Origin: Thiocapsa bogorovii
GTDB lineage: Bacteria; Pseudomonadota; Gammaproteobacteria; Chromatiales; Chromatiaceae
Direction of reading: 5' to 3'
Assembly: GCF_021228795.1 (NCBI RefSeq)
Contig: NZ_CP089309.1
Span: 2,852,001 to 2,916,000 of the forward strand
Length of the DNA stretch: 64,000 bases
The translations under genes were made by a program, and so were the position numbers. The notes under the pieces are model-generated. The model saw nothing but the letters and a program-made list of their open reading frames with translations, searched no databases and was not told the origin of the DNA. Positions 1 to 64,000 of the stretch are shown in pieces (the stretch's first letter is position 1; the number at the start of each line of letters is the position of its first letter).

Positions 1-335
1 AGCGTCAAGTTCAGGACATCGTCACGGCGGCGAGCGGCCGTCTGATCAGTACCCAAATCTTGCCCGGACCGCCCGAGGAGAGTCCGCCGCGGGTGCGTGT
101 GCGCACGCAGATCCAAGGCTCGACCGAGACGCTCCTCGACGTCCTCTACGACATCGAGCAAGCGCGTCCTTTTCTGTTCGTCGATCAGGTCTCGGTGCGC
201 TCCTCCGCGCGCCCTCAGCAGCCCGCCTCCGCGCCGAGGGGCCGCATGATTCGCCGTCCGCCCGTCAACCCGGCCGGTGAATTGACGGTGAGGCTGGATA
301 TCTTCGGCTTTACCCTGGGAGGTGACACTCAATGA
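1..335 (+). CDS. Type II secretion system protein M, subtype b (GspMb/PilO-like), 3' part
   Basis: The reading frame is open from the left edge, so only the C-terminal part of the gene is present. The visible protein has a ferredoxin-like pattern: a short helix, then strands containing VRVRTQIQGS and LFVDQVSVR, with a helix ending in YDIEQARPFLF between them. This pattern is typical of the periplasmic domain of GspM subtype b and PilO proteins, which sit in the inner-membrane platform of a type II secretion or type IV pilus machine. Its TGA overlaps the ATG of the next gene (ATGA), and gspD follows two genes later, which supports the secretion assignment. The internal TTG at 60 is not needed as a start because the frame continues upstream. 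The assignment is by family resemblance and context only. Confidence 0.6.
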   Translation, partial: RQVQDIVTAASGRLISTQILPGPPEESPPRVRVRTQIQGSTETLLDVLYDIEQARPFLFVDQVSVRSSARPQQPASAPRGRMIRRPPVNPAGELTVRLDIFGFTLGGDTQ

Positions 336-907
336 AGTGGCTCCCCGGATTCGTGCTGCTCGCCTTGGCGTCGACGCTCTTCTTTCAGTGGAAGGATTGG
401 CCGCCCGGCCCGTCCGGCGCGGGCCTCGATTCGGCCTCTTCGCCGGGCCCGAATACCCTCGCCGGGAGCGAGCCGGACGCCGCGACGCAATTGCCTCCTC
501 CGGATCCGAAAGACGCCTATGCCAGCGTGACCGACCGCCCGTTGTTTCGTCCCCAGCGTCGACCGGAAGAGGAGGTCGATCCGGAGGAACAGGCAAGCGC
601 CGAATCGGATACCGCAACATCGCTCGAGGGCATGAACCTGAGCGCCGTGATCATCACCCCGACGCTTGTGTCGGCCTGGATACAGGATCCGAACGAGCCC
701 AGACTCAGACGCCTGCGCATCGGAGATGATCTGGAGGGCTGGTCCGTCCAGACCATCCTTCCGGATCGCGTCCTGCTGGAGCGACAAGGCGAGCAGGATG
801 CGCTAATATTGCGCGACTACGGAAAAACACCCAGTCCGGCTGCCCCGATGCCGGTCCCGCGGCGCCCGCCTCGGGTGCTTCAACCCGCGGATCCCCCGGA
901 CCAATGA
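332..907 (+). CDS. GspN/GspC-like type II secretion protein
   Basis: This is a 191-residue protein with one N-terminal membrane segment (about residues 4-19) and a Pro- and Glu-rich linker. The sequence SVTDRPLFRPQRRP near residue 67 is the signature seen at the start of GspC/GspN and PilP-type periplasmic homology-region domains. The following part, about residues 95-165, would form the small beta domain that contacts the secretin N-domain. The gene is locked between its neighbours by ATGA overlaps on both sides, so it is translationally coupled to the GspM-like gene and to gspD. It would be anchored in the inner membrane and link the assembly platform to the outer-membrane secretin. Whether it is best called GspN or a short GspC without a PDZ domain cannot be decided here. 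Confidence 0.6.
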   Translation: MKWLPGFVLLALASTLFFQWKDWPPGPSGAGLDSASSPGPNTLAGSEPDAATQLPPPDPKDAYASVTDRPLFRPQRRPEEEVDPEEQASAESDTATSLEGMNLSAVIITPTLVSAWIQDPNEPRLRRLRIGDDLEGWSVQTILPDRVLLERQGEQDALILRDYGKTPSPAAPMPVPRRPPRVLQPADPPDQ

Positions 908-3150
908 TCTCCAGGAATTCTGATTTCATCGGCCTGACGAGCCGAGCCGACTCGAACGAGGCCACGCTGGATCCAAAGCGCTGTCGCGGTGCCCGTCAAC
1001 CCCTGCGCAACCTACAGCGACTCGCGATCGTATTGATCCTCGCCATCGTCTCCTCGGCATGCGAGCGCGCCTATTGGGACCCGACCGTACGGGTCGACGA
1101 TATGGGCGAAGACGGGACTCGTGCGCTTCAGGGCGGAGCGCGCGGCGCCTCGTCAGCGCGCGGAACCGACGCAACCTCCATCGCCCTGGCAGGAGACGAC
1201 GAGCCCGGTCCGACCGTCGGGGCACTCCAGCGAGGGACGGGCACCTTTGTGCGCGAGATCTCACCGCCCAGTGTCGACACCACCCCCGGCGACGTCACCC
1301 TGAACTTCGACGGGACGGACATCCGCGAGGTCGTCAAGGTCATCCTCGGCGACCTGCTGCAGGTGAACTATGTCCTGCATCCCGCGGTTCAGGGCGTCAC
1401 GTCGCTACAGACCGGCCGTCCGTTGCGTCGCGACCATTTGATCCCGACCCTCGAAACCCTGTTGCGTATGAACAACGCCGCCATCGTCTACTCGGGCGGC
1501 ACCTACGAGGTGGTCCCGCTGGCGAATGCCGTTCAGGGTCGCGTCGTACCCCAGCTCGGCGAATCTGGCCGAGCCCTTCCGGAAGGCTACAGCGTCCAAG
1601 TCGTGCCGCTCCAATACATCGGCGCGGAGGAAATGAGCAACATCCTTCAGCCTTTGGCGCCTGAGGGGAGCGTAATCCGCGTCGACAACCTTCGCAATCT
1701 GGTCGTCATTGCCGGCACCAGTCCCGACATGGGTAATCTGCTCGACACCATTCGCGTCTTCGACGTCGATTGGATGGCGGGGCTCTCGGTCGGTTTCTTC
1801 TCCTTGGAATACGCCAAGGCCAACGAGGTGGTGACCCAGCTTCAGACCCTGTTGGGCGACGAAGGCAGCAATCCGCTCAAGGGTGTCTTCAGATTCGTCC
1901 CGGTCGAGAGCGCCAACGCGGTGCTCGTGGTGTCTCCGCAAGCCAGTTATCTCCAACAGGCCAGCAATTGGATCGAGCGGCTCGACATGGCCGAGGCGAC
2001 AGGCGATGCGGCCGAGCGCCTCTTCGTCTATCGGGTGCGCCACGGCGACGCCGAGAATCTGGCCGACACCCTCTCCCAACTCTTCGGCGGGGAGGCATCG
2101 CAGCGCTCGTCATCCGTGGGCGGCGTCGCACCTGGGTTGAGCGGATCCTCGATCGGATCGACGGGTGACGGGGAAGCGGACGGCGGCGGCGTTGGCGGTC
2201 AGTCGGCACCGCGCCGCAGCTCCTCCCGCGAGATCGAGCTCTCCTCGCCCGTGAGTATCGTCGCCGACGCGACCAACAACTCGCTGATGGTCAGGTCCAG
2301 CCCGAGGGACTACAAGAAGATCCTCGACGCGCTCAAACAGTTGGATATCCTGCCGCTGCAGGTCCTCGTCGAGGCCACTATCGTGGAGATCAGCCTCGAG
2401 GGCAATCTCAGGTACGGGGTCCAATGGAATCTCTTCGGACTCGCCACCAAGGATCAGCGCAGCCAATTCACCTTGGGCTCGGGCGACTCGCTTGCCAACA
2501 GCGTCGGTTTAACATTCCCGGGCTTCAACTGGGCCGTCATCAGTCGGCCCGATACCATTCGTGCGACCCTGAGCGCCTTGGCACAGGACAACCTCGTCAA
2601 TGTCCTGTCCTCGCCGTCCGTGATGGTCCTGGACAATCAGACCGCGAAGATCCAGGTCGGTAAAGAGGTCCCGATTGCAACCAGCCAACAGCAGGGTCTC
2701 ACCAATACGGATCGCGTCGTCAATACGATCGAGTATCGTCCTACGGGCGTCATGCTGTCGGTCAAGCCGAGGGTGACCCCGGGCGGTCTCGTGCAGATGG
2801 AGATCGAGCAGGAGGTGAGCACGGTCGACGAGGTCGGAAGCGGTGGCTCGGCGCTCGACTCGCCGACCTTCTCGACGCGCAACATCACCAGCTCGGTCGC
2901 GGTTCGCTCGAATCAAGCCGTTGTGCTCGGCGGCCTGATCCAAAACGAGCGAAGCGACGGCAATCAAGGCGTCCCCGGACTCTATAACCTCCCGTTCGCC
3001 GGACCGCTCTTCGGGCAACGTTCCAAGGTCTCCAGAAGGACCGAGCTCGTCGTCGTCCTAACGCCGAAGGTCGTCGCGAGCGACCAGGACGCCGAAACGG
3101 TCACTCGCGATTTCCGCAACAAGGTCCGTGGTCTTCAAATGAAATTCTGA
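904..3150 (+). CDS. gspD: Type II secretion system secretin GspD
   Basis: This 748-residue protein has the secretin layout. A hydrophobic N-terminal segment ends in a lipobox-like VSSAC near residue 53, suggesting a lipoprotein with an extended start. The N0 domain begins near the motif FDGTDIREVVKVIL, followed by N1-N3 repeats, a Ser/Gly-rich loop (about residues 395-440) and the C-terminal secretin domain. The latter starts around LVEATIVEISL and includes VGKEVPIATS and the ending GPLFGQRSKVSRRTELVVVL. Twelve to fifteen such subunits would form the outer-membrane channel. The ATG overlaps the TGA of the preceding gene. A start nearer residue 40 would give a more usual signal peptide. No gspE-L genes are visible to the right, so the rest of the operon lies to the left of the window. 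Confidence 0.9.
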   Translation: MISRNSDFIGLTSRADSNEATLDPKRCRGARQPLRNLQRLAIVLILAIVSSACERAYWDPTVRVDDMGEDGTRALQGGARGASSARGTDATSIALAGDDEPGPTVGALQRGTGTFVREISPPSVDTTPGDVTLNFDGTDIREVVKVILGDLLQVNYVLHPAVQGVTSLQTGRPLRRDHLIPTLETLLRMNNAAIVYSGGTYEVVPLANAVQGRVVPQLGESGRALPEGYSVQVVPLQYIGAEEMSNILQPLAPEGSVIRVDNLRNLVVIAGTSPDMGNLLDTIRVFDVDWMAGLSVGFFSLEYAKANEVVTQLQTLLGDEGSNPLKGVFRFVPVESANAVLVVSPQASYLQQASNWIERLDMAEATGDAAERLFVYRVRHGDAENLADTLSQLFGGEASQRSSSVGGVAPGLSGSSIGSTGDGEADGGGVGGQSAPRRSSSREIELSSPVSIVADATNNSLMVRSSPRDYKKILDALKQLDILPLQVLVEATIVEISLEGNLRYGVQWNLFGLATKDQRSQFTLGSGDSLANSVGLTFPGFNWAVISRPDTIRATLSALAQDNLVNVLSSPSVMVLDNQTAKIQVGKEVPIATSQQQGLTNTDRVVNTIEYRPTGVMLSVKPRVTPGGLVQMEIEQEVSTVDEVGSGGSALDSPTFSTRNITSSVAVRSNQAVVLGGLIQNERSDGNQGVPGLYNLPFAGPLFGQRSKVSRRTELVVVLTPKVVASDQDAETVTRDFRNKVRGLQMKF

Positions 3151-3182
3151 GCGGCTCGGGCCTCTGTCAACCCGCGCCGGTA

Positions 3183-4238
3183 TCACCCGAAGTTGATCCT
3201 GGCCTCGAGGTTCGGGGCCGAGTCCGCGTTGGCAAGCGCCTCTTCCAACGAAATCGCTCCCTTGTGGTAAAGCTTCAAGAGCGCCTCGTCGAAGGTGACC
3301 GTTCCCTCCTCGCCGTGCCCCTGCATGGCTTCCTCGATCGCTTCGATGTGCCCGTCGCGAATGAGATCCGCGATGTGGGGCGTATTGACCAAGATCTCGA
3401 TGGCCGCACGGCGCGCCCCGGTTGTGGTTCGGACCAAGCGTTGGGACACGATCGCGCGCATGTAGGAGGAGAGATCGGCAAAGAGCGTCTTGTGCATCTC
3501 CTGCGGGAACATATTGACGATCCGCTCCATCGCTTGATACGCGTTGTTGGCATGCAGGGTGGAGATCGCCAAATGACCCGTTCCGGCCAGCTCGATCGCT
3601 GCTTCCATCGTGTTGCGGGTCCGGATCTCGCCGATCAAGATGACATCCGGCGCCTCGCGCAGGGCACTCTTCAACGCCCGGGAGTAATCTTTGGTATCCA
3701 GACCGAGCTCGCGTTGGCTGACGATGCATTGCTGGTGAGGATGCACGAATTCGATCGGATCTTCGATGGTGATGATGTGACCCGGCGCCGTTCGATTGCG
3801 GTGGCCGATCATCGCGGCGAGTGTCGTCGACTTGCCGGAGCCTGTCGCGCCGACCATGAGGATGATCCCTCGCTTGTGCATGACCAGGCGGCTGAGCACG
3901 GCGGGTAGGTCCAACTCCTCTAGGGTCGGGATGCTGCTGCGGATGTAACGCAGGACCATCGCCCGGTGTCCGCGCTGATGATAGGCGTTGACCCTGAAGC
4001 GACCCCGATCCTCGAAGGCGATGGCGAAGTCGAGCTCGAGCGACTCCGTGAGCTCACGCTCTTGATCCGCATCGATGAGTGACGCAATCGCCTCCCGACA
4101 GAAGGCCGGCGTCAAAGGGTTCTCGCCGATCGACCGGATCACCCCTTCGATCTTGATCTTGGCCGGTGCTCCGGGAACGAAAAAGAGATCCGACGCCTTG
4201 TGTCGAATCATCATCTCGAGATAAGGGTTGATGTCCAT
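3183..4238 (-). CDS. PilT/PilU-family twitching motility ATPase
   Basis: This is a 351-residue hexameric secretion-type ATPase. It has the N-terminal PAS-like domain (SDLFFVPGAPAKIKIEG), Walker A GATGSGKST at residues 130-138, the Asp box (IITIEDPIEFVHPH), Walker B (DVILIGEIR) and a His box (STLHANNAYQAMERI). It would power pilus retraction at the cytoplasmic face of the type IV pilus. It differs clearly from the disrupted pilU next door, for example in its N-terminus and in the acidic EAMQGHGEEGTVTFDEAL tail, so it is a paralogue rather than a duplicate. It may represent a second PilU or a divergent PilT. A canonical pilT is not seen in the window. It converges with gspD, with a gap of only 32 bp between them. 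Confidence 0.85.
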   Translation of the reverse strand: MDINPYLEMMIRHKASDLFFVPGAPAKIKIEGVIRSIGENPLTPAFCREAIASLIDADQERELTESLELDFAIAFEDRGRFRVNAYHQRGHRAMVLRYIRSSIPTLEELDLPAVLSRLVMHKRGIILMVGATGSGKSTTLAAMIGHRNRTAPGHIITIEDPIEFVHPHQQCIVSQRELGLDTKDYSRALKSALREAPDVILIGEIRTRNTMEAAIELAGTGHLAISTLHANNAYQAMERIVNMFPQEMHKTLFADLSSYMRAIVSQRLVRTTTGARRAAIEILVNTPHIADLIRDGHIEAIEEAMQGHGEEGTVTFDEALLKLYHKGAISLEEALANADSAPNLEARINFG

Positions 4239-4379
4239 CGGTTTACCCTTCCTTCAGGCGGCGTTGTCCCGCCGATCCCGCGAACGACACCGCTCGCATC
4301 GACGGTCGCGTCGGACTGAACGCGCCGCTACACTGCGGACTTGCCCACGAGTCCCGCCCGAAGCGGGGGCCATTCGTCT
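4239..4379. other. Short gap between the two pilT/pilU-family genes
   Basis: This 141-bp gap lies upstream of the PilT/PilU-type ATPase and downstream of the disrupted pilU on the - strand. I see no gene and no clear terminator hairpin with a T-run. It must carry the ribosome-binding site of the ATPase gene. Confidence 0.4.
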
Positions 4380-4697
4380 CTACGACTTGCGTCCGCTGTC
4401 CGGATTGGGCAGTCCATCGATCATGGTGGAATTGGCCAGGGTCTCGCTGAACAGGGTCGAGTCGAACGAATCGCTATCGCCGTCCCCGAGGATGCTCAGA
4501 CCGTCGGTCTCGGCGAAAGGATCCCTGCCCTGGGCTTCATGACCCTCCAACTTGATCACCAAACGCAGCTCGTTCATCGAATCGGCGCTGCGCAGTGCAT
4601 CCTCGTAACTGATCTTACCCGCTTCGTAAAGATCGAAGAGCGACATGTCGAAGGTCTGCATGCCCTGCTCGCGCGAGCGCTTCATGATCGCCTTGAT
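4380..4697 (-). pseudogene. pilU: pilU, 3' fragment separated by an insertion sequence
   Basis: This fragment encodes the C-terminal PilU segment beginning IKAIMKRSREQGMQTFD and containing YEAGKISYEDALRSADS, a close match to the end of Pseudomonas-type PilU. It is separated from the rest of the gene (6386-7311) by the insertion sequence at 4698-6385. Removing the element plus one copy of the 5-bp duplication TTGAT joins codons ...GGA TCC ATC AAG GCG... in frame and restores a 412-residue protein. The gene was therefore intact before insertion. A chance frame starting inside the element at 4775 reads into this fragment, but it would lack the whole ATPase core. Confidence 0.9.
4693..4697. repeat. 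Target-site duplication TTGAT, left copy
   Basis: TTGAT directly precedes the left inverted repeat of the insertion sequence. The identical pentamer at 6386-6390 follows the right inverted repeat. A perfect duplication points to a simple transposition event that has not since been rearranged. Confidence 0.9.
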
Positions 4698-4714
4698 CCT
4701 AAAAAGAGCAGTTA
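4698..4714 (+). repeat. Left terminal inverted repeat of the insertion sequence
   Basis: The 17 bases CCTAAAAAGAGCAGTTA are the exact reverse complement of 6369-6385. The next base outward no longer pairs, which fixes the element boundary next to TTGAT. Confidence 0.95.
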
Positions 4715-4767
4715 AACCTTGCCTCGAGTGATCCAAGCCGCTGAAATATCGGCGCAAGGAGGTCCCC

Positions 4768-6309
4768 ATGAGCAACCCGATCCCTCACCCGCAGGGTGAA
4801 CCCGAAACCACCGCATTGGTACCGCATGCCGGCCCGGTTGCGGTGGACACGTTTGGCGGGCGCGTCCACGTCGAGTGGGATGCGCAGGCGGCGGTCACCC
4901 CGCTGGGGCAGCTGCCGTTCTTCACCGAGTTTTTGCGCCTGGGCGGGCGCTTCGATGCCTGGGTCGAGAGCTGCCCGCTGAAGCTGACCAGCCCGAACGC
5001 CCCGAGCACGCGCGACGTTCTGGGTACCGCCATCCTGGCGGTGCTGTCCGGGCATCAGCGCTATGCCCACATCAGTGCCCTGCGCGGCGACACCATCAAC
5101 GCCGCCCTGCTGGGCATGGAGGCGGTGGTGAGCGAGGACTCGGTGCGCCGCAACCTCGGCAAGCTCGATGAAGCCGACGGGGTGGCCTGGTTGCAGAACC
5201 ACCTGGACGCCTGCGTGGCGCCGGTGCTGGGCGTGCCCTGGATTCTCGATGCCGACGTGACGGTCAAGCCGCTCTACGGGCATCAAGAGGGTGCGGTCAA
5301 AGGCTACAATCCGCACAAGCCGGGTCGGCCCTCGCACACCTACCATACCTATTTCGTCGCCGGTCTGCGTCTGATCCTGGACGTGGAGGTGCTGGACGGC
5401 AACCAAACCGCGTCCAAGTACAGCGCGCCGGGCCTGTGGGAGTTGCTCGCGCGCCTGCCGCGGGCGCACTGGCCGCTGTGCATTCGCGGCGACCGCGATT
5501 GGGGCACCCAAGCCAACATGGCACGGGCCGAGCAGGAGGGGATCCCGTATCTGTTCAAGCTGCGCATGACCTCCAAGGTCAAGCAGACCGTCGAGCGCCT
5601 GATGCGCGATGCCGAGTGGTGCGATGCCGGTCAAGGCTGGCAGGGGGCCGAGACGACCCTGCGTCTGTCGGGCTGGAGCCGTGCCCGGCGCGCCGTCGTG
5701 CTGCGCCGGCGCATCAAGGCCGACCTGGCCGTCGTCGAGCAGGGTGATCCCGAGCAGCTGCGCCTGAGCTTCGCCGAGCTCACCGACGAGACGATCGTCT
5801 ACGAGTACGCCGTGCTGGTGACCTCGCTGCCCCATGAGATCCTGAGCGTGGCGCAACTCTATCGCGATCGCGCCGACGCGGAGAATCCCTTCGACGAGCT
5901 CAAGAACCATTGGGGCTGGGGCGGCTTCACCACCCGCGACATCAAGCGCTGCCGCTTCATGGCGCGCATCACCGCCTTGACCTACAACTGGTGGAGCCTG
6001 TTCGTGCGCCTGGCCGACCCGACTCGGCACACCGAGGCGATCACCAGCCGCCCGCTGCTGCTCAGCGCACCGGCACGACTGACCCGTCACGGCGGGCAGA
6101 CGCGCCTGACCATCAGCCATCCCCATGCCGAAGCCGGGTGGGTGGAGGCGACCTGCCGCGAGATCACGGCCTTCTTCAACACGCTGCGCCGAACTGCGGA
6201 GCAGTTGAGTCCCCTGCAACGCTGGTACCGGCTCCTCTCGCGGGCGCTGGTGAAGTATCTCAACGGCCGCCAATTGCAGCCGCCGGCGGTGTTACCGGCG
6301 CCGGCGTAG
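4768..6309 (+). CDS. DDE transposase (IS4/IS1380-like)
   Basis: This 513-residue transposase is preceded by a strong ribosome-binding site, AAGGAGG, five bases before the ATG. The likely catalytic triad is the Asp in WILDADVTVKPLYGHQEGA, the Asp in CIRGDRDWGTQ, and the Glu in YRDRADAENPFDELKNHWG. The last matches the Y-R-E-K arrangement of IS4-type enzymes, with Asn-Pro after the Glu. The YNPHKPGRPSHTYHTYF segment after the first Asp is common in transposases annotated as IS4 or IS1380 in purple sulfur bacteria, from memory. The frame is uninterrupted. It is transcribed opposite to the pilU gene it disrupts. Confidence 0.92.
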   Translation: MSNPIPHPQGEPETTALVPHAGPVAVDTFGGRVHVEWDAQAAVTPLGQLPFFTEFLRLGGRFDAWVESCPLKLTSPNAPSTRDVLGTAILAVLSGHQRYAHISALRGDTINAALLGMEAVVSEDSVRRNLGKLDEADGVAWLQNHLDACVAPVLGVPWILDADVTVKPLYGHQEGAVKGYNPHKPGRPSHTYHTYFVAGLRLILDVEVLDGNQTASKYSAPGLWELLARLPRAHWPLCIRGDRDWGTQANMARAEQEGIPYLFKLRMTSKVKQTVERLMRDAEWCDAGQGWQGAETTLRLSGWSRARRAVVLRRRIKADLAVVEQGDPEQLRLSFAELTDETIVYEYAVLVTSLPHEILSVAQLYRDRADAENPFDELKNHWGWGGFTTRDIKRCRFMARITALTYNWWSLFVRLADPTRHTEAITSRPLLLSAPARLTRHGGQTRLTISHPHAEAGWVEATCREITAFFNTLRRTAEQLSPLQRWYRLLSRALVKYLNGRQLQPPAVLPAPA

Positions 6310-6368
6310 CCGCCGAACCGCCGGTATGTGTACTCGCCCGCGGGCCGAAAACGCTCCGCGACGGGCGC

Positions 6369-6385
6369 TAACTGCTCTTTTTAGG
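6369..6385 (-). repeat. Right terminal inverted repeat of the insertion sequence
   Basis: These 17 bases are the perfect inverted copy of 4698-4714. The right-hand target duplication TTGAT (6386-6390) follows immediately. Confidence 0.95.
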
Positions 6386-7311
6386 TTGATGGATCCGACA
6401 TCGCCCTTGAAGATGAGATCCTGAATCAAAGGCGTGTTGATCAAGACCTCGACTGCGGCGATGCGTCCGCCGTCTGTGCAGGGCAATAGACGTTGCGAGA
6501 CGATCGCCTTGAGATTCAGGGACAGATCCATCAACAACTGGGCACGCCGCTCCTCGGGAAAGAGATTGATGATGCGGTCGAGTGCCTGGTTGGCGTTGTT
6601 GGCATGGAGCGTCGACAGGCAGAGATGTCCGGTCTCGGAGAAGTTGATCGCGTGCTCCATCGTCTCTCGGCTCCGGATCTCGCCGATCAGGATGACATCC
6701 GGCGCCTGGCGCAGCGTATTCATCAGCGCGATTTCCCAACTCTCGGTATCGACACCGACCTCGCGCTGGGTAATAAGGCAATGGCGGTGCGGATGAACGT
6801 ATTCGACCGGGTCTTCGATCGTGATGATGTGACCGTAGCTGTGTTCGTTGCGATGCCCCAACATGGCCGCGAGGGACGTCGACTTCCCGGAGCCCGTGCC
6901 GCCGACGACCAACACGAGGCCGCGCTCGACCATCACAAAGTCTTTCAAAACAGGGGGCAGCGCGAGCCCGTCGAGCTCCGGGATGGTGGCGTTGATGGTG
7001 CGCAGGACCGCGCCGCAATGACCTTGCTGGATGAAGGCGTTGACCCGAAACCGACCGATCGACTGTGGACTGATCGCGAAATTACACTCCTTCGTCGCGT
7101 CGAAGTCGCGGATCTGCCGGTCGTTCATGATGGAGCGCACCAGGACATTGGTCTGGGCAGAGCTCAGGGCTTGTTCGCTGATCGGCGTCATGCGCCCATC
7201 GATCTTGCACGCCGGCGGAAAACCCGCGGAAATGAAAAGGTCCGAACCCCTCTTGGCCACCATCTTGCGAAGGCAGTCGAGCATGAAATGGGCGGCTTGC
7301 TGACGATCCAT
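6386..7311 (-). pseudogene. pilU: pilU, 5' part (ATPase core), disrupted
   Basis: This part encodes about 308 residues of PilU, a pilus-retraction accessory ATPase. Visible motifs are the N-terminal RGSDLFISAGFPPACKIDGR, the acidic ECNFAI box typical of PilU, Walker A GGTGSGKST, IITIEDPVEYVHPH, Walker B DVILIGEIRSRETM and the His box STLHANNANQALDRI. The normal sequence stops at GDVGSI, where the insertion sequence begins. The frame then runs about 30 unrelated residues into the element before a stop. Because the ATPase core is intact, a truncated protein could still fold, but it lacks the C-terminal region at 4380-4697. The orthologous Pseudomonas protein is about 380 residues, close to the 412 predicted for the repaired gene. 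Confidence 0.92.
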
Positions 7312-7520
7312 CTCTAGTCCGGGCCTCTCGACGCGATGCGACCTTCCTGACGCGACGAAGAGCGGCTCCGACGGAAGCCCTCGGCGCTGCTGCCGGAGGT
7401 CGACGTTAAACGGTCTTCAAAACGCTCGATGGGGTCAAGACAGCCTCTTGGGGATTTGGCGGGGCCCCGGGGAGCCCACGTGGTCGATCCCGGGCCGCGC
7501 ACGATGCGGCCCATCCCGAT

Positions 7521-8979
7521 TCAACGCGCCAAATCGGAGCGGCCCATCAACCACTCGTCCACCGCCCTCGCGCATTGACGACCCTCGCGGATCGCCCACA
7601 CCACGAGAGACTGACCGCGCCGCATGTCTCCGGCGCAAAAGACGCCGTCGACCGACGTGTGATAAGCAGCGGACCCGTCGGTGGCGCCCTTGATGTTGCC
7701 GCGCGGGTCGAGCTCGAGACCCGCGCTCTCACGCAGCTCGGCGATCATTCCTTCATGCACGGGATGCACGAAGCCCATGGCCAAGAGCACCAAATCGGCC
7801 TTGAGCTCGCCGACGCTGTCCGGCACGGGCTGCATCTGCCAGCGGCCTCCGTCGGTACGCTCCCAGCGTACTAGCTCGAAACGCAACGCCTTGACCCGAC
7901 CGTTTTCGTCGCCGACGAACGCCTTGGACGCGACGTTCCAAAGTCGCTCGCAACCCTCCTCCTGGGAGCTTGAGGTGCGCAACCGATTCGGCCATTCCGG
8001 CCAGGTTAAGCCCTTGTCCTCCTTCTCCGGCGGTTTGTCCAGGATCTCGATCTGAGTGACCGATTTGGCGCCGTGACGATTGGAGGTTCCAATACAGTCC
8101 GAGCCGGTATCGCCACCACCGATCACGACAACATGCTTGCCGTGAGCGCTGATGAAGTCGTCATCGGGGACATACGAGCCCTGCACACGCTTGCTGTTGC
8201 GCGTCAGGAAGTCCATCGCGAAATGGATCCCGGACAACTCGCGACCGGGCACCTCAAGGTCACGGGGCTTCTCCGATCCACCGGCGAGGACCACCGCGTC
8301 GTACTCCTCGCGCAAACGGGCAACCGGGATGTCCAGTCCGATGTGGGCATTGGTATGAAATTCGACGCCCTCGGTCCGCATCTGGGCCATCCGTCGGTCG
8401 ATCAGCGATTTGCTTAGCTTGAAATCGGGGATGCCGTAGCGCAGCAGCCCGCCGATGCGATCGGACTTCTCGAACAAATGTACCTGGTGACCGGCTCGCG
8501 CGAGCTGCTGGGCGGTCGCCAGCCCGGCCGGCCCGGAACCGACCACGGCGACACGTTTTCCGGTACGTCGCTCCGGGACCAGCGGCTTGATCCAGCCCTC
8601 CGTCCATGCCTTGTCTACGATGGCGCATTCGATGGTCTTGATGGCGACCGGATTATCATCCAAATTCAGAGTGCAGGCGGCCTCGCAGGGCGCAGGACAG
8701 ATGCGTCCGGTGAACTCCGGAAAGTTGTTGGTCGAGTGCAGAACCTCGATCGCGGCCTCCCAGTCATCCCGATAGACCAAGTCGTTCCAGTCCGGGATGA
8801 TGTTGTTGACCGGGCACCCCTGATGACAATAGGGGATTCCGCAGTCCATGCAGCGGGCACCTTGCTCGCTGACCTCGCGATCCGCCAACGGGATCACGAA
8901 CTCGTTGTAATGCACGACGCGATCGGCAGCCGGCTGATAGTGTCGGTCGCGTCGCTCGAACTCAAGGAAACCGGTCGGC

Positions 8980-8987
<8 letters not shown>
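7521..8987 (-). CDS. gltD: Glutamate synthase (NADPH), small subunit
   Basis: This 488-residue GltD feeds electrons from NADPH to the large subunit for conversion of 2-oxoglutarate and glutamine to two glutamates. The N-terminal region carries the iron-sulfur cysteines C46, C49, C54, C58 ([14 protein letters not shown]) and C97, C101, C105 (CPAPCEAAC). A GxGxxG FAD site ([12 protein letters not shown]) lies near residue 147, and a second dinucleotide site ([13 protein letters not shown]) near residue 285. The ATG overlaps the end of gltB by 8 bp, so the two subunits are translated together. Length is typical of the family. Confidence 0.97.
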
Positions 8988-13638
<4,651 letters not shown>

Positions 13639-14062
13639 TGACCTCGCTGATACGGGAGCATGTTGCCGGGGATTGTGCAGTCGCGACGCGCGCGCTTACA
13701 CCTTCAAACCTGTGTGTGATTGTCGCAACCGAGGCCCGACATCACAATGGTGTCGTGATTCGCGCGGGGAGGTGGTTGTCGACCGTCCGAGTCAGGACGA
13801 AGATCGTCGCCGAGTCACCGCAAAACCCTGAAGCATACCGACTCAGCAGATGCTGTGCCACATTTCTCGACATCCACGAGGCCATCGAAGGGATGCGGGC
13901 GACCTTGCGGTCCTGGACTTCCGCGTGCCGAAACCGCCGTGCCGACGGGGGTTAGAGAGTGCGCGTCGGGTTCGGCGAATCCTGTCGAGGCCGTCGCGGC
14001 TCGACGCGAAGACGCCCTATCGCCGTGCGCGAGACGGACGGCCTGCCCTAAAGCAGTGCAAG
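13639..14062. other. Non-coding gap upstream of gltB
   Basis: This 424-bp stretch lies between gltB and the repeat at the end of aroB. In many gammaproteobacteria a damX/SPOR-domain gene sits between aroB and gltB. I see no such protein here in any frame, and the short open frames show no recognisable motif. The gltB promoter should be here. A weak dyad (ATCAC...GTGAT, about 13741-13759) is visible but not assignable. Confidence 0.4.
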
Positions 14063-14147
14063 CGAACCGCCTCCAGAGTGAAATGCGTCATTTTCATGGT
14101 GTGTCGGGCTCAAGAATCCTTCCGACCTTTGGAGGGACGCGGTTTAG
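14063..14147. repeat. 87-bp family repeat, copy F (degenerate left arm)
   Basis: The right arm GACGCGGTTTAG (14136-14147) is identical to the right arm of the copy after hemE. The left arm, GCGAACCGCCTC at 14063-14074, matches the inverted consensus at 9 of 12 positions. The span of 85 bp agrees with the other copies. The TAA stop of aroB (14144-14146, read on the - strand) lies inside the right arm. Confidence 0.6.
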
Positions 14148-15226
14148 CAGGCAGCGGAGTCGAGGGTCGCGCGCAGAAGATTTGGGTCGACGTCGCCCGT
14201 CACGACCGCGTCCCCTGGTTGTTGCAGCAGGACGAGGCGCAGTTGACCATCCTGAACCTTTTTGTCGACCGCCATGAGCTGGAGAAAGCGATCGGCGGAG
14301 AGATCGTCCGGGGCGGCGACAGGCAGGCCCGCGCTTGCGACGAGCCGGCGCACCCGCTCGACATCCCCCTCGGTAAGCCAACCCTTACGGGCGGAGAGAT
14401 CGGCTGCCATGCAGATTCCGACCCCGACCGCTTCGCCATGAAGCCAGGTTCCGTAACCGGTCGCGGTCTCGATGGCATGCCCGAAGGTGTGCCCGAGGTT
14501 GAGCAGCGCGCGCTGCCCCGCCTCGAGCTCGTCTTCCGCAACGATCTCGGCCTTGATCTCGCAGGAGCGGCGGATGATGTAGGCCAAGGCGTCGGCGTCG
14601 CGTGCAAGCAGCTCGGCCATATGCGTTTCCAGCCAAGCGAGGAAGGTCGCGTCGCGGATGAGCCCGTATTTCAGAACTTCGGCCAACCCGGCGGAGAGCT
14701 CGCGTTGCGGCAATGTCGCCAAGGTCGCGGTGTCTGCGATCACCGCCCTGGGCTGGTGGAAGGCGCCGATCATGTTTTTCCCGGCAGGATGGTTGATGCC
14801 GGTCTTGCCCCCCACCGATGAGTCCACCTGCGCCAGCAAGGTCGTAGGCACCTGGATAAAGCCGACCCCGCGCTGATAACAGGCGGCGGCGAATCCCGCC
14901 ATATCGCCCACCACGCCCCCGCCGAGCGCCACCAGCGCACAGTCGCGTCCGAAACGCGCCTGCAGCAAGGCGTCGAAGATTCGGTTCCAGACCTCCACTG
15001 TCTTGTGCTGCTCGCCGTCGGGCAGCACCACCTCCTCGACGTGATATCCCTCCAGCGCCGAGCGAACCGCGTCCAGGTACAACGGCGCAACCGTCTCGTT
15101 GGTCACGATCATGACCTGCGAGCTGAACAAATGCGGCCGGTAGAGATCCGGATCCGAGATCAGGCCGGTACCGATGTGAATGGGATAGGCACGCGCCCCG
15201 AGGGCGACGTTGAGGCTCCAAGACAT
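14144..15226 (-). CDS. aroB: 3-dehydroquinate synthase
   Basis: This 360-residue enzyme converts DAHP to 3-dehydroquinate, the second step of the shikimate pathway, using NAD and a divalent metal. Recognisable elements are the DGEQHKT segment, the [19 protein letters not shown] glycine-rich NAD site, the [12 protein letters not shown] motif, the metal-binding [12 protein letters not shown] region and HGEAVGVG. The length is standard. It lies downstream of aroK on the same strand, separated by 184 bp, in the conserved pil-aroK-aroB-gltBD arrangement. Its stop codon is provided within the arm of the 87-bp repeat. Confidence 0.97.
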
Positions 15227-15279
15227 GGCGTTTCTCCGATCATGCTGCCTCGACGTGCGTCATGCTCCGTCCAGGTCTT

Positions 15280-15299
15280 CGGGGCGCAAGTGAATGAGG
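15280..15299 (+). repeat. 20-bp exact repeat, copy 1
   Basis: CGGGGCGCAAGTGAATGAGG occurs here in the aroK-aroB gap and again, in the same orientation, at 21636-21655 just upstream of the hypothetical gene at 21662. Twenty identical bases in 64 kb is unlikely by chance. No function is apparent. Confidence 0.7.
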
Positions 15300-15410
15300 G
15301 TCTTATCGGGAGCGACGCCGCCAGGGTTATCCTGAACCTGGTCCGCCGCCACCTCGGTCAGGGATGAAGACGGCCATCCGGTCAACACCGGGGCTTGCTC
15401 GGGACGCCGT

Positions 15411-15932
15411 TCAGATCTCTTCGGATTCCAACCGTCGAGAGATCTCCTTCACCACGGAGCTGGTGCCCCGCTTTTCGGTCGAAACGACCATATCGGCCAC
15501 CTGGCGATAGAGCGGCTCACGCTCCTCCATCAGCTCGCGCAGTTTCGCAAGTGGATCATCCGTGTCCAACAAGGGGCGATTCCGGTCGCGGGCGGTGCGG
15601 GCGTATTGCTGTTCCGGGCTGCAATGCAGATAGATGACAACGCCCCGCGCAGCCAAGTCTTGCCGATTCTCCGGCGACAAGATGACCCCGCCGCCGGTCG
15701 CGAGCACGATCCGCTCCTCGTTCACCAGCTCCTCGATGACTTGGCGCTCGCGGGCGCGAAATCCTGTTTCGCCCTCGAACTCGAAGATGGTCGGGATGTC
15801 CACCCCGGTGCGGCGCTGGATCTCCTGGTCGCTGTCCTTGAAGGTGTAGGAAAGCGTCTCGGCGAGCTGCCGTCCGACCGTACTCTTGCCGGCGCCCATC
15901 GGGCCGACGATAAAAATGTTCTGTGCGCGCAT
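15411..15932 (-). CDS. aroK: Shikimate kinase
   Basis: This 173-residue kinase phosphorylates shikimate at the 3-hydroxyl using ATP. The start chosen (ATG at 15932) gives the sequence MRAQNIFIVGPMGAGKS, the same length and register as the E. coli AroK. A longer open frame upstream adds an unrelated Arg-rich stretch and is not supported. Features include the P-loop GPMGAGKS, the shikimate-binding DSDQEIQRRTG and GFRARE motifs, the conserved LATGGG and the lid segment RDRNRPLL. The pilQ gene lies upstream on the same strand and aroB downstream. Confidence 0.95.
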   Translation of the reverse strand: MRAQNIFIVGPMGAGKSTVGRQLAETLSYTFKDSDQEIQRRTGVDIPTIFEFEGETGFRARERQVIEELVNEERIVLATGGGVILSPENRQDLAARGVVIYLHCSPEQQYARTARDRNRPLLDTDDPLAKLRELMEEREPLYRQVADMVVSTEKRGTSSVVKEISRRLESEEI

Positions 15933-16266
15933 CATAGGAAAGGTATGCCAGATTTTCGGCGCGCGGGCAAGGGCAACGATGCCCGACCCGAGCGCGGTAA
16001 GGAAGACGACGCGAGCGCTGAACGAACGCCGGAGCGCTCGATCACCGCCCGATCGAGACAACACGAGAAAAAACGCAACCCTTTGAACTTCATGGAGTCT
16101 TCGCTGCGGGTTGGGGTTGCCGCTCAAGGGGGCGGCCGTGGCTAGTGCAACAGGGTAGATGTGTCGAGACCGCGCGTTGTCGTTGTCGTAATCGACCAGC
16201 GATTACGACCACCATTGCACCAACGACAATGTTCTCGGAGGTTCTCGGAATCTCTGCACTGCTCCA
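15933..16266. other. pilQ-aroK intergenic region
   Basis: This 334-bp gap lies between the end of pilQ and the start of aroK on the - strand. It contains a nested dyad at 16185-16209 described separately. No gene is supported here, and the Arg-rich upward extension of the aroK frame looks non-coding. It probably holds the end of the pil transcript and the promoter for aroKB. Confidence 0.4.
16185..16209. terminator. Perfect hairpin downstream of pilQ
   Basis: GTCGTAATCG (16185-16194) and CGATTACGAC (16200-16209) form a perfect 10-bp stem with a 5-base loop. An outer pair, TTGTCGTT upstream and AACGACAA downstream, extends the dyad. It is located 58 bp after the pilQ stop and has no T-run, so termination is plausible but unproven. 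It could instead be a dispersed repeat. Confidence 0.45.
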
Positions 16267-18579
16267 CTAGTTTCCAATCAGGTCGCCCTTGAGGATCTTC
16301 GGCGTGACAAAGATCAGGAGCTCCGAGTTGTTGTCTTCACGAGCCTCTTGTTTGAAGAGACGCCCGAGGACCGGCACGTCTCCCAGCCACGGGACCTGCT
16401 CCTTTGCAAAGATCTTGGTCCGCTCGTAGACACCGCCTAAAACGACGGTCTCTCCGTTGTCGACCAAGACTCGCGTTTCGATCTCGCGCGTGTTGATGGT
16501 CGGGGTTCCGTCCACGACACGGCTGAAATCGGGTTCATCCTTGGTCACGACCAGATCCATGATGATCCGGTCGTCGGGTGTAATCGCGGGCGTGACGGTG
16601 AGACTCAAGGTGGCGTTCTCGAACTGCACGTTCGTCCCGTCTTGAGAGGTGGTCGAATAGGGGATCTTCTTGCCTACCTCGATCCTCGCCTCCTTTTGAT
16701 CGGAGGTGATGACGCGCGGACTCGAGATCACCTCGCCCCGTCCCTCGCGTTGCATGGCCGAAAGCTCCAGTTGAAGCAGGTAAGAGCCGACCTTCCCGAT
16801 CAGGAAGTTGACCGCGCCCGAAGGATCGGCTGCCGGGAGGTTCACGAGCAGGGAAGGGGTGTCGGTCGCGACGGGGTTGAGGATGATCGAGTTGTTCGGC
16901 TCGCCGGCAGTGTTCAGCCCGAAGGGTCCGGCGTCATAGTTGCCGCGTCCGGTCAGATTGCCGGGTAGGCCACCGCCGATGAGCATCTCGTTGTTGTACA
17001 GAGCGCCCATCGAGGTCGCGAGACCGAAGCGTACGCCCAGATCGCGCGTGAAGTCGTTGTTGGCGATGACCACTCGGGACTCGATCATCACCTGCCGGAC
17101 CGGGATGTCCAGCCGGGCGACGATCTCGCGGATCTGGTCCAGGCGAGCAGAGGTATCCATGACCAGGAGGGTGTTGGTACGCTCGTCGAAGGTCACGCTG
17201 CCGCGCCCCGGCGTGAGGATAGAGTCTTTCGTGGATTCGCTTACGGTGCGATCGAACTGGCGTGCATCGCGGCCGGTCGCGCCCAGCCCCGATTGGGCCC
17301 TGGCGGTCGACTGCAGGCTGGATGCACCCCGAATGAAGGCGGCGATCTCCGCGGCCTTGGCGAACTTGACCGGAATGAACTCCGAGCGAATCGGTGCCAA
17401 CTCCTCGAGACGCTGATCGGCGGTCAGGGTGCGCTCTTCATGTCCGACGATCTCGTCGAAAGGACCCACCATGATGACGTTGCCTTCCTGGCGCTTGGTC
17501 AGGTTCTTGGTCTTGAGGATAATGTCGAGCGCCTGATCCCAGGGGACATTCTTCAAGCGCAAGGTAATGTTGCCGCCCACCGAATCGCTCGCCACCAGGT
17601 TCAGATCGGTGAAGTCGGCGAGCAACTGCAGGACCGCCCGCACCTCGATGTCCTGGAAATTCAGCGAGAGCCGCTCCCCGTCGTAAACGACCTTTTCCCG
17701 CGCGAGACGCTCCTTTTCGGCCGAGGTCAGGGGGCGTAGCTCCAGCGTGAAGAGGTTGTCGGTCTGATAGGCCATGTACTCGAAGTCGCTGCCGGTCTGG
17801 ACGTTGACCTCGACATTGCGTCCCTTGGGCCGGGACTCGATTGCCACGACGGGTGTTGCGAAGTCCACGACGTCGAGCCGGCGAAACAAACGCTGGGGAA
17901 GCGCCGCATCGATGACGTCGACAAGAACACGGCTTCCCTGCTCCCGCACGGTGACCCGGGTTGTCGCACTCGGAAGCGTGATCAGGACACGCCCCTCGCC
18001 CTCGGGGCCTCGACGAAAATCGATGTCGCGAACACTCGGCCCCGGGGCGCTGCCTCCGTCCGAGGCGGGACGATCCCAAGGTGCGGAAGCCGGCGCCCGG
18101 GGCTGTGCCCGCGCGGCAGCAGACGCCGGCGACGGGGCCGGGGCCGCTTCCGGCTCACTCCGAGCGTCGATATCGACCCGCACGCGATTGCCTTCGGTGG
18201 TCACCCGGTACGGCACCGAATCGTTGAGATTGATCACCACACGCGCGCGATCGCTCGCCTCCACCGCGACCAGGCTATGGACCGGACCCACGCCGATCGG
18301 GACGGCTCTGCGCTCGAGTCGGTTCGCGACACCCTCGAAATCCAGTGCGATCCGCGCCGGAGACACGGTGTCGAAGGTCTGCGGAGCGCTGACCGGACCG
18401 GAGAAGAGGAGCTGGATCTCCACGCGATTCCCCGGTTGTGCCGCGAACTCGACATCCGTGAGATCGACGGCGCCAACATCTGCCGCGCCGATGGACACAC
18501 CGAGCAGAGCGACGCACTGGAGCACCACTCGGAGGGTGCCGCGGAGTCCGCGCGGGCGCAGTCGATAGGGGCTGTTCAT
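16267..18579 (-). CDS. pilQ: Type IV pilus secretin PilQ
   Basis: This outer-membrane secretin is about 770 residues long from the ATG at 18579. An in-frame ATG at 18642 would overlap pilP by 44 bp and is less likely, because the later start follows the pilP stop by 19 bp and opens a good signal peptide (LRVVLQCVALLGVSIGAADVGA). Two AMIN domains follow (around VEIQLLFSGPV and VLITLPSATTRVTV), then an STN/N0 domain (LSLNFQDIEVRAVLQLLADFTDLNLVAS), an N1 domain and the secretin core with VMIESRVVIANNDFTRDLGVRFG. The C-terminus has GGVYERTKIFAKEQVPWLGDVPVLGRLF. It forms the channel through which the pilus exits and closes the pilMNOPQ operon. Confidence 0.96.
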   Translation of the reverse strand: MNSPYRLRPRGLRGTLRVVLQCVALLGVSIGAADVGAVDLTDVEFAAQPGNRVEIQLLFSGPVSAPQTFDTVSPARIALDFEGVANRLERRAVPIGVGPVHSLVAVEASDRARVVINLNDSVPYRVTTEGNRVRVDIDARSEPEAAPAPSPASAAARAQPRAPASAPWDRPASDGGSAPGPSVRDIDFRRGPEGEGRVLITLPSATTRVTVREQGSRVLVDVIDAALPQRLFRRLDVVDFATPVVAIESRPKGRNVEVNVQTGSDFEYMAYQTDNLFTLELRPLTSAEKERLAREKVVYDGERLSLNFQDIEVRAVLQLLADFTDLNLVASDSVGGNITLRLKNVPWDQALDIILKTKNLTKRQEGNVIMVGPFDEIVGHEERTLTADQRLEELAPIRSEFIPVKFAKAAEIAAFIRGASSLQSTARAQSGLGATGRDARQFDRTVSESTKDSILTPGRGSVTFDERTNTLLVMDTSARLDQIREIVARLDIPVRQVMIESRVVIANNDFTRDLGVRFGLATSMGALYNNEMLIGGGLPGNLTGRGNYDAGPFGLNTAGEPNNSIILNPVATDTPSLLVNLPAADPSGAVNFLIGKVGSYLLQLELSAMQREGRGEVISSPRVITSDQKEARIEVGKKIPYSTTSQDGTNVQFENATLSLTVTPAITPDDRIIMDLVVTKDEPDFSRVVDGTPTINTREIETRVLVDNGETVVLGGVYERTKIFAKEQVPWLGDVPVLGRLFKQEAREDNNSELLIFVTPKILKGDLIGN

Positions 18580-18598
18580 CACGGCATGCCTCTGCCTG

Positions 18599-19129
18599 TC
18601 ACGGGGTGAGAGCGAGCGTGGCCGAGCGTTCGCGCCAGTCACCGGGTATCTCGGAGACGATCTCCGTCACCCGGATAGCGTCGTCGGTGATATCCACGAT
18701 CTGCCCGTTGTTCATTCCGAGATAATTTCCGACCCGCACGCGATAGACCAAGCCTTCGCGGGTTCGAACCAATGCCCAGCGCGTATCTTGCTGCTGAACC
18801 GTGCCCACCATGCGCAGCGAATCCAGGGGGTAGCTCTCGAGCTCTTCCTTGGGTCGCAGCGGATCAGGTGCGAGACTGTCGTCCGTCCGGGCCGCCGCGG
18901 CGGTTTGCGTGTCCATCACGAACGGGTCCCGGCGTCCGTTGGGCTCGAAGATGAAGGCATCGACGGGTTGGATCTCCGGCAGAGGCTCGATCGGACTCGG
19001 CGAGCGCGTCTTGATCTCCTCGACGTAGGCCCTGAGCTCTTGCGTCCCGCTGCGGTCGCACCCCCATAGGAGCAACGCGACCAAGACCATCGTCCCGAGC
19101 ATGCAGGCCGAGCGCAGTCGCCTGCTCAC
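18599..19129 (-). CDS. pilP: Type IV pilus lipoprotein PilP
   Basis: This 176-residue inner-membrane lipoprotein has a lipobox LLLWGC after the hydrophobic signal, with Cys24 the acylation site. The proline-rich linker contains EPNGRRDPFV, and the C-terminal beta domain (YPLDSLRMVGTVQQQDTRWALVRTREGLVYRVRVGNYLG) matches the PilP family. It connects the PilNO inner-membrane complex to the PilQ secretin. Its ATG overlaps the pilO stop (ATGA), which shows translational coupling. Confidence 0.95.
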   Translation of the reverse strand: MSRRLRSACMLGTMVLVALLLWGCDRSGTQELRAYVEEIKTRSPSPIEPLPEIQPVDAFIFEPNGRRDPFVMDTQTAAAARTDDSLAPDPLRPKEELESYPLDSLRMVGTVQQQDTRWALVRTREGLVYRVRVGNYLGMNNGQIVDITDDAIRVTEIVSEIPGDWRERSATLALTP

Positions 19130-19731
19130 TGTTCGGCGCCCTCGTCGAGATAGCGGTAGGTCTTCACCGTTGCCTGCAGCGACAGTTTCGCTGCCCCGCT
19201 GCCGGTCCGTCCGCCGGCGTCGCTGATCTTCGAGTCATGGACGGTCACGATGCGCGGCAAGGATGCCAATCCGCTGACGAAGCGCCCAAAGTCGTGATAA
19301 CTCCCGGTCACTCGAATCTGGATCGGGAGCTCGGCGTAAAAGTCCTTCAGCTGCTCGCTGCCCGGTTGAAACAGCTCGAACTCGAGCCCGGCGGCAAGCC
19401 CGGTTTGAGAGACGTCGACCAGGAGCGAGGCGACCTCGGTTCGGTTCGGCAGCTGACGGAGCATCGCTCCGAAGGATTCCTTCATCTCTTCGATCTGCTG
19501 GCGATACCCTTCGAGATTGGCCGCTTTGCGCTGCTTGGTCTCGAACGACGCGCGCAGATCGCGCTCGGCTGCTTCGGCACGCTCGAGTCGACCCAACTGC
19601 TCCTGCGTATCGAAATAAAAGACGGCCCCGCCCAAAGCGATGCAAGCGAGCAGAATCGCGATCACTTTGACCGAGATCGGCCACTCGCCGACGCTGTTGA
19701 GATCGAGTTGGTTGAGCTCGCTCAGGTCCAT
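19126..19731 (-). CDS. pilO: Type IV pilus assembly protein PilO
   Basis: From the ATG at 19731, preceded by a GGAG-type ribosome-binding site, this gives a 201-residue bitopic inner-membrane protein. It has a short cytoplasmic N-terminus (MDLSELNQLDLNSVGEWP), one membrane segment (about residues 20-42), a coiled coil rich in Glu, Arg and Lys, and a ferredoxin-like periplasmic domain. It forms heterodimers with PilN in the alignment complex. The upstream extension in the open frame overlaps pilN and is not supported. Confidence 0.94.
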   Translation of the reverse strand: MDLSELNQLDLNSVGEWPISVKVIAILLACIALGGAVFYFDTQEQLGRLERAEAAERDLRASFETKQRKAANLEGYRQQIEEMKESFGAMLRQLPNRTEVASLLVDVSQTGLAAGLEFELFQPGSEQLKDFYAELPIQIRVTGSYHDFGRFVSGLASLPRIVTVHDSKISDAGGRTGSGAAKLSLQATVKTYRYLDEGAEQ

Positions 19732-19753
19732 CCGGAGGTCTCCGCACGTCTCC

Positions 19754-20371
19754 TCATCGGCGAGTGTCGGCCATGAGTAGCGTCTCCGATCGCGTGCCCT
19801 GAGGTACGTGGGTCTGCATCGGTGCGGCATCCGCCGAGGGACTGACTTGATCGAACGCCAAGCGAAACTGGCTCAGGCCGGTGCCGGTCTTGTCCTCGAT
19901 CAAGAGCAGGCGAGGGCTGCCGATCCACGTCGATGCCTCGATGTTTCGCATGAAGGCGGAGACCCTTGCATTCGACTGCGCGCGCCCCTCGACGACGACG
20001 GTCCGGCCGGTCTGCTCCAGTTTGGTGAGATACACCCCTTCGGGAATCGTCACCACCAGCTCCTCGAACAGACGCACGATCTCCGGGCGGCTCTCCTGAA
20101 GCTCTTGGATGATCTCCATACGCGATAAGAGATCCGCCTTGATCTTCTCAAGATCCTGTATCTCCTTGATCTGACGGTTCAATTGCGCGATCTCGCCGTC
20201 AAGGAGTTGGTTTCTGGCCTGCTGATCGCCGATCCTCCCTTCGATCTGCAAGTGGACCAATACGGCCAGAAGCAGCGTAAAGACAAGTGCAAGACCCCCT
20301 GCGGCAGCAAACTCCTTGCGTCGCCGTTGCCGCGCCTCTTCCCGCCAAGGCAGAAGGTTGATGCGGGTCAT
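19754..20371 (-). CDS. pilN: Type IV pilus assembly protein PilN
   Basis: This 205-residue bitopic protein begins MTRINLLPWREE. The conserved INLLPWR motif is the segment that binds the cytoplasmic protein PilM. One membrane helix follows (about residues 23-42), then a coiled coil (about 50-95) and the periplasmic domain containing VYLTKLEQTGRTVVVEGRAQS. The start codon follows immediately after the pilM stop codon. Confidence 0.95.
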   Translation of the reverse strand: MTRINLLPWREEARQRRRKEFAAAGGLALVFTLLLAVLVHLQIEGRIGDQQARNQLLDGEIAQLNRQIKEIQDLEKIKADLLSRMEIIQELQESRPEIVRLFEELVVTIPEGVYLTKLEQTGRTVVVEGRAQSNARVSAFMRNIEASTWIGSPRLLLIEDKTGTGLSQFRLAFDQVSPSADAAPMQTHVPQGTRSETLLMADTRR

Positions 20372-21463
20372 CTAGTCGAACCCTCGCAAGGCCAATCCGA
20401 CGGCAACCATCATTCCGGGTGCCTCCCGCATCAATTCCTGGGTGTTGACGCTCGGTGAGACGGACATGCGACGAAAGGGGTTCGCGACACCGGCGGGCAG
20501 CTTGAGGCGCTCGGCCATCAGGAGATCGATCCCGGGGATGCTTGCCGGTCGACCCGCAAGCAGGAGTCGATCCACGCGATTGAAGCTGGTCCCGGAATAA
20601 AAGAATTGCAGCGCTCGCCCGATCTGTTGTGCCAAAGCCTCCTTGAAAGGTCCGAGCACATCGATCTCGTATCCCTCGGCGACATCTCCGTCGAGGATCT
20701 TCCCGAGAGCCACCTCGCGCGACAGGCCGTAACGGCGCTGGACCTCGTCGAGCAATTGCTGACCTCCGAAATTCTGCTCGCGCGTGTAAACGATCTGCCC
20801 CTCGTGCATCACATGCAAGGTCGTTGTCGCGGCACCGACGTCGGCCACGGCTACCGTTCGAGTGGCCTCGAGCTCGGTTTCGGCCGGCGCTTCCTCGTCG
20901 AGGATCAGCGAACAGGCGTTCTCCATCGCATAGGCCTCGACATCGACGACCGCCGGGGTCAACCCCGCGGCTTCGAGCGCGCCCACGCGGTCTTCGACGT
21001 TCTCTTGACGCGAGGCGACCAAGAGTACGTCCACCATCGATGGGTTACCCTTGGTCGGCCCCACGACCTGGAAATCGAGATTGACCTCCTCCAACGGATA
21101 CGGGATGTATTGATCTGCTTCGAGCTGGATCTGGTTCTCCATCTCGGCGTCGCTGAGGGTTCCGGCCATGGCGATCACCTTGGTGATCACCGCAGAGCCG
21201 GCAACGGCAACTGCGGCACGCTTTGCGCGCGTTCCGGTGTTGCCGACGGCTCTGCGGATCGCAGCCGCGACGCGATCGAGATCCGCGATTTTCTTTTCGA
21301 CAAGTGCGCCCGGCGGGAGGGGTTCGATCGCGAAACATTCGACTCGATACGCTGCGGCCGTCTCGACGGGCAATCGCGACAGTTCGATGAGCTTGATCGC
21401 CGTCGAGCTGATGTCGATCCCGACGAGGGGTTTTATTTTATTGCTGAGGCCGAACATCGCCAT
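20372..21463 (-). CDS. pilM: Type IV pilus actin-like ATPase PilM
   Basis: This 363-residue FtsA/MreB-fold protein is predicted to be cytoplasmic and to bind ATP and the N-terminus of PilN. The first phosphate motif VGIDISSTAIKLIEL starts at residue 14. Further features are the VAVAGSAVITKVIAM segment, the second phosphate region VAVADVGAATTTLHVM and the adenosine-site LLLAGRPASIPGID. It is the first gene of the pil operon. A TATAAT hexamer lies on the same strand 113 bp upstream. Confidence 0.96.
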   Translation of the reverse strand: MAMFGLSNKIKPLVGIDISSTAIKLIELSRLPVETAAAYRVECFAIEPLPPGALVEKKIADLDRVAAAIRRAVGNTGTRAKRAAVAVAGSAVITKVIAMAGTLSDAEMENQIQLEADQYIPYPLEEVNLDFQVVGPTKGNPSMVDVLLVASRQENVEDRVGALEAAGLTPAVVDVEAYAMENACSLILDEEAPAETELEATRTVAVADVGAATTTLHVMHEGQIVYTREQNFGGQQLLDEVQRRYGLSREVALGKILDGDVAEGYEIDVLGPFKEALAQQIGRALQFFYSGTSFNRVDRLLLAGRPASIPGIDLLMAERLKLPAGVANPFRRMSVSPSVNTQELMREAPGMMVAVGLALRGFD

Positions 21464-21541
21464 TTCGTAGGGTGATTTCCGTTCTGTTTCGGTTCGCCGC
21501 GCGAGTGGACGAGCGTCCGGTGCGTTTTTCCGGTGCGCTCA

Positions 21542-21581
21542 GGCCCCGCGCCGGGGCCAAGCCTTGGCTGGCCCCATTATA
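21542..21581 (-). promoter_or_regulatory. Candidate pilM operon promoter (-10) and leader hairpin
   Basis: On the - strand a perfect TATAAT (reverse complement of 21576-21581) lies upstream of pilM. No convincing -35 hexamer is present at 16-18 bp. Between it and pilM, GGCCCC...GGGGCC (21542-21558) can form a GC-rich hairpin in the leader. The position fits a promoter for the five-gene pil operon, but the evidence is only the hexamer and its location. Confidence 0.4.
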
Positions 21582-21635
21582 GACACGCCGAACACCTATG
21601 CGCGGACTTTGAGCGTATGAACGAATCGCCGATTC

Positions 21636-21655
21636 CGGGGCGCAAGTGAATGAGG
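21636..21655 (+). repeat. 20-bp exact repeat, copy 2
   Basis: This is identical to 15280-15299. Here it covers the ribosome-binding site region (GAGGT) of the following gene. Confidence 0.7.
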
Positions 21656-21661
21656 TACGCC

Positions 21662-22270
21662 ATGCCGACGAGAGAACGGATCGACGCCCAGCGCGAGCGA
21701 CTTGCCTACGAGGCCGCTCGAATCGTCCTCGAACAAGGTCTGGAAGACTTCGACCGGGCTAGGCGGAAGGCCGCCGAACGTTTCGGCGTGCAGGATCGGC
21801 GTCGTTGGCCGAGCAACGAAGCGGTGCAGGACGCAGTTCTGGCGCAACGTCGGCTCTTCATGGGTCCGGCCGACGGGGAGGAGTTGCGACGCATCCGCGC
21901 GGCTGCCCTCCAGGCGATGGAGCAACTCGACGCCTTCGCGCCTCGATTGATTGGCAGTGCACTCAGCGGTGCGCTCGGCTGCGGATCAGGCATCGAGCTT
22001 CTGTTGTTTGCCGATCGCGCCGAGGACGTGATCTTTACGCTGCTCGACCTACGTATCCCGTGGCGCGAGGCCGAGCGGGCGATGCGCTATCCGGACGGGC
22101 TGCGCTGCGCCCATCCAGCCTTTCGATTCGTGGCCGGAGACGTCCGTATCGAGCTGATCGTGCTGCCGCGTCGGGCCTTACGCAATCCACCTTTGGATCC
22201 CGTCACGGAACGTACGCAGCGCGGAGCGGATCGGCACGAAGTGGCTCGTCTCATGGCATTCGACAACTGA
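21662..22270 (+). CDS. Conserved hypothetical protein, nucleotidyltransferase-like
   Basis: This is a 202-residue soluble protein. The ATG at 21662 is preferred over the in-frame ATG at 21650 because GAGGT lies six bases before it. The N-terminal half is helical and rich in Arg and Glu (residues 1-80). The C-terminal half has the pattern GSALSGALGCGSGIELLLFAD followed later by VRIELIVLP, which resembles the first strands and acidic positions of nucleotidyltransferase folds. The first catalytic Asp is not clearly present. It is the only + strand gene between gspD and hemE outside the insertion sequence, and it converges on gltA. Function unknown. Confidence 0.7.
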   Translation: MPTRERIDAQRERLAYEAARIVLEQGLEDFDRARRKAAERFGVQDRRRWPSNEAVQDAVLAQRRLFMGPADGEELRRIRAAALQAMEQLDAFAPRLIGSALSGALGCGSGIELLLFADRAEDVIFTLLDLRIPWREAERAMRYPDGLRCAHPAFRFVAGDVRIELIVLPRRALRNPPLDPVTERTQRGADRHEVARLMAFDN

Positions 22271-22295
22271 CGCAACGATCGGATCGGCGTTTCTC

Positions 22296-23591
22296 TTATC
22301 GCTTCGAGATGGGTAGGTAGTCTCTCTGGGTGGGGCCATGGTAAATCTGGCGGGGTCGGCCGATTCGATTGTTGGGGTCCGACATCATTTCCATCCAGTG
22401 CGATACCCATCCGACCGTGCGGGCCACGGCGAACATGACGGTAAACATATTGCGCGGTATGCCGAGCGCCTGGTAGATGATCCCGGAGTAAAAGTCGACG
22501 TTCGGATAGAGTTTCCGCTCAACGAAATATTCGTCGCTGAGAGCGATTTCTTCCAATTTCATCGCCAATTCAAACAACGGGTTGTTGGTATCGGCGAGCT
22601 CTTCGAGCACCTGGTGACAGACCTCGCGAATGATCTTCGCCCGCGGGTCGTAGTTCTTGTAGACCCGGTGCCCGAAACCCATCAGGCGAAATGGGTCGTC
22701 CTTGTCCTTGGCCTTTTCCATATAGCGTTGGACGTTCTTGACATCTCCGATCTCATGGAGCATGTCCAAAACCGCTTCGTTCGCGCCCCCGTGCGCAGGA
22801 CCCCAGAGCGAGGCGATCCCCGCCGCGACACAGGCAAAGGGATTCGCGCCGGAGCTGCCGGCGAGACGCACCGTCGAGGTGCTGGCGTTCTGTTCGTGGT
22901 CGGCATGGAGAATGAAAAGCAGGTTCATCGCCTTCTCGGCGATCAGTGTGGGCTTATAGACCTCGCAGGGCGTGGCGAACATCATGTGCAGAAAGTTCGC
23001 GCAATACCTCAGATCGTTTCGGGGATACATGATCGGTTCGCCGATGCTGTGCTTGTAAGCCGCAGCAGCAATGGTCGGAAGCTTTGCGATGAGACGGTGC
23101 GCCGATATCTCGCGGTGGCGTGCATCGTTGACGCTAAGCGAGTCGTGATAGAAAGCCGAGAGTGATCCGACGACCCCGATCAGGATCGCCATGGGATGGG
23201 CGTCGTAATGGAAACCGTTGAGAAAGTCCTTCAGGTTTTCATTCAGCATGGTGTGGCGAGTGATCAGCTTCTCGAACCCAACCAGCTCTTTTTCGACGGG
23301 TAGCTCACCGTAGAGGAGCAGATAGGCAACTTCCAGAAAACTCGCCTTGGTTGCGAGCTGCTCGATCGGATAGCCCCGATAGAGGAGAATCCCGTCCTCG
23401 CCGTCGATGTAGGTGATGGCGCTGTGGCAACTCGCCGTCGACATGAAGCCGGGGTCATACGTAAAAATTCCGGCCTCTTTATAAAGGGAGGAGATATCTG
23501 CGGCGGACGGGCCGACGCTGCCGGAGCGTAACGGGAAATCGAAGCTCTCGCCCGTGACATTGTTCGTGATGGTGATCGTTTGGTTCGCCAT
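22296..23591 (-). CDS. gltA: Citrate synthase
   Basis: This is a 431-residue type II (hexameric, gammaproteobacterial) citrate synthase condensing acetyl-CoA and oxaloacetate. The start at 23591 gives [11 protein letters not shown]; the longer open frame upstream is not supported. Motifs include the N-terminal domain ([32 protein letters not shown]), the catalytic His regions ([48 protein letters not shown]), [15 protein letters not shown] and the active-site Asp region near [14 protein letters not shown]. It follows mdh on the same strand, separated by 219 bp, so both TCA enzymes may be co-expressed. Confidence 0.97.
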
Positions 23592-23810
23592 AAACTCGCT
23601 CCTGGCCGTCTTCGGGGCGTCGCCCCGCCGATGTTGGTGTATTGGTCTCGAGTCTCGAGTGCGGCGCTCCGGCAAACAAGCCCGATCTGCCGGGGTCGGT
23701 CGCGGCATCCTCTTCGGTCGTCGACGTGCACGCTGCTTTGTCGAAGAAGGGGCAACGACTCGGCCCGGCGCCGTCGGGCACGACGGAAACAAGCAATTAT
23801 CAGCCCAACC
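23592..23810. other. mdh-gltA intergenic region
   Basis: A 219-bp gap with no gene visible. It should contain the ribosome-binding site and perhaps a promoter of gltA. Confidence 0.4.
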
Positions 23811-24749
23811 TCACGACAGGGATAGGTTGCGCAGACGCTCGATGTCGGCCCGTACCGCGCTTGCCGAACGGTCGAAGTCTGTGCGCTCGCGCTTATTCAG
23901 ATCGAGCTCCACGATCGACTCCATGCCTCGCTCGCCGAGGACACAGGGAACGCCCATGGCGATGTCGCTTTCGCCGTATTCACCCTCGAGCAGGGCGACA
24001 CAGGAGAGCAGTCGCCTGCGATTGTTGACGATCGCGTCGACCATAGCGGCAACCGCGGCCCCGGGCGCATCGTAGGCGCTGGAGTTCTTGCGCAAGGCGA
24101 GGATCTCTGCACCGCCTTGGCGCGTACGCTCCATGATGGCCTCGATACGCTCCTCGGAGATGAAGTGCGAGATCGGGATCCCGTTGATGGTGCAAAAACG
24201 CGGCACGGGCACCATCGTGTCGCCATGTCCGCCGAGCACCATGGTCGTGATGTCGAGCGCCGAAAAACCGGTTTCCTGAGCGATGAAGCTTGCCATGCGC
24301 GAGGCGTCGAGGACGCCGGCCTGTCCGAAGATCCGACTGCGGTCCCAGCCTGTCCGCTGTGCGACCCGATAGGTCAGTGTATCGACCGGATTGGAGACGA
24401 TCAGCACCATCGCATCGGGCGCATATTGCATGATCTGATCGGTGACGCCGTCGATGATGCGGACATTCGCCTCGAGCACATCCGAACGTGACATGCCCGG
24501 CTTTCGCGGCAGCCCCGCGGTGACGATGACCAGATCCGAGTCCCTGAGGATTTGCGGATCGTTGCTGCCGTTGATCGCGCAATCGAATTCGAAGAAAGGA
24601 GCCATTTGAAGGATATCCAAGGCAATCCCCTCGGGGATTCCCTCGCGAATATCCATGAGGGCTATCTCGCGACAAAGCTCTTCTTCGGCCAGGATCTGCG
24701 CCGTCGTCTCGCCGACTCGGCCAGCGCCGATGATGGTGATCTTGTTCAC
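23811..24749 (-). CDS. mdh: NAD-dependent malate dehydrogenase (LDH-like type)
   Basis: This 312-residue enzyme oxidises malate to oxaloacetate with NAD. It has the N-terminal Rossmann motif ITIIGAGRVGETTAQ, the Asp that selects NAD (ALMDIREG), AGLPRKPGMSRSD with the substrate-binding Arg, the SNPVDTLTY motif and the catalytic His in MVLGGHGDTMVP. The lactate-dehydrogenase-like subfamily (about 310 residues) is common in phototrophs and differs from E. coli Mdh. A membrane-linked malate:quinone oxidoreductase is also present in the window. Confidence 0.93.
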   Translation of the reverse strand: MNKITIIGAGRVGETTAQILAEEELCREIALMDIREGIPEGIALDILQMAPFFEFDCAINGSNDPQILRDSDLVIVTAGLPRKPGMSRSDVLEANVRIIDGVTDQIMQYAPDAMVLIVSNPVDTLTYRVAQRTGWDRSRIFGQAGVLDASRMASFIAQETGFSALDITTMVLGGHGDTMVPVPRFCTINGIPISHFISEERIEAIMERTRQGGAEILALRKNSSAYDAPGAAVAAMVDAIVNNRRRLLSCVALLEGEYGESDIAMGVPCVLGERGMESIVELDLNKRERTDFDRSASAVRADIERLRNLSLS

Positions 24750-25079
24750 GTGGCAGTTTCTCCGATCAGTGGTCCGTTGACCACGGTCGCGCGGACCAGC
24801 CTCGTCGCCGTGGCCTCTAGGGGCTCAGACGGACTCGGCCCCCGCGGGCTATCTTACACCCGCATCACCATGCGTGACCCGACGTGCGGGAGCGTGGTCG
24901 TGTCTGGCAATCGACGGGTTGTTTTGCGGAGGCTCGATCGGGTTCGAGACCGTCGCCATCCTGCGTCGACCACGGTCGTGCTCGGGAGAGATCCTGGAGT
25001 AGCGCGGATGAGCCGGTCGGCATATCCGGAGGGACCGGGCGTCACACCGGGGGAGCCGGCTCGGACGACAAGCCGGGGA
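24750..25079. other. Non-coding region between rpmE and mdh
   Basis: This 330-bp gap has no supported gene. It contains a tRNA T-loop-like GGTTCGAGACC (24941-24951), but no cloverleaf can be built around it. A promoter for mdh is expected near the right side of mdh (about 24750-24850) but no clear hexamer pair was found. Confidence 0.4.
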
Positions 25080-25105
25080 GCACCGGGCCCGAAAGCGCCC
25101 GGTGC
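25080..25105 (-). terminator. Hairpin downstream of rpmE
   Basis: GCACCGGGC (25080-25088) and GCCCGGTGC (25097-25105) form a perfect 9-bp GC-rich stem with an 8-base loop, beginning 7 bp after the rpmE stop. The position suits a transcription terminator, but no T-run follows on the - strand. Confidence 0.55.
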
Positions 25106-25112
25106 ATGCGCA

Positions 25113-25313
25113 TCAGCGTGCGTATTTGCGCCTGAACTTGTCGACACGCCCGGCGGTGTCGAGGACCTTTTGCTTGCCGGTGTAGAAAGGATGGCAAGAC
25201 GAACAAACCTCGACGTGCATTTCTTTGCCCAAGGTTGAGCGGGTCGTAAACTCGTTACCGCAGCTGCAGACCACCTTGACGTCGGCGTAGTTGGGATGGA
25301 TTCCTTCTTTCAT
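25113..25313 (-). CDS. rpmE: 50S ribosomal protein L31 (zinc-binding form)
   Basis: This 66-residue protein starts [16 protein letters not shown], the canonical L31 N-terminus. The zinc-binding CxC and CxxC cysteines are present (VCSCGNEF and [12 protein letters not shown]), which places it with the C+ form that acts also as a cellular zinc reserve. The ATG at 25313 was chosen because it matches the family start; the longer open frame upstream is not coding. It ends with basic residues (DKFRRKYAR). Confidence 0.96.
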
Positions 25314-25372
25314 GATGACCCTGGCGTTGGCGTTGGCCCCGATCGGGCGCTGAAAAATCGATGGAACGCGGT

Positions 25373-25401
25373 AGAATACAACCCCCGGCGCACACCCGCA
25401 A
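25373..25401 (-). promoter_or_regulatory. Candidate rpmE promoter
   Basis: On the - strand TTGCGG (25396-25401) and TATTCT (25373-25378) are separated by 17 bp, lying 60 bp upstream of the rpmE ATG. The spacing is ideal for a sigma-70 promoter, but the hexamers are only partial matches. Confidence 0.4.
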
Positions 25402-25461
25402 CCCTGTGTTGCGGCTCGATTGCCCTTTCCTCGCCCGAGCGCCTCTTGCCGGGAATGACCA

Positions 25462-26646
25462 TCATCCGGTCGCGAAACGCCCGACGAGGTCGTCGAGGAA
25501 GCGACGACCCCGATCAGTAGGTTCGACGCGTTCGGAAAGGATCCGGAGCATGCCGTCACCCTCGGCGCCGAGGACGATTTGCGAAACGCGTGACCAAGGC
25601 AGTCCGGTGGTGCGTGTGAGGAGGTCACGCGGGAATCCCTCGGTCAGGCGCAGGGCGTTGAGTGCAAACTCAAACACGAGATCCTGTTCGCACAAGATCC
25701 GCGTGCTGCTGAGCAGGGTTTCAAGGGATGTCTCCAAATATGCCGCGGGGTGGCGGCGTTTGGCGGTTCGCGAAACCTGCCGGCCGTCCCGGGCCGCGTC
25801 CTCCCGGGTCAGCTTGCCGTGAGCGCCCGCGCCGATACCTAGATAGTCGCCAAACTCCCAATAGTTGAGATTGTGGCGACACCGCGCTCCGTCCCGCGCA
25901 TGGGCGGAGACCTCGTATTGTCTGTAGCCGGCCAGAGCAAGGGCCTCTAGACCCTGTTCCGCCATGTCCGCTGCCAAGTCGGGATCCGGTACACGAGGAG
26001 GGCGCGCATAAAACGCTGTGTTGGGCTCGAGCGTCAGTTGATAGTAAGAAATATGCTCGGGTTCCAGAGCGATCAGCCCTTCGAGATCCTCTCGTGCCTC
26101 TGCAAGGTTTTGCTCGGGAAGCGCAAACATCATGTCCAGATTGAGATTGTCGAAGCCGGCCGCGCGAGCCATCCGCAGGGTGTCGTAAACCTCGTCCGGT
26201 CCGTGAATCCGTCCGAGCGCACGCAAACGGGGGGCCGAGAGGCTTTGTACCCCGATCGACAGCCGATTGATCCCCGCCTCACGATAATGCGCAAAACGGG
26301 CCGCATCGCGTGTCCCCGGATTCGCCTCGAGGGTCATCTCGATCCCCGGGACGAGATCAGCACGCTCCCGAATACCGTCGAGCAACCGCCGAACCGCCGG
26401 GCCGGGGAAAAGGCTGGGTGTTCCGCCGCCGATGAATACCGAGGCCAGCGGTCGTCGTGCACCGGGCCGATCGAGCTCGAGGTCCAGATCCGCCAGCAGG
26501 CGTGTCACATAGGGTTCGAACGGCGGGGCGTCCGCGGCATGCGAGTTGAAATCGCAATAGGGACATTTGCTGACACACCAGGGGGCATGCACGTAGAGCG
26601 CAAGCGGCAACGCCTGCGCGCCGCCGCTGCTTGCGGATTCGGTCAC
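25462..26646 (-). CDS. hemW: Radical SAM heme chaperone HemW
   Basis: This 394-residue radical-SAM protein carries the 4Fe-4S motif [13 protein letters not shown] near residue 25. It is related to coproporphyrinogen III oxidase HemN but belongs to the HemW group. Supporting segments are [21 protein letters not shown]-like ENPGT positions ([11 protein letters not shown]), [11 protein letters not shown] and a C-terminal HTH-like domain ([20 protein letters not shown]). HemW delivers haem to proteins rather than oxidising porphyrins. A GTG start at 26646 overlaps the TGA of the upstream TRAP gene (GTGA), which explains why no ATG is seen near the N-terminus. The longer ATG-initiated frame reads through the TRAP gene in another phase. 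Confidence 0.92.
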
Positions 26647-27728
26647 GCCTGATCGCGTGCCTGCAGGTAGGTCAACTCCCCGATTCCGCTCCACTCCTTG
26701 CTTTGGCTGAGGAATTTTTTGTAGGAGCTGTAGACCTTGGACGAAAACTCGTCCTTCTGCGCGATCTCCGCGACGACCTCGTCTGAGAGTGCTCGCAGCT
26801 TGAGGACGACGTCGCTCGGAAAGCGTCGCAGGTCGACATTGTGCTTGGTGATCAGGGTCTGCAGCGCGACCGGGTTGCGCGCGGTGTACTCGGCGAGCAT
26901 GTCCTGATTGACGACTTTGCAGGCGTTCATCACGATCGATTGCAGATCGGGCGGCAGCCCGTCGTAGACCTTCTTGTTGATCATGGCCTCCAGGATGGTG
27001 CCCGGCTCGTGCCAGCCCGGATAATAGTAATACTTGGCCGCCTTGTAGAGACCGAACGCAAGATCGTTGTAGGGGCCGACCCACTCGGTCGCATCGATCG
27101 TACCATTCTGCAATGCGGTAAAAAGCTCTCCTCCGGGCAGATTGACCGGAATACCACCGGCCCGCGCCAAGACCTCGCCGCCGAGGCCCGGGATGCGCAT
27201 CTTCAAACCTTTCAGGTCATCGACCGAGTTGATTTCCTTGTTGAACCAACCACCCATCTGAACGCCGGTGTTCCCGGCAGGCGCAGGGACCAAACCGAAT
27301 TGGGCGTAGAGTTCGGTCCAGAGCTCCATCCCGCCGCCATGGTAGATCCAGCCGTTCATCTCCTGTGCCGTCAGACCGAACGGCACGGTGGAGAAAAACT
27401 GAGCGGCCTCGCTCTTGCCTTTCCAGTAATAGGCCGAGCCGTGGCCCATCTCGGCGGTCCCGCGCGAAACTGCATCGAAGATCTCGAAGGCGGGGACGAG
27501 CTCGCCGGCACCGAAGACCTTGACCTCGATTCGACCACCGCTCATTTCGCCGATCAAGGCAGCGAGGTTGTTCGCGCCGGTGCCGAGGCCCGGGAAGTTC
27601 TTCGGCCAGGTGGTGACCATCTTCCAAGAGTATTCGGCCTTGGCATGAGCCGACTCCATACCGCTGGCCAGCGCCCCGACAGCCAGCGAGCCAGCACCGA
27701 CCCCTTTGATGAAATCGCGGCGTTGCAT
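26643..27728 (-). CDS. TRAP transporter solute-binding protein (DctP family)
   Basis: This 361-residue periplasmic protein has a twin-arginine signal, MQRRDFIKGVGAGSLAVGALASG, so it is probably exported folded by the Tat system. The mature part has the DctP pattern: TTWPKNFPGLGTGANNLAALI, then GAGELVPAFEIFDAVSRGTAEMGHGSAYYW and the conserved Arg region LKMRIPGLGGEVLARAGG. It resembles the group that binds 2-oxo acids and other small carboxylates, but the ligand cannot be read from sequence. No dctQ or dctM membrane subunit is adjacent, so its partners must lie elsewhere. Its stop overlaps the hemW start. Confidence 0.88.
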   Translation of the reverse strand: MQRRDFIKGVGAGSLAVGALASGMESAHAKAEYSWKMVTTWPKNFPGLGTGANNLAALIGEMSGGRIEVKVFGAGELVPAFEIFDAVSRGTAEMGHGSAYYWKGKSEAAQFFSTVPFGLTAQEMNGWIYHGGGMELWTELYAQFGLVPAPAGNTGVQMGGWFNKEINSVDDLKGLKMRIPGLGGEVLARAGGIPVNLPGGELFTALQNGTIDATEWVGPYNDLAFGLYKAAKYYYYPGWHEPGTILEAMINKKVYDGLPPDLQSIVMNACKVVNQDMLAEYTARNPVALQTLITKHNVDLRRFPSDVVLKLRALSDEVVAEIAQKDEFSSKVYSSYKKFLSQSKEWSGIGELTYLQARDQA

Positions 27729-27838
27729 CCCCGTCCTCCAATCTGCGTGTTGATGATCTGTTTGCCGTGGGCCCGGGTGCCAACGGCGGAATCCGTGGTC
27801 CCCGGACTGCATTCGAGTCTGAGAAGGCCCGAAGACAC

Positions 27839-29056
27839 CTACGATCGGCCTTTCTTCAAGGATTCCTGCAAAAGCGCGCCGAAGCTACCCAAGGTCTTCT
27901 CCGCGGCCTCTGCGACGGGTGCCCCGGGCGTGACGCCAGGCGCCTGCGATCCCGCTTCGAATCCCTTGGTGTCGTCGAGCGACAGACTGATCCGACGTCG
28001 CTCCGAGTCGACCGCCAAGACGGTTGCTTCGACAGGGTCCCCGACGTTGATGACCTCGCTCGGATGATTCACGCGGCGCCCGGCGCCGAGCTCGCTAATA
28101 TGGACGAGACCGTCGATCCCGGGGGCGAGCTCGACGAAAGCACCGAAGGGTTGCAGTCGACTCACCGTACCGCTCACGCGCTGACCGACGGGGAAGTTGT
28201 CGGCGGCTTCTTGCCAAGGATCGCGGGCAAGTGCACGGATCGAGAGCGCAATCTTCTCCCGGCTTTTCGGACCGCTCGGCGGCTCGATGCGCAGGACCGA
28301 GACCTCGACGGGCTGCCCGACGCTGAGGATCTCCCCGGGATGCTTCACATGACCGAAGGCCAGTTGACTGATGTGGATCATGCCCTCGAGACCGCCGATA
28401 TCGACGAACGCCCCATAGTCCTTCAGCGAGGTGACAACCCCGGACAGCACCGCACCTTCGTGCAGTTGCGCCCGCGTCTCCTCGGCACGCCGGTGTTGCT
28501 CCTCTTCGAGCAGCACCTTACGCGATACGACCAGATTCGGTCGTCGGCCGCCTTCGAACTTGGTGATGCGGAAATCGAACCGCTGGCCGACAAGCTCGGA
28601 GAGGTCTTCGATGAAGCGGATGTCGACCTGAGAGGCCGGACAGAAGGCACGCAGCCCGGCCACTTGGACCTCGACGCCGCCTTTGACGGCCGCGGTGACC
28701 TGACCTTGCACCGGGAGCCCTTGCCGATAGGCGCCTTCGACCTCCTCGATCCCGTGATAGCGGTGCCCGTGCTGACTGCCGAGCAGGAGCGTCCCGGAAT
28801 CCTCGTCCTTTCCGGTGACATGCGTCTCGACCGTGTCGCCGACGGCAGACTTCAAATTGCCTTCGGCATCTTTAAGTGCCGAAACATCGAGACGACCCTC
28901 GGACTTGCCGCCCAGATCGACGAAAGCATACTCATCGCCGATCGAGACCAAGACCCCGCGGACCTTGTCCCCGACCCCCGGCTCCTTCGTGCTGGATCCC
29001 GGATGGGTCTGGTCGAACTGCTTGAGGAGGTCTTCGAAGCTTTCGGTCTGGGACAT
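27839..29056 (-). CDS. S1 RNA-binding domain protein (four S1 domains)
   Basis: This 405-residue protein contains four S1/OB-fold repeats. The first is at about residues 25-95 (VGDKVRGVLVSIGDEYAFVDLGGKSEGRL). A degenerate second lies at about 110-180, and the third at about 198-270 contains VVTSLKDYGAFVDIGGLEGMIHISQL. The fourth, at about 285-355, contains VSRLQPFGAFVELAPGIDGLVHISEL. The last two are canonical RNA-binding domains. It is shorter than ribosomal S1 (about 557 residues, six domains) and is probably an additional translation- or RNA-linked S1 paralogue rather than RpsA itself. The tail is Ala/Pro rich and ends in Lys/Arg. Confidence 0.85.
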   Translation of the reverse strand: MSQTESFEDLLKQFDQTHPGSSTKEPGVGDKVRGVLVSIGDEYAFVDLGGKSEGRLDVSALKDAEGNLKSAVGDTVETHVTGKDEDSGTLLLGSQHGHRYHGIEEVEGAYRQGLPVQGQVTAAVKGGVEVQVAGLRAFCPASQVDIRFIEDLSELVGQRFDFRITKFEGGRRPNLVVSRKVLLEEEQHRRAEETRAQLHEGAVLSGVVTSLKDYGAFVDIGGLEGMIHISQLAFGHVKHPGEILSVGQPVEVSVLRIEPPSGPKSREKIALSIRALARDPWQEAADNFPVGQRVSGTVSRLQPFGAFVELAPGIDGLVHISELGAGRRVNHPSEVINVGDPVEATVLAVDSERRRISLSLDDTKGFEAGSQAPGVTPGAPVAEAAEKTLGSFGALLQESLKKGRS

Positions 29057-29175
29057 GGTGAAGTCTTGCCGTCGTCGGGTTGAGAGTGAAACCGTGTGTG
29101 CCGAGAGATGCCGCCGGTCGCAGTGCGCCCGACCGGCCGGCCACCCGGTTTGGTTGGTTGCTCCGGTCCCTGGAG

Positions 29176-31350
29176 TCAGCTCGCCGGCTCAAGCCGAGCA
29201 TAGGCCAGGACCAGCCATTTGGCGCCGGCCTTCTGAAAATTGACCTGTATCCGAGCCGCGGATCCGCGACCCTCGCTGTTCAGGACCACGCCCTCGCCGA
29301 ACTTCGGGTGAACCACACGTTGTCCGAGCCTGAAGAGACCGGTGTCGCCGCTCGACGTCGATGTCAGACTCGGACTCAGTCCTGACGCCGCACGGCGGGC
29401 CGCGCTGCGCGCCCGGACCTCTTCGACCAATCCGGGCGGGACCTCGCGCAGGAACCGCGAAGGCATCGGGGACTCCTCCCGGCCGTAGAGCCGCCGGCTC
29501 TCTGCGTGGGTGACATAAAGCTCGCGCATCGCGCGTGTCATGCCGACATAGCAGAGTCGGCGCTCCTCTTCGAGCCGGCTCGGGTCCTCCGCCGACAGAC
29601 TGTGGGGGAACAGGCCCTCTTCCAGCCCGACCAGGAAGACCACCGGAAATTCCAGCCCCTTCGCGCTGTGTAGTGTCATGAGTTGCACGCTGTCCTCGAA
29701 ACCGTCGGCCTGGGTGTCGCCCGCTTCCAGAGCAGCATGCGCAAGAAAGACCGCAAGCGCGTCCGTCTCTTCCTCGTGCAGGTCCTCCTCGAAGCGCGCG
29801 GCCGTGTCGACCAGCTGCTCGAGGTTCTCCACTCGATCCTGGCCTTTGCCGTCCTTGTTTTTTTTATAGAAATCCGGCAAGCCGGCCGACTCGATCAGGG
29901 CAGTCACCAACTCGTGCAACGCCAGACCCTCGCGCGCTCGGCGCTGCTCTCGGATCAGATCCATGAATCCATGCAGTGCGGCACCGCCCCTCGGCCCCAG
30001 AACCGAAGTCCCGGTCAGATCGGCCGCCGCCTGCCAGAGCGACACCCGTGTCTCGCGTGCTTGCTGGCGCAACAAGTCCAGGGTGCGGGCACCGATGCCA
30101 CGGTTCGGTGTGTTGACCACGCGCTCGAAGGCGGCATCGTCGTCCGGGTTGGCGACCAGACGCAGATAGGCCAGCGCATCACGGATCTCGGCGCGTTCGA
30201 AGAATCGCAGTCCACCGTACACCCGATACGGGATCTGCGCCTGGATCAGCGCCTCTTCGAAAAGACGTGACTGGGCCGTCGTGCGATAGAGGATCGCGCA
30301 TTCGTCGCGCCGATGCCCTTCGTTTTGCGTAAAGCGGCGAATCCGCTCCACGACGAAGCGCGCCTCGTCGACTTCGTTGAACGCCGTGTAACGTCGAATC
30401 GGCTCGCCCTCGCCGTCTTGGGTCCAGAGGTTTTTCCCGAGACGGCTCGGATTGTGGGCAATCAGGGCGTTGGCCGCAGCCAGAATGTTGCCGCTCGAAC
30501 GGTAATTCTGCTCCAGCCGGATGACCTGCGTGTTTGGATAATCCCACTGAAACGATTGGATATTTTCAACCTTTGCGCCGCGCCAGCCGTAGATCGACTG
30601 ATCGTCGTCGCCCACGGCGAAGAGGTTGTCGTTCGTCCCGGCAAGTAAGCGCAGCCAGGCGTACTGGATGGCGTTCGTATCCTGGAACTCGTCCACCAGG
30701 ATATGCGCGAAGCGTCGCTGGTAGTGCTGCAGGATATCCGTACGCTCGCGCAGCAGCTCCAGAGTCTTGAGCAGCAGATCGGCGAAGTCCAGCAGGCCCG
30801 AGCGTGCGCGCTCCTCCTCGTACTGACGATAGACCGCAATCATCTTATCCGTGAAGAAGTCGCCGCCGCCGTCCAGGTGGTTCGGCCGCAGACCCTCGTC
30901 TTTCTGCTTGTTGATGAAAGCCTGCACCTGACGCGGCGGCCAACGGGCCTCGTCCAGCTGCATCGCCTTGAGGATGCGCTTGATCAGACGGAATTGGTCA
31001 TCTGAATCCAAGATCTGGAAATGCTGCGGGAGCCCGGCGTCTTGCCAATGGGCGCGCAGAAAGCGATGGGCGAGCCCGTGAAAGGTACCGACCCACATCC
31101 CGCCGATCGGCACTCCGAGCATGGTCTCGATCCGACCGCGCATCTCGCGCGCCGCTTTGTTGGTGAAGGTGACCGCGAGCACGGCATAAGACGGCACCTG
31201 TTGCACCTGGACCAACCAGGCGATGCGATGCACCAGGACACGCGTCTTGCCGGACCCGGCGCCGGCGAGCACCAAAAGGTTACCTGACTCAGCGCCGACG
31301 GCCGCGCGCTGAGCGTCGTTGAGGGGATCGAGAAGGGCGGACACATCCAT
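29176..31350 (-). CDS. uvrD: DNA helicase II (UvrD/Rep superfamily 1)
   Basis: From the ATG at 31350 this is a 724-residue superfamily 1A helicase. Helicase motifs are Q (LNDAQRAAV), I/Walker A AGAGSGKT at residues 29-36, Ia (AVTFTNKAAREM), II (LVDEFQDTN), III (LFAVGDDDQSIYGWRGA), IV (RLEQNYRSSGNIL), V (LMTLHSAKGLEFPVVFLVG) and VI (LCYVGMTRAMRELYV). The C-terminal tail (FGEGVVLNSEGRG) matches UvrD, which acts in nucleotide-excision and mismatch repair. The longer open frame adds 32 codons with no similarity. The gene is transcribed away from the AT-rich region at 31.4-31.75 kb. Confidence 0.95.
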   Translation of the reverse strand: MDVSALLDPLNDAQRAAVGAESGNLLVLAGAGSGKTRVLVHRIAWLVQVQQVPSYAVLAVTFTNKAAREMRGRIETMLGVPIGGMWVGTFHGLAHRFLRAHWQDAGLPQHFQILDSDDQFRLIKRILKAMQLDEARWPPRQVQAFINKQKDEGLRPNHLDGGGDFFTDKMIAVYRQYEEERARSGLLDFADLLLKTLELLRERTDILQHYQRRFAHILVDEFQDTNAIQYAWLRLLAGTNDNLFAVGDDDQSIYGWRGAKVENIQSFQWDYPNTQVIRLEQNYRSSGNILAAANALIAHNPSRLGKNLWTQDGEGEPIRRYTAFNEVDEARFVVERIRRFTQNEGHRRDECAILYRTTAQSRLFEEALIQAQIPYRVYGGLRFFERAEIRDALAYLRLVANPDDDAAFERVVNTPNRGIGARTLDLLRQQARETRVSLWQAAADLTGTSVLGPRGGAALHGFMDLIREQRRAREGLALHELVTALIESAGLPDFYKKNKDGKGQDRVENLEQLVDTAARFEEDLHEEETDALAVFLAHAALEAGDTQADGFEDSVQLMTLHSAKGLEFPVVFLVGLEEGLFPHSLSAEDPSRLEEERRLCYVGMTRAMRELYVTHAESRRLYGREESPMPSRFLREVPPGLVEEVRARSAARRAASGLSPSLTSTSSGDTGLFRLGQRVVHPKFGEGVVLNSEGRGSAARIQVNFQKAGAKWLVLAYARLEPAS

Positions 31351-31439
31351 CGCCCGGATTCTACTGAAACCAGCTCCCGCATGACATGCGTTGTTGTCGG
31401 TTGGCTCCAACCGAGGAGAGGTGAAGTCAGACGCAGGGA

Positions 31440-31746
31440 TGCGCACGAAAAATATATTAATTCAGTCTGTTGGATGATTCTCGGAGCCCTGCGAGCGGGA
31501 TCGACCGGTTTCCCGGCCGGATCCTTATTTAAAATAGTTTAAATAAAAAGACAGTAATCTTAATAAGCTCTGTGGATAACTCGACCGTGCCGAAAAAATA
31601 TATTAACTCAATTAGTTGGAACGATCTTTGGGTGTTCCCGGAGAGTTGCCCAACCTGTGCGTAACCGGTGTGCAAAATAAGGCCGTCCAGGAGGTCACAC
31701 CTTATCCACAGAACTCTGGTTCTTTCGTGAACAGACTTATACAGTC
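31440..31746. other. Candidate chromosomal replication origin (DnaA boxes beside AT-rich DNA)
   Basis: The uvrD-hemE gap contains two perfect DnaA boxes, TGTGGATAA (31571-31579, inverted) and TTATCCACA (31702-31710). A TTTTGCACA-type box lies inverted at 31669-31677, and an 8-of-9 match (inverted TTACGCACA) at 31656-31664. Beside them is a strongly AT-rich tract (about 31525-31570) with TTTAAAATAGTTTAAATAAA, in a genome that is otherwise GC rich. A near-repeat of CGAAAAATATATTAA occurs at about 31446 and 31591. This combination is the composition of an oriC. In alphaproteobacteria the origin is also next to hemE. DnaA-regulated promoters are an alternative reading. dnaA is not in the window. 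Confidence 0.5.
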
Positions 31747-31877
31747 GGCCGATCCCAAGGCCTCCCCCTCGGACGAGCGGTCGCTGTTCGGCCTGCCCCT
31801 CGATCCGGTGCCCCCACCGCAATGGCGGACTTGAGCAGCGCCGACCTTCGCAACCTCGTCATGAGCGAAACCCGTAG

Positions 31878-31883
31878 TAGAAT
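31878..31883 (+). promoter_or_regulatory. Possible hemE -10 element
   Basis: TAGAAT lies 51 bp before the hemE ATG and is a five-of-six match to the sigma-70 -10 hexamer. No good -35 is found 17 bp upstream, so the call is weak. Confidence 0.3.
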
Positions 31884-31934
31884 GGGCGCCCGAACCACCG
31901 AGACCCTTCTACTCGACTGCCCAGGTCCTGCTTC

Positions 31935-32999
31935 ATGACGCCACTCATCAATGACACCTTCCTTCGTGCAGTGATGCGCGAACCCGTTGAATACACGCCG
32001 GTTTGGATGATGCGCCAAGCAGGCCGCTATCTGCCCGAGTACCGTGCGACGCGCGCGAAGGCCGGCAGCTTCATGGATCTGTGCAAGAATCCGGAGTTGG
32101 CCTGTGAGGTCACGCTGCAGCCGTTGGAGCGTTTTCCGTTGGATGCCGCCATCCTCTTCTCGGACATCCTGACCGTGCCGGATGCGATGGGGCTGGGTCT
32201 GTATTTCGCCGAGGGCGAAGGGCCGCATTTCGAGAGGCCGGTGCGTACGCAGACGGATGTGGATCGGATCGCTGTGCCGGATCCGGAGGACGAGCTGCGT
32301 TACGTGATGGATGCCGTCTCGACCATTCGACGCGAGCTCGCCGGCCGCGTGCCCTTGATCGGCTTCTCCGGCAGCCCCTGGACCCTGGCGACCTACATGG
32401 TCGAGGGCGGAGGCGCGAAGAACTTCTCGCATGCGAAAGGGATGATGTTCGACCGCCCGGACCTCCTCCACGCCCTCTTGGCCAAGACAGCGGATGCGGT
32501 GATCGCTTATCTGAACGCCCAGATTGCACGCGGCGCGCAAGCGACCATGATCTTCGATACCTGGGGCGGTGCGCTGGCGCCGGCCAACTATCGGGAATTC
32601 TCCCTGGCCTACATGCAGCGCGTGGTCGAGGGGTTGAATCGCGAGGCGGAGGGACGCGCCGTACCGGTGATCCTCTTCACCAAGAACGGCGGTCAGTGGC
32701 TGAATCACATGGCCGACACCGGTTGCGACGGACTCGGCGTGGACTGGACGACGGATCTGGCCGACGCGCGCATCCTGACCGGTGACCGTGTCTCGCTGCA
32801 GGGTAATCTCGACCCTTGCGCGCTCTACGCCTCACCCGAGCGGATCCGCGAAGAGGTGGCGCGCGTGCTCGCCAGCTACGGCAAGGGTCCGGGTCATGTC
32901 TTCAACCTCGGGCACGGGATCACTCCGGACGTGAATCCGGAGCATGCCGGGGCGATGGTGGCGGCGGTTCATGAGCTCAGTCGGCCCTACCACGGCTAA
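31935..32999 (+). CDS. hemE: Uroporphyrinogen decarboxylase
   Basis: This 354-residue cytosolic enzyme removes four carboxyl groups from uroporphyrinogen III to give coproporphyrinogen III, on the route to haem and bacteriochlorophyll. Signatures are [16 protein letters not shown] near the N-terminus, the catalytic Asp region [34 protein letters not shown] and the C-terminal [20 protein letters not shown]. The length is standard. The TAA stop (32997-32999) lies in the left arm of an 87-bp repeat. A stable hairpin (33035-33056) follows. It is the only + strand gene immediately right of the candidate origin. Confidence 0.97.
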
Positions 33000-33082
33000 A
33001 CCGCGTCCGGTGCGATAGGGAATGTTTTGGGATGGGGCTCGCGGTTGCGCGAGCCCATGGGCTCGGTGTTGACGCGGTTTAG
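32996..33082. repeat. 87-bp family repeat, copy A
   Basis: Perfect 12-bp inverted ends CTAAACCGCGTC (32996-33007) and GACGCGGTTTAG (33071-33082) bracket 63 bp of unrelated sequence. The hemE stop codon TAA lies within the left arm. Confidence 0.85.
33035..33056 (+). terminator. Hairpin after hemE
   Basis: GGGCTCGCG (33035-33043) and CGCGAGCCC (33048-33056) form a perfect 9-bp stem with a 4-base loop, inside repeat copy A and 35 bp after hemE. No T-run follows, so intrinsic termination is uncertain. Confidence 0.45.
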
Positions 33083-33159
33083 GATACTTTTTCGAAAGGA
33101 TTGTCCTGGCTCGGCTCTAAGGCGCCGCCCGGATACCGGGCCTTGATGATAGACCGGCC

Positions 33160-33235
33160 GTAGGGTGGACGCGTCGGAGCGAAGTCCACCGAGGTCTGCG
33201 CAGGCGTTGGTGGACTGCGGTGCGCTTACCCCTAC
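33160..33235. repeat. REPIN-like inverted pair (GTAGGGTGGAC)
   Basis: The unit beginning GTAGGGTGGAC (33160-33190) contains its own hairpin, GGTGGAC with GTCCACC. It is followed after 18 bp by an inverted partner ending CTTACCCCTAC (33209-33235), which reads GTAGGGG... on the other strand. Two inverted REP-type units separated by a short spacer is the REPIN layout, and the GTAG start is the usual REP head. Confidence 0.7.
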
Positions 33236-33290
33236 AGTGCTTGCCGACCAGAAAGTGCGTCGCTTGTAATCCTTTCCTCGCTTTTAGCCT

Positions 33291-33379
33291 CTGAATCGCG
33301 TCCTGCTGAAACGCTTCAGGTTATGCCGAGGGTGAAACTCCCCTCAAGCAAAGCATAAGCCCCCGAGGACGCGATTCAT
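33291..33379. repeat. 87-bp family repeat, copy B
   Basis: A perfect 13-bp inverted pair, TGAATCGCGTCCT (33292-33304) and its complement (33366-33378), forms the ends. The outermost base pair is mismatched. It ends 2 bp before the mqo stop codon (33381-33383). Confidence 0.8.
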
Positions 33380-33380
33380 T

Positions 33381-34814
33381 TTAGACCGCCTCGGCTAGCG
33401 CCACCGCATCCGATTCAGTCTCCACGGCCGCCGCTGCGTCACCCTGCCCGCGCGTATCCTCGTAACCCATCAGAAGCTCGCTGGCCAAGCCCTGCTCGTC
33501 GATTCGGGCGCCTAAATAGGCGGCAATCGAGCGCATGTCGGTCTCGCCGCTGCCCAGACAACTTGTACCGCCGGGCGAAGGGGTCATGTTGAAAATGAGT
33601 CCGCTCCCGTTGGTGATCTTGGCCTCGCCCATGCGCAGCTTGCCGGAGGTCTTGTCGATCAACTGGGGTCGCAGCCCGCCGAAGCGCTCGGCATAGCTGA
33701 TGTCGGCCGCCTTGATCGAGGGAACGATCTTGCGGATCTCGCGCACGAAGAAATGGCGATTCAGGCCCGGTACCTCGTAGAGGAGGTTGCGCAGGATGTA
33801 GTGGCGGATATCGCGCTCCTTGAGCATAGCCCAAAAGGCCGCGGCAACGCGTCGATCGAACCTCAGGACCTTGAAGAACTCCGGGATGCTGTCGCGGTTG
33901 TACCGCTCGAGCATCGGCAGCATGAAGGCGGTCGGTCCGAAGCGGGTCTTGCCGCTTTCCTTGATGTCGTGGTCGCCGTGGACCGCGGCGAACGGTAGGC
34001 TCGGATTCTGAACTGTGTAGACCTTGCCGTGCAGCGCCTCGGGGGCGAAATAGAAGGACCCGGCGACCGGCATGCAGGAGTAGTCCAACCCGAGCCCCAT
34101 CTCCTGCGCCATCAAGAGCGAGTGTCCACCCGCGCAGACAACGAGTGCCCGCGCCTTCAACAACCCCCGGTTGGTCTCCAAGACGTAGTCCTGGCCATCG
34201 CGGCGGATCTTGTCGACCTTGGTCGAGAACAACTGGGTGATCTGCTTAGACGTCTGTCGGTCCAGCCGCACGCAATCCGCCGAGAAGGATTGAGCCAGGG
34301 CTTGGAAGTCGACGGCACAATAATCATCCCGTGTGCCCGTGGCGACGATCTCCTCCTTGCGCCAAGTGCCGTCCACAAGGGCGACGTTGGGCTCGATATC
34401 GGCGATGTCTTTACGCTCGAGCAGCTCCATGCGCGGGTACAACTCCTTAAAGCGCTCGTAGCGATCACGGATGTAGCGACATTCGGTCTCGCCGACGCCC
34501 AGCACCATCTTCGGCATTCGGTGGATGATGCGATCGCGATCGCGCTGGGCTAGCTTGGTCGCGTAGTTGATGACCATGTAGGCGGTGCGCTTGATGGCGC
34601 GCGCCTTCTCCAGGGTGTAGTTGGTCTCGATGTCGCCGCAGTGGATGGTTTGACTGTTGTTGTGCGCGTGCGAGTTGACCGTTGCGATGCTGTCGTATTT
34701 TTCGACCAGGCAGAGGCGGTTCAGGTCGGTGAATTTCGCCAGCTGATAGAGGAGTGCGGTACCGGTGACGCCGGCACCGACGATGAGGACGTCGTAGTGA
34801 GTCGAAGCAGTCAT
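33381..34814 (-). CDS. mqo: Malate:quinone oxidoreductase (FAD-dependent)
   Basis: This 477-residue flavoprotein of the Mqo/LhgO type oxidises malate to oxaloacetate at the membrane and reduces quinone. The FAD site VLIVGAGVTGTALLYQLAKF begins at residue 9. Other conserved features are NSHAHNNSQTIHCGDIETNY, ARALVVCAGGHSLLMAQEMG, VAGSFYFAPEALHGKVYTVQNPSLPFAAVHGD and the C-terminal FNMTPSPGGTSCL. The start at 34814 was chosen because the FAD site normally starts within ten residues of the N-terminus; the upstream extension is not conserved in character. It works in parallel with the NAD-linked mdh in the window. Confidence 0.9.
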   Translation of the reverse strand: MTASTHYDVLIVGAGVTGTALLYQLAKFTDLNRLCLVEKYDSIATVNSHAHNNSQTIHCGDIETNYTLEKARAIKRTAYMVINYATKLAQRDRDRIIHRMPKMVLGVGETECRYIRDRYERFKELYPRMELLERKDIADIEPNVALVDGTWRKEEIVATGTRDDYCAVDFQALAQSFSADCVRLDRQTSKQITQLFSTKVDKIRRDGQDYVLETNRGLLKARALVVCAGGHSLLMAQEMGLGLDYSCMPVAGSFYFAPEALHGKVYTVQNPSLPFAAVHGDHDIKESGKTRFGPTAFMLPMLERYNRDSIPEFFKVLRFDRRVAAAFWAMLKERDIRHYILRNLLYEVPGLNRHFFVREIRKIVPSIKAADISYAERFGGLRPQLIDKTSGKLRMGEAKITNGSGLIFNMTPSPGGTSCLGSGETDMRSIAAYLGARIDEQGLASELLMGYEDTRGQGDAAAAVETESDAVALAEAV

Positions 34815-35167
34815 GGTCTTGTGGTCCTGACAAGCGGCCGTAAGGCCGAGCGCTCGGGTCAAATGTCCAGAGGTCGTCGGGACGATTTTTGTGCAGCGCA
34901 ACAATACCGTCACGTTAGCCCATGTCCGCACAGGAAAGAATGCAGCAGGACGGATTTAATGTATTGAGTAGAACAATCGGATTTGGTTGGAGGGCCAAGC
35001 GCACGACGGTTCAGGGCGGCGTGATGTAGGGCCTGAGTGGTCCGTTGACACCTATGGCGCAGCAGCCATGCTGCGGCGGTTTAATGATCTTCTCGTGTAC
35101 GTCGATTTTGTGTCGACGCCTAATTGAGCTACAGTGTTGCCATCGAGAAATCAACGGAACGTGATCG
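34815..35167. other. Divergent promoter region between mqo and ligE
   Basis: This 353-bp gap separates two divergently transcribed genes, so it should hold both promoters. I found no convincing -35/-10 pair, no riboswitch and no gene. It is less GC rich than the flanking genes. Confidence 0.4.
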
Positions 35168-36091
35168 ATGCCGCACAGGTCCAGTCTTCGATCAGGACTC
35201 CCCCTGCTTCTTCTCGGCCTGCTATCCGGCCCGGCTGCCGCAACGCCCGAGGGAGCGATCGCTGCCGGGGATGTGTCGGCGACCCCGCTCGCCCCCGCGA
35301 GCACGTCGTCGACACGGCCGGTGCCCGCTCTGGCACTTGGGGAGGTCTATCGCCCCGGCATCGATCTCGAGGGTTACCTGGTCAGCGAGAAACTCGACGG
35401 CGTGCGCGGCTACTGGGACGGCCGCCGTTTCATCACGCGCGGCGGCATGCCCATCACGGCGCCCGCTTGGTTCACGACCGATTTTCCCGCGGTTGCACTC
35501 GACGGAGAGCTCTGGATGGGCCGCGGCACCTTTGCCCTCCTGTCGGGCACGGTCCGACGATCCGAGCCGGACGAAGACGCATGGCGTCGAGTCCGCTACA
35601 TGGTGTTCGACCTGCCGGGCCACCCGGGCGATTTCGAGACCCGCCTGAAGGTGCTGCGCGGGCTGGTCGCAGCCTCGCCGAGTCCCTTCCTCGATCTGGT
35701 CGAGCAGACCCGCGTTGCCGATCACGACGCCTTGATGGCAGCCTTGAATCAAGTCGTCGTCGCGGGCGGCGAGGGCTTGATCTTGCATCGGCGGGATTCC
35801 CTCTACCGCATCGGACGCTCCGCGGATCTACTCAAGGTCAAACCCTATCTGGAGGGCGACGCCCGGGTGGTCGCCTATGTCCCCGGTCAAGGGCGACATG
35901 AAGGACGCTTGGGATCACTCGTGGTCGAGGAAGCGGATGGCACCCGATTTCGGCTCGGCACCGGTTTCAGCGATGTCGAGCGCGACGACCCGCCGCCCTT
36001 AGGCAGCGTCGTCAACTTCAAATATCACGGGCGGACGACAAACGGACTGCCGCGTTTCGCGAGCTTTCTGCGTCGGGTCGAGGCCTTTTAA
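35168..36091 (+). CDS. Exported ATP-dependent DNA ligase (LigE type)
   Basis: This 307-residue protein has a cleavable signal peptide (LPLLLLGLLSGPAAA, residues 11-25), followed by a minimal adenylation domain and an OB-fold. The catalytic lysine is K75 in SEKLDGVRGYW. Motif III is in YMVFDLPG, motif IV in EGLILHR and motif V in LLKVKPY. The motif GELWMG precedes III. The size, the lack of extra domains and the signal are those of Lig E, an ATP-dependent ligase of gram-negative bacteria thought to act in the periplasm on incoming or biofilm DNA. A housekeeping NAD ligase is not in the window. Confidence 0.9.
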   Translation: MPHRSSLRSGLPLLLLGLLSGPAAATPEGAIAAGDVSATPLAPASTSSTRPVPALALGEVYRPGIDLEGYLVSEKLDGVRGYWDGRRFITRGGMPITAPAWFTTDFPAVALDGELWMGRGTFALLSGTVRRSEPDEDAWRRVRYMVFDLPGHPGDFETRLKVLRGLVAASPSPFLDLVEQTRVADHDALMAALNQVVVAGGEGLILHRRDSLYRIGRSADLLKVKPYLEGDARVVAYVPGQGRHEGRLGSLVVEEADGTRFRLGTGFSDVERDDPPPLGSVVNFKYHGRTTNGLPRFASFLRRVEAF

Positions 36092-36128
36092 GCCGCCGAT
36101 ACCCAACCACCGAAAAGGCTGTCGCGGA

Positions 36129-36431
36129 TCAGATCAATCGCCCCTGCTCGATGGCGGGCACCAGCCAATAATGGATACCGCTGGCCCCGAAATCCTGACT
36201 CAAGCCGGCGAGGACCGCTTGAGCGGTTTCCTCGGGGAGCAGCAACATGAACATGACCCGACGACTGCGACCGGCGACCTGCTCGGCGGTGGTCATGGAA
36301 CGCTCGGACGAACCGTGTCCGGCAACCGCGCTGCTGGTGAAACCGGGGATGTCCTCGCGCTCCAATAGCCACTCCACGAGCGCGTCTTCCGCCTGTAAAG
36401 GGACAATCAGATGGAGTAGATGGTGTGGCAT
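36129..36431 (-). CDS. DUF3240 family protein
   Basis: This small 100-residue soluble protein has a ferredoxin/PII-like pattern (LLHLIVPLQAEDALVEWLLERED at the start, VMFMLLLPEETAQAVLAGLSQ in the middle). The DUF3240 family is found beside CusA/CzcA-type efflux genes, which is the situation here. A longer frame ending at 36088 in another phase is a shadow. It is the last gene of the metal-efflux operon and lies 51 bp after the small periplasmic gene. It may regulate or sense metal for the RND pump. The stop is near the ligE end, converging with a gap of 37 bp. Confidence 0.75.
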   Translation of the reverse strand: MPHHLLHLIVPLQAEDALVEWLLEREDIPGFTSSAVAGHGSSERSMTTAEQVAGRSRRVMFMLLLPEETAQAVLAGLSQDFGASGIHYWLVPAIEQGRLI

Positions 36432-36482
36432 GTCTCGGTCTCCGATCGGGTCATGAAATCGCGTCGGTGCGCCTGGCGGCGC

Positions 36483-36881
36483 TCAGTTCCCGTCCATGGT
36501 CTTACCGACCCGGTGCGCGACCTCGATCGTCGCCGTCTCTTTCGGCACCTCCGGGAGCAAGGTGCTGAAGCTGGCCTTCTGCGGATTGGTCCGTGTCGGT
36601 GAATAGTGCACCATGTAGGTGTCTTTCTGAGCGAGCACCGCGCCGGCGTCGTCGAGCAGCCGGATCTCCACATGACCGAGTATTCGCCCGGAGTGCGGAT
36701 GACGCTTTGCGACCCAACCCTTCACCTCGAGCCCTTCGGGCGAGACTCGGTAGGTGACCTCGGTCGGGATCACCGATGTCGTGTCGTCGATGAGCAGCTT
36801 CAGCTCGGCCGCATGACTCGGGATCAAGGCCGTGGCCGTGAGCAACACCGCGGCCAAAGCGTTCAAGGTTGATTTCGACAT
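36483..36881 (-). CDS. Small periplasmic protein of the metal-efflux operon
   Basis: From the ATG at 36881 this is a 132-residue protein with a signal peptide (ALAAVLLTATALIPSHA). The mature part is a beta-rich domain: VTYRVSPEGLEVKGWVAKRHPHSGRILGHVEIRLLDDAGAV. It includes RHPHSGRILGHV with three His, which could bind metal. No family is recognised. It lies 82 bp after the RND pump gene and before DUF3240 on the same strand, so it is probably an accessory factor of the pump. Confidence 0.65.
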   Translation of the reverse strand: MSKSTLNALAAVLLTATALIPSHAAELKLLIDDTTSVIPTEVTYRVSPEGLEVKGWVAKRHPHSGRILGHVEIRLLDDAGAVLAQKDTYMVHYSPTRTNPQKASFSTLLPEVPKETATIEVAHRVGKTMDGN

Positions 36882-36963
36882 GCGTGTTGCCCTCCGTAAG
36901 GTCGTGAGTCCCTGGTGTCGGGCATCGCCCCATTTCGAGACAATGGCCGTCGCCCTCGGCTGA

Positions 36964-39900
36964 TTAGATCCGTTCCGCACCGAAACGTCGGTAGAGGATC
37001 GGCAACAGGATGAGCGTGAGCAGGGTGGCCGAGACCAAGCCGCCGATGACCACGATCGCCAGCGGGCGCTGGATCTCGGATCCGGGTCCGGTCGCGAAGA
37101 GCAGCGGTACCAGTCCGAAGGCGGCGATGCTCGCGGTCATGAGCACCGGTCGCAGGCGTCGTCTTGCCCCTTCGACGACCACCTCCTGCATGGGTCGGCC
37201 GAGTGCACGCAGTTGATTGAAGTAGGTGACCATCACCACGCCGTTCAGTACCGCGATGCCGAGCAGGGCGATAAAACCGACCGAGGCGGGCACCGAGAGA
37301 TATTCACCGGTGAGCGCCAGGGCGAAGACGCCGCCGATCATGGCGAAGGGCACGTTCGAGAGCACCAACACGGCCTGCTTCACCGAGCCGAAGGTCGAGA
37401 AGAGCACCAGGAAGATCAGCACCAGCGCCACCGGCACCACTAAGGCTAGGCGCGCCGCGGCGCGCTGCTGGTTCTCGAACTCGCCGCCCCATTCCAGCCA
37501 ATAGCCGGGCGGCAGCTCGACGTTCTCGGCGACCGCTGCACGCGCCTCGGCGACGAAGCCCACCAGGTCGCGGCCGTCGACGTTCGCGATAGCGACCGCC
37601 ATGCGGCTGCCGCGCTCGCGTCCGATCGCGACCGGTCCCTCCATGCGCTCAATTCGCACCAGGTTGTTCAGCGGCACGGCGCGCCCGTCGGGCAAGGACA
37701 CCTGGAGTCCGGCGAAGCGCGAGGGCGACTCGCGCAGCGCCTCGGGACCACGTACCAGCAACGGGCGGCGTTTGCCCTCGACATCCAGAGTCCCGACCGT
37801 CAGTCCCTCGACCTGGGCGCGAAGCAGATCGGCCAAGGCGTCCGCGTCCACCCCCAGTCGCCCGGCCTCCAGACGGTCGACCACCAGATTCAGGTATTGG
37901 GCGCCGTCGTTGCGGGGGGTATAGACGTCCTGCGCACCGGCGATGCCCTCCAGAACGCCCACGATCTGCTCGGCGAGCCCGTTGAGTCGCTTGGAGTCGG
38001 GGCCGAAGATCTTCACGGCGAGATCGCCGCGCACCCCCGTCAACATCTCTGAGACCCGCATCTCGATCGGTTGCGTGAAGGCGTAGTCCATGCCCGGGAA
38101 GCGGTCCAGCACCGTGCGGATGGCATCCATGAGCTCGTCCTTGGTCTGGAAGCGCCAGGTATCATGCGGCTTGAGGACCAGGAAGCTGTCGGTCTGGTTG
38201 AGCCCCATCGGGTCGAGGCCCAGCTCGTCGGAGCCGGTGCGGGCGATGATCGACTCGACCTCGGGCACCTCGGCGAGGATGGCCGCCTGGACGCGTTGGT
38301 CGATGGCGATGGACTCGGCCAGGTTGATCGAGGGCAGCTTCTCCAATTGGACGATCAGGTCACCCTCGTCCATGGTCGGCATGAAGGACTTGCCGACCTG
38401 GGTATAGAGGGCGCCCGCGGCGACCAGCAAGGCCAGCGCTCCGCCCAGCAGGACCCACTGATGGCGAAGGCTCCAGTCGAGCACCGGCACATAGATGCGG
38501 GTGAGGATGCGCACCAGCCAGGGCTCGGCGTGCTCGCCCTCGCCGTGTGCGGCGCCTTTGCCCAACAGATACGAGGCCAGTACCGGGATGACCGTGAGCG
38601 AGAGCAGCAACGAGCTGGCCAAGGCGAAGACGATGGTCAGCGCCACCGGCATGAACAGCTTGCCCTCGAGTCCCTGCAGCGTCAGCAAGGGCAGGAAGAC
38701 GATGATGATGACCAGGATGCCGGACGAGACCGGCAGCGCCACCTCGCGCGTGGCGCGATACAGGATGTGCAGGCGCGGCAGTCGTCCGCCCGCACTGCCT
38801 CGATTGAGCTGAGTGACGAGGTTTTCGACGACCACGACCGCCGCGTCGACCAGCATGCCGATGGCGATGGCCAACCCGCCCAGCGACATGAGATTTGCCG
38901 ACAACCCGAACTGATGCATGAGGATGAAGGTTGCCAGAGCCGAGAGGGGCAGAATGAGGGCAACCGTCAGGGCCGCGCGCAGGTCGCCGAGGAAAAGCAC
39001 CAGGAGGATCAGGACGAGGACCGTCGCCTCGACCAGAGCCTTGGTGACGGTATGGACCGCCTTGTCGACCAGGACTCCGCGATCGTAGAAGACGTCGATG
39101 CTCACACCCTCCGGCAGCGCCGGCGCCAGCTCGTCGAGTTTGGCATGGATGCCCCGAACGACCTCCCGCGCATTGGCCCCGCGCAGCGCCAGGACCAGAC
39201 CCTCGACCGCCTCGCCGGTGCCGTTTCGCGTGACCGCGCCGTAACGGGTCAGTGCACCGAAACGCACCTCGGCAACATCGGCGACCCTGACCGGCTGACG
39301 TGAATCGCCCCCCACCACGATGGCGGCGAGATCATCCAGTGTCTTGATGGCCCCTTCGCTGCGGACCAACAGGACCTCCTCGCCCGCGCTCAGGCGTCCG
39401 GCGCCGTCGTTGCGGTTGTTCGCCGTGATCGCCGTGGTCAGATCCGCGAGTCGGACGCCCCGTGCGGCCATCCGTGCATTGTCCGGCACCACCTCGAAGG
39501 TGGTGACCAGACCGCCGAGCGCGTTGACGTCGGCCACTCCGGGTACGGCACGCAAGGCCGGGCGGATGGTCCAGTCGAGCAGGTCGCGACGCGCCTCCAG
39601 GCTCAGATCCCCGCCCTCGATGCTGAACATGAACATCTCGCCAAGCGGCGTGGTCATGGGCGCAAGCCCTCCTTCCACCCCCTCCGGCAGATCGGCCCAA
39701 ATGCCGCCCAGGCGTTCGGCAACCTGCTGACGCGCCCAGTAGATATCCGTGCCCTCGGCGAAATCCAGGGTGATGTCGGTCAGGGCATACTTGGCGATGG
39801 AGCGCAGCATCGTCTGGTGCGGGATGCCGAGCATCTCCAGCTCGATCCGATTGGTGATGCGCGTCTCGACCTCTTCCGGTGTCATCCCGGGCGCCTTCAC

Positions 39901-40050
39901 GATGATCTTCACCTGCGTGGTCGAGACATCCGGGAAGGCGTCGATCGGGGTGGACTTAAAGGCCATCCAGCCGCCGCCGATGAGCGCCATCATGGCCAGC
40001 AGCACGAGAAGCCGCTGGGTCAGCGCGAACTGGATCAGACGGGCGAGCAT
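36964..40050 (-). CDS. Heavy-metal RND efflux pump, CusA/CzcA family
   Basis: This 1028-residue inner-membrane antiporter has twelve membrane helices and two large periplasmic loops. The N-terminus includes FKSTPIDAFPDVSTTQVKIIVKAPGMTPEEVE and the start of the HME-RND signature. The fourth-helix segment contains SLGGLAIAIGMLVDAAVVVVEN, with the proton-relay acidic residues, and the C-terminal portion has FVAEARAAVAENVELPPGYWLEWGGEFENQ. It exports metal cations from periplasm or cytoplasm with MFP and TolC partners. The start codon overlaps the MFP stop (TAATG). Cu/Ag versus Co/Zn/Cd specificity cannot be fixed from these motifs. The nearby copper receptor makes copper plausible. Confidence 0.92.
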   Translation of the reverse strand: MLARLIQFALTQRLLVLLAMMALIGGGWMAFKSTPIDAFPDVSTTQVKIIVKAPGMTPEEVETRITNRIELEMLGIPHQTMLRSIAKYALTDITLDFAEGTDIYWARQQVAERLGGIWADLPEGVEGGLAPMTTPLGEMFMFSIEGGDLSLEARRDLLDWTIRPALRAVPGVADVNALGGLVTTFEVVPDNARMAARGVRLADLTTAITANNRNDGAGRLSAGEEVLLVRSEGAIKTLDDLAAIVVGGDSRQPVRVADVAEVRFGALTRYGAVTRNGTGEAVEGLVLALRGANAREVVRGIHAKLDELAPALPEGVSIDVFYDRGVLVDKAVHTVTKALVEATVLVLILLVLFLGDLRAALTVALILPLSALATFILMHQFGLSANLMSLGGLAIAIGMLVDAAVVVVENLVTQLNRGSAGGRLPRLHILYRATREVALPVSSGILVIIIVFLPLLTLQGLEGKLFMPVALTIVFALASSLLLSLTVIPVLASYLLGKGAAHGEGEHAEPWLVRILTRIYVPVLDWSLRHQWVLLGGALALLVAAGALYTQVGKSFMPTMDEGDLIVQLEKLPSINLAESIAIDQRVQAAILAEVPEVESIIARTGSDELGLDPMGLNQTDSFLVLKPHDTWRFQTKDELMDAIRTVLDRFPGMDYAFTQPIEMRVSEMLTGVRGDLAVKIFGPDSKRLNGLAEQIVGVLEGIAGAQDVYTPRNDGAQYLNLVVDRLEAGRLGVDADALADLLRAQVEGLTVGTLDVEGKRRPLLVRGPEALRESPSRFAGLQVSLPDGRAVPLNNLVRIERMEGPVAIGRERGSRMAVAIANVDGRDLVGFVAEARAAVAENVELPPGYWLEWGGEFENQQRAAARLALVVPVALVLIFLVLFSTFGSVKQAVLVLSNVPFAMIGGVFALALTGEYLSVPASVGFIALLGIAVLNGVVMVTYFNQLRALGRPMQEVVVEGARRRLRPVLMTASIAAFGLVPLLFATGPGSEIQRPLAIVVIGGLVSATLLTLILLPILYRRFGAERI

Positions 40051-41348
40051 TATTCGGCGCCCCCGAGCCAGGCCGCCTTGACAGCCACGACACCCGTGAC
40101 GGCGATGCGATCGGTCGCTGTCAGGTCACCCGCGACGACGGCACTGCCTTCCTCCTCGGCGAGCACGCGCACCGGGAGCGCCTCGAAGCCGTCGCCCCGG
40201 CTGACGAACACATAGGCGTTACCGGCATGGCGGACCACCGCCTCCGTCGGAACCCGCCAACTCTCGCCTTCAGCCTCGGCGCTCAATTGCACCTCGACGA
40301 ATTGGCCCGGACGCAGACGCTCGATCCCCTCGCTGATTTCGGCGCGCACCAGCACGCCCTGGTCCTGATCATGGACCATCCGCCCGATGGTCACGACGGT
40401 CCCGGCGGTGCCCTCTCGGGGCAGGAGGACCCGCCCGCCTTCCTGTAGGCCGACAATGCGCTCTACGGGCACATGGATCTCGAGCCACAAGGGATTGAGC
40501 TCGGCCACACGATAGAGCGGCGAGGCGGTCGCGACCGACTGACCCGTGCTCACCATCTGCTCCAAGACCACGCCGCGGATGGGCGCGCGCACCGGGAGCC
40601 GACTGGTGAGCCGACGTGTACGCGCAAGGGTCATGATGTCCTCGCTGCTGAAACCGGCCAGCTCGAGCAGCTGAAGACGTTGCTCGACAAGCGTCGTCAG
40701 CTCGCGCTGTTTGGACTGGCTCTCGAGCAGACGTCGCTCGGCGATAATGCCTTCGCCAAACAGCGTGCGATCTCGCGCCAGCTCGCTTTCGATCAGCTCA
40801 AGCCGGGTCAGTGATTCCAGATACTGACTCTGGGCGTCCACCAGCTCGGGACTGCGCAACTCGGCCAACACCTGTCCGACCTCGACCCGCTCGCCCTCGG
40901 CGACCAGGAGACTCTCCAGCACGCCGCTCTGGGGTGCGGCGACGACGCGCATCTGCCGGTTCGGGACCGTCACCTCGGCCGGGTACCGGCGCGTCAGGGT
41001 CTCGGCGGCCGGGAGCGGGGTAGTCAGGGTGATGCCGAACGCGCGCTGCTGGTCGGCGTCGACGGCGATGAGGCTCGCGGCGGAGACGGTGCCGCCCTGC
41101 GCCAGTAACGCAAGGAGCACACACAGGGTTGGCGTCACGCGGAGCCGACCGCTTCCAGCCTCCGGCGCCCGGCCCCGCGCCCTCTGCGTCCTGCTGTTTT
41201 CGGCAAGCCGGATGGCGCGTCGACCCTGCCGGGACCCGACCTCGGACCCGACAAAGCAGGTCAACCCTGCAGCCGGAGGCTGGCGGCCGGGTGCCGGCGG
41301 CTGCTTCTGCCCCAGTCCTGCGGTGGCAACACGACGGATCAGGCTCAT
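40050..41348 (-). CDS. Periplasmic adaptor (membrane fusion) subunit, CusB/CzcB-like
   Basis: The ATG at 41348 overlaps the stop of the TolC-like gene (ATGA), giving 432 residues. The first 70 residues are Arg- and Pro-rich with no signal. A GTG at 41138 would start directly before a clear signal peptide (VTPTLCVLLALLAQGGTVSA). That makes a 362-residue product the likelier mature precursor. The adaptor core is typical: VVAAPQSGVLESLLVAEGERVEVGQVLAELRSPEL (lipoyl half), an alpha-hairpin, then LPVRAPIRGVVLEQMVSTGQSVATASPLYRVAEL (second lipoyl half) and beta-barrel. It bridges the RND pump and the outer-membrane channel. Confidence 0.9.
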   Translation of the reverse strand: MSLIRRVATAGLGQKQPPAPGRQPPAAGLTCFVGSEVGSRQGRRAIRLAENSRTQRARGRAPEAGSGRLRVTPTLCVLLALLAQGGTVSAASLIAVDADQQRAFGITLTTPLPAAETLTRRYPAEVTVPNRQMRVVAAPQSGVLESLLVAEGERVEVGQVLAELRSPELVDAQSQYLESLTRLELIESELARDRTLFGEGIIAERRLLESQSKQRELTTLVEQRLQLLELAGFSSEDIMTLARTRRLTSRLPVRAPIRGVVLEQMVSTGQSVATASPLYRVAELNPLWLEIHVPVERIVGLQEGGRVLLPREGTAGTVVTIGRMVHDQDQGVLVRAEISEGIERLRPGQFVEVQLSAEAEGESWRVPTEAVVRHAGNAYVFVSRGDGFEALPVRVLAEEEGSAVVAGDLTATDRIAVTGVVAVKAAWLGGAE

Positions 41349-42562
41349 TCCGGGATCACTCCTAAGGCTTGATTGAGCCGGGCCAAGGCACGGCCTTGCT
41401 CCAGGCGACGCAGCTCCAAATCCATGCTCGCGATGCGAGCACGCTCCTCGGCACGCAGCAGTTCGGCGAGATCGGTCTCGCCGAGGTCGAAGGCGCGGCG
41501 CATCAGACGCAGTGCGTCCTGTGCGAGCGCGTGTCGGCGCTCGGCGACGCCCAATGCCTCGGCCGCGCCGAGACGTTCGACCTCGGCAGTGGTCAGGGTA
41601 TGCTCGGCCTCGAGCCGGACACGATGCAGCTCGGTGATCCGCTCGGTGTAGGTCCGCTCGGCCGACGCCAGGGCAGGTGCCGATTGACTGGCCAGACCGA
41701 AGGGGAGGCTGACTTCGATCTGCAAGGAGTCCAGGGCGTCCTCGCCCCGCATCGCCTGAGCGCGCTTGCCGCCGAGGCTCAGGATCGGATGACCGCGCCG
41801 ATCCACCCCGACCTGCTTGCGCTCGGCGCGCGCCCGGGCCAAAGCCCCGTCACTGTCGACCAGCAACGGATGGTCGGGCGGCAGCTCGGGTGCCGGCGAG
41901 GCTGGGGGCGGGGACTCGGCGAGGGATTCGGGTAAACGTTCTTCGCCTGTCAGGTGCCGATAGGTTTCGAGTGCTTGTCTGGACTCGATCTGCGCGGACT
42001 GAAGATCGACTTCGCGTCCGAGGGTCTCCTGGCGGGCCGTCAAGAGATCGACCCGAGCGAGCTCACCGGCATTCGTGCGCTTGGCGACCGTTGCCTCCAA
42101 GGCGCGCGCGGTCTCCAGCGCGATCTCGGCCTGGCGCAACCGGCCCTCGGCGAAGGCCAGCTCCCAAGCGGCTTGCCGGACCCGCCCGGCCATTTCCCAG
42201 CGCAGCAGGCGCTCGAGCGCCCCGGCTTGACTGCCGATTGCACCGGCCACGTCTTGACGGGCGCCGCGCTGACCCGGTAACCAAAGCGGAAGATCGACCA
42301 TCGCCTCCCATTCGGTCGCTCCGCCACCCTCGGTCAATTGATCGGACAGGTATTTCACCCGAAGCGCCGGATCTTGAGCGACGAGACTCCCCGCCTGCGT
42401 GCGGATCGCATCCGCCTCTCGACGCGTGGCGGTCACCCGTGGGGTCTGCTCGGCCAGCGTCAACGCGGCATCGATCGTTTCGGCGAGCGTCGCCGCCGAG
42501 GCGCTGCCCGCATCGGCCAGAAGCAGACCGATCAACGGAATGATGAGGAGAGTACGGGACAT
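41345..42562 (-). CDS. TolC-family outer-membrane channel (CusC/CzcC-like)
   Basis: This 405-residue protein has a signal peptide (LLIIPLIGLLLADAGSASA) followed by two repeated helical-hairpin units separated by about 190 residues. Helices such as RQAAWELAFAEGRLRQAEIALETARALEATVAKRTNAGELARVDLLTARQE and LAQDALRLMRRAFDLGETDLAELLRAEERA are the TolC/CzcC pattern. It is the first gene of the efflux operon. The non-coding and decayed region upstream (42.56-43.29 kb) would contain the promoter. Confidence 0.9.
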   Translation of the reverse strand: MSRTLLIIPLIGLLLADAGSASAATLAETIDAALTLAEQTPRVTATRREADAIRTQAGSLVAQDPALRVKYLSDQLTEGGGATEWEAMVDLPLWLPGQRGARQDVAGAIGSQAGALERLLRWEMAGRVRQAAWELAFAEGRLRQAEIALETARALEATVAKRTNAGELARVDLLTARQETLGREVDLQSAQIESRQALETYRHLTGEERLPESLAESPPPASPAPELPPDHPLLVDSDGALARARAERKQVGVDRRGHPILSLGGKRAQAMRGEDALDSLQIEVSLPFGLASQSAPALASAERTYTERITELHRVRLEAEHTLTTAEVERLGAAEALGVAERRHALAQDALRLMRRAFDLGETDLAELLRAEERARIASMDLELRRLEQGRALARLNQALGVIPE

Positions 42563-42641
42563 GGCTCCGATCGCGACCTGCGTGAGGTGGGCACGAGGGA
42601 GAGTCTAGGGGGTCAAACTGAATCGGTGCTGAATCCGAAGG

Positions 42642-42770
42642 GATGTAATCACGTTCGAGGGTGAGACCTACCTGAAGGTCGAGCAGCCCGATCGCGGATT
42701 GAAAGGCATGATGCCGCTGCGCCTGACACCCGAGGTTCATCGTCGCGCCTCTGCGCGAGCCGAGGCTCAA
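42642..42770 (+). pseudogene. Remnant of a HicB-type antitoxin
   Basis: The open stretch reads DVITFEGETYLKVEQPDRGLK followed by GMMPLRLTPEVHRRASARAEA. This resembles the DUF1902/HicB sheet and the C-terminal ribbon-helix-helix of large HicB proteins, but the start and most of the middle are missing. It is a decayed fragment, not a functional gene. An intact but different HicAB pair lies 520 bp downstream. Confidence 0.4.
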
Positions 42771-42912
42771 CCTTCAATTGACTGCCGGCCGAACTTAGCG
42801 TGCGGTGACAGGCAACGAACCACGACGTCACCCTCCCGGCGGGAACTTGCGGCACGTCGACAAGAGCAGTTGCAGCGCGTCCACCGAATGGCGAAACTCC
42901 CAACCGACCAAC
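42771..42912. other. Decayed DNA between two gene remnants
   Basis: Between the HicB-like and integrase-like remnants I see no coding signal. Some frames are open but with mixed composition and no motif. Confidence 0.3.
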
Positions 42913-43137
42913 TGAGATCGGCTTGAGACCTTTTGTCAGGTAGCCCATGAGCTCCTCTTCGCGGAAAAGCGACAAGGACTCCGGACGTAACTCACGAAGA
43001 AATGCCTCGATCCGGCGCGCGTAATACGGGCGCATCATATTGGGTACAGCGCTTGGCGCGAGCGGATCGAGAGAGCGATCCCAATGGGGTGGCGCCCCGT
43101 CCTCGCGGCGCTTGTGGGGGGCGATGGGCGCGGGCAT
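42913..43137 (-). pseudogene. Remnant possibly of a tyrosine recombinase N-terminal domain
   Basis: The stretch MMRPYYARRIEAFLRELRPE followed by EELMGYLTKGLKPI has the helical pattern of the SAM-like DNA-binding domain of phage/integron integrases. No catalytic R-H-R-Y part follows and the frame loses coding character after about 90 codons. The homology is from pattern memory only, so the identity is uncertain. Confidence 0.3.
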
Positions 43138-43289
43138 GGTTGAAGATATAACGGCAGGGGCGAACTTCACGCTAACACCCAAACATCCTCTTGAAGCCGA
43201 GCACCCGGATGGCCCGTGTCAGTCTAGGTCAGACGTCGCCCGTGCCAACCTATAAACACCTTGAACTCACGAAAAAAACAGGCGAATCG

Positions 43290-43493
43290 ATGCCTCAGGA
43301 AATTCGTGACCTCTTGGCGGCCCCCAGGGATGCAGGCTTCGAAGAGATCCTGGGCGCAGGCAAAGGCTCCCACCGAAAACTTGTCCATCCAAGGTATACA
43401 GGTGCGGTAACCGGAAGCGGCAAGACCGGTGACGACGCAAAACGCTACCAAGAAAAGCAGGTTGCGCGGGCAATCGACATGGTGAGCAAATGA
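43290..43493 (+). CDS. hicA: HicA-type mRNA interferase toxin
   Basis: The 67-residue product begins MPQEIRDLLAAPRDAGFEE and carries the HicA core GKGSHRKLVHPRYTG, with the catalytic His. The typical ending SGKTGDDAKRYQEKQVARAID follows. This is the compact HicA with double-stranded-RNA-binding-like fold that cleaves mRNA and is inhibited by HicB. The ATG at 43290 fits the family start; the longer open frame adds unrelated residues. The TGA overlaps the hicB ATG. Confidence 0.85.
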   Translation: MPQEIRDLLAAPRDAGFEEILGAGKGSHRKLVHPRYTGAVTGSGKTGDDAKRYQEKQVARAIDMVSK

Positions 43494-43711
43494 AAGATTT
43501 CGACAAATGCCACAAATGGGTGGAGTGGAGTGATGAGAATCAAGTGTACATTGGAAAGTGCCCTGATCTGATTACCGGCATACATGGTGACGATCCCATC
43601 GCTCTCTATGGTGAGCTTTGTGACGTCGTGCAGGATGTCGTAAAGCATTTCAAAGCGGAGGGTCGAGCACTCCCGCCGCCACGGGTTCGTCCGATGAGCG
43701 AGGCTGCGTAG
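43490..43711 (+). CDS. hicB: HicB-type antitoxin
   Basis: This 73-residue partner of HicA starts MKDFDKCHKWVEWSDENQVYIGKCPDLITGIHGDDPIALY. The family pattern VEWS...YIGxCPxL...GIHGDDP...YGELCDVVQDVV followed by GRALPPPR is clear. It lacks a separate DNA-binding domain of the large HicB type, so repression may need HicA. It overlaps hicA by four bases (ATGA). Confidence 0.85.
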   Translation: MKDFDKCHKWVEWSDENQVYIGKCPDLITGIHGDDPIALYGELCDVVQDVVKHFKAEGRALPPPRVRPMSEAA

Positions 43712-43783
43712 TTAGATCGTCCGAGAGCAGCGAGCGAAGCTCCGTTTGTTGGAAAAACCTGGGATCGTCGCGCCGTCGATGCC

Positions 43784-45118
43784 TCATTCGCTCACCGGCA
43801 ATCTGACCTGCGCGCACAAGCCGCCGAGCGCGGACGAGCGACCAAAGGCGATGTGCCCCCGATAGCTCTCGACGATCTCCTTGGCGATCGCCAGGCCGAG
43901 TCCGTGACCGCTGATCTCCTCGTCGAGACGTACGCCCCGACCGGTGATGTCGGCGATCTCGGTGTCGGAGCAGCCGGGACCGTCGTCCTCGACCTTGAAG
44001 ACCAATTCTTGCCCGTCCTGCCACAGGCTGCACCGAACCCGCCTGTCGGCCCACTTGCACGCATTGTCGAGTAGGTTGCCGAGCAGCTCCAGCATGTCCT
44101 CGCGGTCGGCATCGAGCGGGCCGGAGGTGCGGATGTCGAGCTGGATGTCGAGAACCTTGGGAGCGTGGATGCGGCCGAGGAGCCGGGTGAGGGTCGGAAG
44201 CTCCTCGTCGGGATCGAAGCGCAGTCCGGCCCCGCCGACGCCCGCGAGGCGCGCGCGCTTGAGCTGGCGCTCGGCGAGACGGTGCAGACGCTCGACCTGC
44301 TCGATCAGCGCCTCGCGTGCGGGTGCATCGACCGAGAGAGCCGGGTCATGAAGTTGTTGTCGCAATAGACCGAGCGGACCCTTGATCGCATGTGACAGGT
44401 TACCGGCCGCGGTACGCGAGCGCTCGAGGCGTTGAGCGAAGAGCAGCAGCAGTCGGTTGAGCTTGCGCACCAGGGGGAGAATCTCGCTCGGCACCTGCTC
44501 GGTGAGCGCGACGGTCTCGCCGGACTCCAGGCGTCCGATGTCGCGGTAGACGGGGATCAGGGTCGCGAAGGCCCGTCGCACGACGAAGCGCTGCACGAGC
44601 AGCATCAGGATCAGCCCTCCGACAGCGAGCGCGGCGAACAGCCGCTCGTAGTGCACCAGGGCATGATCGAGCGGCGTGACATCCTCGGCCACGGCAAGCG
44701 AGAAGTCGGCCCCTTCCAACCGATAGCCGCCCCCGAGTACCAGCAGTCGTTGCCGGTCCGGGCCGAGGGTGCGCCAATATTCCGACATGCCCGGTCCGAG
44801 CGGCCGACCGGCGAGATCCTGATCCCAGAGCGAACGCGACCGGATGCGTTGCCCGTCGTGCGTCTCGATCACGAAATAGTGCCCGGAGTAAGGCTGATGA
44901 TAGACCGGCGTCAGCCGCTGTTGCCCCAGGTCGAGTCGCCCGTCGGCTGTCCGGGATAGGGCACCGACAAGCCCCTCGGCATCGTGCGCCAGTCTCGACA
45001 GGACGAAGGCGTCGGCGGTGCGATGCAGGGCGGCATGACCGACCCACCAGACCGCCCCGATCAGGATGACCAGGCTGGCGGCCAAGCCGAGCTGCAGACG
45101 ACCTTCCAGCGATCTCAT
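43784..45118 (-). CDS. Sensor histidine kinase (PhoQ/QseC-like)
   Basis: This 444-residue inner-membrane kinase has a membrane segment at about 10-28, a periplasmic domain (about 29-165) and a second membrane segment (about 168-190). After a HAMP-like linker comes the phospho-acceptor His in NLSHAIKGPLG, the N box in LLGNLLDNACKWADRRV, G1 in VEDDGPGC and G2 in GHGLGLAIAKEIVE. The PhoQ-type H box lacks the usual Glu after His. The ATG overlaps the response-regulator stop (ATGA). Its PepSY neighbour and the nearby efflux operon suggest a metal or envelope signal, but the ligand is unknown. Confidence 0.92.
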   Translation of the reverse strand: MRSLEGRLQLGLAASLVILIGAVWWVGHAALHRTADAFVLSRLAHDAEGLVGALSRTADGRLDLGQQRLTPVYHQPYSGHYFVIETHDGQRIRSRSLWDQDLAGRPLGPGMSEYWRTLGPDRQRLLVLGGGYRLEGADFSLAVAEDVTPLDHALVHYERLFAALAVGGLILMLLVQRFVVRRAFATLIPVYRDIGRLESGETVALTEQVPSEILPLVRKLNRLLLLFAQRLERSRTAAGNLSHAIKGPLGLLRQQLHDPALSVDAPAREALIEQVERLHRLAERQLKRARLAGVGGAGLRFDPDEELPTLTRLLGRIHAPKVLDIQLDIRTSGPLDADREDMLELLGNLLDNACKWADRRVRCSLWQDGQELVFKVEDDGPGCSDTEIADITGRGVRLDEEISGHGLGLAIAKEIVESYRGHIAFGRSSALGGLCAQVRLPVSE

Positions 45119-45777
45119 CGGCGCGGGAAGAGGTAGCCTTGACCGCGTAGAGTCTGGATGCGGTCCTTGCCGATCTTCTCGCGTAGACGGCGCACATAGA
45201 CCTCGATCAGATTGCTGCCCCGGTCAGCTTCCAGGTCGTAAACGTGATCGATGATACGGGTTTTGGAGAGGATTCGGTCGGGATTGAGCATCAGATAGCG
45301 GAGGAGCCGAAATTCGGTTCCGGTCAGCTCCCGAACGCTGCCGTCGGCAAGAACGACGCGCTGCAGGTCCTCGTCGAGACAGAGTCCACCGACCTCGATG
45401 CCGCTGCGCAGATTGCCGGCCGCGCGTCGTGTCAGGGCATTCAGGCGCGCGATCAGCTCTTCCATATGAAAGGGTTTGCCGAGATAGTCATCGGCCCCGG
45501 CCTTGAGTCCGTCGACGCGCTCGTGCCAGGCGTCGCGCGCGGTGAGCACGAGAACAGGTGTCGTCACACCGCGCACACGCCAATTGCGCAGCACCGTCAA
45601 TCCGGGCCGCCCCGGGAGCCCGAGATCCAGAACGATGGCGTCGTAGGGCTCGCCGGCGCCGAGCGCCTCGCCCGTGACCCCGTCGGCGGCGTGATCCAGG
45701 ACAAAGCCGGCGGCCTTGAGCGCCTTTTGCAGCTCGGCCGCGAGGGCGACGTCATCCTCGACCAGCAGCAGGCGCAT
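45115..45777 (-). CDS. OmpR-family response regulator
   Basis: This 220-residue protein has a receiver domain (phospho-acceptor D51 in VLDLGLPG, Lys in GADDYLGKPF) and a winged-helix DNA-binding domain. The recognition region is HVYDLEADRGSNLIEVYVRRLREKIG. It pairs with the kinase downstream. The start codon sits directly against the 87-bp repeat copy C, with the T at 45777 shared between the repeat arm and the ATG. Confidence 0.94.
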   Translation of the reverse strand: MRLLLVEDDVALAAELQKALKAAGFVLDHAADGVTGEALGAGEPYDAIVLDLGLPGRPGLTVLRNWRVRGVTTPVLVLTARDAWHERVDGLKAGADDYLGKPFHMEELIARLNALTRRAAGNLRSGIEVGGLCLDEDLQRVVLADGSVRELTGTEFRLLRYLMLNPDRILSKTRIIDHVYDLEADRGSNLIEVYVRRLREKIGKDRIQTLRGQGYLFPRR

Positions 45778-45863
45778 TAAATCGCGTCCCGACTGACATG
45801 CGGCGTTTGCCTAGCTCTCCACCTCCGGAGCGACAGGAGATCCTTGGAGTCGACGCGATTTAA
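45777..45863. repeat. 87-bp family repeat, copy C
   Basis: Perfect 12-bp ends TTAAATCGCGTC (45777-45788) and GACGCGATTTAA (45852-45863) flank 63 bp. The left arm abuts the start codon of the response regulator on the - strand, so the leader of that mRNA passes through the repeat. Confidence 0.85.
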
Positions 45864-45882
45864 GATAAAAGAATTCAATATC

Positions 45883-45968
45883 CTGAACCGCGTCTGCTGC
45901 GGCGTCTGTTGGTGATCGAAAACTCGCCTAAGGATACAGGAGCGCATGGCGTGCCCGACGCGGTTCAG
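45883..45968. repeat. 87-bp family repeat, copy D
   Basis: Perfect 12-bp ends CTGAACCGCGTC (45883-45894) and GACGCGGTTCAG (45957-45968) flank 62 bp. An extra half-arm, CGCGGTTCAG (45969-45978), follows and contains the PepSY-gene stop TGA. Confidence 0.85.
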
Positions 45969-45974
45969 CGCGGT

Positions 45975-46277
45975 TCAGTGCTTGAGCACTTCGCCCGTGG
46001 CGGCGTCGAGCTCGAGCTTGTGGACCGTCCCGTCGGCGGCCAGGATCTTGATCTCGTAGAGATAGGCGCCGTCCCCGCGCTCGAGCTCGGCCTCGACGAG
46101 CTGACCGGGCTGCACGGTCTGGGCGCTGGCCATCACCTCGCTCATCGGCAGGATCTGCCCGGCCTCGCGCAGTTGCTTGATCTCGTCGTGGTCGAGCCGA
46201 TCACCGGCGATGGCACCACCCGTGACCCACAGGAGTCCAACCGAGACGGCGAGGGTCGTTAGCCGTGGTCTCTGCAT
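45975..46277 (-). CDS. PepSY-domain periplasmic protein
   Basis: From the ATG at 46277 this is a 100-residue exported protein with a signal (LTTLAVSVGLLWVTGGAIA). The PepSY segment has LVEAELERGDGAYLYEIKILAADGTVHKLELDAATGEVL. Such proteins occur beside PhoPQ/QseBC-like systems and are thought to modulate the sensor. It is the upstream partner of the response regulator and kinase at 43784-45777, from which it is separated by repeat copies C and D. A second PepSY-RR-HK set lies at 54689-57254. Confidence 0.85.
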   Translation of the reverse strand: MQRPRLTTLAVSVGLLWVTGGAIAGDRLDHDEIKQLREAGQILPMSEVMASAQTVQPGQLVEAELERGDGAYLYEIKILAADGTVHKLELDAATGEVLKH

Positions 46278-46527
46278 GCGCCTGGTCCCCTTGGGTCGGA
46301 TGAGTAGCCTTTGTGGCTCGTCTTCCCTGCGAGTCAGAGCGAGCCGACTTGGCCGAGGGCGACCCATGTGTCGCCTTCGCCCCGAATGCAGTCTCGTTCC
46401 CGAACCTGAATTGGCGCTGAACCGGATTTCAAAGCGAGCGCGGAGGAGAACGCGGGTGGGTGGTGTGTCCACGCTTCGGCGATCCAAGGTTACTCTGGGG
46501 TTATGCGATTTGCCGCTGCGTTGACGA
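46278..46527. other. Gap between PepSY and higA genes
   Basis: This 250-bp gap shows no gene. The open frame extending upstream of the PepSY start is Arg-rich and looks non-coding. Confidence 0.35.
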
Positions 46528-46899
46528 TCACCTGGTCACCGTTTCTGCGATCAGTACCTCCGCGGGAATACCGAGGTGCCGGTGCAGCCTGCGAATCATG
46601 GGCAGCGTCAACGGCCGTTTGCGATTGAGGATTTCGTAGACCCGGTTGCTCTTGCCGATGAAGGGTTCCAGGTCTTTGACGGACAGGCCACTCTGCTCCA
46701 TCCGAAACTTGATGGCCTCGACCGGGTCGGGAGGATCGATGGGGGCGTGCTTGGCTTCGTATGTCTGAACGAGCGTTGCCAAGATGTCCAGTCGATCGCC
46801 CTCGGGAGTGCCCCAATCCGGATCAGCCTCCATGAGAGCCGAGATTTCGTCGAGGGTGGCTTTGTAATCGGCTTCGGTGTGAATCGGGCGAATGTCCAT
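46528..46899 (-). CDS. higA: HigA-type antitoxin with XRE helix-turn-helix
   Basis: This 123-residue protein has an N-terminal segment IRPIHTEADYKATLDEISALM with EADPDWGTPEGDRLDILATLV. This is the HigA family start, including the recurring P-GTPEGDRL motif. The XRE helix-turn-helix lies at about residues 66-110 (SGLSVKDLEPFIGKSNRVYEILNRKRPLT). It neutralises HigB and represses the operon. The antitoxin follows the toxin gene by 8 bp, the typical reversed order of higBA. Confidence 0.9.
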   Translation of the reverse strand: MDIRPIHTEADYKATLDEISALMEADPDWGTPEGDRLDILATLVQTYEAKHAPIDPPDPVEAIKFRMEQSGLSVKDLEPFIGKSNRVYEILNRKRPLTLPMIRRLHRHLGIPAEVLIAETVTR

Positions 46900-46907
46900 G
46901 GTGTGCT

Positions 46908-47219
46908 CTAGGTCGATGAGGTGCTGTCAACCGTTTCCGCGTCCACGGCATCGTATTCCTTGTGAGTGCCGATGAACTTCACGTAGACGATCTGTAGCTT
47001 ATAGGCAATGGCCACGATCAGCCGGTAGTCATTGCCCTTGATATTGAAGACGACGCGACGGTTCTTAAGGATACTTGCGCTACGATACAGCGCCTTGATG
47101 TCGGATGGCTGCGTCCAAGAGGCATTGGCGGCTTCCTCGAACCAAGCCCTCAGCGGCTGCTCGGCATCTGGATGCCGCTGCCAGAAGGCGCGGAGCGTGG
47201 AGACGGCAATGACTCGCAT
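46908..47219 (-). CDS. higB: HigB-type mRNA interferase toxin
   Basis: This 103-residue protein of the HigB (RelE-superfamily) type contains LRAFWQRHPDAEQPLRAWFEEA, the positively charged helix and SILKNRRVVFNIKGNDYRLIVAIAYKLQIVYVKFIGTHKEYD. The GNDYRL and THKEYD motifs are characteristic. The toxin cleaves mRNA on the ribosome and is inhibited by the adjacent HigA. Confidence 0.92.
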   Translation of the reverse strand: MRVIAVSTLRAFWQRHPDAEQPLRAWFEEAANASWTQPSDIKALYRSASILKNRRVVFNIKGNDYRLIVAIAYKLQIVYVKFIGTHKEYDAVDAETVDSTSST

Positions 47220-47291
47220 GCAGGGCAGAATAGTCCCGGAATGGGACTAATGCAATCGATGAAGATACCCCGGCCAGGATGACGCGTTTCG

Positions 47292-49562
47292 TCAAAAATC
47301 AAGCGACGCCCGCGCCCACAACTGCCGTCCCGGCTCGTTGACCTGCACCGGACCCGGGTTGAAGGGATCAACGTTGGCGCGGTTAACGGCATAGGCGTAG
47401 GCGCGATCGAAGAGGTTGTCGACGCCGAGGCTGAGCGTCGCGAACTTGGAGATCCGGACCTGACCGTAGAGATCGAGGATCCACCAACCGGGCGTCGGGC
47501 CGACGTCCAGACCGCTGCCGGTGATCGGGTTGTCGTCGACGCGGTTCTGCGTGTCGTTCCAGATGAAGGTGGTGCCGATGGACCAACGCTCGGCGAGATA
47601 GTCGAGGCTGACGGTGCCGCCGAGCGGCGGGGTTTGCGCGATGGGCGTGGAATCGGTGCGATTCTGGGCATAGACATAGGCCAGCGACGCGCCGGCTCGC
47701 CAGTGTCGGGCGAATTCGATCGAGCCGGTCCATTCACCGCCGGTGAGCTCCGCATCGACATTCCGATAGATGAAGGTGCCGTCGGCCAGCAAGATCCCCG
47801 GCTGGCCGTGGGCGCGATCCCGCAAGATGTAGTCGTCGACCCGGTCGTAGAAGAGGTCGAGCTGGGTGTTCCAATGCTTGGCGACCTTGGCCAGTGTTAC
47901 GCCGATCTGGTGATGTGCCTCGGGATCCAGACCGGGGTTACCGACCCAGCGTTGATTGTTCGCGACCGTCGACGGCGGGGCGTTGGAGGCAATGTAGCGT
48001 TCGGTGGCATCGGCCGAGCGCAGGGTGCGGCTGACTCCGATTGAGAACGAGAGGCCGTCGTCCAGGTTGTGCGCGTAGGTCAGGAATCCGCCGAGATTGT
48101 CATCGTCCGTGTCTTCGGCACCGACACCATAGTAGGCCCGATACAACTGATCGGCTGAACGCACCCAGGCCGGCCCGACGGGCACAAGCGCGGCACGCGA
48201 CTGCGAGACGCTGGCCTCGGTGCGGTCGTAGCGCAGCCCGGCGGTGAGTCGGGATTGCTCGGTCAAGGGGCGCTCGATCTCGACGAAGAAGCCGAGGTCG
48301 GAATTCACCACGTCCGGCCAGAGATAGGAATTGGGGACATCGACCGCCGTGGATTGGAAGTTCCAAAAGCGTGTGGCATCGCGATCGACCTGGAGATAAT
48401 CGGTCCCGAGGGTCCAATTCATGCCCATCGCTTCCAGAGCCGCGGTCAGACGCCCGCCCGCGGTGTCGGCGGTGCTGGGGGCGCGCATCTTAAACATCCC
48501 GGTGAGCGGCCGGAGGCTGTAGTTGTCCATCAAGTGATCGACCGAGACGCTGTAGAACTCCGCGTTCACCGCGGCGAAGGGGCCGATCGGGGTGTCCTGA
48601 TCCAGCCGCAGGCGCCACTGGTCGCTGTCGCTGTAGATGCCGTCCATGCCGGCGCCGGCATAGAGGACATCCCAGTCGTGGGTGTAGTCATAGCTCAGCA
48701 CGGCACGGGTGTCGTCGTTCGGGGTGAGGCCGAGCGACAGACCGGCGCCCTCGGTGTTGTACGCGCTGCGCACCGGGTTGCCGTTGCCGTCGTCGTAGTT
48801 GTCCGCGGTCTGATACTGGCCGGTGGCGCGTGCAAAGCCCTCGGGGATGCCGACGGTGACGTCCGCGCCCAGGTTGGCGGTGTGCGAGTTGTCGGTGATG
48901 CCGCCGGTGAAGCGTGCGCGGTAGACCTCGTCGGGCTCGAAGCGCGGGGTGTCGCGCTCGAACAGGATGGTGCCGCCGGTTCCGCCGCCGCCGTAGCGGA
49001 CCGTCTGCGAGCCCTTGATGACGGTGACCGAGTCGTAGTTGTCCAGATCCACATAGACGGTCGGCGGGTCCATCCGGTTGGGGCAGCCGCCGAAGGCATA
49101 GGCACCGTCGATCAGGATGTTGAGCTGCCCGGCGGTCTGGCCGCGGATGATGGGGTCGATGCCGAAACCGCCCATTCGGGAGCCGCTCACACCGGGGACG
49201 GAGCGCAGCAGGTCGCCGCCGTCCGCCGGAACACCTGGCGTGACCTCGACGATGGGTGCGACGAAGGTCGCGGGCGGGAGATCCTGCATCCGATCTGCGG
49301 TCACCTCCAGCTCGGGCAAAACCACGCCGCCGTCGTCTGCGGTTTGCGCGGTCGCCGTGTCGACCCGGAGCGCGAGCGAGGCTCCCGCCAGCATAGCGAT
49401 CAGGATGCCGGTCCCGGCGGCAATCTCGTTGCCTATCCAGTTGCCGAGCGGGATATCGCGCCGTGCCGGTATCGATGTCCTGTTCGGGGCTTGGAGTGTT
49501 GCCGGGCGCGTCCCTAGGCTCGGGAGTGGACGACCGCAAGACCTTAATTTTATTGTGCTCAT
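47292..49562 (-). CDS. TonB-dependent copper receptor (OprC/NosA-like)
   Basis: From the ATG at 49562 (AGGAG eight bases upstream) this is a 756-residue outer-membrane receptor. After an N-terminal segment with a hydrophobic stretch (GILIAMLAGASLALRVDTATA) comes a TonB-box-like VVLPELEVTADRM, then the plug domain. The plug carries GSRMGGFGIDPIIRGQTAGQLNILIDGAYAFGGCPNRMDPPT, the hallmark of copper receptors of the OprC/NosA type. The rest is a 22-strand barrel ending with F (ARASLDF). It would import copper across the outer membrane, consistent with the CDF and RND metal exporters nearby. Confidence 0.9.
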   Translation of the reverse strand: MSTIKLRSCGRPLPSLGTRPATLQAPNRTSIPARRDIPLGNWIGNEIAAGTGILIAMLAGASLALRVDTATAQTADDGGVVLPELEVTADRMQDLPPATFVAPIVEVTPGVPADGGDLLRSVPGVSGSRMGGFGIDPIIRGQTAGQLNILIDGAYAFGGCPNRMDPPTVYVDLDNYDSVTVIKGSQTVRYGGGGTGGTILFERDTPRFEPDEVYRARFTGGITDNSHTANLGADVTVGIPEGFARATGQYQTADNYDDGNGNPVRSAYNTEGAGLSLGLTPNDDTRAVLSYDYTHDWDVLYAGAGMDGIYSDSDQWRLRLDQDTPIGPFAAVNAEFYSVSVDHLMDNYSLRPLTGMFKMRAPSTADTAGGRLTAALEAMGMNWTLGTDYLQVDRDATRFWNFQSTAVDVPNSYLWPDVVNSDLGFFVEIERPLTEQSRLTAGLRYDRTEASVSQSRAALVPVGPAWVRSADQLYRAYYGVGAEDTDDDNLGGFLTYAHNLDDGLSFSIGVSRTLRSADATERYIASNAPPSTVANNQRWVGNPGLDPEAHHQIGVTLAKVAKHWNTQLDLFYDRVDDYILRDRAHGQPGILLADGTFIYRNVDAELTGGEWTGSIEFARHWRAGASLAYVYAQNRTDSTPIAQTPPLGGTVSLDYLAERWSIGTTFIWNDTQNRVDDNPITGSGLDVGPTPGWWILDLYGQVRISKFATLSLGVDNLFDRAYAYAVNRANVDPFNPGPVQVNEPGRQLWARASLDF

Positions 49563-49812
49563 TGGATGTGTCTCCTCGCGTCTCGTCTGCGTGATCGAGT
49601 GTCGAAGGAGCCTATCCAAGTTCTTTTCCCGGTTGCCGGGATTTGAGGTTTTACTGATCGGAGACAGAAAAGAGCGCTTGATATCGCCGAATCTGTGCTT
49701 GATATCCCGCAGGGTCGCGCCGGGCCGTTGAATGAGGTTGCTCGGGAGATGTCCAGGCTCTTCAGTCCTGTCGATCTCGATGAGGGGCAGAGGCCGAGCA
49801 AACCGCGCGTCG
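49563..49812. other. Leader region of the copper receptor gene
   Basis: The 250 bp between the receptor start and repeat copy E contain no gene. The long upstream extension of the receptor frame does not look like a signal peptide. A metal-responsive promoter is expected but I could not identify an operator. Confidence 0.35.
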
Positions 49813-49899
49813 TTAAACCGCGCGGATTCCAACGCTCGTCAAGTCTGCCGGGGTCGATCCCATCGACAAACGTCGCATACCGTTTTGGGCGCGTTTTAA
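49813..49899. repeat. 87-bp family repeat, copy E (degenerate)
   Basis: TTAAACCGCGCG (49813-49824) and GGCGCGTTTTAA (49888-49899) match as inverted ends at 10 of 12 positions with the family spacing of 87 bp. An inner perfect hairpin, GTCGAT-CCC-ATCGAC, lies at 49853-49867. The TAA stop of the CDF gene (49896-49898) lies in the right arm. Confidence 0.6.
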
Positions 49900-50825
49900 C
49901 CAGGCAAGCTTTCTTCGCCGAGGCTGACCGGATCCTGATGGATCGTGATGTCCGAGTCCGGATGCAGATCACGAATGCGCGCCTCGACATCGAGCGCGAC
50001 CTGATGGGCGGCGAGCAGCGGCAAGGTGTCGTCGAGCTCGAGATGGAGCTGGATAATCAGGGATTGTCCGGAGCGGCGTGTCCGCAATCCATGCACCCCC
50101 AGTGCGCCGGGAACCGAAGCTGCGAGGTCCAGGATACGGCGGCGTGCCTCTTCGGGGAGCTCGCGGTCCATCAGGAGTTGGACGGCGTCGAAGCCGATCC
50201 GCAAGGCGCTGTAGAGGATGTAGGCCCCGATGGCCAGCCCGAACAGCGGATCGAATCCGGACCAGCCCGCGGAGGCAAGCAGCAACGCCACAACGGTCGC
50301 GGCATTCGTGGCCAGGTCTGTCGCGTAGTGCAGGGCGTCCGCCCGGATCGCCGCCGACCCGGTGCGGCGGATGACGTGCCGTTGGAACGCCAACAACGCG
50401 AGCGTGATCAGGATCGCGAAACCGATGACGAGCAGTCCGACACCGGCTTCCGCGATGGGTTGTGGATGGAGCAGACGGTCGACCGCCTGCACTCCGAGGA
50501 ACACGGCCGAGCCGGCAATCAAGGTCGCCTGTCCGAGCGCGGCGAGGGCTTCGGCCTTCCCGTGACCGAAACGATGCTCGGCATCCGGCGGCATCAGCGA
50601 CCAATGCACCGCCAGCAGGTTCACCAGCGAGGCGCCCGCGTCCATCGCGGAATCCACCAACGAGGCCAGCACGCTGACCGATCCCGTAACCAACCAGGCT
50701 CCGAGCTTCGCCAGGATCAGTAGACAGGCCGTCGCGACCGAGGCGTAGGTGGCCAGACGGAGGAGTCTGCTGTTCGAGCCGGCGGTGTCGGCTGATCCGG
50801 CGGACTCGGGCGTGCTCGGACTCAC
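49896..50825 (-). CDS. Cation diffusion facilitator (FieF/CzcD-like)
   Basis: A GTG start at 50825 with AAGGAG seven bases upstream gives 309 residues, matching the usual length of FieF. The longer ATG frame adds an unrelated Pro-rich segment. Six membrane helices are predicted. The zinc/iron site residues appear as LVDSAMDAGASLVNL and DALHYATDLATNAA (HxxxD), and the cytoplasmic domain contains HGLRTRRSGQSLIIQLHLELD. It exports divalent metals (Zn, Fe or Co) in exchange for protons. The stop codon lies in the arm of repeat copy E. Confidence 0.9.
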   Translation of the reverse strand: MSPSTPESAGSADTAGSNSRLLRLATYASVATACLLILAKLGAWLVTGSVSVLASLVDSAMDAGASLVNLLAVHWSLMPPDAEHRFGHGKAEALAALGQATLIAGSAVFLGVQAVDRLLHPQPIAEAGVGLLVIGFAILITLALLAFQRHVIRRTGSAAIRADALHYATDLATNAATVVALLLASAGWSGFDPLFGLAIGAYILYSALRIGFDAVQLLMDRELPEEARRRILDLAASVPGALGVHGLRTRRSGQSLIIQLHLELDDTLPLLAAHQVALDVEARIRDLHPDSDITIHQDPVSLGEESLPG

Positions 50826-51002
50826 TGCGGTGCTCCTTTTGGGGTGACGAAAGCCTCCAGCGATCGGCCTCCGGCCATGAGCCATCGGCGTTCGATGTCC
50901 GGATCCGGATGGGGCAATGACCCCACCCGGTGAATACATTCACGCCGGCCGACTGCGGCTGGAAACGGGAGGCTCTCCCGAGAACGCGAACGCCCGGCGC
51001 CG

Positions 51003-52058
51003 CTATTCCTCGAACACCAATGCGATCGGCTTCTGCATAAAGGCATGTCTGACCTGGGCATTGTCGAATACCGAGACGCCGAACGGGTAGGCGGCCGTCA
51101 AATCTTCAAATTGCACGTCCGTCTCGCTGCTGGTGACCAGCTTCCGCCGCATCTCCATCGTCCAGACCCCGTCGTTCCAGGACAACCCGAGCGCGATATC
51201 GCCGCGGTCGCCCTCGAAGGGGGCGATCATGATGGACGCGACCTCATCGCCGGGCTCGAATCGACTCTCGTCGAAGGGGACCTTGTCGTCAGCCATGACC
51301 CAATAGGCCCCGCCTTTGTTGGCGGCCTTGCCGTCGCTGGCCATGAATTCCGGCATGCCCTCGACCAGCTCGATGTCCGTGTATCCGCCGCCGGTCTTCG
51401 CGTCGCTCTTTCGCCCGGCGTTCTTCGCGGTCTCCGGGTCGAAGCGGGTGTGATCCAGCCACTGGTCGTCGACTTGTCCAACGGGGCCGGTGCGCACGCT
51501 CTTGATGTGCCACATATCGCCGCGCTCGCCTTCGTTTTCAGTGTACTTGTTACCGTATGGCTTAGGTGGCTCGTCGTCGTGGCACGCGGCGAAACAGCCA
51601 TCGGCCTCGAAGTCAGGGATCGAGTTGTCGATCGGCCAGATCAGGGCGGCCTTGTCTTCGTAGAAGCTGTTGTTGTCGCCACCGACGTCTTCGGGATCCT
51701 TGAGCTTCTTCCAGGAGCCGTCGGCCTGTTTGACGTAAGGCGAGCGCCGCTCCGAATGGGTCGGGTCCTCGTACTGCAGCAGCAGAAAAAGCTCGTCGCC
51801 GACGCGTGCCGCGCGAATGGTGCCGTCCGTGCTGCCCTTATCGCCGAAATTCGCGCCCTTCTTGAAATGGAGCTTCGCCGGTGCGGCTGCGGCCCAAACC
51901 GCATCGTCGGCCACCCCGTCTAGGGTCGGCGCCGTGTCGAAGGCAATTGCCGTCACCGTTTCGAGCGCCCGCGAGGCGAGCGCGGGAGCACAGAACGCAC
52001 CGCTGGCGACGAGCAGGGCCGAGAAGGCCATCGTCTTTCTTTTCGGGTTTGCAATCAT
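51003..52058 (-). CDS. Ethylbenzene-dehydrogenase-type haem-binding protein
   Basis: This 351-residue protein has a signal peptide (FSALLVASGAFCAPALA). Its beta-rich domain is of the EB_dh (gamma-subunit haem b) type, with FDTAPTLDGVADDAVWAAA near the start and later DELFLLLQYEDPTHSERRSP and the WPIDNSIPDFEADGC segment. The sequence GCFAACHDDE places Cys, three residues, Cys-His (about residues 154-159). This is a CX3CH haem-attachment motif instead of the usual CXXCH. It lies 1 kb downstream of the DHC/SHP/cytochrome b operon on the same strand. It could be its periplasmic electron partner, but no molybdoenzyme is present here. Confidence 0.8.
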   Translation of the reverse strand: MIANPKRKTMAFSALLVASGAFCAPALASRALETVTAIAFDTAPTLDGVADDAVWAAAAPAKLHFKKGANFGDKGSTDGTIRAARVGDELFLLLQYEDPTHSERRSPYVKQADGSWKKLKDPEDVGGDNNSFYEDKAALIWPIDNSIPDFEADGCFAACHDDEPPKPYGNKYTENEGERGDMWHIKSVRTGPVGQVDDQWLDHTRFDPETAKNAGRKSDAKTGGGYTDIELVEGMPEFMASDGKAANKGGAYWVMADDKVPFDESRFEPGDEVASIMIAPFEGDRGDIALGLSWNDGVWTMEMRRKLVTSSETDVQFEDLTAAYPFGVSVFDNAQVRHAFMQKPIALVFEE

Positions 52059-52465
52059 CTTCGGGTTCCTCTGGTGGTCGTCGTTGTTGTTTTGATTGCC
52101 CGGATCGGAACTCTGCCGGTGACGTGCCCTCGTGGATCCTGCGTGCGCACCGCCCTCCCGCCCTCCCGTCGTCCTCCGATTCCGACGAGTGCATGGGGTG
52201 GATGAGACCGCAGCGCGTACGTCCGTTCGAGGTACGCGGCAGCCGGTGCGAATGCACGGGCCTTTCGTATTTCGCGATCGAGCGATAGCCAACCTGTCGA
52301 ATCGGATACCGCTCTCCGTCTTGTACCGCCGACCAGGACGCAACACAATCCCGCCGCAGGCTCCCGAAGCATCCCGGTCAGTCGTCGTTGCGACACTCCT
52401 CGCGGTCCTCGGCATCGCCGCTGCGATGACATTCCGTTTGGCCCCGATTCAGCGAGGCGGAGCCG
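52059..52465. other. Non-coding region upstream of the EB_dh-type gene
   Basis: This 407-bp stretch has open frames on both strands but none with recognisable motifs. It probably contains the promoter of the haem protein gene and the last decayed part of the oxidoreductase remnant. Confidence 0.35.
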
Positions 52466-52758
52466 AAGGATTCGGATGTGGATATTCCAGGCCGGCACGC
52501 CGGCGGTTTCCAGCGCAGGAACCAACGCCGCCATCATCGGGGGCGGGCCGCAGACATCGCATTCGTAACGGCCGAGGTTTAGTGCCGCTTGCAGAAGTCG
52601 GATAGCCGATGCAGCGCCGCGCCCGCTTCGCCGCCAACGCGTTGGGTTTGCAGTGCGCGGAACTTGCCTCGGAAGCGATGACGGGCGACCAGGGCGAAAC
52701 CGGCCACCTGCGCGAGAATCAGAACGCCGATCAGGCTTGAAAGGGTTGCGGTACTCAT
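52466..52758 (-). pseudogene. Internally deleted FAD/NAD(P)-type reductase remnant
   Basis: Two pieces are seen on the - strand. A 59-codon frame from the ATG at 52758 encodes a membrane anchor (SLIGVLILAQVAGFALVARHRF) and stops at 52579. In another frame just after it, the sequence YECDVCGPPPMMAAL continues to VPAWNIHI. The CGPPPM motif is the NAD(P)-binding end of ferredoxin-NADP reductase-type flavoenzymes, such as NqrF. A normal enzyme has about 250 residues between them, so the gene appears to have lost its FAD core. The first piece could alternatively be a small independent membrane protein. Confidence 0.5.
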
Positions 52759-52864
52759 GATGCCTGTCCGATCAAAGTGGTCCCCGGTGGCCCGCCGACA
52801 CAGATGCCGCACTCGGCCACCGGGGATGAGATCAAGGTCCGATCTCGACGCAGCCCGAGAAGGC

Positions 52865-53467
52865 TCAGTCGTCCCAGCGTCCGTGACCGGGGATGGAGAC
52901 CTGCTTTTCGTTGTAGACACCCTCGGCGGCGCCGCGGTGGCAACTGTTGCACTGGCTGAAGCTGCCGACCTCCGGGTTGCCGGTCACCAGACGGGCCGGG
53001 ATTTCGTCGTGCTCATGCAGGAAATAGCGGGTCTCGGTGATGCGCGGGAGCGCCGTCCCTTGGCCCAACGCCGATGTGTTCGCGCTCACCGCAAAGGCTC
53101 GCGAGCGCGAACGCTCGGCTTGGTCGGCCGAGTTGCTCAGCAGAAACGCGGTGATATCGGCGCGGACGTCGTCGGCCAGCGAGGCGTCGTCGCCGTAGTG
53201 GTCGCTCAACCCGGCTGGACTCATGATCTGCGTCCAGGCATCGCCGGGCAGCAAACCCGGCTGATAGGCCATGTGGCAGGAGCCGCATTCCTCGCTGTAG
53301 GTCGCATTCACGACCGGGGCGACATCGGGGCGGGATTTCAGCCAACCGTCGCCTTTTTCATGCCTTTCGTGATCGTCGTCGTCGGAATCGCCGAGCGCCA
53401 AGCCGACGGCGCCCAATGAAAGGATTGCGATGGCCAGTATGGCGACCGTCTTTGTCGATGTGCGCAT
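52865..53467 (-). CDS. Diheme cytochrome c (DHC family)
   Basis: This 200-residue exported protein has a signal sequence (VAILAIAILSLGAVGLALG), an acidic linker, and two CXXCH haem sites: CGSCH at 61-65 and CNSCH at 173-177. The context YSEECGSCHMAYQPGLLP and FSQCNSCHRGAAEGVYNE is typical of the DHC partner of SHP in Rhodobacter and relatives. It would receive electrons from the membrane cytochrome b and pass them to SHP. The gene lies downstream of the SHP-type gene in the same operon. Confidence 0.9.
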   Translation of the reverse strand: MRTSTKTVAILAIAILSLGAVGLALGDSDDDDHERHEKGDGWLKSRPDVAPVVNATYSEECGSCHMAYQPGLLPGDAWTQIMSPAGLSDHYGDDASLADDVRADITAFLLSNSADQAERSRSRAFAVSANTSALGQGTALPRITETRYFLHEHDEIPARLVTGNPEVGSFSQCNSCHRGAAEGVYNEKQVSIPGHGRWDD

Positions 53468-53483
53468 GGGGGGCAGCTCCTGA

Positions 53484-53840
53484 TTACTGGGTTTGGATGT
53501 AACTGATGAAATCGGCCTTCTCCCCGGCGGTGCATTCCCGCCCGAGGGTCCAGCGGCAGTTGCGCAGCAGCCATTTCTCGACCTTAGCCTGATCCGTCAG
53601 GCGCTGCGGATTCACCGATGGCGCCAAGGGCTCGATGACCTTGTTGGTCACCGCGTGTCGGCCGGGTTTGGTCAGGTCACGGCCGTGGCAGGTGACGCAG
53701 CTGCGCGCCGGTGAACCGTCCGTTTGTGGGTACTCCTTGGTCCAACCCGCGGCACCTGCCGCCGCGTCGCCGGCAAGGGACGCGGCCGGGATTGCCAAGG
53801 CACCGGAGACGAGGATCAGAGCGGCTAGAGTTGCTTTCAT
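53484..53840 (-). CDS. SHP-type monoheme cytochrome c (DUF1924)
   Basis: From the ATG at 53840 this is a 118-residue exported cytochrome, with signal ALILVSGALAIPAASLA. The haem site CVTCH is at 48-52. The characteristic SHP C-terminal half is present: SVNPQRLTDQAKVEKWLLRN and CRWTLGRECTAGEKADFISY. SHP has an unusual Asn haem ligand that allows oxygen or NO binding. The start at 53852 (MRPDM) is possible, because that ATG directly follows the cytochrome b stop (TAAATG). It sits between cytochrome b and DHC in the same order as in other SHP clusters. Confidence 0.9.
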   Translation of the reverse strand: MKATLAALILVSGALAIPAASLAGDAAAGAAGWTKEYPQTDGSPARSCVTCHGRDLTKPGRHAVTNKVIEPLAPSVNPQRLTDQAKVEKWLLRNCRWTLGRECTAGEKADFISYIQTQ

Positions 53841-53852
53841 GTCGGGTCTCAT

Positions 53853-54479
53853 TTAGATGTTCTTCCGCTTCAATCCGGTGATCATGCCGCCGATCAGGTT
53901 TTCCCGATGCGAGAGACTGGAGAAGATGACGCCGGCCACATGGGCCAAGATCAACACGAGCGTGAGATTGGCCATGACCTCGTGGACCTCCTCGAAGAAG
54001 TGGCCCCAAGATCCCGGCAGGCCGCTCATCAGCGGTGCCAGAGGACCGGAGAGCTCCTCCGCGCCGTAGACCGCGAGCCCGCTCAGTCCGGTGAGTGCGA
54101 CCGCGATCATCAGGGCGATCACCATGGCGCCGCCGGCCGGGTTGTGTCCCAGGTAGCGCGGTGCACGCAGCCTCAGGGCGTCTCGGACATAGGCCAGGAC
54201 GTCGCTCGGCTTGCGCACAAAATCGCTGAATCGGGCGTGACGGGTGCCGATCACACCCCAGACCAGGCGAACGGCGATCAGGCTCAACACCAGATAGCCG
54301 GCCCAGACATGGACGCCGAGAAGGTCGTCCTCGACGATGAAAGCCGTGGCGAAACCGCCGACCAGTGCCCAATGAAAAACCCGGACCAGAGGATCCCAGA
54401 CACGGATGCGGGTCGTGGGTTCGAGCTCGGCAGCCCGAGATGGATGGGTCGCCGAGGCGGCCATAGCGTTTGTCGTCAT
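53853..54479 (-). CDS. Membrane cytochrome b561-type subunit
   Basis: From the ATG at 54479 (GGAG nine bases upstream) this is a 208-residue four-helix cytochrome b. Haem-ligand His residues are visible in LVRVFHWALVGGF, LLGVHVWAGYL, FFEEVHEVMANL and LILAHVAGVIF. It would oxidise quinol and donate electrons to DHC and SHP. An upstream in-frame ATG at 54515 is possible but has a poorer ribosome-binding site. It is the first gene of the three-gene DHC-SHP-cyt b operon. It diverges from the PepSY gene, with a 209-bp promoter region between. Confidence 0.88.
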   Translation of the reverse strand: MTTNAMAASATHPSRAAELEPTTRIRVWDPLVRVFHWALVGGFATAFIVEDDLLGVHVWAGYLVLSLIAVRLVWGVIGTRHARFSDFVRKPSDVLAYVRDALRLRAPRYLGHNPAGGAMVIALMIAVALTGLSGLAVYGAEELSGPLAPLMSGLPGSWGHFFEEVHEVMANLTLVLILAHVAGVIFSSLSHRENLIGGMITGLKRKNI

Positions 54480-54688
54480 CTGCATGTTCTCCGTTGTCGA
54501 TTGAATCTGAACCACGACCGCTGCGGCGGCTCCGAAGCGTCTCCGGCCGACCCCGAGGTCGACTGCGGAAGAGCGCGTTGCCTGTCTTACCGGTCGCGGT
54601 TGGGTGCAGATTACGGAGGTGACACTGACGAAATCCTGTGCGCCCTTGTCAGCAAACGGTCAGCTTGGTTCGGTTCATAATCGCTGCC

Positions 54689-55045
54689 ATGAACACCCAG
54701 CCGTATCGTCGTCGACTCTTGGCCGCCCTCGTGGCGTCCGCGATCGCCCCGTCCGTGTCTCTCGCGAATCCGCCGGGACATGAGGGAGTGGGCGAGGCGC
54801 GTCATGATCACGACCGTGCCCGGAACGCCTTCCAGCAGGGCGAGGTCCGCCCAATCGCCGAGATCCTGCGGGGAGTTGCGGACGCGGTTCCCGGAGAGGT
54901 CATCGAGGTCGAGCTCGAGCGTGAGAATTGGCTCGGCGAGAGGCGCTGGGTCTACGAGATCAAGCTGATCGCGCCCGACGGGCGAGTGCTGGAGGTGTTG
55001 GTCGATGGTCCGACGGCCGAAATCATTGCGGTGGAGGAGGATTGA
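54689..55045 (+). CDS. PepSY-domain periplasmic protein
   Basis: This 118-residue exported protein has signal RRRLLAALVASAIAPSVSLA. It has a His/Asp-rich stretch (GHEGVGEARHDHDRA) and a PepSY domain (VIEVELERENWLGERRWVYEIKLIAPDGRVLEVLVDG). It is co-transcribed with the response regulator: its TGA overlaps the next ATG (TGATG). The arrangement parallels the PepSY gene at 45975-46277. Confidence 0.88.
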   Translation: MNTQPYRRRLLAALVASAIAPSVSLANPPGHEGVGEARHDHDRARNAFQQGEVRPIAEILRGVADAVPGEVIEVELERENWLGERRWVYEIKLIAPDGRVLEVLVDGPTAEIIAVEED

Positions 55046-55713
55046 TGCGCCTGCTCTTGGTCGAGGACGATGCACGGCTCGCCGAGGGCCTGGTGGCCGC
55101 GCTGAGCGGCGCGGGTTTCGTTGTCGATCACGAGGCCGACGGCGAGGCCGCCTGGTTCAAAGGCGATACCGAGAGCTATGCCGCGGTGATCCTTGATCTG
55201 GGGCTGCCGAGGATGGACGGGCTCTCGATCCTGCGCAAATGGCGGGCGAACGGGCAGCGGTTCCCGGTGCTGATCCTGACCGCGCGGGGCGACTGGCATG
55301 AACGGGTCGAGGGTATTGACGCCGGCGCCGACGACTATCTTCCCAAGCCCTTCCGGATGGAGGAGCTGCTGGCGCGTCTGCGTGCCCTGGTGCGCCGTTC
55401 CGCGGGCCAAGCGAGCGCCGTGCTCGTCAAGGGTCCGGCCGTCTTGGACACCCGGCGGATGGCCGTCACGGTCGAGGGTGTCCCGATCCACCTCTCCCCT
55501 CAGGAGTACCGCCTCGTCAGCTATCTGATGCAGCACGCCGGGCGCGTCGTCTCCCAGCTCGAGCTCACGGAGCAGCTCTATGCGCAGGATTTCGAGCGTG
55601 AGTCCAACGCCGTGGAGGTCCTGGTCGGGCGAGTACGCCGCAAGCTCGGGGTGGATCTGATCCAGACGCGGCGTGGGTTCGGGTACTTGGTCGAGGAGGC
55701 CGACGATGATTGA
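55045..55713 (+). CDS. OmpR-family response regulator
   Basis: This 222-residue regulator has a receiver domain with phospho-acceptor D51 (VILDLGLPRMDG), Lys in GADDYLPKPF, and a winged-helix output domain ending in LIQTRRGFGYLVEE. It is a paralogue of the regulator at 45115-45777, with the same PepSY partner. In other bacteria SHP clusters are reported beside QseBC-like pairs (from memory), so it probably controls the divergent DHC-SHP-cytochrome b operon. A REPIN-like repeat follows before the kinase gene. Confidence 0.94.
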   Translation: MRLLLVEDDARLAEGLVAALSGAGFVVDHEADGEAAWFKGDTESYAAVILDLGLPRMDGLSILRKWRANGQRFPVLILTARGDWHERVEGIDAGADDYLPKPFRMEELLARLRALVRRSAGQASAVLVKGPAVLDTRRMAVTVEGVPIHLSPQEYRLVSYLMQHAGRVVSQLELTEQLYAQDFERESNAVEVLVGRVRRKLGVDLIQTRRGFGYLVEEADDD

Positions 55714-55756
55714 ACGTGTTTGCGTCACCCTGACGCGCCCTGTCCGAACAGCGGTC

Positions 55757-55835
55757 TAGGGTGCGGTGAGGTACGAACCGCACCGATTGGCGCTCCGGTC
55801 GACGCACGGTGCGGTTCGTACCTCACCGCACCCTA
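55757..55835. repeat. REPIN-like perfect inverted repeat (29-bp arms)
   Basis: A 29-bp arm beginning TAGGGTGCGGTGAGG (55757-55785) is repeated exactly inverted at 55807-55835, with a 21-bp spacer. Each arm has its own hairpin (GGTGCGG/CCGCACC). The head TAGGGTG is shared with the repeat at 33160-33235, so both belong to one REP-type class. Confidence 0.85.
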
Positions 55836-55877
55836 CGCGAGCTGGAACCCGACGTGTTGCGCGGGACGGGTTTTAAC

Positions 55878-57254
55878 ATGACCCGCCGCTCGCTGCGCGC
55901 TCGCCTCTGGATCGGCGCCGCGCTCTCGATCACGCTGGCCCTGGTGGTGTCGGGCCTCGGCCTCTTGACCCTCTTCGAGCGCCATGTCGAGCGCCGTATC
56001 GGCGAGGAGCTGCGGGCGCAGCTCAACCAGCTCGCCGCCGCGGTAACGGTCACGCCGGAGGGCGGCGTTCAGCTCGCGCGCGAGCCTGCCGATCCGCGTT
56101 TCGGACAGCCGTTGAGCGGGCTCTACTGGCAGATCGACGGCGCCGCTGGGTCGGGTCTGCTGCGCTCGCGTTCGCTCTGGGATCATCTGGTGGTGCTGAG
56201 CGACGACGACCTGGATCCGGGCACCGTCCACGCCCATGAGGTCGCGGGTCCCGATGGGCGACCCCTATTGGTCCGCGAGCGCCGGATTCGTCTGCAGACC
56301 GGCGACGGGCTTACATCCTTGCGTCTCATGGTGGGAGTCGATCGAGCGGAGCTCATCGCGGCGCGGGATGCATTCGCGGCCGACATGCTGCCCTATCTTG
56401 CCCTCATCGGGCTGGTCCTGGCGCTGGCGACCTTCGTCCAGATTCAGACCGGTCTCGCACCGCTCGACGCGGTGCGACGCGGCCTCGGGGAGATTCGTGC
56501 CGGCGGGACGCGGCGCCTCGGTGAAACCTACCCGGACGAGGTCATGCCGCTGGTCGGCGAGGTCAACGCCCTGTTGGAGGCCCGTGAGCAGGCGATCGAG
56601 CGTGCCCGGGCCTGGACCGCGGATCTCGCTCACGGACTCAAAACCCCACTCGGCGCGCTGGTGGCGGACGCGCAGCGCTTGCGCGAGGATGGCAATGCAC
56701 TCCTCGCAGATGACCTGGAGCACTTGGCGATGGGCATGCGGCGGCGGGTCGAGCGCGAGCTGGTCCGCGCCCGGTTGCGTTCAGGCGCCGGAGTCCAGCC
56801 GCCGGCCCATGCCGACGTGGTCGAGACCATTCACCGGCTCCTGCGCACGCTCAAACGCACCCCGGAGGGCGCGCGGCTGGACTGGCAGCTGGTCGCGCCG
56901 GCGCAGGCCCGTGCCGCGGTCATCGCCGACGATCTGCTGGAGTTACTGGGCAATCTGCTTGAGAACGCGGCCAAATGGGCGCGAAACGAGGTGGACATCC
57001 GAGTCACTGCCGGCGATCGCATCGAGATCTGCATCGAAGACGACGGTCCCGGCGTACCGGCAGAGCAGACGCCGAGGCTCGGCGAGCGCGGCTTGCGGCT
57101 CGACGAGCGCAGAGAAGGCAGCGGCCTCGGACTCGCGATCGCCCGGGATGTGGTGGATGCCTACGCCGGAGCGCTCGACTTCGAGCGCGCAAGCAAAGGC
57201 GGACTCTCGGTCCGGGTTTTGTTGCCGATGGATCAGCGAATGTCTCCCGGTTGA
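55878..57254 (+). CDS. Sensor histidine kinase (PhoQ/QseC-like)
   Basis: From the ATG at 55878 this is a 458-residue membrane kinase. The longer frame starts inside the upstream repeat and is not supported. Membrane helices are at about 15-35 and 170-190 around a periplasmic domain. The phospho-acceptor His lies in DLAHGLKTPLG, the N box in LLGNLLENAAKWARNEV, G1 in IEDDGPGVP and G2 in GSGLGLAIARDVVD. It works with the response regulator at 55045-55713. Its 3' end overlaps the convergent cytochrome b gene by 22 bp. Confidence 0.93.
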   Translation: MTRRSLRARLWIGAALSITLALVVSGLGLLTLFERHVERRIGEELRAQLNQLAAAVTVTPEGGVQLAREPADPRFGQPLSGLYWQIDGAAGSGLLRSRSLWDHLVVLSDDDLDPGTVHAHEVAGPDGRPLLVRERRIRLQTGDGLTSLRLMVGVDRAELIAARDAFAADMLPYLALIGLVLALATFVQIQTGLAPLDAVRRGLGEIRAGGTRRLGETYPDEVMPLVGEVNALLEAREQAIERARAWTADLAHGLKTPLGALVADAQRLREDGNALLADDLEHLAMGMRRRVERELVRARLRSGAGVQPPAHADVVETIHRLLRTLKRTPEGARLDWQLVAPAQARAAVIADDLLELLGNLLENAAKWARNEVDIRVTAGDRIEICIEDDGPGVPAEQTPRLGERGLRLDERREGSGLGLAIARDVVDAYAGALDFERASKGGLSVRVLLPMDQRMSPG

Positions 57255-57886
57255 TCCTTGCTCAGATAGGCCTCTTCTTCCGGTGTGAGGTCCACCTCGT
57301 CGAAACCGTTGATCATCGGCATCACATGCTCGCGGAAGGAGTGGCCGATGGTCAGCATGTAGACATGGATGAGCACGAACGCGAGGATCATGAAGGCGGC
57401 TGCCGTATGCACCACGGCGACGCCGTTGAGCCATTGCGTGGCGTGGGGCACGTCGCGCCAGGCGAAATAGAAGAGGTAGGCGAGTCCCGTGATCCAGATC
57501 GCCGGGAAGAGCACGATCTTCAGCATGAGATAGGCCAACGCCTGCAAAGGGTTGTGTTTGCGCCAATAGGCCTTGCGGTAGGGATGGCGCTCGCCCTTGA
57601 AGATACCGTAGCTATAGAAGCGCAGCACACCCCACATCCCCGATGCGGAGGGGATGAAGTGGCGCCAGGTGCGGGTCGTAAAGAGCCAGAACACACTGAA
57701 GATCCAGAGCAAGAGCAACGCGAGGGCGGCCGAGGTATGCAGGGTGACGGCCTCTTCGAAGGTGAAGAGATCATGGAAACCGTGCAGCCCGAAGCCGGTG
57801 ATCAGAAGTGCGACGATGAGCAGCATCTGGGACCAGTGCCAGAAGCGCTCGAACAGGCTGAAGATCTTGACGCGGCGTGTGGCCAT
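57233..57886 (-). CDS. Membrane cytochrome b (partner of the octaheme cytochrome)
   Basis: This 217-residue protein has four membrane helices. Haem-ligand His candidates occur in LFERFWHWSQMLLIVALL, VTLHTSAALALLLLW, AVVHTAAAFMILAFVLIHVYM. It is of the cytochrome b561/NiFe-hydrogenase b type and would transfer electrons from the quinol pool to the octaheme protein. Its ATG overlaps the upstream gene's stop (TGATG). The C-terminal tail (VDLTPEEEAYLSKDQPGDI) overlaps the kinase gene by 22 bp on the opposite strand. Confidence 0.88.
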   Translation of the reverse strand: MATRRVKIFSLFERFWHWSQMLLIVALLITGFGLHGFHDLFTFEEAVTLHTSAALALLLLWIFSVFWLFTTRTWRHFIPSASGMWGVLRFYSYGIFKGERHPYRKAYWRKHNPLQALAYLMLKIVLFPAIWITGLAYLFYFAWRDVPHATQWLNGVAVVHTAAAFMILAFVLIHVYMLTIGHSFREHVMPMINGFDEVDLTPEEEAYLSKDQPGDIR

Positions 57887-59541
57887 CAGTGGTGCTCTCC
57901 CTTGGAGCCATGGGACGGCGAGAAGAAGCGAACCAGGCCGTGGATGAGGATGCCGCCCAAGGTGCCGGCGACCAGCAGTGTGCCGATGATGTCGAGCCAA
58001 CGGTTATGGTCCCGGCCCGGCATGTAGACCCCCTCGACGAACTGAAGGCGGCTGTCCTGCGGCGTATGACAGTCGCCGCAACCCAGAGCCTGCTCCTTGG
58101 GTGCGACCATATGGGTGATCGGCCACCAGGAGATGGTCTGGATGAAGCCGAACTCGCCTGAATAGGGCAGTCCGAAATCGGCCATGCCTTTGGCGATGGA
58201 TTTGCCCATGTCGTAGTTGCCCCAGTAGGCGGCATCGTCCTCGCCCCATAGATGGGTATAGACCAGTGTGCCGTTGCCCTTGTCGTAGGGTTGCCAGGTG
58301 TGCATCCGTTTGAACGGCCAGATCCGGGATTTCGGATCCTCGCGCGAGCCGGTGAATCCGTTGATCTCGATGGATTCGGCCTGCGGATCGAATTGGGTGT
58401 CGATGGTGGTATAGAGCATCTGGCCATCGAACCATCCGTATGCCGGCGGGAATTCTTCGTCGTAGGTGAAATTGCCCTTGATCGATTTGTAGGTGTAACG
58501 GTGGTTGCCGTTGCCCTGGATGTAGCCTTCCTCGTGATAGCCTTCGCCGTCCTTGGTCTTGCCGGCGGTGCGCCAATCCCAATCGACGACGGTTGCGACA
58601 CCGCCGCGCGCGATCTCGGGGATATGGCAGGTCTGGCAGGCGATGCTCTGCACGTGATCGTTGAGCTTGAAGCCCGCGAGCGAGTCCACCGGATGCGGCG
58701 AGAGACCGTGACAGGATTCGCAGGTGGCCACGTCGGTGCGCTGGCCCGGCTTGCCCGTGCCCTCGGTATCCTTGGAGACGACTTGGTAACGGCTGCCGGC
58801 CCAAACATGGCGGTTGGTGATGTGGCAGGCCGTGCAGGCGAAGTTCAGACCGTCGACACCCATGTGGACGTCGAGTGTCCTCGGCGGGCTCTTCAAGGCT
58901 GAGGAGAGGTCGCCGTGCTTGACGTTGTCTCCGCCGCCGCCGTTGAAGTGGCAGGCCCCGCAGTTCGCCCGCTGCGGGAGCGTCACGCTTTGTGCGACCG
59001 CGGCCAGATCGATCGGCGGTTTGCCCTCGAACATGACCGAGCAGGCGGCATTCCCGGCGCTGTTCGGTGTCTTGTAATAGGTGCCGGTGGTCTCGTGGCA
59101 GACCAGACAGTCGATGTTGGTCTCGTCGGTGAAGTCGAAGCTCTCGTCCTTCCAACCGTAGCCGGCATGACATTGTGCGCACATCCCCTCGTTGCCGCGG
59201 GAGTTGGTGCAGAAGTTGTTGATCAGATAGCGCTTGCCGAGCTGCTGACCGGTCTCCTCGTTGGTGTAGGACCAGGTCCAGTGGATGTTGCGCATAAAAT
59301 GATCGCCGGTCTCGGTATGGCAGCCGAGACAGGCGACAGTTACTTCCGGCCCGGAGCTGAACGGCCCCTTGAGCTGGTCGAATTTGGTGTGGTCGGCGGT
59401 GCCGCCCTGCAGCGGGCCCGAGACCTGCGGTGGCGGTATATCGGCGGCCGGCGGCGTCGGCCAGGTATCCCGGGCGCCGGAGCTTAGGCTGAAGAGTGCG
59501 GTCAGAAGAAAGCCGGCGACGATGGCGATCGAGGCTCGCAT
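57886..59541 (-). CDS. Octaheme c-type cytochrome, tetrathionate reductase family (OTR-like)
   Basis: This 551-residue periplasmic protein has an N-terminal signal (IAIVAGFLLTALFSLSSGA), eight CXXCH motifs (CLGCH, CAQCH, CLVCH, CGACH, CTACH, CESCH, CQTCH, CGDCH) and a C-terminal anchor helix (IIGTLLVAGTLGGILIHGLV). The number of haems and their order match the OTR family known from Shewanella, which reduces tetrathionate, nitrite and hydroxylamine in vitro. Together with the following cytochrome b it could form a quinol-linked reductase or an oxidase in a sulfur bacterium. The physiological substrate is not known from the sequence. Confidence 0.9.
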   Translation of the reverse strand: MRASIAIVAGFLLTALFSLSSGARDTWPTPPAADIPPPQVSGPLQGGTADHTKFDQLKGPFSSGPEVTVACLGCHTETGDHFMRNIHWTWSYTNEETGQQLGKRYLINNFCTNSRGNEGMCAQCHAGYGWKDESFDFTDETNIDCLVCHETTGTYYKTPNSAGNAACSVMFEGKPPIDLAAVAQSVTLPQRANCGACHFNGGGGDNVKHGDLSSALKSPPRTLDVHMGVDGLNFACTACHITNRHVWAGSRYQVVSKDTEGTGKPGQRTDVATCESCHGLSPHPVDSLAGFKLNDHVQSIACQTCHIPEIARGGVATVVDWDWRTAGKTKDGEGYHEEGYIQGNGNHRYTYKSIKGNFTYDEEFPPAYGWFDGQMLYTTIDTQFDPQAESIEINGFTGSREDPKSRIWPFKRMHTWQPYDKGNGTLVYTHLWGEDDAAYWGNYDMGKSIAKGMADFGLPYSGEFGFIQTISWWPITHMVAPKEQALGCGDCHTPQDSRLQFVEGVYMPGRDHNRWLDIIGTLLVAGTLGGILIHGLVRFFSPSHGSKGEHH

Positions 59542-59772
59542 GTTGTGGCTCCGGATGGTGAGCTGGGGCCGGGTCTGCGCCCGGTCGTGGTCTGGACATG
59601 CGCTACAGCTGCCGCCCGCCCGTTTACGCTCTGGCAGACTAGTTCAGATGAGTCGCTTTTTCCCTGACGAGACGCAATGACTTTTGTGTGAAATGCCGCA
59701 CCAGCGCTCGGCCTATCCATGCGTACGAAGACGCAGGACAGGTTGTTCGAGGGGGACAGACGATCGATTTCA
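59542..59772. other. Divergent region between the octaheme gene and the corrinoid operon
   Basis: This part of the 365-bp divergent gap shows no gene. It probably contains the promoter of the octaheme-cytochrome b operon on the - strand. The two palindromes at 59773-59815 lie closer to the + strand operon. Confidence 0.4.
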
Positions 59773-59815
59773 GGTCATATGACCCGAAAATATTTCCGGT
59801 AATATTACCCGGAAA
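59773..59815 (+). promoter_or_regulatory. Tandem 12-bp palindromes (candidate operators)
   Basis: GGTCATATGACC (59773-59784) and GGTAATATTACC (59798-59809) are both perfect palindromes fitting GGTNATATNACC. They are 25 bp apart centre to centre, each is followed by CCG and a short A-run, and the second lies in a larger TTTCC...GGAAA dyad. They precede the corrinoid protein start by about 100 bp. A repressor or activator of the three-gene operon is the simplest reading. Confidence 0.6.
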
Positions 59816-59906
59816 ATGTTGTGAGATTCCCTCTATTATGCAAATGCTTTCGTGCGGGGGGAGTCTTCGGGCGATACTCGTCCGTCACACTCCGGTGGCC
59901 AACATA

Positions 59907-60566
59907 ATGACAATAACGAGCAATGATCCCGTCGAGACCTTCCTCAATGCATTGCTCGCGATGGACCGCGTCGCGGCGAAGCGGGCGCTCGGTGACCCGG
60001 CCTCCGCCGATGTCCGGCTCGATGTCGTCGAGCGCCTGGTCGTGCCGTCCCTCGAGCGTATCGGGGACCTGTGGGAGCGCGGCGAGGTCTCTCTGTCGCA
60101 GGTCTATATGAGCGGTCGGATGTGCGAGGAGATGGTCGACGCCATCCTGCCGCCGTCCGATCCGGCTCGGGTGGATCAGCCTCCGATGGCGATCGCGGTG
60201 CTCGACGACTATCACCTGCTCGGAAAACGTATGGTGTATTCGGTCCTGCGCGCCAGCGGCTACGAGCTGAAGGACTACGGCACGGTCGACGCCGATGCCC
60301 TGGTCGGTCGGGTTGTTCGCGACGGCATCGTCGTGCTGTTGATCTCGGTTCTGATGCTCCCCTCCGCGCTGCATATCAAAAAGGTTCGGGAGGCGCTGGG
60401 CCGGGCCGGTTCTCATCCGTTCATCCTGGTGGGCGGCGCGCCTTTTCGTTTCGACACCGAGCTGTGGCGGGAGGTCGGCGCCGACGCCATGGCGGGCACC
60501 GCGGCCGAGGGCGTCGCCGTGGTGCGTGAGCACCTTGAGAAACGGGCGCAGGAGCATCGCGCATGA
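59907..60566 (+). CDS. Corrinoid (B12-binding) methyltransferase protein
   Basis: From the ATG at 59907 this is a 219-residue cytoplasmic protein. It has the two-domain layout of MtbC/MtaC-type corrinoid proteins: a helical cap (about 1-85) with LWERGEVSLSQVYMSGRMCEEM and a Rossmann B12-binding domain. The latter contains the DxHxxG motif DYHLLG at 101-106, whose H103 would be the lower cobalt ligand. Later SVLMLPSALHIKKVREAL and FILVGGAPFRFD correspond to the expected loops. It would carry a methyl group between methyltransferases. The 3' end overlaps the next gene (ATGA). The longer open frame upstream crosses the operator region and is not supported. Confidence 0.88.
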   Translation: MTITSNDPVETFLNALLAMDRVAAKRALGDPASADVRLDVVERLVVPSLERIGDLWERGEVSLSQVYMSGRMCEEMVDAILPPSDPARVDQPPMAIAVLDDYHLLGKRMVYSVLRASGYELKDYGTVDADALVGRVVRDGIVVLLISVLMLPSALHIKKVREALGRAGSHPFILVGGAPFRFDTELWREVGADAMAGTAAEGVAVVREHLEKRAQEHRA

Positions 60567-61651
60567 GCGCCCGCCCCATGACCTCCCTCGAACGCGTCCT
60601 GACCACGCTTGGCCATCGGGAGCCGGATCGGGTTCCGCTCTTTCTATTGCTCACCATGCACGGCGCCCAAGAGCTCGGGCTCTCCCTCGAGACCTACTTC
60701 TCGCGGCCGGAGTATGTGATCGAAGGTCAGCTGCGTCTGCGTCGCAAGTATCGCAACGATTGCCTCTACACATTCTTTTACGCCTCGGTCGAGACCGAGG
60801 CATGGGGCGGCGATGTCCTCTATACGGACGATGGCCCGCCCAATGCGGGTTGTCCCGTCATTCGGACACCCGAGCAGATCCGCACGCTCGAGCCGCCACG
60901 GGTCGCCGATTGTCCCTGCTTGCTCAAGGTGTTAGAGGCCGCCAGCGGTCTCAAGACCGCAGTGGGCGACGAGGCCCCCATCATCGGCGTGGTCATGTCG
61001 CCGTTCTCGTTGCCGGTGATGCAGATGGGTTTCGAGGCGTACCTCAACCTCATGTTCGAGCAACCGGACCTGTTCGAACACTTGATGCGTCTGAACGAGG
61101 CCTTCTGTATCGAATGGGCGAACGCCCAGTTGGCGGCGGGTGCCACGGCCATCTGTTATTTCGACCCGGTTTCGTCCTCGACCATCGTCTCGCCCGAGCA
61201 CTTTCGCCGGACCGGACTTCAGGTCGCGATGCGCACCCTGGCCGGGATCAAGGGTCCGGTGGCGATGCATTTCGCATCCGGTCGCTGTGCGCCGATCCTG
61301 GATGATCTTCCCCGCACCGGTGCGGCCGTCATCGGAGTCAGCATGCTCGACGATCTCGCCGCCCTCAAGCAACGAGCGGCCGGTAAGGTCTCCTTGCTCG
61401 GTAACCTCAACGGCGTGGAGATGCGTCGTTGGACACAGGAGCAGGCCGAGGCACAGGTCAAGGCGGCGATCGCCTCGGCCGGCCACGGCGGCGGATTCAT
61501 CCTGTCCGACAACCACGGCGAGATTCCCTTCCAGGTTCCGGAAGAGACGCTGCTGGCCATCTCCGAGGCGGTCCATCGCTGGGGAACCTATCCGCTAGCG
61601 GTTTCCGGGGAGCACGCAACCTCTTCGCCCCTGAAGGACCCCCGGAGCTGA
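60563..61651 (+). CDS. UroD/MtbA-family methyltransferase (divergent zinc site)
   Basis: This 362-residue TIM-barrel protein belongs to the family of uroporphyrinogen decarboxylase and of MtaA/MtbA methylcobamide methyltransferases. The N-terminal LGHREPDRVPLFLLLTMHGAQELG and the PIIGVVMSPFSLPVMQMG segment are typical. In MtaA-type enzymes zinc is bound by HxC and a later cysteine. Here the equivalent positions are H236-F237-A238 and, near residue 316, SDNHGE, so both expected cysteines are absent, although C242 lies six residues after H236. It is unlikely to be the true HemE, because hemE is present elsewhere and this gene is locked to a corrinoid protein by an ATGA overlap. Acceptor and methyl donor are unknown. 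Confidence 0.8.
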   Translation: MSARPMTSLERVLTTLGHREPDRVPLFLLLTMHGAQELGLSLETYFSRPEYVIEGQLRLRRKYRNDCLYTFFYASVETEAWGGDVLYTDDGPPNAGCPVIRTPEQIRTLEPPRVADCPCLLKVLEAASGLKTAVGDEAPIIGVVMSPFSLPVMQMGFEAYLNLMFEQPDLFEHLMRLNEAFCIEWANAQLAAGATAICYFDPVSSSTIVSPEHFRRTGLQVAMRTLAGIKGPVAMHFASGRCAPILDDLPRTGAAVIGVSMLDDLAALKQRAAGKVSLLGNLNGVEMRRWTQEQAEAQVKAAIASAGHGGGFILSDNHGEIPFQVPEETLLAISEAVHRWGTYPLAVSGEHATSSPLKDPRS

Positions 61652-61653
61652 CC

Positions 61654-63279
61654 GTGCCGGACACGGTGTGCCTGAGGGTCTGCAGCTATTTTCGAGGCGA
61701 TGTCGAGACCGCTCTGGCCGGCCTCGGCGAGGAGGGTGTGCGCGTCCAGGCTTACCCGGCCGTTTGCACCCTGCGTCAGGGACGGTGCAACCTCGCGGAA
61801 GCGCGCGAGACGCCGCCACCCGAGGGCTATGACGGCGCTTTGGTGCTTCTCGGGTGCGAAACCGAAACGCGCGCGGCTCCGCTGGATCCACGCGTGCATC
61901 TGGTGAAGCTTGATCACTGCGTTTACCTCTTAGCCGGGCGCGACGTCTTGGAGCCCGAGATGCAGGCCGGTGCGTATCTCGTCACGGCCGGCTGGATCAA
62001 GCAGTGGCGCGAGCATTTGCGCGTGATGGGCTTCGATCGGGAAACGGCGGGGCAGTTTTTCCGCGAATGTACGCGCGAGCTCCTGCTCCTGGATACGGGC
62101 AACGATGCGCATGCCGTCGAGGAGCTCGAGGCGATGGGGCGGTATTTAGGTGTGCCGTGCCGCAGCCGCTATGTCGGATTGGACTATCTGAAGCTCTTTC
62201 TCTCGGGTGCTATCGCCAAGTGGCGCCATCTCGCAGCAGAGTCGAAAACCCGCGAGGTCCTGGCCCAGGCCAACCGTAAGGTCGCCGATTACGCCATGGC
62301 GTTCGACCTGCTCGTTCGCCTCTCGCACATCACCGACGAGGGGGCCACGATCGCGGCGATTCAGGAGCTCTTCGCGATGCTCTTCGGGTGCACCAACCTG
62401 GTGTACGCCCAGGTGGAGGAGGGGCGGGTCAGGGAGATCTTCGCCGCGGAGGAGCGACCGCAGGACCGACTCGATCTGCAGCAGGCGCTCGATGCCCTGC
62501 ATGAGGGCTATCTGATCATGCCGTCCGGGAACGGTTTTTTCCTCCGGATCGACTACCGCGATGCTGTCTTGGGCCTGATGTTGGTGCGCGAGATCCCGTT
62601 TCCCGCCTATCGGGATCAATATCTGAATCTCGGGCTGGCGATCTCCAATCTCTGCGGTTTGGCGATCTCCAACGCACGCACCTTCGTGAAGCTTCAGGAG
62701 ACCGAGCAGAACCTGCGCCGAGAGCGCGATATCAATGCTGGGCTCTTCGAGCAGGTGCGGGCCCTGGCCGATACGGATCCCCTCACCGAGCTGCTCAACC
62801 GCCGTCGCTTCTCGGAGCTGGCGGAGGCCGAGTTCGCGCGTGCCAAGCGGTTTTCCAACCCGATCGCCGTGATCATGCTCGACATCGATCACTTCAAGCG
62901 CGTCAACGATACCTATGGTCACGGTGTCGGCGATCAGGTGCTCAAGGCGATTGCCGAGCGGCTACGCGTCGTTCGGGTGTCGGACATCCTGGCCCGGTAC
63001 GGGGGCGAGGAGCTGGTGGCGCTGTGCCCCGAGACAAACGCCCAAGAGGCCGAGCGACTCGCCGAGCGACTGCGCATGGCGCTGCGCGAGCACGCCATCG
63101 AGACCACGGAGGGTCCGATCCCGATCACGGCGAGCATCGGTGTGGCGACGCTCGAGGACGATGTCGACCATCTCGACGATCTCGTCGATCGTGCCGACCA
63201 GGCGCTCTATGCCGCGAAAACCGCGGGGCGTGATTGCGTTCGGGTCTACGGGAGGAACGCCCACATCCCCGAGTCCTGA
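61654..63279 (+). CDS. DUF1638-like/GAF-like/GGDEF diguanylate cyclase
   Basis: A GTG start at 61654, two bases after the preceding TGA, gives 541 residues. The N-terminal ~190 residues (LVLLGCETETRAAPLD, YLVTAGWIKQWREHLRVMG, LLLLDTGNDAHAVEELEAMG and VGLDYLKLFLSG) resemble DUF1638, a family often found beside corrinoid methyltransferases. A GAF-like sensory segment spans about 225-350. A GGDEF domain follows, with active site GGEEL at 450-454 and the inhibitory RxxD motif (RVSD) five residues before it, so c-di-GMP synthesis is expected to be active and feedback-inhibited. The same-strand, two-base spacing to the methyltransferase indicates one operon. Confidence 0.88.
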   Translation: MPDTVCLRVCSYFRGDVETALAGLGEEGVRVQAYPAVCTLRQGRCNLAEARETPPPEGYDGALVLLGCETETRAAPLDPRVHLVKLDHCVYLLAGRDVLEPEMQAGAYLVTAGWIKQWREHLRVMGFDRETAGQFFRECTRELLLLDTGNDAHAVEELEAMGRYLGVPCRSRYVGLDYLKLFLSGAIAKWRHLAAESKTREVLAQANRKVADYAMAFDLLVRLSHITDEGATIAAIQELFAMLFGCTNLVYAQVEEGRVREIFAAEERPQDRLDLQQALDALHEGYLIMPSGNGFFLRIDYRDAVLGLMLVREIPFPAYRDQYLNLGLAISNLCGLAISNARTFVKLQETEQNLRRERDINAGLFEQVRALADTDPLTELLNRRRFSELAEAEFARAKRFSNPIAVIMLDIDHFKRVNDTYGHGVGDQVLKAIAERLRVVRVSDILARYGGEELVALCPETNAQEAERLAERLRMALREHAIETTEGPIPITASIGVATLEDDVDHLDDLVDRADQALYAAKTAGRDCVRVYGRNAHIPES

Positions 63280-63431
63280 GCCAGTCTGTCCACTGGGTGT
63301 GGCAGCGTGCGATCGGCGTCGTCGAGCGCGCAGCGTGTGAGGGCCCGGCGTGAAGTGCTTTTCCAGGTCGGTTCCGCTAGGCTAAAGGGTCTCGGTGCGC
63401 CGCAGGTCGGCGAGTTTCGGACTCCAGGGCT
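63280..63431. other. Gap after the diguanylate cyclase
   Basis: There is no gene in this 152-bp stretch. A weak dyad CCAGT...ACTGG (63283-63298) begins just after the stop and could contribute to termination. Confidence 0.3.
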
Positions 63432-63605
63432 ATGATTCCAGTCGGCAACGAGATCATCGTGAGCCAGAATCTCGTCCTATCGATCGACTATCTCGCTAGG
63501 CAAGGCTCGGCCTGCGTTGAGCTTGTCGAGACAATCAGACGCTCGCACCTGGTGAAACAGCGGCAGGTCGACCGTCAGTTGGCGCATCTGTACCGTCATC
63601 TTTGA
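63432..63605 (+). CDS. Small hypothetical ORF (57 aa)
   Basis: A short open frame, ATG 63432 to TGA 63603-63605, encodes MIPVGNEIIVSQNLVLSIDYLARQ-type residues and a basic C-terminus (HLVKQRQVDRQLAHLYRHL). No ribosome-binding site of note, no domain and no neighbour support it. It may be chance or a gene remnant. Confidence 0.25.
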   Translation: MIPVGNEIIVSQNLVLSIDYLARQGSACVELVETIRRSHLVKQRQVDRQLAHLYRHL

Positions 63606-63649
63606 GTGCGCCGTCGCATCGAGCCTGCCCGCCGCTCGAGCCGGAGGGA

Positions 63650-64000
63650 TCACCGGGCGTCGGGGGTTTTGCTCGATTGCGGATCGAGCACCGTCGCGGT
63701 GAGGAACTCGCGCACCACGCGCTGATACGCCTCGGGTTGCTCGATCATCGGCAAGTGGCCGCAGTCATCGAGCTGAACCTCTCGGACGTTGCGGATCCGG
63801 GCTGCGAGCGCACGGGCACCCGATGGCGGCATCACGGCATCCGCCTCGGCGTTCACCATCAGGGTCGGTGTCGCCATCGTCTCCAAGACCGCCGTGAAGA
63901 CCGGGCTTCCGGCACCGACGGCACACTCGAGCGCGCTGAGCGGATCCGTGCTCAAGAACTCCCGTACGCCGATACGCACCATCTCCTCGTCCACGGGGAG
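63650..64000 (-). CDS. Alpha/beta-hydrolase, C-terminal part
   Basis: The frame is open at the right edge, so only about the last 117 codons are seen. The segment MATPTLMVNAEADAVMPPSGARALAARI is the region with the acidic catalytic residue, and VQLDDCGHLPMIEQPEAYQRVVREFL carries the catalytic His and final helix of alpha/beta-fold hydrolases. Substrate unknown. The tail after FLTATV is short and hydrophilic. Confidence 0.8.
   Translation of the reverse strand, partial: LPVDEEMVRIGVREFLSTDPLSALECAVGAGSPVFTAVLETMATPTLMVNAEADAVMPPSGARALAARIRNVREVQLDDCGHLPMIEQPEAYQRVVREFLTATVLDPQSSKTPDAR

Follow-up and report, generated by a model that had tools for sequence, protein, structure and literature searches.

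Why should a corrinoid-binding protein and a methyltransferase of the UroD superfamily be encoded together with a putative diguanylate cyclase? The question is raised by positions 59907-63279 (+ strand) of a 64,000-nucleotide stretch of the genome of the purple sulfur bacterium Thiocapsa bogorovii (hereafter the window), where genes for a corrinoid protein, a UroD-type methyltransferase and a DUF1638-GAF-GGDEF protein follow one another (Table 1). As the original prediction had it, the three genes overlap or abut; their coordinates confirm this, all on the + strand, the UroD gene sharing 4 bp with the end of the corrinoid gene and the third gene beginning 2 bp past the UroD gene. The start first given for the locus, 59773, lies upstream of the corrinoid gene and is replaced here by the ATG at 59907, a choice that fits T. 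marina (locus L066, ORF 7342-8004), in which an upstream in-frame stop holds the corrinoid protein to about 220 aa. The description as an operon fused to a diguanylate cyclase is correct for the DUF1638 protein but not for the corrinoid protein and UroD, which are separate genes. The T. bogorovii genome has a single DUF1638 gene and two UroD genes, the second presumably being HemE. Given these numbers, and a gene order that is kept in other genomes, the three-gene operon is not due to chance.

Table 1. Coordinates of the cassette genes and of their domains and motifs in the window
Feature	Position	Strand	Details
Corrinoid-binding protein, methionine-synthase-type cap + B12-binding domain, 219 aa	59907..60566 (incl. 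stop)	+	ATG start
DYHLLG, DxHxxG lower-ligand motif of corrinoid protein	60207..60224	+	residues 101-106
UroD-superfamily corrinoid methyltransferase, 362 aa	60563..61651	+	Pfam PF01208 URO-D, E 2.7e-59
HFASG (H236-G240), at the place of the MtaA HxCG zinc motif; His kept, Cys not	61268..61282	+	alignment
NHGEIP (N317-P322); H318 opposite a Cys of MtaA	61511..61528	+	alignment
DUF1638-GAF-GGDEF protein, 541 aa	61654..63279	+	GTG start
DUF1638 domain, residues 1-175 (limits from model), with Cys10, Cys38, Cys68, Cys89	61654..62178	+	PF07796
Predicted long helix linking DUF1638 to GAF, residues 177-224	62182..62325	+	AlphaFold model, DSSP
GAF-fold domain, about residues 225-343	62326..62682	+	Foldseek; limits from secondary structure
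Predicted signalling helix, GAF towards GGDEF, residues 317-361	62602..62736	+	AlphaFold model
GGDEF diguanylate cyclase domain, residues 372-527	62767..63234	+	PF00990, E about 7.5e-48
RVSD inhibitory site (441-444) and GGEEL active-site motif (450-454)	62974..63015	+	sequence motifs

Scanning GTDB genomes with UroD as the only query returned 356 relatives, of which the 80 closest to the query were analysed; most of these 80 locus records are titled as metagenome assemblies. For the seed UroDs, which came from loci first found via the third protein, co-occurrence is partly by construction; for the 80 it is not. Among these best 80 of 356 loci, the corrinoid gene is directly upstream of UroD in 80/80 and the third gene downstream in 76/80, with three of the four exceptions at a contig edge; in L072, a complete locus, the corrinoid-UroD pair has no third gene beside it. 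The three genes are thus found together far outside Thiocapsa, the check that had been proposed for the original prediction. Their hosts belong to at least nine phyla, counting the best 80 loci only, and the host names include Thiocapsa, Beggiatoa relatives, magnetotactic bacteria, sulfate reducers and Methylobacter. Two of the 11 Thiocapsa genomes have no third protein, and neither of them has the cassette UroD (a 29% match in G006, none in G009), indicating that the cassette is present as a unit.

The input half of the third protein is kept while the output domain varies. In the best 80 loci GGDEF is the output of 12 third proteins and a histidine kinase that of 42; a further 15 have no output domain and 7 are cut off; in Rhabdochromatium marinum (L048, same as L099) DUF1638-GAF is joined to HisKA-HATPase-REC-Hpt. 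A same-strand signalling ORF lies within 3 kb in 12/15 output-less and 26/42 kinase-output loci (the other 16 kinase loci having no second signalling ORF nearby), compared with 3/13 GGDEF-labelled and 2/10 cut or third-less loci. These signalling domains, in outputs and nearby ORFs alike, were called with small home-made profiles of 2-7 seeds each. Outside the cassette and the signalling proteins, no ORF family (at least 140 aa) recurs in more than 6 of the 80 loci, as judged by clustering what was left of 766 ORFs once the corrinoid, third and signalling ORFs had been taken out. On a quick UroD tree, in which 41/78 inner branches are open, the row of L068 is 18% filled and the label of L069, whose contig ends before the output domain, is assumed, the GGDEF label has to change 5 times, and starred branches force no fewer than 3 of these changes.

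There is good support for regarding the cassette as a signalling module. Because the same set is found with different signalling outputs across many bacterial phyla, it probably represents a type of chemical sensor that has not been described; a literature search that covered few subscription journals found no description of such a cassette. We consider it rather probable that the cassette is a dedicated sensory one, with DUF1638-GAF passing on the state of the corrinoid protein, either its methylation or its redox state, to c-di-GMP or phosphorelay outputs. Of the methyl-cobamide to c-di-GMP system first proposed, the signalling link is favoured by the co-occurrence, the exchange of outputs and the lack of RamA, MttB and MtaB (see below), but c-di-GMP is the minority output: GGDEF fusions do exist, yet the 80 loci hold 12 direct ones versus 42 kinases.

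The corrinoid protein has a cap (PF02607 B12-binding_2, E=3.9e-11) and a B12-binding domain (PF02310, E=1.4e-14) with the DxHxxG motif, the make-up of the methyltransferase corrinoid proteins MtbC/MtaC/MtgC. The DYHLLG was found at the very residues that had been predicted, and D101, H103 and G106 are kept in 80/80 of the sequences that have a residue at these columns, out of 81 in the alignment. The nearest solved chain by sequence is the monomethylamine corrinoid protein 3ezx (E 8.6e-13), and the protein is below the cut-off of every one of the 10 NCBIfam models matched. The intact DxHxxG would also suit a sensor of corrinoid supply, offered earlier as an alternative, that reads apo versus loaded corrinoid protein and reports vitamin B12 status. 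To such a sensor we give little credence: it would not need the conserved methyltransferase, no other non-signalling family recurs as set out above, and an Rfam search of the window found no family at gathering score, the cobalamin riboswitch included.

The corrinoid protein also matches solved chain 8j2y, a GGDEF protein (E 2.5e-9) that we take to be AbDPcob, a photocobilin diguanylate cyclase. With phototrophs such as Thiocapsa and Oscillochloris among the hosts, this match could point to light sensing via photolysis of the cobalt-carbon bond, as in CarH or photocobilins, but to our knowledge most of the host names are of groups not known as phototrophs. In AbDPcob a B12 photoreceptor is indeed joined to a diguanylate cyclase: its B12-binding domain binds AdoCbl, senses light and controls the cyclase (PMC10979010); in the main text of that paper 'methyltransferase' and 'uroporphyrinogen' do not occur. 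Like AbDPcob and CarH-type photoreceptors, the cassette has a B12-binding domain that would govern an output; unlike them, this domain is not in the output's chain but in a separate corrinoid gene accompanied by UroD and DUF1638-GAF. Light-responsive cobalamin domains have characteristic W and EH residues (PMC11796333), and W-x9-EH, the CarH spacing, is present in 0/81 corrinoid proteins. AdoCbl light sensing was rejected on this ground, and light as the stimulus is extremely improbable.

The UroD model (pLDDT 91.8) has MtaA (4ay7, TMt 0.84) as its best fold match in the PDB; against the MtaA/CmuA model TIGR01463 the protein scores 100.5 bits, below the NCBIfam cut-off of 235.4. HICG of 4ay7 aligns to HFASG, with an uncertainty of one residue, and among the relatives H236 is kept in 79/80, A238 in 80/80 and S239 in 76/80. 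The MtaA Cys aligned with H318 is presumably the third zinc ligand. H318, G319 and E320 are kept in 80/80; the scan patterns L[SA]DNHGEI and A[TN]AI[CT]YFD favour those motifs, but the three residues are also kept in 10/10 full-length relatives that do not match the motif-bearing pattern. His-Cys-Cys zinc ligands are the rule in S-methyltransferases of the UroD superfamily (PMC10418091). The cassette UroD does not have this site of the thiol methyltransferases, A238/S239 standing at about the first Cys and H318 at the second, which suggests that its methyl partner is not a thiol; an O-methyl compound is a first guess. Much of the protein is nearly invariant among relatives, a conservation that could also reflect a role in metabolic turnover.

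The third protein has the domains that had been foreseen. Its N-terminus is DUF1638-like (PF07796, E=2.9e-13, 50.5 bits versus a Pfam gathering cut-off of 27); the score of some relatives falls below this cut-off. Two outcomes named beforehand as refuting, an N-terminus unlike DUF1638 and genes that fail to co-occur elsewhere, were not borne out. DUF1638 is matched at E <= 0.001 in 58/77 third proteins and not in 19/77, and four of five output-less ones scanned singly have no match, so that the domain is not indispensable. By sequence no solved structure was found for it (best E 0.52, unrelated), nor did the best 50 of 1462 Foldseek rows hold a convincing match to the DUF1638 half. In the window protein the GAF part goes unrecognised by Pfam, which calls a GAF in only 2/77 third proteins, though the AlphaFold model (mean pLDDT 91.5) matches solved GAF domains (KdpD GAF 4y2f, TMt 0.72; 4g3k, TMt 0.68). 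In this model the GAF fold is beside long signalling helices, as in a GAF-domain sensor output protein; with DUF1638 dispensable, the GAF may be the real docking or sensing part. The predicted GGEEL and RxxD site are both there, the latter as RVSD, together with MLDIDHFK, which contains the metal-binding Asp. Direct GGDEF fusions have GG[DE]E in 13/13, DxD in 13/13 and RxxD in 12/13.

We can propose the following sequence of events. The UroD-type enzyme would carry a methyl group to or from the corrinoid protein's cobalt, the other party being a small donor or acceptor. DUF1638 would then dock on this protein and, perhaps with its conserved Cys set, read whether the corrinoid protein is methylated, unmethylated or oxidised. 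In the predicted architecture, the state could be passed through the long helix to the GAF, the second signalling helix and the output domain. In Thiocapsa, the intact catalytic and product-inhibition motifs of the cyclase suggest c-di-GMP as the form in which the signal would be given out; other lineages join this input to predicted histidine kinases and phosphorelay domains. The thing read may be the methylation state, the redox state or the supply of the corrinoid. A more specific version, which we put forward tentatively and with some doubt, is a phylum-spanning sensor class whose detector is a working corrinoid methyltransferase pair: an environmental methyl donor would methylate the cobalt of the carrier protein, and DUF1638-GAF would read this and relay it to c-di-GMP synthesis or a phosphorelay; the donor would probably be a non-thiol, such as methanol or a methoxy compound.

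Three usual partner families of catabolic systems were searched in 12 genomes (11 Thiocapsa and one family member). The original prediction saw no MtaB/MttB-type partner nearby, and this extends genome-wide: RACo (RamA), MttB and MtaB domains, each found in the control Methanosarcina acetivorans, are in 0/12 genomes each, so the MttB or MtaB plus RamA of a catabolic corrinoid methyltransferase system are lacking. MetH keeps its own activation domain (PF02965) in 12/12, one a fragment. Together these results argue against a catabolic or methionine-synthase role, and methionine-synthase reactivation was rejected for Thiocapsa. A metabolic demethylase whose GGDEF or kinase merely regulates, or is accidentally fused to, a corrinoid-reactivating DUF1638 protein has analogues in loci L065 and L064, where a free-standing DUF1638 is found with RamA, a corrinoid protein and UroD. 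It also has one in Phaeobacter, where methionine is made with a split corrinoid methyltransferase and its synthesis depends on a free-standing DUF1638 relative, a protein predicted to assist in returning cobalt to its reduced form (Price 2018, PMC5764234). Genetics or prediction link DUF1638 to corrinoid proteins in this split MetH and in the Ruegeria glycine betaine system (PMC5764234, PMC12478193). This explanation is quite improbable in view of the absent enzymes and the self-sufficient MetH, and the repeated GGDEF-label changes and the kinases adjoining output-less versions speak against accidental fusion. The RamA operons share with the cassette a corrinoid protein, DUF1638 and, in L065, an adjacent UroD, but they have RamA and methyl metabolism, whereas the cassette has no RamA in the 12 genomes and a DUF1638 fused to GAF and outputs; the UroDs of L064 and L065 are only 27-29% identical to that of the cassette.

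The absence of RamA is also relevant to a redox or oxygen sensor, in which the corrinoid would be kept at Co(I)/Co(II), O2 or another oxidant would give the signal by oxidising it, and UroD with a methyl donor would do no more than fix the resting state: without RamA, oxidised corrinoid could persist as a signal. The DUF1638 Cys residues, which may bind a metal or an iron-sulfur cluster, would fit, their four columns being kept in 41-47 of 48 DUF1638-GAF sequences (Cys10 in 47, Cys38 in 46, Cys68 in 41, in a neighbouring column, and Cys89 in 45). Going by their names, many of the hosts listed above belong to groups known from redox gradients, but the near-invariance of UroD and the very presence of a methyltransferase gene are left unexplained. 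We therefore regard a pure redox sensor as unlikely.

Other corrinoid gene clusters also differ from the cassette. Type 1 mlp clusters, widespread in bacteria, likewise combine UroD methyltransferases with a corrinoid protein (Kountz and Balskus, PMC10418091); they have several Mlps, a RACE protein, the His-Cys-Cys zinc site and sulfur and selenium genes, whereas the cassette usually has one UroD, replaced zinc-site Cys and recurrent signalling neighbours. DUF1638, histidine kinase, GGDEF, sensor and signal are all absent as terms from the main text of that paper. The mec cassette of dichloromethane degraders brings together the UroD-type MecE, a corrinoid protein, the likely reactivation proteins MecGH and a two-component system whose kinase MecA, with a PocR domain, may regulate the catabolic cassette (PMC9768040). 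Here, by contrast, it is the corrinoid-UroD pair that is conserved beside the sensor, and the clustering brought out no recurrent catabolic family. Among 72,556 plasmid records, this UroD is present at E <= 1e-60 in a single one, an Azoarcus plasmid, beside fhc, quinoprotein-associated and other non-signalling genes and an HD-domain protein. A link to methanol or C1 oxidation is a lead from this plasmid; as a general link it was rejected, the non-signalling neighbours, bar the HD-domain protein, being unmatched in 97 other loci (some genomes counted twice, and the fhcC and substrate-binding protein queries being cut fragments of uncertain reading frame).

If the proposed reading is true, bacteria from at least nine phyla, as counted in the best 80 loci, use organometallic methyl-transfer chemistry as one of their senses, and a methyl-group sensor would sample its ligand by reacting with it. 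The function of DUF1638, a long-standing puzzle, would become testable through an easy c-di-GMP read-out. Some annotations as 'uroporphyrinogen decarboxylase family protein' would then designate sensor parts and not evidence of methylotrophy.

The start originally proposed for the corrinoid protein gene (59773) is too early; the gene begins at the ATG at 59907, with which the numbering of the predicted DYHLLG motif at residues 101–106 agrees. The host genome is a single contig of 5.65 Mb that includes the window, and the nearest UroD, from T. marina, is 93% identical to that of the window. No tRNA was found in the 64-kb window, nor any Rfam family at gathering score. Adjoining the three-gene cassette is a divergent pair read from the sequence, one gene of which is rich in CxxCH haem motifs; among the best 80 loci analyzed, the family of this gene was found only in the six from Thiocapsa.

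Features of the cassette, of its surroundings and of related loci (coordinates of the window or of the locus named)
Feature	Sequence	Coordinates	Strand	Content
Corrinoid protein gene	window	59907-60566	+	B12-binding cap and B12-binding domain (Pfam)
UroD gene	window	60563-61651	+	URO-D (Pfam)
Third gene	window	61654-63279	+	DUF1638 and GGDEF (Pfam)
Second UroD gene of the genome	window	31935-32999		presumably HemE
Divergent gene pair	window	57233-59541		many CxxCH motifs; cytochrome-b-like
Tandem cassette	L060	2813-6307		two corrinoid-UroD pairs, then DUF1638-GAF-kinase
Third protein	L076	9005-9793		no DUF1638, Cys-containing tail
Third protein	L145	9037-9834		no DUF1638, Cys-containing tail
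RamA-containing cluster	L064	2730-10969		RamA to REC-PAS-GGDEF-EAL
Azoarcus sp. KH32C, plasmid pAZKH	L146	7372-12521		kinase-output cassette with C1-type neighbours

The three genes constitute a conserved three-part module with exchanged outputs. A scan of 84,980 GTDB species genomes with UroD only gave 356 relatives, the best 80 of which were fetched. In these 80 loci a corrinoid gene is always found directly upstream of UroD (80/80) and the third gene is present in 76, which bears out the expected co-occurrence of the three genes in other genomes. Three of the four loci without a third gene (L075, L090 and L125) end just past UroD, and L072 truly has a different gene. By look-up the loci belong to nine bacterial phyla and one archaeal phylum, four records not being placed; the archaeal record, a binned contig, may be a contamination. 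The third protein carries a GGDEF domain at 12 loci, a histidine kinase at 42 (41 by Pfam and one, L073, in a split frame) and no output domain at 15, and it is cut by the contig end at seven. Individual scans of five of the 15 output-less proteins detected DUF1638 in one (L128) and not in the other four. A further signalling ORF lies within 3 kb in the same orientation at 12 of the 15 output-less loci, 26 of the 42 kinase loci, 3 of 13 GGDEF-labelled loci (including L069, for which the label is assumed) and 2 of the 10 cut or third-less loci. When the 766 ORFs of at least 140 aa from the 80 neighbourhoods were clustered, with the corrinoid, third-protein and signalling families set aside, the sole cluster present in more than six loci was UroD itself (71 loci); no other companion family of this size was thus found in more than six neighbourhoods. 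On a quick UroD tree, 41 of whose 78 inner branches are open, the GGDEF label needs five changes, at least three of them by starred branches.

Within the class, a DUF1638-GAF profile matched in 8 of 369 genomes, own included, and in the other seven genomes (eight loci) the corrinoid gene and UroD adjoin the match in all cases. Four of these eight third proteins have histidine kinase domains, one (L062) has a PAS part only, one (L063) is DUF1638 alone close to a contig end, and two (L064 and L065) are free-standing DUF1638 proteins. Since a REC-GGDEF protein and a REC-PAS-GGDEF protein lie beside the cassette at L060 and L061, respectively, c-di-GMP may be reached by fusion and also by a two-component relay. 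At L060, one DUF1638-GAF-kinase is preceded by two tandem corrinoid-UroD pairs.

The third protein was found in 9 of 11 Thiocapsa genomes in a search that covered the window's genome and 55 relatives, 56 in all, and again in 9 of 11 when the search was repeated in the genus; the G003 copy is cut by a contig end. The two genomes lacking the third protein do not have this UroD either, G006 giving a 29% match and G009 no match, which suggests that the cassette is gained or lost as a whole. Outside the genus but within the family, at least one genome among the matches listed has the cassette, namely Rhabdochromatium, with identical gene order and a hybrid histidine kinase instead of GGDEF. One Thiocapsa assembly (G008) comprises 10.4 Mb in 40 contigs, one of 5.07 Mb, about twice the size of its relatives, and may combine two genomes.

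The DUF1638-like N-terminus predicted for the third protein is matched by Pfam. An AlphaFold model of residues 1–362, from a 48-sequence alignment (mean pLDDT 91.5), predicts an alpha/beta DUF1638 domain, a helix (177–224), a GAF-like domain and a helix (317–361) leading into GGDEF. The GAF-like part, also anticipated, matched many GAF domains in the PDB by Foldseek (KdpD GAF, TMt 0.72); the DUF1638 half gave no convincing match among the best 50 rows. Cys10, Cys38 and Cys89 are conserved in 47, 46 and 45 of the 48 aligned sequences, and the column beside window Cys68 is Cys in 41. The two free-standing DUF1638 proteins have Cys close to three of these four positions. This conserved set is a possible metal or iron-sulfur site. 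In two third proteins without DUF1638 (L076 and L145), the output domain is replaced by the tail SGLIPICSHCKK(I/V)RDD..GYWNQVEAYI. The window cyclase keeps the GGEEL motif and RxxD inhibitory site (RVSD) noted originally, as well as MLDIDHFK. Among 13 direct GGDEF fusions, window included, GG[DE]E and the metal-binding motif are present in all and RxxD in 12.

Neither a catabolic demethylase of the kinds looked for nor methionine-synthase repair explains the cassette in these genomes. In 12 whole genomes (11 Thiocapsa, the window's included, and Rhabdochromatium), the RACo/RamA, MttB and MtaB domains were each found in 0/12, which argues against catabolic demethylases of these kinds in these genomes and extends the reported lack of an MtaB/MttB-type methyltransferase beyond the neighbourhood. 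The three metabolic partner families are thus missing in the genus. Against repair stands the MetH activation domain, present in 12/12 genomes, once as a fragment. The window's genome encodes two UroD proteins and a single DUF1638.

The best fold match of the UroD model is MtaA (4ay7, TMt 0.84), but its score with the MtaA/CmuA model, 100.5 bits, is below the cut-off of 235.4. Aligned on what we take to be the zinc-ligand residues of 4ay7, the relatives retain the zinc-site His (H236, 79/80), with Ala or Ser around the first-Cys position and His318 at the second (80/80, one scan pattern covering part of this region). HGEIP is also found in 10/10 full-length relatives not matching the pattern; in the eleventh, L068, the frame is broken before it. 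According to Kountz and Balskus (PMC10418091), S-methyltransferases of the superfamily have a His-Cys-Cys zinc site, and in O-methyltransferases carboxylates or non-coordinating residues replace one or both Cys. These residues set the window UroD apart from ordinary thiol methyltransferases, and from this rule we would guess a non-thiol methyl donor. Many positions of this UroD are nearly invariant, so it has probably remained an active enzyme. Thiocapsa roseopersicina DSM 217 (L068 and L042) has a UroD frame broken near residue 62–64, with neighbours that match in full; this is either a pseudogene or a sequence error.

At L065, RamA, corrinoid protein, UroD and free-standing DUF1638 occur together, likely the ancestral arrangement. 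L064 has RamA, a corrinoid protein, a distant UroD (27%) and free-standing DUF1638, then a histidine kinase and a REC-PAS-GGDEF-EAL protein; by its gene content it is a second lineage with corrinoid methyl transfer beside c-di-GMP turnover. The Azoarcus cassette sits between formylmethanofuran-dehydrogenase and quinoprotein-dehydrogenase-associated genes, a setting suggestive of a C1 signal, methanol for example. A search of the other loci turned up none of these neighbouring genes. The GGDEF form occurs in two Methylobacter genomes.

No description of the corrinoid-UroD-DUF1638-GAF cassette was found in the literature searched. To our knowledge, the closest characterised B12-to-cyclase link is the photocobilin AbDPcob. 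This protein senses light within one chain (PMC10979010), whereas the corrinoid protein of the cassette is a separate gene. A DUF1638 gene beside a split-MetH corrinoid gene is needed for methionine synthesis (Price 2018, PMC5764234), a study that proposed no specific function for DUF1638. A Ruegeria paper (PMC12478193) repeats an earlier prediction that DUF1638 recharges cobalamin. In the mechanism that we propose, a non-thiol methyl compound would be the donor, the corrinoid state would be the signal, and DUF1638-GAF would read it. On genomic grounds, the input module corresponds to no known system, and the outputs of the cassette are ordinary two-component and c-di-GMP parts.
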